Shown one piece after another: positions 1 through 36,564 of a stretch of 36,564 bases of DNA (positions are counted from its first letter, which is position 1; each line of letters begins with the position of its first letter). The stretch is from positions 361-36,924 of the IMG/VR virus record IMGVR_UViG_3300030328_001285. The stretch is one strand, 5' to 3'. Made by a program: the position numbers and the translations under genes. This DNA comes from a virus. The notes beneath the pieces were generated by a model that was not told the origin of the DNA, searched no databases, and worked only from the letters and a program-made list of their open reading frames with translations.

Positions 1-410
1 TCAGATGGGATTTCTGCTGGAACTGCATTAGTCTGTATTACATTCCAGTCATCATCTCTCTCATGAGATAATGAATAGCACTCCCATGTATGATCTAATG
101 TGAAGATGTAAGCATACTCTTCACCACCATCAAAATAATCATCCACATTTAAGTCTAAACGTGGCTCTGTGTTCTCTCCACGTGCATTATAGTATAATAC
201 ATGAGGTTCACAATCATTTCTATCCCAATCTGTATCAGAATCACAGCATGAAATGTTCCCACCATCAATTAGCTCAGCAACCTTATCTCTTGTGTTAAAC
301 TTTGCCTTAAGAGTAACACCTAACCACTGTGGATAGCCATCCCAGTGATGATAGACTGATAAAATAGCACCATCAGCAAGTTGTAGTCCAATCCTTGATC
401 TTGTTGCCAT
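1..410 (-). CDS. Hypothetical protein, truncated at the left edge
   Basis: The start codon is at 410 and 136 codons are visible before the gene runs off the window. I do not recognise a catalytic family. The protein is acidic in its second half, with DSDTDWDRND near residue 56 and a DVDD-type stretch near residue 84, and is rich in Trp, Tyr and His (for example VYHHWDGYPQW near residues 19-29). It looks like a small soluble protein of the type conserved as 'hypothetical' in marine T4-like phages (from memory, not searched). There is no Shine-Dalgarno sequence directly before the ATG, only a T-rich run. Upstream lies the hairpin-rich spacer 411-656, which may govern its expression. Confidence 0.75.
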   Translation of the reverse strand, partial: MATRSRIGLQLADGAILSVYHHWDGYPQWLGVTLKAKFNTRDKVAELIDGGNISCCDSDTDWDRNDCEPHVLYYNARGENTEPRLDLNVDDYFDGGEEYAYIFTLDHTWECYSLSHERDDDWNVIQTNAVPAEIPS

Positions 411-650
411 TTAAAAAAGGGAATAAAAAACACGTGGGATGTTAGTTCTTTCTTCGGTTGCGAACCGAGAGGCACATCCATCTCCTCGTACAGGACTTAC
501 AGGACGTAATTTCTCAACTGAATTGAGACAACCATAGATCCTTGCCTAAATGGTGAGAGAAAACAAAACTGAGGGGACAGTTGCATTACCTTGACATCAT
601 GTGACTGCTTCTAAGTCAGTCTAGTCAGGAACCTCGTTTGTTTTCCCATG
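411..650 (-). ncRNA. Candidate structured RNA / 5' leader
   Basis: This 246-base spacer between two minus-strand genes folds unusually well. A 14-bp stem joins 559-574 to 632-645 (two single-base bulges). Inside it, 589-595 pairs with 624-629, and inside that 603-607 pairs with 617-621. Further on, 512-517 pairs with 523-528. 437-442 (GGATGT) pairs with 474-479 (ACATCC) around a perfect hairpin 454-459/463-468 (TCGGTT/AACCGA), followed on the minus strand by a T6 run. TACAGGAC is directly repeated at 489-496 and 498-505. Strand is assumed from the flanking genes and from a TATAAT box at 656-661. I could not match it to a known riboswitch, and a tRNA reading fails. It could be a stand-alone RNA or a leader of the gene starting at 410. 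Confidence 0.35.
442..477 (-). CDS. Possible 11-residue leader peptide (MCLSVRNRRKN)
   Basis: On the minus strand a strong GAGGAG Shine-Dalgarno (482-487) lies four bases before ATG 477-475, opening a very short frame that ends with TAA at 444-442. The frame spans the hairpin 454-468, so translation would melt it, as in attenuation-type leaders. The peptide is basic. An overlapping frame starting at 481 reads on into the next gene in another phase and is less plausible. No protein family can be assigned. Confidence 0.25.
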   Translation of the reverse strand: MCLSVRNRRKN

Positions 651-655
651 TGCTT

Positions 656-661
656 ATTATA
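656..661 (-). promoter_or_regulatory. TATAAT -10 box before the structured spacer
   Basis: An exact TATAAT on the minus strand overlaps the stop codon of the methyltransferase gene. Initiation about seven bases downstream (near 649) would start the transcript immediately before the 5' arm of the 14-bp stem at 645. No good -35 hexamer is present at 16-18 bp, so the call rests on the -10 box and its position only. Confidence 0.35.
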
Positions 662-1625
662 GTACATCCATCAATGGATTCCACTTCTCTTGTGACAGTT
701 CTTCAACTGCCTCCTTAGCAATCCTAATTGCGTCAGGATTCACGTCACATGTGATACAATTTCTATCTAGGTTCAAGGATGCTAGTGCAGTTGTGCCTGA
801 TCCACAAAACGGATCAAGTACCCAGCCATCAGGTGGACAAGAGGATTTAATGATTCTCTCAAGCAGTTTAAGGGGTTTCTGAGTAGGATATTTCCTCTTA
901 TTCTTCTCACTCCTTGATATGAAATACACATCATCCCAGAAGTTTTGAACTGGAACTCCCTTAGACTCATGTGAATAGATCTTTTTATAGAGCATATTCT
1001 TACCATAATGTAGTAAGTCCTGATCGTCTAGTGCTTTGAGTTTCTCTCTTGTTATTCTAAATCCATACTCAGGATTATATCCTTTATAATCAAACCTAGC
1101 ACATGGCCTACTCTTCTCTCCTGTAACTTTTGCTAGTGCATAGAAACCTACCTCATCCTTATTCTTAAAACTATTTGCTTCATAAATTGGATCTAGTGAT
1201 GTATATTCAACATCAAAGTAAGGGTTGCCCTTTTGAATTACCATGATAGAATCTACTATGTTTCCCCATCCATTCTTAATATTATTCTTAGGCCCTGATC
1301 TCTTCCATGATATATTTGTATAGAAATTCTTACGGATCTCATCAGTTACTTTAGATAATACTAGAGCATTACCAATGAAATTATTATGTAAGTACATCCA
1401 TCCATTCTTATTCAACTTATGATATGCCTGTATAATAATATTTGCATACCATATAATATAATCATCAAATGAATCCCATTGATCGGCAAATCCCTTCTCT
1501 TCTCCATCTTTCTCGACCATAGTGAAATCACGTTGCAATCCGAAAGGTGGATCCATGTATATTACATCAAAGTTCTTATCAATTTCATTAATTTTCTCGG
1601 CAGGTTTATCAAGTATCTCAATCAT
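657..1625 (-). CDS. DNA methyltransferase, beta-class (N6-adenine/N4-cytosine)
   Basis: This 322-residue protein has catalytic motif IV near the N-terminus (MDPPFG, residues 24-29) and the SAM-binding motif I near the C-terminus (DPFCGSGTT, 271-279). This permuted order defines the beta class of amino-methyltransferases. DPPF is more typical of N6-adenine than N4-cytosine enzymes, so adenine methylation is likelier. It would transfer a methyl group from SAM to phage or host DNA, for example to protect phage DNA or alter regulation. The start ATG (1625) overlaps the end of the apt gene by eight bases, and it is the last gene of the coupled operon halogenase-apt-methyltransferase. No restriction enzyme lies beside it. 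The target sequence cannot be read from the protein by eye. Confidence 0.88.
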   Translation of the reverse strand: MIEILDKPAEKINEIDKNFDVIYMDPPFGLQRDFTMVEKDGEEKGFADQWDSFDDYIIWYANIIIQAYHKLNKNGWMYLHNNFIGNALVLSKVTDEIRKNFYTNISWKRSGPKNNIKNGWGNIVDSIMVIQKGNPYFDVEYTSLDPIYEANSFKNKDEVGFYALAKVTGEKSRPCARFDYKGYNPEYGFRITREKLKALDDQDLLHYGKNMLYKKIYSHESKGVPVQNFWDDVYFISRSEKNKRKYPTQKPLKLLERIIKSSCPPDGWVLDPFCGSGTTALASLNLDRNCITCDVNPDAIRIAKEAVEELSQEKWNPLMDVL

Positions 1626-2154
1626 AAGTAATTAAAGATTTAATAGGTACATTCTTTTGAAGATTATCTCTTCCATTCAATCCATTCAATTCTATAATGA
1701 ATCCATACCCCATTATATCACCACCTGCTCTGTTTATCAAGTTAGTGGCCGCTCTCGCAGTCCCACCAGTAGCAAGTAAATCATCTAGTACTAATACTCT
1801 CGCTTGGTATGATACCACTCCCAATGCACCCATATCAAATACATTAGATTGTACCTCTAAGGTATCAGTACCATACTCTAACTCGTACTCTTCAGATTCT
1901 ATTTTTCCTGGTAATTTTCCCTTCTTTCTAATGGGTACAAACCCAATGTTTTTTATAGTTGCTAATGCAGTACCAACAATAAAACCACGTGATTCAATAC
2001 CTACGATAAGATCAGGCCTTACCTCATCACAAAACTCACCCAACTCCTTCATCACCTGAGCCCATCCTTCAGGGTTCTTTAGTAAAGGCATTACATCCTT
2101 AAAGTTTATCCCCTTCTTAGGAAAATCAGGGTATTCATCAATGTAGTGTTTCAT
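1618..2154 (-). CDS. apt: Adenine phosphoribosyltransferase
   Basis: This protein converts adenine and PRPP to AMP and pyrophosphate. At 178 residues it has the length of bacterial Apt and aligns by eye over most of it: DYP/GINFKDV near residues 8-21, VGIESRGF (51-58), VPIRKKGKLPG (73-83), EYGTD (93-97) and the PRPP-binding loop VLVLDDLLATGGTARAA (120-136). All the expected signature residues of the PRPP loop (DD and TGGT) are present, so it should be active. Its ATG lies inside the stop region of the halogenase-like gene (4-base overlap), which indicates translational coupling. In a phage it may recycle adenine from degraded host nucleic acid or from SAM/SAH breakdown. The second role fits its methyltransferase neighbour but is inference. 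Confidence 0.92.
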   Translation of the reverse strand: MKHYIDEYPDFPKKGINFKDVMPLLKNPEGWAQVMKELGEFCDEVRPDLIVGIESRGFIVGTALATIKNIGFVPIRKKGKLPGKIESEEYELEYGTDTLEVQSNVFDMGALGVVSYQARVLVLDDLLATGGTARAATNLINRAGGDIMGYGFIIELNGLNGRDNLQKNVPIKSLITYD

Positions 2155-3722
2155 CCAAGAGATCCTCCAGTTCCACGCATTTGTCTTTGGTCATCCAAAA
2201 TTTTATCCCTAGACTCACCATCAGTATCTAATATTCTTTCATCTAATGAAGGTTTATATTTCAATGCTTCAAGATGTGGCATTGCTTCTTTATTATCTTG
2301 TTTCATTCTCTGTAGTCTCTCAATTAATGCTCTTCTCCATGCTCTATTATCAAAGTATGTCTTGGCAGGAACATCATCCATTAATTGATGTAACCATATA
2401 GCCCAGTTATTACCACCAAAGAATCCATGTCTCAATACTTTATATGTTGGATAGGATGGATCTCTAATAGAATCCTCCATCATTTTTTGGAATCCACATT
2501 TCTTAAATGTCTTTCTTACATGATCCCAAAATGGACTCTGAATATGTGAGTAGTCATAGTGCATACTAACAAAATCTACCGCACTCTCATAGTCTTGCTC
2601 CATCTTCATATTATAATGTTTTATATCCATCCAATCATAACATCCACCTAATGCACAATCTTCTAATAGTTCTATTCCACCAATAATAAAAGCAATTCCA
2701 GTGCTTTCTAATGGTTCAATGAATCCAGCAGATAGGCCAATGTTAACTACATTACCTTCCCAACACTTATCAACTCTAACAGGATCCCAATGTATAGTTC
2801 TCAAATCTTCCTTCTTAATTCTACCATTCCAATGCTTAACAAGACTTTCCTTAGCATCATCTATTTCAGTAATATGTCTATTAAATACATGACCTGATCC
2901 TATTCTGCTAGTCAATGGTGTCTCCCATATCCATCCATGATCGGTTGCAGTTGCAGTTGTGTATGGATGTAACTCCTCTTCCTTATCAATGTACTCTACT
3001 CTTGTAGCTACAGCAGTATCTACAAATAATCTATCACTAAGATCAATGATCTTTCTATTTGGTGATAACAGTCTCTTAAATCCAGTACAATCAATGAATA
3101 AATCTGACTCAATCGTATCACCATTATCCAATTCTAATGATGTTATATCATCTCCTTCCCAATTTATATTATTAACAGTTGAATTGATGTATGTAAATCC
3201 TTCTGACTCCTTAATATGTCTCATTAAGAACTCAACATACTTACCACAATCTAATTGCTCAGAGTATCCTACAAGTTCCTTTATCTGTACTCTATTATCC
3301 TTCAGAGACGGATAAAAATATAATGTAGATGGATAATCAATATCAGGATTTGCAGTAAGTACATCACCAAATGGTATTGTAAATTCATGACCATCTGATG
3401 TTTTAGTATGAAAGTGGAAGTGGCCAAATGGGTGAAATATTGTTTTACCACCTTTACCCCAGTTAGGATAGAAGATACCACCCTTATAAGTAGCATCCAC
3501 TTCCTCCATCCACTCAGTAGGATCACTAAAACCACAATATTGCATAAACTTATTGAAGTTTAAAAGATTGGCTTCTCCTACTCCTATTCTCTCAGGTACT
3601 TCTTTATCAATTAAAGTTATACGTGCATGATGAAAAGCAGCTGCTCTTCTGACTAACCATGTAGCAGTCATCCAACCAGCTGTTCCACCACCAACTATAG
3701 TGATCTCTTTTACTTTTTTCAT
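2151..3722 (-). CDS. Flavin-dependent tryptophan-halogenase-like protein 1
   Basis: This 523-residue protein has the full length and layout of the Trp_halogenase family. The FAD-binding GGGTAGW is at residues 11-17. A lysine at 80 (ATYKGGIFYPNW) is at the place of the catalytic Lys79 of PrnA/RebH. DLFIDCTGF is at 207-215. GWIWETP (263-269) replaces the family's usual WxWxIP motif. EPLESTG (336-342) carries the conserved Glu-Ser pair (E339, S340). Halogenases of this fold use FADH2, O2 and halide to make hypohalous acid and chlorinate indoles or other aromatics. The substrate here is unknown and need not be tryptophan. It leads the coupled operon with apt and the methyltransferase, and a TATAAT box sits just upstream. 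A second, divergent copy is encoded at 14127-15671. Confidence 0.85.
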   Translation of the reverse strand: MKKVKEITIVGGGTAGWMTATWLVRRAAAFHHARITLIDKEVPERIGVGEANLLNFNKFMQYCGFSDPTEWMEEVDATYKGGIFYPNWGKGGKTIFHPFGHFHFHTKTSDGHEFTIPFGDVLTANPDIDYPSTLYFYPSLKDNRVQIKELVGYSEQLDCGKYVEFLMRHIKESEGFTYINSTVNNINWEGDDITSLELDNGDTIESDLFIDCTGFKRLLSPNRKIIDLSDRLFVDTAVATRVEYIDKEEELHPYTTATATDHGWIWETPLTSRIGSGHVFNRHITEIDDAKESLVKHWNGRIKKEDLRTIHWDPVRVDKCWEGNVVNIGLSAGFIEPLESTGIAFIIGGIELLEDCALGGCYDWMDIKHYNMKMEQDYESAVDFVSMHYDYSHIQSPFWDHVRKTFKKCGFQKMMEDSIRDPSYPTYKVLRHGFFGGNNWAIWLHQLMDDVPAKTYFDNRAWRRALIERLQRMKQDNKEAMPHLEALKYKPSLDERILDTDGESRDKILDDQRQMRGTGGSLG

Positions 3723-3738
3723 ACCAAAATCAATTTAT

Positions 3739-3744
3739 ATTATA
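3739..3744 (-). promoter_or_regulatory. TATAAT -10 box upstream of halogenase 1
   Basis: An exact TATAAT lies 16 bases before the ATG at 3722, with a weak -35 candidate (ATGACG, 16-bp spacer, 3761-3766) inside the end of the upstream gene. A TATAAATT overlaps it but is too near the ATG to be a useful late promoter. Confidence 0.4.
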
Positions 3745-3755
3745 CTTCCAGTTAT

Positions 3756-4022
3756 CTATTCGTCATACACTCTACATTCAAATGCGTCAGGATGATTATC
3801 ACAATAGACTTCTAAGTGCTTATCTTGATGTCTTGTGTGATAGTCATTAATAGCACCATCATTCTTGTCTACTTCTTCTCCTTTATGATATCCTTCATAG
3901 TTAGCATGTACATCTTTAAGATCAGCTTCACTATACTCTAACATACCATGATTAATATGCTCTTTATGATCCTTTGGATCCAGATACACTTCGTGTTCTA
4001 AATCGTGCTTAATTTCAGACAT
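3756..4022 (-). CDS. Small acidic His-rich hypothetical protein
   Basis: This 88-residue protein is very rich in Asp, Glu and His (for example EHINHGM, YHKGEEVDKND, YHTRHQDKH) and has two late cysteines (CDNHPDAFEC). No membrane segment is seen. The abundance of His and acidic residues suggests possible metal binding, but there is no recognisable fold. It overlaps the previous gene (start 4233) by eight bases, so the two are probably co-translated. Confidence 0.7.
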   Translation of the reverse strand: MSEIKHDLEHEVYLDPKDHKEHINHGMLEYSEADLKDVHANYEGYHKGEEVDKNDGAINDYHTRHQDKHLEVYCDNHPDAFECRVYDE

Positions 4023-4233
4023 CTAATAAGGCCTCTCTAAGTGGTTCCATTTTAAGGAATTGTTCGTTCATATTATAATATAATTTATAGTTCTCTGTCG
4101 TCAAATAGTATCCTTTTATGTCATTTCCATCACAATGCCAACCATAGGCACTAAGGCGTTCATCAACACCATCTATTCTTAACTTTTTACTACCTGTGAG
4201 ATAATCATGGTATCGCTCGTCTAAGTTAATCAT
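4015..4233 (-). CDS. Small hypothetical protein
   Basis: This 72-residue protein contains tyrosine-rich strands (YGWHCDGNDIKGYYLTTENY, about residues 30-49). I do not recognise it. It is the first gene after an intergenic gap with a TATAAT box, and its 3' end overlaps the start of the His-rich gene. Confidence 0.65.
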   Translation of the reverse strand: MINLDERYHDYLTGSKKLRIDGVDERLSAYGWHCDGNDIKGYYLTTENYKLYYNMNEQFLKMEPLREALLDV

Positions 4234-4256
4234 TGCTTTAAGAAGTATGTGTTGGT

Positions 4257-4262
4257 ATTATA
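4257..4262 (-). promoter_or_regulatory. TATAAT -10 box upstream of the 72-residue gene
   Basis: An exact TATAAT (context TATGTTATAATACC) is located 23 bases before ATG 4233 in an 86-base AT-rich spacer. No convincing -35 element is visible at standard spacing. Confidence 0.4.
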
Positions 4263-4319
4263 ACATAGTTATATATTCTTATCTATAAATTTTATGTTTG
4301 CTTTAGACTATCCATACAT

Positions 4320-4541
4320 TTAGTCATAAAAAGTACCAAAGAATCCACTATCACCTTCTTTACGATTTTCTATCTTCTCAATCAATTCAGTAGCATCAAT
4401 AAGATTATCTATATTAGAAAGCATATCTGCTATATGTTTTGAAACATATGATTTCTCACTTCTTGCAGAGAACGATAAAGCATTTCTTAGATTCTCTTGT
4501 GCTTCCTTCAGAGAAGTTTCAACTTGTTCGGATAGGGCCAT
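4320..4541 (-). CDS. Small helical hypothetical protein
   Basis: This 73-residue protein is predicted mostly alpha-helical from its Glu/Leu/Ala/Lys pattern (LKEAQENLRNALSFSARS, IADMLSNIDNLIDATELIEKIENR). The heptad-like spacing suggests a coiled coil. Similar short proteins are, from memory, frequent in cyanophages. Function unknown. Its start overlaps the end of the preceding gene by 23 bases, and it is third in a three-gene overlapping run behind the late-type promoter at 4849-4856. Confidence 0.7.
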   Translation of the reverse strand: MALSEQVETSLKEAQENLRNALSFSARSEKSYVSKHIADMLSNIDNLIDATELIEKIENRKEGDSGFFGTFYD

Positions 4542-4686
4542 CTTCTTTAACGATTTTCTGTATCATATCCTGAATCTCTTTAGAAGTCAAGTTATTTAAG
4601 AATGACCAATTAGGATCATCCTTATCCCACTCAACTGCAAATGATCCATCCTTATTCTGATTTATCTTGAGTGAGTCCTGAGTCAT
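4519..4686 (-). CDS. Small hypothetical protein (55 aa)
   Basis: This short frame of 55 residues reads MTQDSLKINQNKDGSFAVEW and then an Asp/Trp-rich stretch (DKDDPNWSFLNNLTSKEIQ). This pattern looks like a small protein widely seen in marine T4-like phages (recall only). It overlaps both neighbours: 35 bases with the upstream gene and 23 with the downstream one. Frame maintenance in such tight overlap supports it being real. Function unknown. Confidence 0.65.
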   Translation of the reverse strand: MTQDSLKINQNKDGSFAVEWDKDDPNWSFLNNLTSKEIQDMIQKIVKEDGPIRTS

Positions 4687-4819
4687 TTTTAGTTTGCTTT
4701 TTCAATTTTTTAAGTTGTTTCTTTATCATCTTAGCATAATACACTTCCCTTTCACTGTATAGTTCTGGGTGTTTCTTGGCTCGTTTAATAATAAGTTTTG
4801 CTGCTTTCTTGTCGTTCAT
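4652..4819 (-). CDS. Small basic helical protein (55 aa)
   Basis: This 55-residue, lysine-rich protein (AAKLIIKRAKKHPELYSEREV near the N-terminus, then a run of KKQLKKLKKQ) is probably one helix with a strongly basic face, so it could bind nucleic acid or an acidic partner. It is the first gene after a terminator (4867-4894) and a CATAAATA late-type promoter (4849-4856), and overlaps the next gene by 35 bases. Confidence 0.65.
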   Translation of the reverse strand: MNDKKAAKLIIKRAKKHPELYSEREVYYAKMIKKQLKKLKKQTKNDSGLTQDKSE

Positions 4820-4848
4820 TCCTTACATAGGCAAAATACATGAAAGGC

Positions 4849-4856
4849 TATTTATG
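4849..4856 (-). promoter_or_regulatory. T4-type late promoter CATAAATA
   Basis: On the minus strand CATAAATA, matching NATAAATA, the T4-like late consensus read by gp55-type sigma, lies 29 bases before ATG 4819. It follows directly after a terminator, the arrangement expected for a new transcription unit of three overlapping small genes. Confidence 0.55.
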
Positions 4857-4866
4857 CTACCAATAT

Positions 4867-4894
4867 AAAACCCCTCAACTGAAAAGTCAAGGGG
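4867..4894 (-). terminator. Rho-independent terminator
   Basis: On the minus strand CCCCTTGAC pairs with GTTGAGGGG (9 bp including two G-U pairs, 6-base loop) and is followed by TTTT. It would end transcripts from the gene at 4974-5132. The bases between it and that gene (4895-4973) hold nothing I can identify. Confidence 0.65.
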
Positions 4895-4973
4895 TGTGAT
4901 TATTGATTGAATTTACTTAAGGTGGATGTTGAAATTTGGTCATTTGTCTGTTAAAATTAAACGTGTACTCGTT

Positions 4974-5132
4974 TTAAATTAAAACCTCCTTACATATACG
5001 TTTACAAACATGTTGGTCGTCTTCACAGTCAATTAAGCACTCGTAGTATTCGGTGAGTAAATCATCTTGTGAATCTGCATATTCCATATGTTTTGATCCA
5101 GCGAGTTGATTAAATGAAATTAAGTTGTGCAT
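4974..5132 (-). CDS. Small acidic cysteine-containing protein (52 aa)
   Basis: This 52-residue frame starts at 5132 with an excellent Shine-Dalgarno GGAGG six bases upstream. The sequence carries acidic and cysteine residues in the second half (ECLIDCEDDQHVCKRICKEV), with four cysteines that could bind metal or form disulfides. I recall similar short proteins in cyanophages but cannot name a function. It is isolated, with its own leader and terminator (4867-4894). Confidence 0.7.
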   Translation of the reverse strand: MHNLISFNQLAGSKHMEYADSQDDLLTEYYECLIDCEDDQHVCKRICKEVLI

Positions 5133-5196
5133 GATTGCCTCCAATGAACTACAATAACAAAGAGATTCAGATCATCTTGTTATCCCTAATTCTACC

Positions 5197-5205
5197 ATTA
5201 TTTAG
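5197..5205 (-). promoter_or_regulatory. Possible late-type promoter CTAAATA(AT)
   Basis: The sequence CTAAATAAT on the minus strand lies about 65 bases before ATG 5132. It is a one-base variant of the late consensus and occurs again before the giant fibre gene (27157-27163). The flanking 5205-5240 has two short inverted repeats (TGTAT/ATACA). Evidence is weak. Confidence 0.3.
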
Positions 5206-5255
5206 ACAAATTGTGTCTGTATTCGCTGATACAATTTAACAAAAATTTATGCCTA

Positions 5256-5429
5256 TTAGTTAATCTTATATGGACGTAATAAAGAGTCTCTCAAATATCT
5301 GGCCTGTAAGTTCTTCTCACACAATTTGTTCATCCATACTCTTTCTTCTAATAATACTTCAGGTGCATCATCTGTAATCATACGACAACAGATATCAGTA
5401 AGTTCTAGTCTGTACTTAGTGCTTAACAT
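5256..5429 (-). CDS. Small helical hypothetical protein (57 aa)
   Basis: I take the ATG at 5429 as start (MLSTKYRLELTDICCRM); the frame continues to a TTG at 5438, which is less likely. The protein is helical and contains ICCRM and the segment VWMNKLCEKNLQARYLRDSL (about 31-50). Its ATG lies two bases after the previous stop. Comparable small proteins recur in cyanophages (recall). Function unknown. Confidence 0.68.
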   Translation of the reverse strand: MLSTKYRLELTDICCRMITDDAPEVLLEERVWMNKLCEKNLQARYLRDSLLRPYKIN

Positions 5430-5431
5430 AG

Positions 5432-5626
5432 TTACCAATCAGGATAGTGTGAAATGTTTTTAATGTATTGATAGATTAAATCCCACCCAAATACATAATT
5501 GTCACCATTCTCATCTTGTAGATAAAATGGTATGTTAGGATGTAATCTCTTGGCTCTGTAATAATGATTAATTACATGACAGTCATCATCAATACGTCTT
5601 TCCTCTTCTAGTTCTTCTTCAGTCAT
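5432..5626 (-). CDS. Small hypothetical protein (64 aa)
   Basis: This 64-residue protein starts with an acidic patch (MTEEELEEERRIDDD) and then has an aromatic-rich second half (YYRAKRLHPNIPFYLQDENG). Its ATG is preceded by AGGAGG and overlaps the previous stop by four bases. No domain recognised. Confidence 0.7.
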   Translation of the reverse strand: MTEEELEEERRIDDDCHVINHYYRAKRLHPNIPFYLQDENGDNYVFGWDLIYQYIKNISHYPDW

Positions 5627-5991
5627 TTAATCCTCCTTGGTACTTGAATTGTCCATGAAGATGATACTAAATCAACCATCTCAAACTGTTTCTTATTCTT
5701 GTCTATCTGATTCAAATATGCTTCACGACCAGGCTCAGGTTGAATCTCACCATAATGATTCTCTTTGATACCCAAGTATTCTAAGACAGCATCATCAACC
5801 ATAGTGTAAAGAGTATCCCATGTTAATGTATCTCTTAACTGAGTAGCAATCTTATCAATGTCTCCTCCATCTAAGTATTCACCCTTAGATATTTTCTCTG
5901 AATAATCATCATATTGAGAGATAAGTTTTGCTCTAATCTCTACCAACTCATTAAGGTTGATAGTGATCTTTACATCATCATAAATGGCCAT
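5623..5991 (-). CDS. Hypothetical protein (122 aa)
   Basis: This soluble, acidic, mixed helical protein contains a helical middle (IAVTQL/DTLTWDTLYTMVDDAVLEYLGI region, about 47-75) and a basic end (VPRRIK). I do not recognise it. It starts two bases after the stop of the preceding gene and overlaps the next by four bases, so it belongs to the co-translated string 6882-5256. Confidence 0.7.
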   Translation of the reverse strand: MAIYDDVKITINLNELVEIRAKLISQYDDYSEKISKGEYLDGGDIDKIATQLRDTLTWDTLYTMVDDAVLEYLGIKENHYGEIQPEPGREAYLNQIDKNKKQFEMVDLVSSSWTIQVPRRIK

Positions 5992-5993
5992 AA

Positions 5994-6305
5994 TTAATAC
6001 TCTCTCTTGTCTGCATAATAATCACCCAATGCTCCACTCATTAGAGTTTCACTTATCTCACCAGCTGGGGTGGTAATGGTAGGTTCCACATGGTCATTCT
6101 TCTTACCAAATGGTATTTTGGTTACTGGAGCATGTGGATTCTCCATCTCTCTAACCATCTTAATTACCTGATCTCTTATTTCCATCAACTCATGATAACA
6201 TTCTTGATTATGAGAACATCCTCTCAATCTATCATCAGGTTTATGTAAAGACTCCAACATAAGAGTCCTACCTCTATCCCACTTGTCTTGTTTAGTTTCG
6301 CTCAT
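5994..6305 (-). CDS. Hypothetical protein (103 aa)
   Basis: The protein is charged, with a CSHNQEC motif near residue 30 followed by a helix (YHELMEIRDQVIKMVREMEN) and a low-complexity C-terminal half (PTITTPAGEISETLMSGA). The two cysteines and nearby histidines might bind a metal, but no known finger fits. It has an ATGA overlap with the upstream gene. Function unknown. Confidence 0.68.
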   Translation of the reverse strand: MSETKQDKWDRGRTLMLESLHKPDDRLRGCSHNQECYHELMEIRDQVIKMVREMENPHAPVTKIPFGKKNDHVEPTITTPAGEISETLMSGALGDYYADKREY

Positions 6306-6682
6306 TTGTGTGCCTCCTCGGATCCACCTACTGAATCAAAATCATGGATACTTTCAGATCCACCTACTGCAAATGGATTATAGTTTGCTGTTGCAATTCG
6401 ATACATTTTTTCGTGCATTGTAATGTCCTCCTCTTCAGGATCAGGTGGTTCATACTCAGAAGGTGCATTATCTTCCCATGACTTATCTGTAGCTACAGGC
6501 ATAGAATCATGAGGATGGGGTTTATGATCCACAAACCAATCATTAGGATCTACTCCTAGATCATTTGTATTCTTAGGCACTTCTTTTTCTTTAGTGAGAT
6601 TTTCTATTATAAAATCCTCACCCCTATGAGAACCAACAAAAATATTCTTAATGTTGTTTCGGAAGGAATCTAATAGACTCAT
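6302..6682 (-). CDS. Hypothetical acidic protein (126 aa)
   Basis: I start it at ATG 6682 (MSLLDSFRNNIKNIF), which forms an ATGA overlap with the preceding stop; an in-frame upstream ATG at 6721 would lie inside the previous gene. The protein is strongly acidic and proline-rich in its middle (YEPPDPEEEDITMHEKMYRIA), suggesting disorder, and ends with a repeated VGGSE pattern (AVGGSESIHDFDSVGGSEEAHK). Function unknown. Confidence 0.68.
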   Translation of the reverse strand: MSLLDSFRNNIKNIFVGSHRGEDFIIENLTKEKEVPKNTNDLGVDPNDWFVDHKPHPHDSMPVATDKSWEDNAPSEYEPPDPEEEDITMHEKMYRIATANYNPFAVGGSESIHDFDSVGGSEEAHK

Positions 6683-6882
6683 TTCTTTTTTAATTCTTTT
6701 TTTATGTAGGTTAAAGCACAATCATAGTTCCTAGATGTGTGGAGCCATTCACCATTATGAATGATAGCAAATTTCCTACTACCCATACATGGAATAGCGG
6801 CCCACATACCATCCTTAGTAACATACCCCTGCTTATTCTTTATCGCATCCTTATAGAATGTTTGATAATTAGAATTTCGCAT
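6679..6882 (-). CDS. Small hypothetical protein (67 aa)
   Basis: This 67-residue basic protein has a beta-rich middle (DGMWAAIPCMGSRKFAIIHNG) and a lysine-rich end (YIKKELKKK). Its start overlaps the end of the 46-residue gene upstream by 14 bases. No family recognised. Confidence 0.68.
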   Translation of the reverse strand: MRNSNYQTFYKDAIKNKQGYVTKDGMWAAIPCMGSRKFAIIHNGEWLHTSRNYDCALTYIKKELKKK

Positions 6883-7009
6883 TTACACCAATTACTCTTG
6901 CATTAGGATTTCTTGCTAGTGCAACTTTTCTTGCTTCATCATAGTTGCGAGCATTTACTTCCTCAGTGAATACTGTACCAGCAACGTACAATTTAACTTC
7001 GCACTTCAT
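6869..7009 (-). CDS. Small hypothetical protein (46 aa)
   Basis: This 46-residue frame (MKCEVKLYVAGTVFTEEVNA, then RNYDEARKVALARNPNARV) has an AGAGGA Shine-Dalgarno seven bases upstream. The beta-strand/helix/beta-strand pattern is typical of a tiny protein seen in many cyanophages (recall). It is the first gene of the string 7009-5256 and sits 26 bases downstream of a TATAAT box. Confidence 0.7.
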   Translation of the reverse strand: MKCEVKLYVAGTVFTEEVNARNYDEARKVALARNPNARVIGVNAKF

Positions 7010-7034
7010 GAGATTCCTCTTTTGGTATGTACAT

Positions 7035-7063
7035 ATTATATACTAAAAAGAGGGGTCTTACAA
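7035..7063 (-). promoter_or_regulatory. Sigma70-like promoter, TATAAT with TTGTAA
   Basis: TATAAT (7035-7040) with TTGTAA (7058-7063) at exactly 17 bp lies before ATG 7009. The -35 element is inside the loop and right arm of the terminator 7045-7071, so terminator and promoter overlap. The extended box TATAATATGTACA is repeated identically at 11812-11824. Confidence 0.5.
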
Positions 7064-7071
7064 CCCCTCTT
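7045..7071 (-). terminator. Rho-independent terminator after the ParB-like gene
   Basis: AAGAGGGGT and ACCCCTCTT form a perfect 9-bp stem with a 6-base loop, followed on the minus strand by TTTTT. It ends transcription of the gene at 7107-8090. It belongs to a repeated module (TGTCACAAG, hairpin, T-run, TATAATATGTACA) that also occurs at 11812-11859. Confidence 0.8.
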
Positions 7072-7106
7072 GTGACACTTGTTAATGTGGATTAAATACT
7101 TGCTTT

Positions 7107-8090
7107 TTAGTATGTAATCAGTGTATCCTCTTTACCAATTACTTGAGGAACATGTCCCTTAAAATTGATAAACTTAAAACTAGGATTTTTCTTATATTCA
7201 GCCAATAGACCTGCCATAGCGTTATTAATTACGTCTATTTCAGATTGTAACTCTCTACGTCTTTTTTCAGCATCCTCGGCAGGTATTTTATTTAAGAAAC
7301 CTACAACGTTAGGAACCTCACCATGTTTATCATAATAATAGATAATATCCGTAATTGCTCTTTTCAAATTAGTTCCCTTTGAGGTTTTTGTTTTACCAAT
7401 CGCAATAAATTCCCCTTTAGATGAACTTAACAGTGTAGAAGCCTTGGTTTCAGCAGCAGGTTTAGTAAATGCTTCCATGTTTCGACTTGCTAGTTGTCTA
7501 TCAAAAACATCCTGAATGGCATTATCTATATGGTCATCAGTGAATGAATTTGGAATAGAAGAAAACCATTGTCTTCCCTTATTAAGGTCTACTTCTTGCT
7601 CTGATTCTGTCATTCTGATAACATAGGCAGAAAAGCGTTTCTTAAAATCACTCATGTCTGCTTTTTTTGCTTGAGAATGGTTATTAGCACCCAAGCCTAT
7701 TTCATCAATAACATCCTCAACATCAAATTGAGATTTTTTTCTAACTACTAGATAGAAACCATATTGCTGACCTAACTCAAGTAATGCTTCATGCCTACTG
7801 AATCCGTCATATAAAGATGAATTATTTTGCTCAACAATCGGTGGAAGTTTTGAGGTATCCCATCCTTGAGATACAAAACTATCTTTAAGACCTCTTACAT
7901 TCTCTTTATCTGTACCTACAGAACGAGCCATATTAATTATTTGACCCTTAGTATTCTTAAAGAGTATGTCCTCTGTTTTTAAAATTTCAATACCAACTAT
8001 ATCAACAGTCCTATACTGTGGAAGTGGAAATTTTCGATACCATAGAATATTTAATGTATCGCATGGTGGATTAAATGACTTAAATGTCAT
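7107..8090 (-). CDS. ParB-like (ParB/Srx fold) protein
   Basis: In this 327-residue protein, residues about 36-110 follow the pattern of a ParB/sulfiredoxin nuclease-type domain. They include RGLKDSFVSQGWDTSKLPPI (66-85), then DGFSRHEALLELG (95-107), equivalent to the family's G-x-R-R-x-x-A helix. The rest is helical (AEDAEKRRRELQSEIDVINN near 270-289 is likely coiled coil) and unrecognised. Phage proteins with this domain can bind or nick DNA or act on nucleotides; which applies here is unknown. It is a single-gene unit: a perfect sigma70 promoter upstream (8156-8184), a leader of about 60 bases with a 5' hairpin, and a strong terminator after it. That pattern suggests early expression by host polymerase. 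Confidence 0.55.
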   Translation of the reverse strand: MTFKSFNPPCDTLNILWYRKFPLPQYRTVDIVGIEILKTEDILFKNTKGQIINMARSVGTDKENVRGLKDSFVSQGWDTSKLPPIVEQNNSSLYDGFSRHEALLELGQQYGFYLVVRKKSQFDVEDVIDEIGLGANNHSQAKKADMSDFKKRFSAYVIRMTESEQEVDLNKGRQWFSSIPNSFTDDHIDNAIQDVFDRQLASRNMEAFTKPAAETKASTLLSSSKGEFIAIGKTKTSKGTNLKRAITDIIYYYDKHGEVPNVVGFLNKIPAEDAEKRRRELQSEIDVINNAMAGLLAEYKKNPSFKFINFKGHVPQVIGKEDTLITY

Positions 8091-8155
8091 AGTTGTTTCT
8101 CTTACTAAGTGTATATGAGTGTCGAAAGTAGCAACGTGCTTGATCCGACATAAGT

Positions 8156-8184
8156 ATTATACCATAGTGTGACTAGAGTGTCAA
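8156..8184 (-). promoter_or_regulatory. Consensus sigma70 promoter (TTGACA-17-TATAAT)
   Basis: TTGACA (8179-8184) and TATAAT (8156-8161) both match consensus exactly with a 17-bp spacer. The -35 box overlaps the last codons of the gene at 8181-8660. Predicted start is near 8149-8150, so the transcript would begin with the stem TGTCG/CGACA (8146-8150 with 8120-8124) enclosing AGCA/TGCT (8130-8133 with 8137-8140). A host-type early promoter. Confidence 0.85.
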
Positions 8185-8660
8185 GGGCTGACGGTATCCT
8201 GTATCAATCTCTTCCCCAATACCTTGACCATAAGGTCAAATGTTAACTGTTGTGGTCTCTGTTTCCATCCATACCACTTGCTTGGTTTACCAGTATCATA
8301 AGGTGGCCATTTTGATTTAACCCAGTACTGATCGTCAGTACAATCATATATCAAATCTCCATCCTGTAACCACCAATGCTTTTCATCTCTATAATCTACT
8401 CCACTATAAGGTACTAAACTATCAGTATCCATGAGATAGTATAGTGCCTGTGACGCATGGTAACAATGACCATATTTTGGATACTTTATAATATCATCAG
8501 GAAATTTTAGTTTCTTCTTCTTTAAGATATCAGGTGTTAAAAACATACGCACCTTTTCCATTACATCTCTTATGTGCATATAAGGAAATGGATCAAATTC
8601 AAGGGTTCTAGTTCCTACAATGTCGTTACCAACATACTTGTGTCTTTCAACTTTTTTCAT
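8181..8660 (-). CDS. Hypothetical protein with Cys-His-Asp arrangement
   Basis: This 159-residue protein contains YGHCYHASQALYYLM (63-77), KHWWLQDGD (94-102) and IYDCTDDQ (104-111). The order Cys66, His95, Asp106, with Cys at the start of a helix, resembles papain/transglutaminase-like folds, so it may be a small hydrolase or a degenerate relative. This is inference. Related proteins with HCY..A and HWWL seem widespread in marine phages (recall). It overlaps the methyltransferase gene upstream by 14 bases and is last in the operon starting at 11797. Confidence 0.65.
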   Translation of the reverse strand: MKKVERHKYVGNDIVGTRTLEFDPFPYMHIRDVMEKVRMFLTPDILKKKKLKFPDDIIKYPKYGHCYHASQALYYLMDTDSLVPYSGVDYRDEKHWWLQDGDLIYDCTDDQYWVKSKWPPYDTGKPSKWYGWKQRPQQLTFDLMVKVLGKRLIQDTVSP

Positions 8661-9492
8661 AAAACTTCTCCAATGGATTATGATATGGTTGCAATCTATC
8701 CAGTATTAGTTTACCATACTCCTCATGTAGTTCGCAACCCATGTAGTCTCTACCTAATGATTTAGCAACCATAGCAGTTGTTCCTGAGCCCATGAATGGA
8801 TCAAGGATCATATCTCCTCTCTCACTACCAGCCTTGATACAGGGTTCAATCAAATCAGGTGGGAATACGGCAAAGTGTGCATCCTTATATGGTTTCTTAG
8901 TTATATCCCATACAGATCTCTTTCTTCTTGTAGGTTCCTTGATAGCATCCACATCAAAATAATAGTTCTGCTTTTTACTTAGCAAGAAGATATACTCATG
9001 AGACTTAGTACATCTATCTCTTACACTCTCAGGCATTGGATTAGGTTTATTCCATATAATATCCTGTCTTAGATACCATCCATCTGCACGTAGAGCAAAG
9101 GCTAACATCCATGGAATACCAATGAGATCCTTCTCTTTTAATCCTTCTAACTTATTACCTCTTCTTGCACATTTGTCTGGGAGATCTTGATTGTTAGATG
9201 CAAGTGTTTGTTGTACTAATGCTTGTCCTTTTCCTGGTCTATAGTTATAATAACTATCCCCCATGTTCAACCATACAGTACCATCATCAGTTAGACAGTC
9301 TCTAACCAATCGAAAGACCTCAACCATTTGTTGAATATATTCTTCGGGTGTTTGCTCATGTCCAATTTGATCCTGTTCATCACCATAGTTCCTTAGGCCA
9401 TAGTAAGGTGGAGATGTAATACAACATCTTGCCTTCTCATCAAACTCTTTAAGTGTATCCCTACAATCTCCAAATAGTATTAAATCTCTCAT
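8647..9492 (-). CDS. DNA methyltransferase, SPPY type (probable N4-cytosine)
   Basis: This 281-residue beta-class enzyme has motif IV ITSPPYYGLRNY (25-36) at the N-terminus and motif I DPFMGSGTT (231-239) at the C-terminus. SPPY is the signature of N4-cytosine enzymes, although some adenine enzymes carry it. It would methylate a specific DNA site using SAM. WLNMGDSYY and IIWNKPNPMPESVRDR in between are typical of this subfamily. It overlaps by four bases with a possible nuclease gene upstream (9489-9935) and by 14 with the gene after it. The pairing raises the possibility of a phage-borne restriction-modification-like unit. It differs clearly from the methyltransferase at 657-1625. Confidence 0.88.
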   Translation of the reverse strand: MRDLILFGDCRDTLKEFDEKARCCITSPPYYGLRNYGDEQDQIGHEQTPEEYIQQMVEVFRLVRDCLTDDGTVWLNMGDSYYNYRPGKGQALVQQTLASNNQDLPDKCARRGNKLEGLKEKDLIGIPWMLAFALRADGWYLRQDIIWNKPNPMPESVRDRCTKSHEYIFLLSKKQNYYFDVDAIKEPTRRKRSVWDITKKPYKDAHFAVFPPDLIEPCIKAGSERGDMILDPFMGSGTTAMVAKSLGRDYMGCELHEEYGKLILDRLQPYHNPLEKFYEKS

Positions 9493-9935
9493 AATACTCC
9501 CACTTCACCATTCTTATTACCAAAAGCAACACTACTTTTAACAAACATTAAGTCTGCCTTAGTCCATATACAATATGTTCCAAGATGTGATATTCCTATC
9601 ATATAATGATACTTGGTAGGTACAGTCACCTTTCCATAATTATTTTTTGCTTTACTATTTGTTCTGACACTAATGTATGGTTTTGGATCTTTTGTTCTTG
9701 TTAATTGGGTTGTTGACTTACAAGATACTATTGATACTTCTGGGTACTTCTCAATAATGAAATCACCATCTCCACCTGTATCAGGATTATCATAAGTGGT
9801 TATACGATAACCTCTCTTAATAAAAACCTCCTTTGCTTTATTAATAGAATAGTCAACAACTTGATCTCTACTGGTACACCAATCAAATATACCAATCGGA
9901 TTCCAGTTCCTACTTTTAGTTCCTTTTGCAGTCAT
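9489..9935 (-). CDS. Possible PD-(D/E)XK-type nuclease
   Basis: This 148-residue protein contains a helix (SRDQVVDYSINKAKEVFIKRG), then TYDNPDTGGDGDFIIEKYP (about 48-66) and VSIVSCKSTTQL (68-79). This resembles the helix - (G)D - strand - (D/E)xK core of small PD-(D/E)XK nucleases. Here the acidic residue before the lysine is replaced (S-C-K), so activity is uncertain. The rest is beta-rich and ends with FGNKNGEVGVL. It overlaps the SPPY methyltransferase by four bases and follows an SF2 helicase operon, a context that suits DNA processing. It could equally be an inactive or structural relative. Confidence 0.45.
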   Translation of the reverse strand: MTAKGTKSRNWNPIGIFDWCTSRDQVVDYSINKAKEVFIKRGYRITTYDNPDTGGDGDFIIEKYPEVSIVSCKSTTQLTRTKDPKPYISVRTNSKAKNNYGKVTVPTKYHYMIGISHLGTYCIWTKADLMFVKSSVAFGNKNGEVGVL

Positions 9936-10177
9936 TTTGTTTGTTGAGATACGATTGCCTGTAACTTACCATCCTTATCGACAGTAATGTTTATTTGATG
10001 TTGTAAATCATTATCAGTATCCATGAGTCTAATGTCTATTGCACCACCATCCCCATAATATGAGAGTAGTAACCTATTAGATTCTACTTCCCATTTTGGT
10101 GGGTTCTTACCATGTTTATATACAGGATTTGAGTGCTTATCCTCATATCCATTGATCCACTTAAACTGTCCGATCAT
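9932..10177 (-). CDS. Small hypothetical protein (81 aa)
   Basis: I start at ATG 10177 (MIGQFKWINGYEDKHSNPVY); AAGAGGG lies right before it. A TTG at 10198 would add seven residues. The protein is beta-rich (WEVESNRLLLSYYGDGGAIDIRL). No family recognised. The start overlaps the nucleotidyltransferase gene, and the end overlaps the possible nuclease gene by four bases. Confidence 0.62.
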   Translation of the reverse strand: MIGQFKWINGYEDKHSNPVYKHGKNPPKWEVESNRLLLSYYGDGGAIDIRLMDTDNDLQHQINITVDKDGKLQAIVSQQTK

Positions 10178-10616
10178 CCCTCTTGTCCCATGCTTCAAGA
10201 ATCCATGATGAAGATTGTTTCTTACCTACTCCACCTACACCCCATCTGTATATGACTCTATCATCATCTTTATACAAGTTAAATTCGGGTGTGTTTTCAT
10301 TGTGCCTATCTCCACCATTAGCAAAGATTACTTTATCATATATTTCAAGACACTGAGCAATCGCATCACAAGCAGTACCATTACTATCATCAAACTCTAA
10401 TACATTATCAACCATTTCTAATGCTCTAACAATAGTAATCCTCTCACCTAAAGACATAAAAGGTTGTCCCTTTTTCCTACCTAACCAAAAGTCAGAATTT
10501 AATCCAACTGCTAATGCACTCATGGGTGCTATCTGTTTTGCTGATCTTAATAATGAAATGTGGCCACTGTGTATAGGATCAAATCCTCCAGTGACTAATA
10601 CTACTGATGAAGTCAT
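10161..10616 (-). CDS. Cytidylyltransferase-like nucleotidyltransferase
   Basis: This 151-residue protein begins VVLVTGGFDPIHSGH (5-19), the GxFDxxHxGH signature of the HIGH-type nucleotidyltransferase superfamily that includes glycerol-3-phosphate cytidylyltransferase and the HldE adenylyltransferase domain. RITIVRALEMVDNVLEF (39-55) fits the following strand-helix pattern, and IFANGGDRHNENTPE (93-107) matches the G-GDR/N loop. It would join a sugar phosphate or small phosphorylated molecule to CMP or AMP. The substrate is unknown. It has an ATGA overlap with the helicase gene. Possible roles include sugar activation for glycosylation of DNA, virion or host surface. Confidence 0.75.
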   Translation of the reverse strand: MTSSVVLVTGGFDPIHSGHISLLRSAKQIAPMSALAVGLNSDFWLGRKKGQPFMSLGERITIVRALEMVDNVLEFDDSNGTACDAIAQCLEIYDKVIFANGGDRHNENTPEFNLYKDDDRVIYRWGVGGVGKKQSSSWILEAWDKRDDRTV

Positions 10617-11797
10617 TTTTTTACTGTTGAAATAGCGGGTTCCCCCTTGTTAAAAATAGTATCAACCACAGCCTCTATTTTACGTGCTGTACTGATACCC
10701 ACCTTAGAGTAAACTGGTACGCAAACTAGACCATATGCCTTATCAATTGCCCCTTTACGGATCACTCTGCCTATCGTTTGACTGATACCGATATAATCCA
10801 TAGATCTTAAGAACAAGACGGCCTCAAGTCCATTTACGTTGATACCTTCGGATAATATGCTATGATGTAGGACTACAAACTTAGTGTAATCATCCTTACC
10901 CCATGTATTTAATACCTCAAAGAACTTATCTCTACCAACCTTCTTACCATTGATTACTGCACCAGTCTTAGCAGTAATGTACATCCAATTATACCCTCTT
11001 TCTCTCAATTTGCAACAAAAGTCCGTCTGAGATACTAAATTTGTAATCTGCTTAGTTGACTTAGCACAAATGAGTACCTTATCCTTCTCTATATTATCAA
11101 TGGAATCAATCATTTGCTCACAGTCAACATCAGCTACTAACTCATGCTTTTGAAGTAAACGTGACTCATATACTTCTACCTTTGGTGGTAGAATGTAACC
11201 AGCATCAACCAAATCAGGAGCTGGTACGTTGCAAATAACCTGACCAAATATATCAGGATCATTCATACCTGCTTTGAATGGTGTTAGACTGTGCTTAGGT
11301 GTAGCAGTAAAGAAGTAAGACCTATCAGCCTCCCATGAGAAATACTCAACAGGGCCGATGAAGTTTCTCTGTACGCTATTGTGTGCTTCATCAAAGTAAA
11401 CTACATCAACTATAATATTACTCTCTTGTACTCTGTGCAATGAATGATATGTTGTAAAGATAATCTGATTTGCATTAGACTCATAACATAGGAAGTTATG
11501 GTATCTAATATCAGAAACTTTAGTTGAAGAGAAGTGCTCAGTCTCACCACTGTGGACGTGCATTACTCTTACTTCGTTAAACTCTCCTGTTTCCAAGAAC
11601 TCAGAACATAGTTGCTCTGCTAATAGGATACGTGGAGCGACTACGACAATGGTTGCAACCTCTTGTGTACGGAATACTCTCTTAGCATCCTCTATCATAC
11701 ACATGGTCTTACCACCACCTGTAGGAACGATAACCTGCCCCTTAGAATGTTTTGCCATTGCATCCAGAGCATTAACTTGATGTGGACGTAAAGGCAT
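10613..11797 (-). CDS. Superfamily 2 (DEAH-box) DNA helicase
   Basis: This 394-residue protein begins RPHQVNALDAM (Q-like motif, 4-14), followed by Walker A PTGGGKT (25-31), DEAH (136-139), TATP (164-167) and motif VI QTIGRVIR (340-347). This is a complete two-lobe SF2 helicase, though shorter than T4 UvsW (about 590 residues, recall), without obvious accessory domains. It would unwind or translocate on DNA using ATP. It heads the operon 11797-8181 that also holds the nucleotidyltransferase, the nuclease-like protein and the SPPY methyltransferase, and has its own TATAAT box (11819-11824). Whether it acts in phage recombination or in a restriction-like complex is open. Confidence 0.85.
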   Translation of the reverse strand: MPLRPHQVNALDAMAKHSKGQVIVPTGGGKTMCMIEDAKRVFRTQEVATIVVVAPRILLAEQLCSEFLETGEFNEVRVMHVHSGETEHFSSTKVSDIRYHNFLCYESNANQIIFTTYHSLHRVQESNIIVDVVYFDEAHNSVQRNFIGPVEYFSWEADRSYFFTATPKHSLTPFKAGMNDPDIFGQVICNVPAPDLVDAGYILPPKVEVYESRLLQKHELVADVDCEQMIDSIDNIEKDKVLICAKSTKQITNLVSQTDFCCKLRERGYNWMYITAKTGAVINGKKVGRDKFFEVLNTWGKDDYTKFVVLHHSILSEGINVNGLEAVLFLRSMDYIGISQTIGRVIRKGAIDKAYGLVCVPVYSKVGISTARKIEAVVDTIFNKGEPAISTVKK

Positions 11798-11806
11798 TTA
11801 AAAATC

Positions 11807-11980
11807 TTAACTGTACATATTATAACATAAAAAAGACCCCTTGTGGGGGCCTTGTGACAGTTCTTTATCTGGATCAAAGTTTGGATCGTATTCTGGTTCT
11901 CTCGGATCTATACGTGGATCCCACCAGAAGAATCCAAGTTGATGCAACCTCACGTGCATTAATGGTTTTTTTAGTTTCAT
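11807..11980 (-). CDS. Small hypothetical protein (57 aa), 3' end over a terminator
   Basis: This frame of 57 residues, MKLKKPLMHVRLHQLGFFWW, followed by DPR/DPN repeats (DPRIDPREPEYDPNFDPDKEL), starts at 11980 with a purine-rich AAAGGG upstream. The four DP-containing repeats suggest an extended turn-rich segment. The end of the frame (SQGPHKGSFLCYNMYS) is written by the terminator hairpin, its T-run and the promoter of the helicase gene. Translation through the hairpin is therefore possible only if transcription reads through it. Function unknown. Confidence 0.5.
   Translation of the reverse strand: MKLKKPLMHVRLHQLGFFWWDPRIDPREPEYDPNFDPDKELSQGPHKGSFLCYNMYS
11819..11824 (-). promoter_or_regulatory. 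TATAAT -10 box of the helicase operon
   Basis: An exact TATAAT lies 21 bases before ATG 11797, within the 13-base motif TATAATATGTACA that is identical to the one at 7028-7040. No -35 element is clear at 17 bp, where the terminator hairpin sits. Confidence 0.5.
11829..11852 (-). terminator. Rho-independent terminator upstream of the helicase gene
   Basis: On the minus strand AGGCCCC pairs with GGGGTCT (7 bp, one G-U) around a 5-base loop, followed by TTTTTT. It lies inside the last codons of the 57-residue frame and directly before the helicase promoter. It has the same TGTCACAAG flank as the terminator at 7045-7071. Confidence 0.7.
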
Positions 11981-12000
11981 CCCTTTAAAGTAAATAAAAT

Positions 12001-12029
12001 ATTATAGGGGCTGCCTAGCAACCATACAA
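12001..12029 (-). promoter_or_regulatory. Sigma70-like promoter (TATAAT with TTGTAT)
   Basis: TATAAT (12001-12006) with TTGTAT (12024-12029) at 17 bp lies 20 bases before ATG 11980. Two small hairpins (GGTTGC/GCAGCC at 12009-12023, and CATAC/GTATG at 12024-12037) fill the rest of this spacer. Neither is followed by a T-run, so they are not good terminators. Confidence 0.45.
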
Positions 12030-12045
12030 AGGTATGTATGATTTC

Positions 12046-12615
12046 TCAATCTTCAATATCCAATACTCTTATCCATTCCATTGCTTTAGACTTGTATGGA
12101 TTATCGTTTCCCCATAGGAAAAATGTAAGAGTCATGCGGCCACTCTCCTTATCATCACTATCCCCGAACAAATCTTCGGGTGCATGATAATAGTGAGAGG
12201 GATATGCAACTACTCTGTTGAATACATTATCAACTGTTATGATATCATTGTTAGTTCCATCTATCAGACAGGTTCCAGATTTCTTAGGTGGATCCTCATT
12301 CAAATATACTAGACCTGCATAATCACTGTTATCCACGTGCCATTTCGCATTAGGGAAATCACAGTATCCCTTAGTGTTCTCATAGGCAATATGAAAATAA
12401 GGGGTACATACAAAATCTTCTTTCTTTATCTTATATGCTTTCTCCAGTATATCAAAAATACCCTCATTTATTGCCTGAGGGGCTGGAGTTCTCCACCCTT
12501 TCCATCCAACTTCCTCTTGTTCCTCTGAGTGTTTATAGTCAGTATAACTGAGTCCTAACTGACGGATAAGCTCGGGATGAGAGAAATAATCATCTCCTAT
12601 AAGTATATCTTGCAT
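12046..12615 (-). CDS. 2OG-Fe(II) oxygenase-like protein (DUF6445-like)
   Basis: This 189-residue protein has WHVDNSDYAGLVYLN (92-106), giving the His93-x-Asp95 iron site. SGTCLIDG (113-120), YPSHYYHAPED (138-148) with a distal His141/His144, and GRMTLTFFL (159-167) with Arg160 for 2-oxoglutarate follow. This order fits the double-stranded beta-helix oxygenases; the AGLVYLN and SGT features recall the DUF6445 group. It would hydroxylate or otherwise oxidise an unknown substrate, using O2 and 2-oxoglutarate. It follows another oxygenase gene two bases away, so the two are a tandem pair. It is not closely similar by eye to the other oxygenases here. Confidence 0.7.
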   Translation of the reverse strand: MQDILIGDDYFSHPELIRQLGLSYTDYKHSEEQEEVGWKGWRTPAPQAINEGIFDILEKAYKIKKEDFVCTPYFHIAYENTKGYCDFPNAKWHVDNSDYAGLVYLNEDPPKKSGTCLIDGTNNDIITVDNVFNRVVAYPSHYYHAPEDLFGDSDDKESGRMTLTFFLWGNDNPYKSKAMEWIRVLDIED

Positions 12616-12617
12616 AA

Positions 12618-13271
12618 TTAATTTTTCTTATTTAATCCTGGAAAATGTCTTTGTTCTTTATCTAGGCAGTTCATAAAATTTGTAATGGCGTATCTACCGT
12701 ATCCATCAAAATAATCAGAATCCTTTATTTCCACCTTAGTAACTCCATGCTCTACCCAGCCTGGGAATATTATAGTCATATTGTTATCACAAGTCAAGAG
12801 TTTTTCATACTGAGGAAAACTTAACTCACCACCTTTAAATCTTTTAGGTTCTTTATAAAAATAACTAAAAGCAAGGAACATAACGGCCTGATCAGTATGT
12901 GGTTGATAATATTCACCATCATGATAATATCTAACTTTAGTATAATCACTATTAACCTTAGGTGCAATACTACAACAATCATGACACTGAGCAAAGGCAT
13001 CCAATACTCCAGATGTAAATAATTTTCTATTAGCCTCTAATATATTTGAGACACATCTATAAGCTGGGGGATAGATATCATCTAACATCAAAGCATGAGA
13101 ATTAGTCTTACCTACTACCCCACCAAAACCCTTTGCATCTAAGAGTTTTCCTGGTTTTGTATAAAAATCTAGTTCTTCCCATATTAATTCTAATTCTTCA
13201 TCATCATAAAAATCATGAATAATTATATGTGGGAATGGATCAGCATAAGCATCAATATTAATCTTTTGCAT
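12618..13271 (-). CDS. 2OG-Fe(II) oxygenase
   Basis: This 217-residue protein has all the expected residues: YYQPHTDQAVM (121-131) with His125 and Asp127, KGGELSFPQY (146-155), IIFPGWVEHGVTKV (167-180) with distal His175, and GYGRYAITNFM (190-200) with Arg193 for 2-oxoglutarate. It is a complete prolyl-hydroxylase-like double-stranded beta-helix enzyme, so activity is expected. The substrate is unknown. Its start codon is 30 bases from the divergent plus-strand gene at 13302, so the short spacer holds the start signals for both directions. Confidence 0.82.
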   Translation of the reverse strand: MQKINIDAYADPFPHIIIHDFYDDEELELIWEELDFYTKPGKLLDAKGFGGVVGKTNSHALMLDDIYPPAYRCVSNILEANRKLFTSGVLDAFAQCHDCCSIAPKVNSDYTKVRYYHDGEYYQPHTDQAVMFLAFSYFYKEPKRFKGGELSFPQYEKLLTCDNNMTIIFPGWVEHGVTKVEIKDSDYFDGYGRYAITNFMNCLDKEQRHFPGLNKKN

Positions 13272-13294
13272 TGGATAGATAGTTATGGTACAAT
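13265..13294 (+). promoter_or_regulatory. Possible promoter of the plus-strand island
   Basis: TACAAT (13289-13294) lies on the plus strand, with a poor -35 (TTTGCA, 13265-13270, 18 bp). It is only seven bases before ATG 13302, which would make the transcript almost leaderless. The first plus-strand gene has no Shine-Dalgarno sequence, which fits. The evidence is weak. Confidence 0.3.
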
Positions 13295-13301
13295 AATTAA
13301 C

Positions 13302-13589
13302 ATGAGAAATATAATAAAAGAATCAATTTACCATTTAAAGGTAGAAACAGGATGGACGTATTGGTATCATCTTAAACACTCTATACATAACTCTCGTAAG
13401 TTAATTACAATCTCATTTAAGAGTATTGTTCATGGATTACTACCATTTATATGGAAAGCAGATGCTCCTAAAGATGTAATCCGATTATACCATGAAATTA
13501 TGAAAATAGAACATATCCGAAAAATGGATAAACTAAAACAACTCCCAAAGAATGAAAGATACAGCAACACTACTGACCCTACTGAATAG
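13302..13589 (+). CDS. DUF6356-like small membrane-associated protein
   Basis: I start at ATG 13302; the open frame extends upstream to 13215 but that part overlaps the divergent gene. The 95-residue protein has the pattern of the DUF6356 family. This is H-x-K-VETGWTYWYHLKHSI (about 10-27), a hydrophobic ITISFKSIVHGLLPFIW (33-49) that could sit in or on the membrane, then DVIRLYHEIMKIEHIRKMDKL (54-74). The function of the family is unknown to me. It overlaps the next gene by 38 bases and opens the only plus-strand operon. Confidence 0.6.
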   Translation: MRNIIKESIYHLKVETGWTYWYHLKHSIHNSRKLITISFKSIVHGLLPFIWKADAPKDVIRLYHEIMKIEHIRKMDKLKQLPKNERYSNTTDPTE

Positions 13590-14127
13590 TTATGGTGATA
13601 TTGTCGAACTTGACTGGGAGTTTGATGTTGATAACATTATAACAGAATTATCTAGTAACAGCAACTGGAGCACAGGGCCAAGTGTTTCTGCCCCTAAAGG
13701 ACTATCTCTTACTGGAAATAAGACTCTCGACCTTAGTGTACGAGATATAAATGAAGGAAAGATAAATGATAATTTAGGCCCATCACTACTAGATTTTTTT
13801 AATTTATGGAATAGTCTAGGAAAATGCCATGCAGCTAATATGAACGCAGGTAATTTCTTCAGATTACATAGAGACTCTTATAAGACAACACAACAAATGA
13901 GAATCTTTATACCATTAAACAAAACTGAACTACATGAATGGGCATTTATATATGATAAACAATTAGCACCATTTAAGGCAGGGAAGCCATACCTTTTGAA
14001 TACAAAGAAACAACATGGTTCTTTTGCATTTGTTGATGATATATATCATATACTCATGGGTGTTTATATTAATCCCCACAACTTCAGAGTTGTAACGAAT
14101 TTATTACCAAATTGCAGGACACATTAA
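13552..14127 (+). CDS. Aspartyl/asparaginyl beta-hydroxylase-like oxygenase
   Basis: This 191-residue protein has FFRLHRDSYK (102-111) with His106 and Asp108 as an H-x-D iron motif, QQMRIFIPLN (114-123), FKAGKPYLLNTKKQHGSFAFVDDIYHILMGVY (141-172) with distal His155, and INPHNFRVV. The RxHIPL-like strand and the AG-x-x-Y turn recall AspH-type 2OG oxygenases. The usual arginine after the distal histidine appears to be His166, so 2-oxoglutarate binding may differ. It sits between the DUF6356-like and halogenase genes, with TAATG coupling to the latter, so it probably acts in the same pathway. Confidence 0.6.
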   Translation: MKDTATLLTLLNSYGDIVELDWEFDVDNIITELSSNSNWSTGPSVSAPKGLSLTGNKTLDLSVRDINEGKINDNLGPSLLDFFNLWNSLGKCHAANMNAGNFFRLHRDSYKTTQQMRIFIPLNKTELHEWAFIYDKQLAPFKAGKPYLLNTKKQHGSFAFVDDIYHILMGVYINPHNFRVVTNLLPNCRTH

Positions 14128-15671
14128 TGAAAGTTATTATTGTTGGTGGTGGAACAGCAGGTTGGGTTAGTTTAGCATATCTAGCCGCAACAACTGATGT
14201 TGAATTAACAATCATCCATAGTGAAGAAGTTGATGCTTTAGGTGTTGGAGAAAGCACTACACCCACAATTAAACATGTTGCTGAAGTTTGTGGTATTGAT
14301 GAAGTTCAATGGATGAAAGATGCTAAAGCATCCTTTAAGTATGGTATTGAATTTTTAGATTTTAATAATATAGGTAGTAGATGGATGCACAGTTTTGATG
14401 ACCTATTACCAGGCCAATCCTTCCATACTCCAATAACTGAATTTGGTAAGAATATATTTAAAAAAGAAATTAGTTCGGTAGAATATTTTCTAACTCAAAG
14501 AAGAAGGGGAATATCTAATTATGATATAGATTGGTTTAATAATAGTCAAGGGGGTTGTGAATATCTTTTATCACGCCATTTAAGTCCGTTTACTAAACAA
14601 AATGAATCCAATTTCAGTAAATTTCCAGGATATAGCTATCATATAAATGCTCAAGAGTTTGGTAATAGTCTCCGTAAACATACTTCTAAGAATCGTTTTA
14701 CTGAAATTAAAGGTCATGTCAATAATGTAGAATATGATGAAAATGGTGTCAAGAATATTATATTAAAAGATGGAACTAAACTAAGTGCAGATTTGTTTAT
14801 TGATTGTACTGGATTTAAGAGAGTTTTAATAGGTAATATGGCAGATTTTAAACCATATAAAGGTTTAATAAACAATGCTGCTATTTGGGGCCCAGTTTAT
14901 ACTCAAAGTTATAGACCTAGTACATTAAGTATTGCCCAACCTCATGGATGGATATGGGAAACACCAACATGGGGTCAAATAGGTTCAGGATATGTTTTCT
15001 GTGATGATTTTATTTCAACAGAACAAGCTGAAGATCATATTAGAGAACATTGGAGAAAACAAGGATTAGAATGGAATCCAATAAAATCTAGTAAGTTTAT
15101 TAGTGGTAGTTTAGATAATATAGCAGTTAAGAATGTAATTAGTAATGGATTAGGTCAAAGTTTTATAGAGCCTTTAGAAGCAACAGCTATCATGGTTTCA
15201 TGTGTAACTATTAGAAATGCTTCCAAACTAATTAATAAACATAAAGGTTGGTCATCAAAAAGTAGTATAATATTAAGTAAAGTAATGACAGATTTCTTAG
15301 ATGAAACAATGGAGTATGTATTGGGACATTATACATTAACTGATAGAAAAGATACAGAATATTGGAGAGCATATGATACCACAAATATATTAGAATCAAT
15401 GTCAAATATGATTGAAAAGAAATTAAAAAAAGAATGGGTATATCATGCAGAAACTAACCTTAATGGTTATAACTGGGCTAGTATGTTAATTGGATATGAT
15501 AAACCATATCTAGGCAAACTTCCTAAAATAGAAGAATGGCAAATAAAAAACTATGAATTCTATACAAAACAATTAGTTGAAAATTATAGATACCACTATC
15601 AAAATAATATGACAGTTAAAGATCGTTTAGAATATATCAACAATCAGGAATCAGGAAATAACTTATCATAA
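14127..15671 (+). CDS. Flavin-dependent tryptophan-halogenase-like protein 2
   Basis: The start is ATG 14127, overlapping the previous stop as TAATG, with AGGA eight bases upstream. A TTG 15 bases earlier is less likely. The 514-residue product has GGGTAGW (7-13), Lys71 in the SFKYGIEF context of the catalytic lysine, DLFIDCTGF, GWIWETP (274-280) and EPLEATA (348-354). Here the conserved Ser next to the Glu is Ala352, unlike halogenase 1 (PLES) and known halogenases, so chemistry or substrate may differ. It is very AT-rich, on the plus strand, and separated from the other copy by 10 kb. It could halogenate an aromatic substrate or act as a monooxygenase. Its end overlaps the convergent cupin-like gene by 28 bases. 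Confidence 0.82.
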   Translation: MKVIIVGGGTAGWVSLAYLAATTDVELTIIHSEEVDALGVGESTTPTIKHVAEVCGIDEVQWMKDAKASFKYGIEFLDFNNIGSRWMHSFDDLLPGQSFHTPITEFGKNIFKKEISSVEYFLTQRRRGISNYDIDWFNNSQGGCEYLLSRHLSPFTKQNESNFSKFPGYSYHINAQEFGNSLRKHTSKNRFTEIKGHVNNVEYDENGVKNIILKDGTKLSADLFIDCTGFKRVLIGNMADFKPYKGLINNAAIWGPVYTQSYRPSTLSIAQPHGWIWETPTWGQIGSGYVFCDDFISTEQAEDHIREHWRKQGLEWNPIKSSKFISGSLDNIAVKNVISNGLGQSFIEPLEATAIMVSCVTIRNASKLINKHKGWSSKSSIILSKVMTDFLDETMEYVLGHYTLTDRKDTEYWRAYDTTNILESMSNMIEKKLKKEWVYHAETNLNGYNWASMLIGYDKPYLGKLPKIEEWQIKNYEFYTKQLVENYRYHYQNNMTVKDRLEYINNQESGNNLS

Positions 15672-16201
15672 AATTCCTCATCCGTAAAACTAACCTCAGT
15701 AAACAAACCTAAAGCACCATCATTCAAATTAATCTCGTAGGTTCTATCAGGAGATATATCAGCATAATCAAATCTTTCTAGTTGTTTTCCATTTACAATA
15801 GGGTTACCATCAAAACAAATTAGATGTGATTCTTTTGATACATGTAATGTTGGTTCTGTTACTAACTTACCATCCCATACTTCACCAGTGGTGCCCGACC
15901 CAGTGAAGGGCTTATTCTTGTTTATACTATTAAATGCTATCATGTAGAGATCATCATAGGTTTCCATCATTATTGGTTCATGTAAAAGATGTTGCATACT
16001 AAAGAAATCTTTACTCTTCACTTCAAAGTATTCTTTTTCAAATGGTACTCCAATCCTTGCTCTACCATGTACGACATACACATACACACCATAACTATCA
16101 GGTTCTTGTTCTACACCAATCCACCCACGATCAGCTTTCATTGCACATACTGAAAACTTATCTAACTTTTTAAAAAAATGTTTACACTTAGGGATACTCA
16201 T
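15644..16201 (-). CDS. Cupin-like hypothetical protein
   Basis: This 185-residue, beta-rich protein has a segment VYVYVVHGRARIGVPFEKEYFEVKSKDFFSM (about 39-69) that looks like a cupin strand pattern. Only scattered His (HLLHEP, 71-76) are available to bind metal, so enzymatic activity is doubtful. A second half (LICFDGNPIVNGKQLERFDY) is also beta. It converges with and overlaps the halogenase-like gene. It is part of the oxygenase island and ends the coupled set 18444-15644. Confidence 0.5.
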   Translation of the reverse strand: MSIPKCKHFFKKLDKFSVCAMKADRGWIGVEQEPDSYGVYVYVVHGRARIGVPFEKEYFEVKSKDFFSMQHLLHEPIMMETYDDLYMIAFNSINKNKPFTGSGTTGEVWDGKLVTEPTLHVSKESHLICFDGNPIVNGKQLERFDYADISPDRTYEINLNDGALGLFTEVSFTDEEFYDKLFPDS

Positions 16202-16551
16202 AACTCAACCTTCCTCATTTTAATTATTTCTCTACGTGGATGATGAGTATCACATGAAATAACTCTACCCACTAAACTTTCTATATCTAATTTTCCTTTA
16301 ATACTTTCTGGAATATTCTCAGGTAATAGATCTTCAGATTCTTCATTTCTAGTAATCCATTTCTCTCCAGACCTTCTCATAAGAGTTTGAATGAATGTTT
16401 CACAATCATATAGATCTATCTCTCGACCTTCTAAATCAATACTAACAGGCCTATACTCATCAATAGGTTTAGGTGCATGTAACCTACAGTATCTAATAGT
16501 AATCTGTTGGATTTCTGGATTATAATCCGATATTTTAAAAATTGCTTTCAT
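16198..16551 (-). CDS. Hypothetical protein (117 aa)
   Basis: This 117-residue protein has a beta-rich N-terminus (MKAIFKISDYNPEIQQITIRYC) and a helical middle (DCETFIQTLMRRSGEKWITRN), followed by an acidic stretch. I do not recognise it. The pattern is reminiscent of small proteins lying next to oxygenases in marine phages, but no role can be inferred. It has four-base overlaps with both neighbours (start 16551, end 16198). Confidence 0.65.
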   Translation of the reverse strand: MKAIFKISDYNPEIQQITIRYCRLHAPKPIDEYRPVSIDLEGREIDLYDCETFIQTLMRRSGEKWITRNEESEDLLPENIPESIKGKLDIESLVGRVISCDTHHPRREIIKMRKVEL

Positions 16552-17159
16552 TGTTCATCAAAGAAAAATACTTGATTCTCACGATACTCTCTACCAAAAT
16601 AATAATCATTTGTTATATTCATTCCATGAGGTATTACACCATCAAATAATACCATACGATTATACTTTGGTTCTATGGTCATTAATAATTTATAATTTTC
16701 TTTCCATCTCCATGGTTCATAATGTTCTATACTATCACCATCAATACCTAAGTCTTCATATAAATTTGTACCGCATGTATCATTAAAATATACAATACCA
16801 TTATAACCAGTATCAGAGTGTGGCCACCAAATACAATTCTCATAGTCATTAAAACTATGTTTAACAAAACGAGTCATATTAGTAGTAATCTCACAATCAA
16901 AATATGGTTGCTCACACAAGTCACTTAAGAAATTATATACATCTTCTAATCTCTCATCATATTCAACTAATCTTCTATCTTCAAAATATATTCCATTATT
17001 AGTTGGTGATTCATTTACTTTCCATAAGGGAATATTATCCCTATTAAAAAGATAATTATATACTTCATCAGGATACTCGTAGAAATTATCTATTATAAAG
17101 ATAGGTCTATCGTATATACGATTAACTATTACTTTTAAGTCTTTATTTAATTCAAACAC
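16548..17159 (-). CDS. 2OG-Fe(II) oxygenase-like protein (DUF6445-like)
   Basis: I start at GTG 17159, which overlaps the previous TAG stop as TAGTG and has GGAAGG about 11 bases upstream. An alternative TTG at 17177 would add six residues. The 203-residue protein has WWPHSDTGYNGIVYFN (111-126) with His114-x-Asp116, CGTNLYED (129-136), and LFDGVIPHGMN (171-181) with distal His178. The G-I-V-Y-F-N and GT-x-L pattern matches the protein at 12046-12615, so it is probably the same broad family. A clear arginine for 2-oxoglutarate is near FGREYREN. Substrate unknown. It overlaps the downstream gene by four bases. Confidence 0.65.
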   Translation of the reverse strand: MFELNKDLKVIVNRIYDRPIFIIDNFYEYPDEVYNYLFNRDNIPLWKVNESPTNNGIYFEDRRLVEYDERLEDVYNFLSDLCEQPYFDCEITTNMTRFVKHSFNDYENCIWWPHSDTGYNGIVYFNDTCGTNLYEDLGIDGDSIEHYEPWRWKENYKLLMTIEPKYNRMVLFDGVIPHGMNITNDYYFGREYRENQVFFFDEQ

Positions 17160-17860
17160 TATGGGTACACCTTCCAATACTTTGGATGTATATAACCCTG
17201 AGAATAATCTGTAATACCCTCCTTATATGCTAATGTAACATCACCAACAATAGCCAATCTCTCACCCTCAAAATTATCATCTATTGAGTGTGTACAATGT
17301 CTTACTGAACTTGGAAACATAACTATACTTCCTGCTACTGGTTCAATAAAAAAAGTAGAAGAGTTTACTAAATTAAAATTTTCAATACCATGTTTAAATT
17401 CACTGGTATTGTTACCTTCAAATACACTATTAGTATTAGCGGGAGTAAAAAACTTTAATAGATGTGAATTTGGGGGTGTCTTTAGATAATATGCAAAAGA
17501 TATTTGACTTGTAAAATGACTGTGCCAAACAAGTTCATCCTCAGAGTGTCTGGATCTAGATAACCAACTCTTTGTAATAATAACATCAAATATTCTTTTA
17601 TAATCTAGTACTTCATAGATATATTTTTTTACATTAAGAGCAATCTCACCAAACATATCAGTTAGATCATTATCTAAATGTAGTAAAGCATTTCCAGAAT
17701 TTTCACTTGTAGTAGTATTATAAACATAACCATTCTTATTAATTTTAGGTTCATAATCATATTTTGAATATACTTTTTCAAAATCATCCACATATTTATC
17801 ATGACCCTGCATTACATCAACAACTATCGTAGTTGGAAAGACATTAAAAACTTGAGCCAT
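17159..17860 (-). CDS. 2OG-Fe(II) oxygenase-like protein (Oxy_5-like)
   Basis: This 233-residue protein has WHSHFTSQISFAYYLKTP (112-129), where His113 and His115 occupy the iron-motif region, then GSIVMFPSSVRHCTHSI (177-193) with a distal His188 or His191, and ERLAIVGDVTL (200-210) with Arg201. This layout resembles the putative 2OG-FeII oxygenase family with an H-x-H in place of H-x-D, commonly annotated in cyanophages (PF13759 from memory). The variation leaves catalytic competence uncertain. It overlaps the genes on both sides by one base, so it is translationally coupled. Confidence 0.65.
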   Translation of the reverse strand: MAQVFNVFPTTIVVDVMQGHDKYVDDFEKVYSKYDYEPKINKNGYVYNTTTSENSGNALLHLDNDLTDMFGEIALNVKKYIYEVLDYKRIFDVIITKSWLSRSRHSEDELVWHSHFTSQISFAYYLKTPPNSHLLKFFTPANTNSVFEGNNTSEFKHGIENFNLVNSSTFFIEPVAGSIVMFPSSVRHCTHSIDDNFEGERLAIVGDVTLAYKEGITDYSQGYIHPKYWKVYP

Positions 17861-18444
17861 TATCTTTCATCTTCTGGTTGAATGATGGCCCATGTAGTAG
17901 CAAGATACTTATGTCCTCCGATAGGTGGATTACCTCTATGAGTATGTGTATATCCTGCAGGAAATATCAAAACATCACCCTCTACTGCTTCTTCTCTTCT
18001 ATTTTGATATAAAAATTCTGTCTCTCCACCCTCAAATCCACCATTCAAATATACCTGTATAACAAAAGTTCTTGGTGTTGCACCTATAGCACCATTTTCA
18101 AAATGCCAATTATGAAACCCTCCACCTTGAGGGATTTTCTTTATCTTACAATCATATACTAAAAATTTATTTCTATTCAGAACACTAACAGCCTGTAAGT
18201 ATTCATCAATACAAGGTGAAATTTTTGGAATTATTGACTGTGCTATTCTACTGGTTGCAGTCAGGTCTACATCATAATCCCAAGTTGCATTAAGAGTCAG
18301 ATTATCTTCTAAATGAAGACCTGATTTATCATAAAATAATGTACTATTATTCTCGAAGAAATTTATATGTTTGATTATTTCTTCACATTCTTCCTTAGAA
18401 AAGGCACCTTTATATCTTCTAATTAAATCACTTTCAAGGGTCAT
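17860..18444 (-). CDS. 2OG-Fe(II) oxygenase (prolyl-hydroxylase-like)
   Basis: This 194-residue protein contains GGGFHNWHFENG (107-118) with His114-x-Glu116 in place of the usual H-x-D, RTFVIQVYLNGGFEGGETEF (125-144), GDVLIFPAGYTHTHRG (156-171) with distal His167/His169, and HKYLATTW (178-185) with Lys179, which suits 2-oxoglutarate in prolyl-4-hydroxylase-like enzymes. Fold assignment is good. The Glu substitution is unusual and may change activity. It is the first gene of the coupled oxygenase string 18444-15644 and has a TATAAT box upstream. Confidence 0.72.
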   Translation of the reverse strand: MTLESDLIRRYKGAFSKEECEEIIKHINFFENNSTLFYDKSGLHLEDNLTLNATWDYDVDLTATSRIAQSIIPKISPCIDEYLQAVSVLNRNKFLVYDCKIKKIPQGGGFHNWHFENGAIGATPRTFVIQVYLNGGFEGGETEFLYQNRREEAVEGDVLIFPAGYTHTHRGNPPIGGHKYLATTWAIIQPEDER

Positions 18445-18461
18445 AAAATAATATCAGTTGT

Positions 18462-18467
18462 ATTATA
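18462..18467 (-). promoter_or_regulatory. TATAAT -10 box of the oxygenase string
   Basis: An exact TATAAT lies 17 bases before ATG 18444 in the short spacer after the adhesin gene. No -35 match is seen at standard spacing. Confidence 0.4.
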
Positions 18468-18475
18468 TAGTGGGG

Positions 18476-19507
18476 TTAAGAAACTCCTGTTGCTGCACTT
18501 GTTGTATTGCTATTAGGATTAACAGTACCACTGTTGTTTACGGTTATAGATCCTTCACTAACTCCAGATGCTCTTCGGATGGCAGCACCGTTACCACCAC
18601 CTGATCCACCTCCATGATCTTCTCCACTTCCTCCACTATCAGCAGTAGTATCTCCTGTCCAGCCACCTTCTCCACCGCCACCACCTTGTGCTTCTCCACC
18701 ATTATCACTACCTCCTCCACCTTCACCAGCAGCAGATGTACTTCCAGCAGTACCATTTCCACCCTGAGCACCACCTGAGCCTCTGTCTCCTCTTGCACCA
18801 CCAGGACGACCTTGGCCTCCACCGCCTCCACCACCAGAAGCGTAACGACGTGATCCTTTATCAGATTGGTGACCTCCGCCACCTCCTCCTCCGCCACCGA
18901 ATCCACGCTGAATTATACCACCAGATGCTATATTTACAACTGTTCCACCACTATATTGAATACCTAATGCACTGGTTCCTGTAGTACCATTTTCACCAGT
19001 GGAAGATCCATTAGCTCCATCACCTCCTTTACCACCTGCACCATATATTCTTCCTTCTCCACCAACATCAATAACTAATTCAGTATCTGCTCTCCATGAT
19101 CCAGTTCTTAAGGCACATCTATCAGCATTAGAATTATTAACAGAACCAATTGTTTTATTAACATGAATAACAATTTTCTTACCACCCTGCCATTCACTAG
19201 AATTAATAGCACTTGGTTTAGATCTATGACCACCAATTACTGTTACATTATTAGCGTTCCATTGATCAGGTGCTTGAACTCTATTCGTATTACCACCACT
19301 ATGATAGTCAATTACAATAGTTAATTGCTTATTATAGAAATCGCTAAATTTAATTGGGCCACTACTAGGGACACCATTATCTAATGGGAAAACTTTTTCA
19401 CCAACACTTTGACTTACTCTAAATGCACCAAGATTTTTACCAGATGGGGTACCAAACTCGGCAGTGATATCACTAAATTTAATTGCTCCAGAACCTTGTA
19501 ATGCCAT
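18476..19507 (-). CDS. Polyglycine tail adhesin
   Basis: I start at ATG 19507 (MALQGSGAIKFSDITAEFGT); an upstream in-frame start overlaps the preceding gene. The 343-residue protein starts with two similar ik-FSD repeats (GAIKFSDI, GPIKFSDF), a beta domain, and then a low-complexity region with long glycine runs (about residues 160-310, including a run of nine glycines). Glycine-rich stretches of this kind form packed polyglycine-II helices in T-even adhesins such as gp38-type tips, and determine host binding. The assignment to that architecture is inference. It lies at the end of the fibre block, 5 bases after the 658-residue fibre gene. Confidence 0.75.
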   Translation of the reverse strand: MALQGSGAIKFSDITAEFGTPSGKNLGAFRVSQSVGEKVFPLDNGVPSSGPIKFSDFYNKQLTIVIDYHSGGNTNRVQAPDQWNANNVTVIGGHRSKPSAINSSEWQGGKKIVIHVNKTIGSVNNSNADRCALRTGSWRADTELVIDVGGEGRIYGAGGKGGDGANGSSTGENGTTGTSALGIQYSGGTVVNIASGGIIQRGFGGGGGGGGGHQSDKGSRRYASGGGGGGGQGRPGGARGDRGSGGAQGGNGTAGSTSAAGEGGGGSDNGGEAQGGGGGEGGWTGDTTADSGGSGEDHGGGSGGGNGAAIRRASGVSEGSITVNNSGTVNPNSNTTSAATGVS

Positions 19508-19512
19508 AATAC

Positions 19513-21489
19513 TTAGATAGCAGAATCGTCTATTTGTCTCCAATTAGTACCATTATAAAATTCCAGTCTGTCCAGACTAATATTATAAACCAAAGCACCA
19601 TCATGAGTATTACCTACACTAAGAGCATTTCTTTGAGTAGTAGTAAGTTTTGGTAGTATCATCATTCTGTCGGAGATACGCCCTAAAGCTGAAAGGTCTA
19701 GAGCAGCTTTTGGAGCTAGAGTTCCCATACCAACAAATGACTGGAAGATCGCACCTTTAGCAACACAAAGACCAGTTCCACCAGGTACAAGACTATCAGA
19801 TTGATTAGTATTAGTACAAATACCAAGATAACCATCATCTGCAAAGAAACTTCCAGCAATATCATCTCCACTACCATCACAAACAACTAATGCTGGACTG
19901 TCCTGAAGTCTATAACCAATAGGCAGATTAGTTGGATCACCAATAATAATAGTACCACCAATACCACAATTAATGTAAGGAGAAGTATTAACACCAGTTA
20001 CATTTAAGTTAGTACAACCAACAGAAACACTATCAACATCACCATAATGTCCACCTATAAATCCAGTAGCAGTTACAACACCAGTAACAACTCTCAACTC
20101 ATTTTTAATTTCAAGATCTCCACCAACATACAGACTACTTGCAAAAGTACCTATACCATTGACTTCTAACTTTTGTTGTGGATTTGTAACTCCTATACCC
20201 AAATTACCTTCATAGGTAAGAGCCATTAATCTAGTAGTACCATTAGTATGCCAGTAGAAACTTCCTGTATTAACTCCAGCATTAGCACCATCACTATAGA
20301 AGTTCATGTTACCCTGATGAGTACCACTACTAAAATTAATAAAATCTAATGCTGCTGGTTGACTATATGGGAATGATGCACTTCTATTACCATACTGAAT
20401 AAATGCATTATTACTATTATGTACAGCAGCATTTAATCCTAAAACTAATTGAGATGCTTGATCAGGACTTGTTATTTGTGCAGTTGCTGCTCCAGTCTTA
20501 GCTACTATATGAAGTTCACCATTAGGTGATGATGTTTGAATACCTAATGAATCAGAAAAACTTGCTGCAGCACCAACTTGATTTACAGCGTCTAATGTTC
20601 CAGAAGTCTTTACGTTTGCATTTGAAACTAATGTGGTTGCAGTATCAGCATTACCAGTTACATTACCAATATGCTGACCATAGAATTTAGAAGATGTACC
20701 TGTGAATATACCTGCAGTTACAGCACCTACTGACGCATCTAAGTTTACAAATTTAGCCTGTAATGTACCATTACCACTATCAATAATAGTTGTAGTGGGG
20801 AACTTACTGTTGTCTATTACTGGAAGTCTATTATTACTAATCGTACCAGTTGCAAGATAACTTGCATTTAATTGTGTTAACTCAGTACCAATACCAACAA
20901 AAGAATTTGCTTTTATCTGACCACTTGCTATTATTTGATTTCCATATCCTGAAGTATCTCCTGTCTCTCCTATAAATCCAATACCTTCTAGGCCAGCAGT
21001 TGTTGGGTTCTGCCCAATCATCAAGTTATAAGTATTATTTGCTTCAGTGGTTCCAATACCAACTTTTAAATGTGTAGCAATACCAGATCTGACGGTACCA
21101 GAACCTTCAGCCTGATGAACAACCCAACCTTCGGTTGTGAAACCGACAATATCATCCATATACAAACCACTACCAAAGAAATAATTAGCAGTTACAACAC
21201 CAACATTAAGTACCTTAGTGTTTCCAACTAATGCATTACCTGTAGGATTTGTGGTTCCTATACCAACATCACCATGAAATGTAGCAATTCCCGCAACTCG
21301 TAAATTACTAGTACTTGTTATTCCAATAACATCTGTCTGACCACGCAGAGCTGAGTTACCATGAACATCTAGGTATCGTACAGGAATTGAAGTTCCAATT
21401 CCAACCAAACCAGTAGAGTTAACGATGAAATTGTCACTATCAACCTGAACACCATTCCTAAAATTAAATGACTTATTATAATTTGCCAT
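19513..21489 (-). CDS. Tail fibre protein with VGIG(T) repeats
   Basis: This 658-residue protein has repeated beta-fibre motifs (VGIGTSIP, DVGIGTTNP, LGIGVTNP, VGMGTLAP), each starting a strand-turn unit typical of phage and bacterial trimeric fibres. The C-terminal segment MMILPKLTTTQRNALSVG, then GALVYNISLDRLEFYNGTNW, is the common tip motif of fibres lacking a chaperone domain. It probably forms part of a side or long tail fibre. A perfect late promoter TATAAATA lies 19 bases before its ATG, overlapping the stop of the giant fibre gene, so it has its own late transcript. Confidence 0.8.
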   Translation of the reverse strand: MANYNKSFNFRNGVQVDSDNFIVNSTGLVGIGTSIPVRYLDVHGNSALRGQTDVIGITSTSNLRVAGIATFHGDVGIGTTNPTGNALVGNTKVLNVGVVTANYFFGSGLYMDDIVGFTTEGWVVHQAEGSGTVRSGIATHLKVGIGTTEANNTYNLMIGQNPTTAGLEGIGFIGETGDTSGYGNQIIASGQIKANSFVGIGTELTQLNASYLATGTISNNRLPVIDNSKFPTTTIIDSGNGTLQAKFVNLDASVGAVTAGIFTGTSSKFYGQHIGNVTGNADTATTLVSNANVKTSGTLDAVNQVGAAASFSDSLGIQTSSPNGELHIVAKTGAATAQITSPDQASQLVLGLNAAVHNSNNAFIQYGNRSASFPYSQPAALDFINFSSGTHQGNMNFYSDGANAGVNTGSFYWHTNGTTRLMALTYEGNLGIGVTNPQQKLEVNGIGTFASSLYVGGDLEIKNELRVVTGVVTATGFIGGHYGDVDSVSVGCTNLNVTGVNTSPYINCGIGGTIIIGDPTNLPIGYRLQDSPALVVCDGSGDDIAGSFFADDGYLGICTNTNQSDSLVPGGTGLCVAKGAIFQSFVGMGTLAPKAALDLSALGRISDRMMILPKLTTTQRNALSVGNTHDGALVYNISLDRLEFYNGTNWRQIDDSAI

Positions 21490-21508
21490 TGAGCCTAGAT
21501 TTTATTGT

Positions 21509-21516
21509 TATTTATA
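21509..21516 (-). promoter_or_regulatory. T4-type late promoter TATAAATA
   Basis: An exact TATAAATA on the minus strand, 19 bases before ATG 21489, overlaps the stop codon of the 1868-residue gene. It is the strongest late-promoter match in the window. Confidence 0.85.
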
Positions 21517-24500
21517 TTCCATCTTTGGGCGGAATTGGTTCCGCCCATCCGATGGGGCCTTGATCACCTTCTTCATTCTTAGGTTGTGATTGGTTTTGCC
21601 TTTCCAATTCAGAGATTTCAGTCATCATACCCACAGCTTTCATAATATCTTCTGAAGCAGCAAGTTTTTCAACTTTATTGTTAAGTTCTTTAATTGCTTC
21701 AATAAGAAGAGGAACTAATTTTTCATACTTAACTGCTTTCTTACCATTTGATCTGGTAACAACAATTCCTGGTAATCCAAGTGATTCAATTTCTTGTGCG
21801 ATTACACCAGTATCCTCACCTTCATGTCCTGCATCATTTTCTTTCCAAGTAAATGTATTACCACTAATCTGTAATACTTTTTCAAGAGGATCTGGAATAT
21901 TACAAACATTATCCTTTAATGATGCGTCAGAAGTATAGTATGCAGTAATATCACCATAAGCACGTATGTTTCCATTAGAAGATGCGGTACCAAAATCAAC
22001 TCCACTTGCGTAAGTCTTTATACGTTGACCACCATTATGGTTAATTGTTACAGCTCCATCAGTATCACAATCAATTGCTATTGTAGAACCATTTGTTTGT
22101 GAAATGTATACATTACCATCACTTTGGAGATATAGATTTCCTGTACCAGTCTCTTTAATTATAGAGTTTGATGAATCATGGCCAATCTGCATATCAGGAG
22201 TTCCAGTGCTTGCACCAAAACCAATCAAATTACCATCATAGAATACAGTACCTATTGAACCACCAGGAATATCAATATTAGTTAAAGTAGAACCATCACC
22301 CAAGAATGATGTAGCAGATACAATACCAGCAAAGTAACCACCTTCACCAACATGTAAACTCTTAGCAATACCAACACCACCTTTACTTACAATAAGTGCA
22401 CCAGTTTCAGTTGAGATTGCAACATTTTCACCAGCAACAAAGAGGTTACTACCAATACCAACACCACCAGATACTACAAGAGAACCTGTTTCTTTACTGG
22501 TTGAATCATTAGTTGCAGCTAACTGTGTTTGACCTGTTATTTTTACAGTATTATTAACTTTAACACTCTTGTTAAATGTAGTTGGGCCATCAAAGGAAGA
22601 TAGAATGTCTCCAGAGTCACCACCTTCAACAACTATTCTTTCTTTAACAGTTACTTCATCAAATACTGCACTTAATCTTGCAGGTGTCTCACCAGTTACA
22701 GTTGGAATTGGAGTATCAAATGTTGACTCCTCACCAGTAGCAGATGATTTCTTTTGGTTTCCAATGTAGAAGTCACCTTTGTTATTCATACCAGTATAAA
22801 CAACAACACCACCAGATTTTTCTTGTGACTGAACTAAGAATTCTTCTTTCTCAGTAAGAGTTCTATCCTGAACCTGTGGAAGTGCAGTTGAGTAGTTTCC
22901 TGGCCCGTAACCAAGATACTCAAATGTATGACCAGATGCTCTAAGAATAGATGGTCTTCTAAATTCAATCGGTACTGGTTTAATCTTTCTAATTACAGAA
23001 CCAGCATCATGTGTTGTAATTCCTGTTGAAAATACACCTCTAATAACTTGAAGTTGATCACTACCAACAATAGTCTTGGTAGCAACTCTCATCATCTCAC
23101 TATCAATTTGAATGTAAGAACCATATGGGAATCTATCAATTATATTTGATACACCTTGTACTGCAACTGTAGTAATACCACTTGAGGGTATTGGATTAAT
23201 AGTAGTTGCACTTTCATGATCTAAGATAGGCATTGTTCTTGCACTTAGATTCTCATTAGTCTTATCTGAAATTTTTTCATTAGATGCAAGACCATGTTTA
23301 AATGCATATGCAGGAGTTCCTACAGAACTTACAGTATTTGCATTAAATGTGGTAACACCTACAGAAGAATTAACTACATATGAACCCAATTGATTATTAC
23401 TAGCATCAACTATATTAAAACTATTACCTGCAGCTAAACCATGACTGTTTACACAAGCAAATGTTGTTATTCCAGAGGTAACATCATAACTAGTACTTGA
23501 TACTTCTATTGCTCTACCAGTATTGAATACAAACTGACCATTTACTAATTCAGGGTCACCAGCAGTCTTAGCAATAGCAATCTGTGTATCGTTAGTAACA
23601 CTGGTTATTCTATAATATCCATCAGATGTTACACCAATACCTGTAAATTGTGCTACGTTTCCAACAGCAGATGCAATTCCTGCATTTGTAATTGTATACC
23701 TAGCAGTTCCATCACCACCAATGAATGTTGGATCAAAGTATAAATCACCAGCAGCATATCCAGAACCAGATGCTTGAATATCTACATTATTGATTGTACT
23801 AGAAGCAATACTTACTCTAGCAGTAGCACCTCTCCAAGGGCCACTTATTGAAGAGTTTAATAATTTTATATTATAATAAGTTCCGTCAGCATAACTTCCA
23901 CCTGCATTACCTATAGATCCAGTTACAATACCAGCATATCCATGCCTTCTACTAAAGGTTACTGTTGGGTTTGCACCAGCAGTAAAGGATGATATAGTAA
24001 CACCCACACCCAAAGCCTTAATAAAGGAGTCATTACTTTCTCTAGTTAAACTCTTCTTAAGATCATTGGTTGCAACATCACCAATAGGAGATCTTAAAGC
24101 AAAAGATGTTGCTGCTTTAGGATTATCTTCTGGATTATCTCTGTCTAACTGTGGATATAAGTCGGATACATTTTGACTATATCTATACTCAGTAAACTCA
24201 GTATTAATTGTATGATCAGCTGATAATGCATAAACATGGTACACTCCATCCTGCTTACCTTCAATGTATTTTGAAATTGGTAAACTTCTATAAACATAAA
24301 GGTTTGTTTGAAGATTATTCTTTTGGAATCTAGGTAATGATGTTGTCCTTAATGATGTATCATTTGTAGATTGAAGACCATGTAAAGTAACAGGTTGATA
24401 TGCAAATTCCATGGAATTATGCACATTCGTTACGGAATATGTTCCATTATAACCAGTATTAGCAGTACCAGTAACGTTAACACTATCAGTTACGTTCTTA

Positions 24501-27118
24501 ACAATAATCGTATCACCAACAGTTAGATCATGAGGTAATTCTGATCTAATAGAGCATATACCAGATGAAGATGCTGAGTTACATGTAGCAATGAATCTTG
24601 GATTCTTATCAAATTCATAATCATCTGCTGTCAGAGTATTAGTAAGAGTAAAGTCTGCATCAGATCTAGCCCCTGTACTACTTGATTCTTGAATTATAAA
24701 TCCATTTTCTGGGTTCTTAGCATTTCCTAATTCCTTAGGTATTACAACCCTTAACTTATAAACTTTTTCATCTAAACTTCTTGTATCATCAATTCTCTTG
24801 ATGTAAGTAGCAGTAGTAACATCTTCTACTATTAATCCAACAGTATTTAAAGCATGATATATTCCACCAGAACCACTACTATTATTAGTATTAATATACC
24901 ACTGACCTTCACCAGCATCAAATTGTACTGGATGACCTAAATCTCCAGAAACTTTATCAGATACCCTTGAGAATACCCTAAGATTAGTTCCTCCAGATAT
25001 ATCAATAGCCTTACCATTAATAGCATCTGCTTCAGATGCTGCTAATTTAATATCATTACTACCAGCACTGATAGTAAAATAAAGATCAGTATTTGTTATA
25101 TTCTCTGGTAAATCACCATCTTCACTAAGAATAACAATCTTTTCACCAGTATCTAAACTATTGGTACCAATAGTAAGGGTATCAAGTACTTCATCAACAC
25201 TTGTTACTCTATATTCTTTTACAGAACTACTACCATCAGGCATTAAAATTTCTGCAGTTCTTTCTGAACCTCCTGCAAATAGATATAAAAGATCTCCTAC
25301 CTTCGCACCTACTTTAAAACCTTGAGTATTAACAGGTGGTTTAATATCAAAACTTGTATATCCATCTAGGTATAACTTAGCATTATCAGCAACAGAAAGT
25401 GTTTTGGCCTTATCAATAGCTAACCAGTCAAGATCCTTAAGTGTTGTTTCTATCTTTCTTGGTGGAATGATAGATGTAATAAATGCTTTATTGTCTTTTC
25501 CAAATGCATCTTTCTTAAATCCATCAGAAACAAGGGATAATTGTCCAAAGTTTGAGTTAGAGTTTGTAATAGAAGCATCACCACCACTCTGAGTATCAAA
25601 ATGTTTTGCATATCCAATAGCGAAAACAGAAACTATCTGAGCAACAGCATCATTAGTCATTTTAATATGACTTGTTTCCCATCCCTTTCTATAAACTGCT
25701 AGAGAATCTAAGTGATATGCTTCTCCTGTTGCAGTTGCAGATGATTGAGCTGCCAATGCTGCTCCATCAACTACGGAACCTAAAGAGATTCCATCATAAG
25801 ATCTAGCAACAGGATTATATTTTACAAATGCTCTATCATCTTTTTGTAGAGATATACCCGTAAACTGAGCAACAACTATAGATTTAAATCCTGTTGCTTT
25901 TTGGCCGTCAACGTTCATACCTTGCATACCATACACTGAACGCATAGAACAGTTAAACACGTATGGTGAAGATCCTTCTACAGTATCAGTTTCAACTGTC
26001 ACTGTTGCAGCAGAAGTATTACCTGGAATTAGAGTAAGTGGTGGGTTTGGTAAGGTATAAGTAAATACTTTATCATCACTATTACTTACAGCTGTAACTA
26101 TAGCTGATATATTATAGTTTGTTGGTGTAACACCCCTTACTTTAACAGGAGTACCTACTTGGTATCCATGAGGTCTTGAAGTTTGTGCAGTAACTACATT
26201 AGTTACACCAGCCTCATCTCCAGCTCTAATGCTTGTTAATGTAATAGGATCAGCAGCAAAAGCACCAACAATTTCATATTCTGGTCTTTGTGGCCAGAAA
26301 GCAAGAGGATCTGTTGGATATTTCTGAGTATTTTCAATCTGTCTTCCAGAACCTACATTATATGCATTACCTACCTTAGCATAATACATATCAAGGTCTG
26401 TAATATCATAGGTATTAGCACCAAGAGTTACATAGTTTACACCATCAGCATACTCAAAACATGCTAATTTATGGTGTGAGAATATTGGACTTGCTGTTTT
26501 TGAGAAGTTAGCTGGGTCTGTATATACTAATCCTAAATCATCTCCATCAAACATAGAGAACTGCCACAGATAACATCCACCAGTCATTCTAAAGATTGCT
26601 GAAGGAGCTACACTAGGATCTGTAGGATTTGGTACATACTTAGGTCTTATCTTAGTTTTTCTAAGATCCATACCAACAATAGATGTTCCTCTAGGTAGAA
26701 TAATACCACCATGAACACTATTAAATTTATAGAGTATATTATCTTCTTGCGTTAAATCAAAATTACTTGTTAAATTTAAATCTAAAGTAGTTAATGCATT
26801 TGATACTGTTCCACCACCAGCTGGTTGAACTTTAGCAACTCCACCATCATTATAGACTCTATATCCTGGTCTATTATCAATAATATGTTCACCAGGATAT
26901 AGTATAATAGTGGTTTTACCTATAATATCATTACTTCTTCCTTTTACATAAGAAAATCTAGCCGCTTCAAGAAGTGCTCTTTGAACGGTCTTAAATGGTC
27001 TAGCAAGAGAATTACCTTCATTACTAATACTATCGGTTGAGTCTAAATCGCTTGGACTCACATAAAGAATACGGCCTTCAGTGTTCTTTATGAAATTATC
27101 TAATTTATTCAGAGGCAT
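21512..27118 (-). CDS. Giant tail fibre with Peptidase_S74 chaperone domain
   Basis: This 1868-residue protein begins with a segment common to marine myovirus fibres (NTEGRILYVSPSDLDSTDS, about 12-30, then NEGNSLARPFKTVQRALLEA), which looks like the start of a pectate-lyase-like beta-helix (IILYPGEHII). The bulk is repeated beta structure with VGIG- and GITT-type motifs. The C-terminus has an intramolecular chaperone of the Peptidase_S74 type: SDASLKDN (from residue 1730), GNTFTWK, TGVIAQEIES, YEKLVPLLIEAIKELNNKVEKL. Self-cleavage before Ser1730 would release about 139 residues after trimer folding. An additional tail of about 40 residues follows the coiled coil. Confidence 0.88.
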   Translation of the reverse strand: MPLNKLDNFIKNTEGRILYVSPSDLDSTDSISNEGNSLARPFKTVQRALLEAARFSYVKGRSNDIIGKTTIILYPGEHIIDNRPGYRVYNDGGVAKVQPAGGGTVSNALTTLDLNLTSNFDLTQEDNILYKFNSVHGGIILPRGTSIVGMDLRKTKIRPKYVPNPTDPSVAPSAIFRMTGGCYLWQFSMFDGDDLGLVYTDPANFSKTASPIFSHHKLACFEYADGVNYVTLGANTYDITDLDMYYAKVGNAYNVGSGRQIENTQKYPTDPLAFWPQRPEYEIVGAFAADPITLTSIRAGDEAGVTNVVTAQTSRPHGYQVGTPVKVRGVTPTNYNISAIVTAVSNSDDKVFTYTLPNPPLTLIPGNTSAATVTVETDTVEGSSPYVFNCSMRSVYGMQGMNVDGQKATGFKSIVVAQFTGISLQKDDRAFVKYNPVARSYDGISLGSVVDGAALAAQSSATATGEAYHLDSLAVYRKGWETSHIKMTNDAVAQIVSVFAIGYAKHFDTQSGGDASITNSNSNFGQLSLVSDGFKKDAFGKDNKAFITSIIPPRKIETTLKDLDWLAIDKAKTLSVADNAKLYLDGYTSFDIKPPVNTQGFKVGAKVGDLLYLFAGGSERTAEILMPDGSSSVKEYRVTSVDEVLDTLTIGTNSLDTGEKIVILSEDGDLPENITNTDLYFTISAGSNDIKLAASEADAINGKAIDISGGTNLRVFSRVSDKVSGDLGHPVQFDAGEGQWYINTNNSSGSGGIYHALNTVGLIVEDVTTATYIKRIDDTRSLDEKVYKLRVVIPKELGNAKNPENGFIIQESSSTGARSDADFTLTNTLTADDYEFDKNPRFIATCNSASSSGICSIRSELPHDLTVGDTIIVKNVTDSVNVTGTANTGYNGTYSVTNVHNSMEFAYQPVTLHGLQSTNDTSLRTTSLPRFQKNNLQTNLYVYRSLPISKYIEGKQDGVYHVYALSADHTINTEFTEYRYSQNVSDLYPQLDRDNPEDNPKAATSFALRSPIGDVATNDLKKSLTRESNDSFIKALGVGVTISSFTAGANPTVTFSRRHGYAGIVTGSIGNAGGSYADGTYYNIKLLNSSISGPWRGATARVSIASSTINNVDIQASGSGYAAGDLYFDPTFIGGDGTARYTITNAGIASAVGNVAQFTGIGVTSDGYYRITSVTNDTQIAIAKTAGDPELVNGQFVFNTGRAIEVSSTSYDVTSGITTFACVNSHGLAAGNSFNIVDASNNQLGSYVVNSSVGVTTFNANTVSSVGTPAYAFKHGLASNEKISDKTNENLSARTMPILDHESATTINPIPSSGITTVAVQGVSNIIDRFPYGSYIQIDSEMMRVATKTIVGSDQLQVIRGVFSTGITTHDAGSVIRKIKPVPIEFRRPSILRASGHTFEYLGYGPGNYSTALPQVQDRTLTEKEEFLVQSQEKSGGVVVYTGMNNKGDFYIGNQKKSSATGEESTFDTPIPTVTGETPARLSAVFDEVTVKERIVVEGGDSGDILSSFDGPTTFNKSVKVNNTVKITGQTQLAATNDSTSKETGSLVVSGGVGIGSNLFVAGENVAISTETGALIVSKGGVGIAKSLHVGEGGYFAGIVSATSFLGDGSTLTNIDIPGGSIGTVFYDGNLIGFGASTGTPDMQIGHDSSNSIIKETGTGNLYLQSDGNVYISQTNGSTIAIDCDTDGAVTINHNGGQRIKTYASGVDFGTASSNGNIRAYGDITAYYTSDASLKDNVCNIPDPLEKVLQISGNTFTWKENDAGHEGEDTGVIAQEIESLGLPGIVVTRSNGKKAVKYEKLVPLLIEAIKELNNKVEKLAASEDIMKAVGMMTEISELERQNQSQPKNEEGDQGPIGWAEPIPPKDGI

Positions 27119-27156
27119 GAGTTTTCCTTATGACTACTAAAATTATTACTATAAGT

Positions 27157-27163
27157 TATTTAG
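27157..27163 (-). promoter_or_regulatory. Late-type promoter CTAAATA before the giant fibre gene
   Basis: CTAAATA, a one-base variant of TATAAATA without its first T, lies 38 bases before ATG 27118 in a 50-base spacer. No other late-type box is present there. Confidence 0.35.
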
Positions 27164-27168
27164 TCACC

Positions 27169-27489
27169 CTAGAACTCTTCCTCTTCCACATAATCGGGGG
27201 GAAGATCTTCTGGGTTTTCTAATTCAATTGGAAATACTAGAGGATGCATTTCCTCTTGCATTAAATATCCATAAAAACGATACAATTCTTCTGAACTATA
27301 ACGTTTTCCATAATCAGCAACTATTTTAATTCTCGGAAGATCTTCTTCACTTGGAGTAATATCTTCCAATTCATCAAAGGTAAAAGGTATACCATTAATG
27401 AAATACATTAAAACAATTCTTTCAAATGAATCTTCAAATTCTTCAATATACCAACAATAAGCGGTTTCTATAACAAAAGAGTCTACCAT
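27169..27489 (-). CDS. Hypothetical acidic protein (106 aa)
   Basis: This very acidic protein has hydrophobic aromatic strands (ETAYCWYIEEFEDSFERIVLMYF, positions 8-30) and an acidic tail ending DLPPDYVEEEEF. No membrane segment is confident. It lies three bases after the 49-residue gene and before the late-type box at 27157-27163. Neighbours suggest expression with the tail genes, but the product is unknown. Confidence 0.7.
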   Translation of the reverse strand: MVDSFVIETAYCWYIEEFEDSFERIVLMYFINGIPFTFDELEDITPSEEDLPRIKIVADYGKRYSSEELYRFYGYLMQEEMHPLVFPIELENPEDLPPDYVEEEEF

Positions 27490-27492
27490 TAT

Positions 27493-27642
27493 TCATGGCC
27501 CATCATTATGTGTAGTATGAATACGAACTATTTCATCGTCATCATCATTCACTTTATCAACTAAACCCTCTTTCACTAATTTTGAATAATTATAACAATT
27601 CTCAAAATTTAATTTAACCTTTGGGTTCTTTGTTTTTTTCAT
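27493..27642 (-). CDS. Small hypothetical protein (49 aa)
   Basis: This short frame begins MKKTKNPKVKLNFENCYNYS at ATG 27642 and has an acidic cluster (VNDDDDEIVR). It overlaps the preceding gene (27614-27829) by 29 bases and is followed after three bases by the next gene. This tight packing is the main support. No family recognised. Confidence 0.55.
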   Translation of the reverse strand: MKKTKNPKVKLNFENCYNYSKLVKEGLVDKVNDDDDEIVRIHTTHNDGP

Positions 27643-27829
27643 AGATGGCAAGATTCGAATACTTTATTCTATCAGGTTCTAATAAATCATTTACAACTTC
27701 CATCACATCCATAAACTGTTCAGGTGTTTCACACTTAACAGTTTTTTCATCTCCATCATCAGAAATGATAAGAAAAGATCTGTTACATACGTCTATAACA
27801 GTCTCTCTTACAAAATCACCTTCTTGCAT
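27614..27829 (-). CDS. Small hypothetical protein (71 aa)
   Basis: This 71-residue protein contains a beta strand pair (CNRSFLIISDDGDEKTVKC) followed by a helix (EQFMDVMEVVNDLLEPDRI). It is first in a three-gene string (27829-27169), with its own sigma70-like promoter directly after the fibre-tip gene. Function unknown; some resemblance in size to small tail-associated regulators. Confidence 0.68.
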   Translation of the reverse strand: MQEGDFVRETVIDVCNRSFLIISDDGDEKTVKCETPEQFMDVMEVVNDLLEPDRIKYSNLAIYEKNKEPKG

Positions 27830-27849
27830 AAATTTAGATCATATAGAAC

Positions 27850-27878
27850 ACTATACCATATATATACCTGTTTGTCCA
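27850..27878 (-). promoter_or_regulatory. Sigma70-like promoter (TGGACA-17-TATAGT)
   Basis: TGGACA (27873-27878) and TATAGT (27850-27855) each match consensus at five of six positions with a 17-bp spacer. The predicted start is about 14 bases before ATG 27829. It sits just after the stop of the C1q-like fibre gene. Confidence 0.6.
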
Positions 27879-27882
27879 GTCT

Positions 27883-29250
27883 TTATGCTGAGAGTCGATA
27901 TCCACCAAAGTGAGTTCTATTACCTCTTATTTTCCTGTTTGCTGAACCATCACTATGACGAACTTTCATTTCTATAGTATCACCTTCAGATAATGAAACT
28001 AACTTAGAATACGTACCTGAATTTGTAATGAGATTATTAAAAGCATCACCACCCAAATATTTTTCAGTAAAGTGATTAATACCAGCACCATTTATACTAA
28101 ATGCACAACGAACCCAGTCACCACCATCAATATCATCAATAGCAGTAATACCATACACCCAATATATACCTGCATCTCCAGTTGGGACTGTGAATACTCC
28201 AGTAGCTGCATTCCATCCACCATGTGCTTTATCTATATCTATTGAATCAACTGTAAGAGCTGTAACTGTATAATAATTTCCATCTCCAGCAACAACTTGG
28301 GCCGCAGCTGTATTAGTTGTAGGAGATCCATGCCACATAGGAGTATTTGCATGTCTCCATGTTGGACTAGTACTACCTAAACTAGTTAATACTTGTCCTG
28401 ATGTTCCTTCGTAAGCAGTAGTACCTACACCTATTGCTCCAGTGCACTTAATGCGAAGTTTTTCTGTTGGATTTATGGTTGTATCTTGTGTTCCATCTGT
28501 ATAAAATGAAAGTCCTATTTTATGTGATTGCTCATCTGTTGGTCTTATATCTGCAGCACCATACTGAGATCCTCCAAATCTTAAGTATGAAAATATAGCA
28601 GTACTACCAGCACCAGCATTAATTGATTTATGTGCTCCAATATTTACATTACCAGCAACAGTAACTTCTGGATCTCTAGCTCGTTCTGTTTGATTTGTGA
28701 GACCCTGTTCAAAAATTTTGATAGCAGTACATCCAATTGAAACTCTTTCGTATGGGTTATCTGATCCATCCCAGTTTTTAGTCATGAAACTTATACGGGA
28801 ATTATTACCAGTCATTCTGTAATCGTTGAATATACCAGCAACACTAGAGTTAATCCTTATGCTATATTCATTCAGACTCAACTGCTCAAATCCACCCTCA
28901 TCACCATAATATTTCATTATATTCTTATTTCCAATAACAATTGCATCTTCTGATTCATAATTCAATGGATTACCATGGTAGGCCTGACCAGCACCTTTTA
29001 AAATTAACTTTGCTGGACTAGAAACAAATTCAGGATTATCACTAGGTGTATTATGTAACCGAAAAGATTCTGATTCTATTCCATCATTCGTAACTGTGGT
29101 AATACCTACATTCAATTGATCTGTAACTGTATTTCTCTCAGATTCTATTTCTTCTACTCGTATTTTATCTGATGCTATTTCACCAGTAACAACAACAGAA
29201 TCAAATTGACCATTTGTAGCCTGAATATCTGTGTTTGGTTCGTCAGTCAT
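27883..29250 (-). CDS. Tail fibre tip with C1q/TNF-like C-terminus
   Basis: I start at ATG 29250 (MTDEPNTDIQATNGQFDSVV), nine bases after an AGGAGG in the end of the preceding gene, not at the upstream ATG 29298 that overlaps it. The 455-residue protein has a short fibre-like N-terminus (VGITTVTNDG repeat), a beta-rich middle, and a C-terminal domain of about 130 residues with the C1q-like pattern (YYTVTALTVDSIDID, GVFTVPTGDAGIYWVYG, LSEGDTIEMKVRHSDG, THFGGYRLSA). C1q-like domains are known receptor-binding tips in phages. A role as a short tail fibre or distal tip is inferred from position after the spike genes. Confidence 0.72.
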   Translation of the reverse strand: MTDEPNTDIQATNGQFDSVVVTGEIASDKIRVEEIESERNTVTDQLNVGITTVTNDGIESESFRLHNTPSDNPEFVSSPAKLILKGAGQAYHGNPLNYESEDAIVIGNKNIMKYYGDEGGFEQLSLNEYSIRINSSVAGIFNDYRMTGNNSRISFMTKNWDGSDNPYERVSIGCTAIKIFEQGLTNQTERARDPEVTVAGNVNIGAHKSINAGAGSTAIFSYLRFGGSQYGAADIRPTDEQSHKIGLSFYTDGTQDTTINPTEKLRIKCTGAIGVGTTAYEGTSGQVLTSLGSTSPTWRHANTPMWHGSPTTNTAAAQVVAGDGNYYTVTALTVDSIDIDKAHGGWNAATGVFTVPTGDAGIYWVYGITAIDDIDGGDWVRCAFSINGAGINHFTEKYLGGDAFNNLITNSGTYSKLVSLSEGDTIEMKVRHSDGSANRKIRGNRTHFGGYRLSA

Positions 29251-29251
29251 A

Positions 29252-29815
29252 TTATATACCTCCTGGTGATCTATTAAATAGTTTTTCAGCCAATGCACCG
29301 ACTAAAACACCTGGTGCAAAAGCAACATTCAACTTCCATGTTCTCTTCAATGCCTTACCTAATTCACCATTGAAACGAGGTGGAATATCAATTTTCATTG
29401 CTTCCATCTGAATATGTCTACAATAATTTGACTCAGTACCACCTAATACTAATTTTCTCTTAGCTTTAATAATAATACTATCTGCTTCTAATGTAATTGT
29501 TTTTGATGCTTTTATTCCTATAGAATTTTGTAATGAATTAATATGAACACTTCCATTATGGGCAGTAAATTGAATACCCGTAGCATCATTAGAACCTTTA
29601 TTATTAGCATCTATTTGCAATGTCTGTTCTGTTTCTAATCTGGTTATCGGGCCTTCATGGTGAGCCATCACAAATCTAAGACCTGATTCATTAGTAAACT
29701 TCAATGCTGCAGATTCTGCACCACATTTACTATCATTAGGGTTACGTGTTTCTAGGTATGCTGCAGGACTCCACATGTCCTGAATTGTTGCACTATATCC
29801 TGATTGATTAGACAT
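29252..29815 (-). CDS. Beta-helical spike/needle piece (gp5 C-terminus-like)
   Basis: This 187-residue protein has a central stretch of short repeated strands (GSVHINSLQNSIGIKASKTI, then TLEADSIIIKAKRKLVLGG; about 98-136), the alternating pattern seen in gp5/VgrG-type beta-prism needles. The C-terminus is Gly/Pro rich (LGKALKRTWKLNV, FNRSPGGI) and does not look like a needle tip. In T4 this structure is fused to the OB-fold and lysozyme in gp5; here the OB-fold is a separate gene (31568-32245). That suggests a split spike. The tail part after residue 140 is unassigned. It is one base before the C1q-like fibre gene. Confidence 0.55.
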   Translation of the reverse strand: MSNQSGYSATIQDMWSPAAYLETRNPNDSKCGAESAALKFTNESGLRFVMAHHEGPITRLETEQTLQIDANNKGSNDATGIQFTAHNGSVHINSLQNSIGIKASKTITLEADSIIIKAKRKLVLGGTESNYCRHIQMEAMKIDIPPRFNGELGKALKRTWKLNVAFAPGVLVGALAEKLFNRSPGGI

Positions 29816-29817
29816 AA

Positions 29818-31542
29818 TTAATTAATCTCCCCCTTAGAGAATGTTTTACTAACGCAGTCAACAACCTCAATAACTTTTCCTTGAGGTCTAGTAGTAGACA
29901 TAATTGGTCTTAAAATTGCACCAGTTCCTGTTTCACTTTGAACAGTCATATCAGGTAAATCACGATATGCAATTGGATTTACAACATTAACATTAGTAAT
30001 TCTACCATCAGTTATTTCCAATTCAAAATTATCTACTTTAGCATCTTCATAACCATCACCTGGATTATCAATAAAAACTCCACTTACAAAAGAATCTTCT
30101 TCACTTTCAGCAGGATATCTACTACCAATAGTAGTCATAGTTATGCTAGTAATTTGACCATAAGTTGGAGATTGTGGATTTTGATCAATGGTTGCTTTAC
30201 CATATGCACCTTCTCCTTTCTGACATTGATCATCAAAAGTTACTATAGGTTCACTCATATATCTTTGGCCAGGGTTTGTAAGTTCTACCCCAATAATACT
30301 TGCGGTTCTCTGTACAGCAGCAAAAGTATCATTTGTATCTAATCTATTAATAAAGTTTCCAAGAATAACTCTACCTGCTCCACCTTCTCCTTGACCACCA
30401 AAAATTTCAACAGTTGGGCCTCCACAAACAGTTTCATTTCCAGCACCACATGGGCCAATTTCAGAAGCATCTGCTAATTTACTTCCAAAAATACTCCAAT
30501 TTCCATACTCCTTTTCAAAATCACTTAAAGTACCACTTGCTGCATTTGCAACTGAAGTTCCAGAGAACATTCTTCTAAAACCTTCACTCTGATTAGAAGA
30601 TGAGGGACTTGGCCTTTGTCCTTTACCTGTTACAAAGTTAGTACTAGGAGGACAATCCATTTTTTCACCACAAGCAAGTAATCCTTGAGCTTTTGATAAC
30701 ATATCAACACCACTTGTTATGAATTGTTTTGTATTAAATGAAAAACCTAATGTCTTTTCAATAGGTGCTAAGAGTGGAGTAGCAACTGAATCCATCATAT
30801 TAGTAGTCTTATTAGTAACAGCACCCATTAATTCTTGAACTGCACATGCAGGAGTATTTGTTATATTTTTTGCTGCTGCTCCTATTAAATCACGAACAGT
30901 ACCTTCCATAGCATCTGTAATTTTCTGCATACCACAAGTTGCACCATCAAATGCACTTTGCATGGGACTTATCATTGGCCCCTGTATTCCTTTAATTATT
31001 GAAACTGCTGCAGGAACAGGTAAAGGTTTAGGTGTTAAAGCCATCCACTGATCATGCACCTTTTTCAATCCACTCTTAAATTCTGACTCCATCTTATCAT
31101 TCAATGCACCCGTCATTTTATTAGTCATACTAGTCATACTACGGGAAACTAATGAAGATACATTCTTAATTTCCTGAGACATATTTAATGTTTGATTTCC
31201 TGCTGCAGTAATCTTATCGAAGAAATTACTAACAGAGTTCTGTACCTCACTCATAGCAGAATCACCACAAGGACTTGCTTGTGTAATAGTCTTTCCAATA
31301 GCATCACTATCAGATTTAGTACATTCTTTTAATGCTCTAATAAACTTATTTCTTTTCTCTTTTGCTTCATCAGTAAGTGAACTTATAGGTTTGGGAATTA
31401 CACCCTCAAAGTCTGCAGGAAATTTATCTTTATATGATTTAATCATACCCTGCAATTGTTGACTCGCAGGATTAGCCTCTATCAATTCCTTTACGGTATC
31501 TCTTGTTAAAGCATCTAATTTATCTGGTGCTGGTGTCTTCAT
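29818..31542 (-). CDS. Virion structural protein, baseplate-associated, Cys-containing
   Basis: This 574-residue protein begins with helical segments (about 1-270; includes repeated MTSMTNKMTGALNDKMESEF and NKTTNMMDSV), then a Gly-rich middle and a beta-rich C-terminal part with repeated GxxY/GYEDA and VTFDDQC-type strands. It contains about eleven cysteines, several in close pairs (ACGEKMDC, PCGAGNETVC), which is unusual for a cytoplasmically assembled virion protein. I do not recognise the family. Its place between the OB-fold spike base and the beta-helical piece, behind a late promoter, supports a hub/spike-linked structural role. Confidence 0.6.
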   Translation of the reverse strand: MKTPAPDKLDALTRDTVKELIEANPASQQLQGMIKSYKDKFPADFEGVIPKPISSLTDEAKEKRNKFIRALKECTKSDSDAIGKTITQASPCGDSAMSEVQNSVSNFFDKITAAGNQTLNMSQEIKNVSSLVSRSMTSMTNKMTGALNDKMESEFKSGLKKVHDQWMALTPKPLPVPAAVSIIKGIQGPMISPMQSAFDGATCGMQKITDAMEGTVRDLIGAAAKNITNTPACAVQELMGAVTNKTTNMMDSVATPLLAPIEKTLGFSFNTKQFITSGVDMLSKAQGLLACGEKMDCPPSTNFVTGKGQRPSPSSSNQSEGFRRMFSGTSVANAASGTLSDFEKEYGNWSIFGSKLADASEIGPCGAGNETVCGGPTVEIFGGQGEGGAGRVILGNFINRLDTNDTFAAVQRTASIIGVELTNPGQRYMSEPIVTFDDQCQKGEGAYGKATIDQNPQSPTYGQITSITMTTIGSRYPAESEEDSFVSGVFIDNPGDGYEDAKVDNFELEITDGRITNVNVVNPIAYRDLPDMTVQSETGTGAILRPIMSTTRPQGKVIEVVDCVSKTFSKGEIN

Positions 31543-31561
31543 AGGTATTTTCTCGTATCAG

Positions 31562-31569
31562 TATTTATC
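31562..31569 (-). promoter_or_regulatory. T4-type late promoter GATAAATA
   Basis: GATAAATA on the minus strand lies 19 bases before ATG 31542, the same spacing as the perfect late promoter at 21509-21516. It overlaps the stop codon of the gp5-like gene. Confidence 0.7.
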
Positions 31570-32245
31570 ACTCATCAAGTGTAAAGTTCACTGCATCGGT
31601 AACTTGTGCTTGTACTGAACTCACTGCATCGGTAAGTTGTCCTTGTGCTGAATCTATTGCATCGGTAATTTCAGAAGTAGGAAAGTCAGGAATACTACCT
31701 ACCTGATTCTTGAGGGCATCCAATCCAGATTTTTTCATAGCTTCAAGAGGACTGGTTCTATTTGATTTATCACTATCTACTCTAGCAGAAGGTGTGCATA
31801 TAGGTTCGGTTTCACTAAATTCAGAATTCCCAGTTAAATTCTCTGGTGAATTATTACCTACAAATCCAGTCTTAATATCAAATCTTCCTTTTCCATATTT
31901 AACACCTTTAGTTCTTCCTAAAACATTAGTGATAACAGGATTTTGTTTCCTATCACCATCCATGAATTTACCCATAACAACATCACCTTGTGATAAGGCA
32001 GGTGTTTTCTTTCTACCTCCAGCACCCGTTCCATCAGATACTCCAAGAGCTACCATTGCATAAATGATATCGGTATCTTTTACAGTTGTATCACTGGGAT
32101 GATTACCCATTATAGCAACTCTATGTCTATAACCAACACCTTCATCACCATTTTGTTGTTCTTTTTGAGATTCATATGGAAGAATAATACCAAGAAATTC
32201 ATTGGTACCAGTTCCATAGACATCCATATCAGAAGAATTTTGCAT
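31568..32245 (-). CDS. gp5-like baseplate spike base (OB-fold)
   Basis: This 225-residue protein has an OB-fold pattern of the gp5/VgrG type: FLGIILPYESQ (17-27), YRHRVAIMGNHP (39-50), DIIYAMVALGVSDGTG (59-74), GDVVMGKFMDGDRKQNPVITNVLGR (87-111, the hub-needle join region). No lysozyme residues or needle repeat are present, so it is not a full T4 gp5. The tail carries three tandem 11-residue repeats (193-225). The upstream AAGGAGGTG is a strong Shine-Dalgarno. It follows the gp27-like hub gene directly, as in T4-type tails. Confidence 0.7.
   Translation of the reverse strand: MQNSSDMDVYGTGTNEFLGIILPYESQKEQQNGDEGVGYRHRVAIMGNHPSDTTVKDTDIIYAMVALGVSDGTGAGGRKKTPALSQGDVVMGKFMDGDRKQNPVITNVLGRTKGVKYGKGRFDIKTGFVGNNSPENLTGNSEFSETEPICTPSARVDSDKSNRTSPLEAMKKSGLDALKNQVGSIPDFPTSEITDAIDSAQGQLTDAVSSVQAQVTDAVNFTLDE
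31571..31669 (-). repeat. Three 33-bp tandem repeats encoding 11-residue units
   Basis: The end of the gp5-like gene encodes ITDAIDSAQGQ, LTDAVSSVQAQ and VTDAVNFTLDE, three 11-residue units in frame. The core TGCATCGGTAA (plus strand) recurs at each unit. Hendecad repeats usually form helical coiled coils, unlike the eight-residue beta repeats of T4 gp5. Confidence 0.75.
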
Positions 32246-32258
32246 TTAATTCACCTCC

Positions 32259-33638
32259 TTACTTGTCCCTAGTTTGTGCGGTAACTTCCGATCTACCCTT
32301 AGAAAAATGCAATCCATAAGAGTCTCTTATTAAATTCATAGAAGTAACAGATTTTTCAGATTCAAAGAAATGACATAATGATTGTATTATATAACGACCA
32401 CTTGATTTTTGATCAGGGCCTTGTTCCTTCTTACTACTTATATTCTCAATTTCAAGTTTGATTGATTCTCCTGCTTCTAAATCAGTATTACATGGAACAA
32501 CAATAGAATATTTTTGAGAGAATAATATATTATATCTTGTAGCCCCAGCAGCATAATATAATTCAGGACTATTATTAGGATCTACATTAGTATCTGCACC
32601 ACCAATATTCATTACAGCAGTCGATACTCTATGGAATTTTGCACCTCCTTTAAACTGTTCATCAAGAAGTTTAGGAAGATCAGGTTTCTTACCTAAAGTA
32701 CTAAATTTAGGATCTTTATATAATTTTCCATCCTCAACAGTAATATCAATCTCAGTAAATTGATAATTTGCTGGATTAAAAAATACATTCTTACTTGCAT
32801 AAACACCAGATCTAATTTGACTGGTAAGATTTTGATCTTTACTTACTACTAATGCTGATACTTTAAAGTTATTCCTATCATCATCATTCTGTTCTACTCC
32901 TTTATTTTGGGAATTATAGAAATAATGATGTGTTTTATCATTTGGTTCTGCATTAATTAAACTATCCAATGAAACATATTTAAATCCACTCTTTGTTTCA
33001 TATGCAAAATATCCAGGATTAGCAGTATTCTGTGGTATTGTTTGCTTTGCAAGCATAGAAATTAAATCAAATGGTCTCTTAGTCATTCCAGCAAATGTAT
33101 AAGTATTGCTAGATTCTGTAACTTCTAATCTATCTTTAGGTATTGTCAAACTATCTTTGCATATTGCAGCAACAGATTCTGAAATATTACCTTTATAACA
33201 TGATGTAACTCTTTTAGTATTATTCAATATTCCAATTCTAGACATGAATCTTATTTGAACAATTTCACTATTTGCACTTTTATCTAATATTTGAACCTCA
33301 TTAATATACAATATTCTATGAGGATCACTTTTAACAGCATAATCTATACCTTTACCAATATCTGTTTTAACTCTCAGTAAAAGTTCACAACCAGCTTCAA
33401 GTGGAAGAAATGTATGTAAGGAACCTGTTGTTGATTCATCTCCTTTTTTAGCAGCTGAATCTGTAGTACTAACAATAGTAGCAACACCAGTTACATGTGG
33501 TGATAATACATTTTCATAATAATATAAATTAGCAACTCTACTTCCTCCCGCAAAAGGCCCATCTAAAAGATCTACCTCATTCTTACCATCAGCAGACTTA
33601 ATTTTAAATATTTCATATTTTGATGCTTGTACAGCCAT
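32259..33638 (-). CDS. gp27-like baseplate hub protein
   Basis: This 459-residue protein has the general pattern of the gp27 / phage D-like hub. It has an N-terminal beta domain with ANLYYYENVLSPHVTGVATI (36-55), LLLRVKTDIGK, IQIRFMSRIGILNN, a middle with KRPFDLISMLAKQTIP, and a C-terminal KYSIVVPCNTDLEAGESIKLEIEN, then SGRYIIQSLCHFFESEKSVTSMNLIRDSYG. The latter matches the hub's last strands and 'RDSYG' end often seen in D-like proteins. It would form the trimeric ring holding the spike and starting the tail tube. Its place immediately before the OB-fold spike gene supports the call; there is no enzymatic domain. Confidence 0.68.
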   Translation of the reverse strand: MAVQASKYEIFKIKSADGKNEVDLLDGPFAGGSRVANLYYYENVLSPHVTGVATIVSTTDSAAKKGDESTTGSLHTFLPLEAGCELLLRVKTDIGKGIDYAVKSDPHRILYINEVQILDKSANSEIVQIRFMSRIGILNNTKRVTSCYKGNISESVAAICKDSLTIPKDRLEVTESSNTYTFAGMTKRPFDLISMLAKQTIPQNTANPGYFAYETKSGFKYVSLDSLINAEPNDKTHHYFYNSQNKGVEQNDDDRNNFKVSALVVSKDQNLTSQIRSGVYASKNVFFNPANYQFTEIDITVEDGKLYKDPKFSTLGKKPDLPKLLDEQFKGGAKFHRVSTAVMNIGGADTNVDPNNSPELYYAAGATRYNILFSQKYSIVVPCNTDLEAGESIKLEIENISSKKEQGPDQKSSGRYIIQSLCHFFESEKSVTSMNLIRDSYGLHFSKGRSEVTAQTRDK

Positions 33639-34660
33639 TATGGTATCCGTGCCTCGTTTGATGTACCACCAGCTAATGCTGGTTCTGGTCTTTCAGTAGT
33701 TCCTCCTCCACCACCTTGAGCAGAAGAACTACCTACAACTTTTTCTACTTCTATAGGAATCACTATAGTTTCCACATCTCCATCAGTATTACCTTTTAAA
33801 TCACCTGTGGATCTATTTACTTTATGTATTACACTTCTAGCAGCAGCATCTATATTTTTACTTACATCATCATCAGATTGTGTAATATTATTCTTTGCAT
33901 CACCTTGACCTGCATTCTTTACAATTTTTTCAGGATCTATACCAATTAAATTATCTAATACTGGATTAGTTTCCTCACCTTCTGCAGGATCTTCAGCAAG
34001 AGAACCTTCTGCCTCCATTGCTGCTTCATCCTCTAATAATTCTCTCTGTTCAGCACTTGTATCTTCAATTCCTCCTTTAAAATTCATAGGAGTAATCGCT
34101 CCATCTGGTTTAGGTTGAGCATCACTTGATTCTTCTTGTCCTTCTTCAAGATCTGGTATGCTATCAATTTCTTTTTCAATACCATCCTTTGCACCTTCCA
34201 ATGCAGCTACATTTTTTTCTGCCTGTTTTGGTTTCCAAAGTTGAGAAACCCAACCACCAAATTTCCACAATGCTTTCGCAATCGTACTTATTACTTTCCA
34301 TGTAATCTTTAGAAAAGGTTCTATTTTCTCATATGCCGATTTTAAGGAATTAATAATTTGTGGTAACTTATCAACAACAAATCCCATTAAAAGATATCCA
34401 AAGAAGTTCATTATTCTATCTTTGATGGACATTACCATACCACCAACATTACCAAGAACACTTCTTATAGGGCCTTTCTTACTTTCAGTTGCTTCAACAT
34501 CCTTTTCAGCAGCTGCTCTTTCTGCCTGTAATCTTTGCTTACGGACAAGAATTTTCTTCCTATCACCTAACTTTTCAAGTTGTTTACTCTTCTCAGTTAA
34601 CACACTTCTAAGATTAACAGCAGTAATCTTTAATTTTTTTACTTCTTGTTTCGTGCTCAT
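33638..34660 (-). CDS. Tape-measure-like hydrophobic tail protein
   Basis: The 340-residue protein has a coiled-coil N-terminus (about 5-60; KLKITAVNLRSVLTEKSKQL) and a hydrophobic segment DRIMNFFGYLLMGFVVDK (81-98) followed by amphipathic helices up to 140. The C-terminal half is acidic and low-complexity (EEGQEESSDAQPKPDGAITP region) with a Gly/Ser-rich end. The hydrophobic motif matches the one in the next protein upstream (34661-36385, residues 231-248) at nine of 18 positions, so the two are probably related. It could be a second tape-measure component or a tail-tip protein. One-base overlap with the hub gene. Confidence 0.55.
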   Translation of the reverse strand: MSTKQEVKKLKITAVNLRSVLTEKSKQLEKLGDRKKILVRKQRLQAERAAAEKDVEATESKKGPIRSVLGNVGGMVMSIKDRIMNFFGYLLMGFVVDKLPQIINSLKSAYEKIEPFLKITWKVISTIAKALWKFGGWVSQLWKPKQAEKNVAALEGAKDGIEKEIDSIPDLEEGQEESSDAQPKPDGAITPMNFKGGIEDTSAEQRELLEDEAAMEAEGSLAEDPAEGEETNPVLDNLIGIDPEKIVKNAGQGDAKNNITQSDDDVSKNIDAAARSVIHKVNRSTGDLKGNTDGDVETIVIPIEVEKVVGSSSAQGGGGGTTERPEPALAGGTSNEARIP

Positions 34661-36385
34661 CTATGCAAATATCCCCAACTGCTCTTTAGTATGTTCAATG
34701 TAATAATTACTATTATCCTCTGAATCAACAATAGGTACAGTATCTTCTTCACCACCTAATGCACCACCACCACTTTTTGCTTTAGCTTGATCAGCAACTG
34801 TTATAGGATCCATAACCGTAGTTCCACCTTTATCAGGCCCTTTAAGATTTCCTTTTGACAACCCACTCTTATCAAAGTTAAGTCCTTTCTCCTTATTAGC
34901 TATTGTATCTACTACTTTTGAATAATCACCCATTGCATCTTTTACGTCTGCACCTTCTTTATCAGCACCAGCCTCCATTTTACTATCTCTTACCATCATA
35001 CCAGCATCAATAGCAAGTGAAAGACCAGTTCCAACACCAGGAATCATAGACGCAGCACCAGAAGCCATTTCACCTAAAGCACCTTTCCAATCTGGTGGTT
35101 TGGACATTAATCTACTCACAGCAAATGCAGCACCTAAACCCAATCCAACAATAGGAATTTTCTTGAGGAGTGATTTAGCTCCTCCTTTACCCAGTTTCTT
35201 TATTAGACCCTTACCACCACTCTTTAATAGTTTACCAGTACCTTTCCCTAGTGCTTTAGCACCTTTAGCAACACCACCAAGTGCAGCCTTTCCACCTTTT
35301 ATTACATTCTTCCCTAACTTCATTACCTTACCTACACCAGGGATACCCTTAGCAAAGGCCTTAATACCCTTAATAATACCTTGTACTGTAGCCTTCGCCT
35401 TTTTAAGCATCTTTGGAAGAGTTCTCTTCATAAAGACTCTACCAATTCTTCTAGCTCTATCCAGTCCTTTAAAAACACCAGCAGCAAACCTAGCAAACTG
35501 TCTAATTTTCTTAACCACTTTGAATATAAGAACTCCACCTACAAGGGCTCCTAATCCAATTAAAAGTTTCTTACCATGATTTTGTAAGAATTTAAAGAAC
35601 TTTGTAACTCCTTCGGGATTATTACCTAACCATGTTATTGCTTTATCTGCTAAGAATCCTGCTGCTAAATTACCAAAAAATCCTATAACTTTATCAAGTA
35701 TATTCTGTGCTGGTTTTGCTACCACATCAAGTGATTTACCTAAAGTAGAACCAATTTTCTTAACAGCTTCTATTCCTGCCTCTGCACCACTTCTCTTCTT
35801 TCTATCTGCAGTTCCTCTTAAAGTTGCTACTGCATCTTCCTCTTGTGTAATTCTATTTGCAAAATCTGCTGATAATGCATTACCAATATCTTCAAGTACA
35901 GAAGCAGCTTCTGCTATCTCCTCACCAGGTTCATTTTTCTTTTTTAATTGAAGTATATTTTTAATTTTAGTAATCTTTGACTCATTAGCACTAATTCTTT
36001 TTTCTAAAGCGTCTGTAACATCACTACCACTACCACTTAAATTAAGTTTTTCTGCATCAAGAGTACCCTCACCCTCACTAACAGGATCAAGACCAGTTGT
36101 AAGAGGACTTGATTTTTTAAAGACTTCACCACTTATTTTACTCTTCTTAAATTCTGCCTTTCTATCACCAGCAGAAAGATACTCACCCTTTTTTGTAGTA
36201 CCAGAACTCCATATAGGTTCTTTACTTACAGTTTTTTTACCAGTAGCACCTCGTCTACCTCGTGCTCCTGCACCACCACCAGAACTAGAAAATTTAGCAC
36301 CACCAGAACTAGAGGAACCAATTTTTTTAGCTCCACCTGAGACTATTGCTCCACCTTTTTTTCCTGCTGGTAATAGTGCAACCAT
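34661..36385 (-). CDS. Probable tail tape measure protein
   Basis: This 574-residue protein starts with a Gly/Ser/Lys-rich N-terminus (about 1-60), then coiled-coil (125-190), then DKVIGFFGNLAAGFLADK (231-248), a strongly hydrophobic LLIGLGALVGGVLIFKVV (274-291), and a long Lys/Gly/Ala-rich region (300-400) typical of tape-measure proteins. The Ser/Gly- and Asp-rich C-terminus contains YYIEHTKEQLGIF. Two hydrophobic segments and location after the tail chaperone and before the hub match gp29-type rulers, although T4 gp29 has no close sequence match that I can recall. GGAGGAAGG lies before the start codon. Confidence 0.6.
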   Translation of the reverse strand: MVALLPAGKKGGAIVSGGAKKIGSSSSGGAKFSSSGGGAGARGRRGATGKKTVSKEPIWSSGTTKKGEYLSAGDRKAEFKKSKISGEVFKKSSPLTTGLDPVSEGEGTLDAEKLNLSGSGSDVTDALEKRISANESKITKIKNILQLKKKNEPGEEIAEAASVLEDIGNALSADFANRITQEEDAVATLRGTADRKKRSGAEAGIEAVKKIGSTLGKSLDVVAKPAQNILDKVIGFFGNLAAGFLADKAITWLGNNPEGVTKFFKFLQNHGKKLLIGLGALVGGVLIFKVVKKIRQFARFAAGVFKGLDRARRIGRVFMKRTLPKMLKKAKATVQGIIKGIKAFAKGIPGVGKVMKLGKNVIKGGKAALGGVAKGAKALGKGTGKLLKSGGKGLIKKLGKGGAKSLLKKIPIVGLGLGAAFAVSRLMSKPPDWKGALGEMASGAASMIPGVGTGLSLAIDAGMMVRDSKMEAGADKEGADVKDAMGDYSKVVDTIANKEKGLNFDKSGLSKGNLKGPDKGGTTVMDPITVADQAKAKSGGGALGGEEDTVPIVDSEDNSNYYIEHTKEQLGIFA

Positions 36386-36391
36386 TTTATT

Positions 36392-36564
36392 TTACCTTCC
36401 TCCTTTTTGCTGATGCTTTAGGTTTTCTTCTTCAATATACTGCTGGAGAAGTGAAACATAAATTTCTCTTTCCCACGGAATCATATTTTCTAACTCCGTT
36501 AAGCTATATTTATGATGTTGCATGAGGGCAAAATTTGTCCGATAGAAATTCTCTAGACTCTCAT
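36392..36564 (-). CDS. Tail-assembly-chaperone-like (gp26/gp51 type), truncated at right edge
   Basis: The last 56 residues of a gene that starts outside the window are ESLENFYRTNFALMQHHKYS followed by LTELENMIPWEREIYVSLL and a charged tail. The pattern 'F-x-L-M-x-x-x-K-Y-S-L-x-E-L-x-x-M-x-x-x-E-R-x-x-Y' is that of phage tail-assembly chaperones (T4 gp26/gp51-like). These often lie directly before the tape measure and are sometimes made by programmed frameshift with an upstream gene. Its stop is seven bases before the tape-measure start, and its end carries that gene's Shine-Dalgarno. The upstream part and any slippery site are beyond the window edge. Confidence 0.6.
   Translation of the reverse strand, partial: ESLENFYRTNFALMQHHKYSLTELENMIPWEREIYVSLLQQYIEEENLKHQQKGGR

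Follow-up and report, generated by a model that had tools for sequence, protein, structure and literature searches.

A putative modular 5′ leader RNA with a sequence-variable palindrome upstream of the T4-GC66 gene of a marine cyanophage

What is carried by the 246-base spacer (positions 411 to 656) that lies between a methyltransferase gene (657 to 1625) and the T4-GC66 gene (3 to 410), both on the minus strand, in a viral contig (G000; 36.9 kb) related to the P-SSM2-type cyanophages? The window analyzed here is a 36,564-nucleotide stretch of this virus record. An initial annotation had proposed that the spacer is a candidate new structured RNA or a riboswitch-like leader, and all of the features that it named were found at their coordinates. 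The features of the locus, with those obtained by comparison with relatives, are as follows.

3 to 410, minus strand: downstream gene T4-GC66 (phrog_1987), with its ATG at 408 to 410
411 to 430, minus strand: U-rich spacer up to the start codon (base composition of 106 copies)
411 to 649, minus strand: whole leader RNA (conserved DNA), its start at about 647 to 650 being inferred from the position of the -10 box
431 to 436, no strand assigned: palindrome CACGTG directly after module C, a strict 6-nt palindrome in relatives
437 to 487, minus strand: module C, with helix GGAUGU/ACAUCC (474-479/437-442), putative pseudoknot GAGG/CCUC (484-487/469-472), a hairpin (454-468), and an A-rich strand
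493 to 547, minus strand: module B, a conserved rod with a UUCAG loop (covariation and module contexts)
552 to 647, minus strand: module A, with stems P1 (632-647/557-574), P2 (624-629/589-595), and P3 (617-621/603-607)
582 to 589 and 597 to 602, minus strand: conserved stretches of module A, GTAATGCA and ACATGA, respectively
656 to 661, minus strand: -10 box TATAAT of the leader promoter (from the sequence), overlapping the last codons of the methyltransferase gene
657 to 1625, minus strand: upstream gene for an N6/N4 DNA methyltransferase (T4-GC65; Pfam PF01555, E = 3.9e-41)
678 to 683, minus strand: weak -35-like hexamer TGGAAT (TTGAAT in relatives; weak by itself), upstream of the -10 box with 16 nt between them

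The nested stems (589-595/624-629 and 603-607/617-621), the hairpin at 512 to 528, the GGATGT/ACATCC pairing (437-442/474-479) around a TCGGTT/AACCGA hairpin, the T6 run (425 to 430, minus strand), the direct repeat TACAGGAC (489 to 496 and 498 to 505), and the ATTATA/TATAAT motif (656 to 661) were all present in the sequence. The long stem, described as 14 bp, was likewise present and spans 557-574/632-647, but its pairing is interrupted by one or two bulges. The initial annotation had overlooked the palindrome CACGTG (431 to 436), the division into three modules, and the pseudoknot that module C may form (484-487 with 469-472). Because CACGTG lies between ACATCC and the T run, the latter is not an ordinary terminator tail; T6 was rejected as an intrinsic terminator given that the hexamer separates the stem from the U run.

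The leader DNA was 79 to 86% conserved in alignments with P-SSM2, P-SSM5, and the single-cell viral genomes AG-345-L05, AG-345-F15, and AG-345-E02. In the folding of both strands, suggested with the original proposal, the energy of the whole spacer was unremarkable (minus strand, z = -0.84; plus strand, z = -0.81), whereas the stems assessed by comparison were far beyond chance. Single modules reached z values of -1.2 to -1.85 on the minus strand. Folding energy alone is thus no proof of structure, and it is the comparison across relatives that demonstrates the structure described here.

For module A, the unbiased count came from a sequence-anchored set (36 copies, 16 distinct; 12 of 48 matches could not be anchored and were left out). 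Stems P2 and P3 were paired in 169 of the 172 cells (98.3%) of this set, compared with a mean of 73% and a maximum of 84% in shuffles. A larger set of 69 copies, preselected for pairing, was 98.3% paired versus 74.4% when shuffled and 33 to 46% when slid, and 11 of 12 pairs in this set had changed on both sides. P1 occurs as several unrelated sequences, the arms of which paired with an energy of -16.3 kcal/mol with their own partners versus -8.9 kcal/mol when swapped between P1 classes; one class (GTGGTTC) paired poorly in the stretch tested. Regarding module B (48 distinct copies), 97.7% of the cells were paired, and double changes were present in 62 cells versus 18.4 in shuffles. The changes in the C hairpin were also compensatory. 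The GGAUGU/ACAUCC and GAGG/CCUC helices were invariant, so the pseudoknot is possible, being consistent with the alignment but unproven by covariation. Compensatory changes, which the initial annotation had named as support for its proposal, were therefore abundant within the scope of the covariation test (modules A, B, and C only). Across the A and B helices read on the minus strand, G·U pairs numbered 259 versus 18 A·C mismatches; this excess identifies the minus strand as the sense strand and speaks for RNA.

A perfect TATAAT ended 7 to 9 nt before P1 in 32 of 47 distinct A-type leaders (exactly 9 nt in 27), compared with perfect matches at 37 of 2,000 random positions. Given this near-fixed spacing, the transcript should begin at the foot of P1.

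The other end of the leader is anchored at a gene. An open reading frame of at least 30 aa started 21 to 29 nt (or 7 nt and, once, 61 nt) after module C in 104 of 110 distinct copies. C was the last module of the leader in every case, and no tested module was found between C and the ATG in 95 leaders. The 12 nt located 3′ of the palindrome were 58% T and 4% G (106 copies). Promoter, conserved structure, and start codon thus lie on the same strand, as in a structured cis-acting 5′ leader. The genes downstream of C belonged to 16 unrelated protein families; the same gene was found with differing leaders, and the same leader was found with differing genes. A GC66 gene without such a leader exists in S-SSM4, so the RNA is not tied to GC66.

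Scanning viral contigs for the patterns of B and of C yielded 91 stretches each; in these loci, A, B, and C were arranged in many combinations, in one orientation throughout. Module B was found on its own, ahead of C, or placed precisely within the loop of P3 in A (L029, L052, and L110), and the loop of A hosted dozens of differing inserts. Clustering of intergenic segments yielded further recurrent modules (e.g., GGGGTTCAGGTGTAAGCGATTCCC..., 87 loci; AACTGCTGCAACCCCC..., 24 loci). At most one copy of B, C, or the GGGGTTCAGG module was present in nearly all records of 25 to 250 kb; some loci had two copies of B or C. All three modules were detected in P-SSM2 and P-SSM5, only A was detected in P-SSM7 and S-SSM4, and the AG-345 genomes are also carriers. 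A second modular leader precedes the next gene, which encodes a T4-GC67-type small protein, in both P-SSM2 and the window's own contig. The modules were found only in phage contigs, mostly of the marine cyanophage type; a search of cellular genomes returned one match in 84,980 species, in an Aquificota MAG outside the host group, which was taken as chance. On comparative evidence, these data show conserved, covarying modules, predicted to fold separately, that have been recombined between genes and genomes, with C last near the ATG and followed by the palindromic hexamer.

This hexamer, directly 3′ of C, was a strict 6-nt palindrome in 109 of the 110 distinct copies and took seven forms (GCTAGC, 54 copies; CACGTG, 19; CCTAGG, 14; CTATAG, 12; CCATGG, 8; TCTAGA, 1; GCATGC, 1); the sole exception reads CCTTAGG. 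A random hexamer is expected to be palindromic in 1 of 64 cases, and palindromes were found at neighboring offsets in 0 to 23 of 106 copies versus 105 of 106 at this position. All three pairs of the palindrome change among copies. The hexamer was not repeated in the flanks (0 occurrences versus 1.7 expected over 250 nt upstream and 0.2 over 150 nt downstream), leaving no identical partner in cis; pairing with a cis copy was rejected on this basis. Pairing of the palindrome with the RNA 5′ end, as seen in the fold of the window, was also set aside as not general, since relatives with the same 5′ end carry other palindromes (as judged by eye). Within a single chain, pairing between adjacent bases is impossible, and covariation within the palindrome therefore points to pairing between two molecules. 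Such covariation has been used as evidence of intermolecular pairing in the OLE and GOLLD RNAs (PMC12286853). The hexamer varies, remains self-complementary, and lacks a cis partner, as would a palindrome in an RNA homodimer. Module C may thus homodimerize the RNA via the palindrome, an inference made without dimerization data. Short self-complementary stretches beside a structured RNA mediate homodimers at the retroviral dimerization initiation site and at the 3′ palindrome of the hatchet ribozyme (PMC7357161), and the present arrangement is similar, although dimerization has not been shown here. The retroviral palindrome is located in an apical loop, whereas that of C directly follows a helix.

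No known family accounted for the element. The Rfam 15 search of the whole window at the gathering score returned no match (including wcaG, manA, glnA, PhotoRC, abiF, GOLLD, ROOL, riboswitches, and ribozymes). Nothing besides a chance SNORD96 match was found in region 300 to 800 at E values of up to 10, none was found in 16 related loci except a tRNA, and none was found in another leader at E values of up to 5; ARAGORN gave no tRNA or tmRNA match. The description of the spacer as riboswitch-like found no support: no known aptamer matched, and the protein families downstream of the element numbered 16 and were unrelated, in contrast to the functionally related genes expected of a riboswitch. 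This distribution argues against a metabolite-specific switch; there are no ligand-binding data. In H-type pseudoknot riboswitches of the preQ1 type, a short helix is combined with another helix that is completed by a strand lying beyond an A-rich stretch. In its putative fold, module C resembles them in this respect but differs in its lack of an Rfam match, its other conserved residues, its inserted covarying hairpin, and its mutually unrelated downstream genes. The closest analogs in position are wcaG (RF01761) and manA (RF01745), which are structured RNAs in presumed 5′ untranslated regions of T4-like cyanophage genes and marine metagenomes (PMC2864571). The leader described here shares this setting; unlike these RNAs, it is built of interchangeable modules with a variable palindrome, and it had no Rfam match even at E values of up to 10 (300 to 800). 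It is also similar to GOLLD, ROOL, and OLE as a large multidomain RNA (GOLLD and ROOL being from phages or prophages) with palindromic contacts, here inferred, that covary between copies (PMC12286853). It differs from them in its unrelated sequence and structure (Rfam) and in its mRNA-leader position directly before start codons. The proposal of a new structured RNA or leader was thus supported by the compensatory changes, the promoter-to-start-codon position, and the absence of an Rfam family.

We propose, with moderate confidence, that in a Salacisavirus-like (P-SSM2-related) cyanophage the spacer forms the 5′ leader of the T4-GC66 mRNA, structured, modular, and proximal to the promoter, with C possibly homodimerizing; no transcript, probing, or dimerization data are available. 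Under this proposal, a sigma70-type promoter belonging to the leader itself would drive its transcription on the minus strand, and the promoter-proximal stem is inferred to protect the mRNA 5′ end. Module C would act in cis on the translation start or on mRNA stability, two leaders could pair via their palindromes, stacked on the GGAUGU/ACAUCC helix, and phages would swap modules by homologous recombination. A cis action of the leader on its gene is most likely, although this is inferred without expression data. Several points weigh against this explanation. With about one copy per genome, C-bearing leaders would be an odd form of general translation device; certain other leaders extend for about 800 nt before a 42-aa gene, which is long for a mere untranslated region; and the palindrome could be a DNA site instead.

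A serious rival, which we regard as possible but unlikely, is that the modules act in trans as domains displayed on a scaffold RNA, serving as decoys for host factors (e.g., defense proteins) or as their inhibitors, the gene being only cotranscribed. Each module is usually present once per genome and is exchanged as a unit, one module can be inserted within the loop of a second (B inside A), and A appears as a platform for dozens of loop inserts, all of which would suit such domains. DNA methyltransferases adjoin, and one downstream family is annotated as anti-restriction. The locking of C to start codons fits a cis role better, no target is known, and no such element was found in cellular genomes apart from the single match outside the host group. 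An extension that we offer as speculation and consider rather unlikely is that marine cyanophages hold a combinatorial library of swapped RNA domains on early mRNAs, which homodimerize by a per-locus palindrome. Each domain would engage a different host factor, and the domains would constitute exchangeable host-interaction (e.g., counterdefense) RNAs. Regardless of their role, the viruses that infect the most abundant photosynthetic cells carry at least three covarying RNA modules that are new and lack an Rfam entry, and the RNA domains are seen to recombine and to nest as whole units. By varying in sequence yet staying palindromic, the hexamer gives a sharp and testable indication that the RNA of a phage mRNA leader pairs between molecules, and cultured phages carry the element (P-SSM2 and P-SSM5, and module A in P-SSM7 and S-SSM4).

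The movement of the leaders invites comparison with promoter early stem-loops (PeSLs; Arbiol 2010, Comeau 2014), which reportedly consist of a short promoter plus a terminator stem-loop. The present cassettes are similarly intergenic and promoter bearing, common to unrelated small genes, and shuffled between phages, thus corresponding to the shared cassettes before unrelated genes in T4-type phages. They differ from PeSLs so described in having a covarying leader of 240 to 800 nt between promoter and gene. A terminator and promoter were found upstream in many copies, yet the structured part here is downstream of the promoter. The terminator (CCCCT..AGGGG-T6) immediately followed by a TATAAT promoter formed a unit in 42 loci (e.g., L035, L036, L044, and L119). 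The cassettes might therefore be mainly recombination joints between small genes, the RNA structure being secondary, and the recurrence of this unit, the exchange of leaders between genes and of genes between leaders, and the report that PeSLs shuffle genes in T4-like phages (PMC4503421) all agree with this. Recombination requires neither strong covariation nor long conserved unpaired stretches, and we consider this explanation distinctly unlikely. Judged from sequence, we rate the element as one that would work like a structured leader, moves like a PeSL, and matches no known family.

The main alternative to RNA-RNA pairing at the palindrome is a dimeric DNA-binding protein. More generally, the hexamer would be a DNA-level site, i.e., the target of a dimeric regulator, nuclease, or methylase. 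The palindromes are strictly Watson-Crick, with no G·U versions among 110 copies, which favors such a site. Seven sequences at one position are unlike the target of a single sequence-specific protein, however, and the hexamer abuts an RNA helix and is always in the sense orientation before a gene, making a DNA site quite improbable in our assessment. Translation of C, as a gene extension (MDVPLGSQPKKELTS...) or a short upstream reading frame (MCL...KN), is scarcely credible and was rejected: an AGGAG motif and ATGs are present and in some phages (e.g., L063 and L072) no stop separates the frame from GC66, but 7 of 29 variants of the longer frame are interrupted by a stop, the L276 copy is one base shorter, and the changes track base pairing rather than codons.

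Several further observations were made in the course of the analysis. The GC66 frame is open through C (MDVPLGSQPKKELTS...) in L063:2416-2928 and L072:2311-2823, so that automated gene calls may wrongly count RNA sequence as part of the protein. In S-SSM4 (L274:1260-1514), module A is followed by an unannotated basic open reading frame of 40 codons and then by a tRNA-Val gene. In the second modular leader of the window's own contig, just outside position 1 of the window at about 60 to 330 of G000:C1 (L300, minus strand), a TATATT box and several other recurrent modules accompany a small T4-GC67-type gene. In AG-345-F15 (L004, about 2800 to 3610, minus strand), approximately 800 nt of apparently structured sequence with several modules inside extend from a TATAAT promoter to a 42-aa gene. 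The methyltransferase gene is adjoined by genes for a tryptophan halogenase (2151 to 3722) and a phosphoribosyltransferase (1618 to 2154). Further long gaps between open reading frames in the window were located at 6722 to 7106, 4687 to 4973, 9936 to 10160, and 13272 to 13551, and the first three of these are kept in related contigs.
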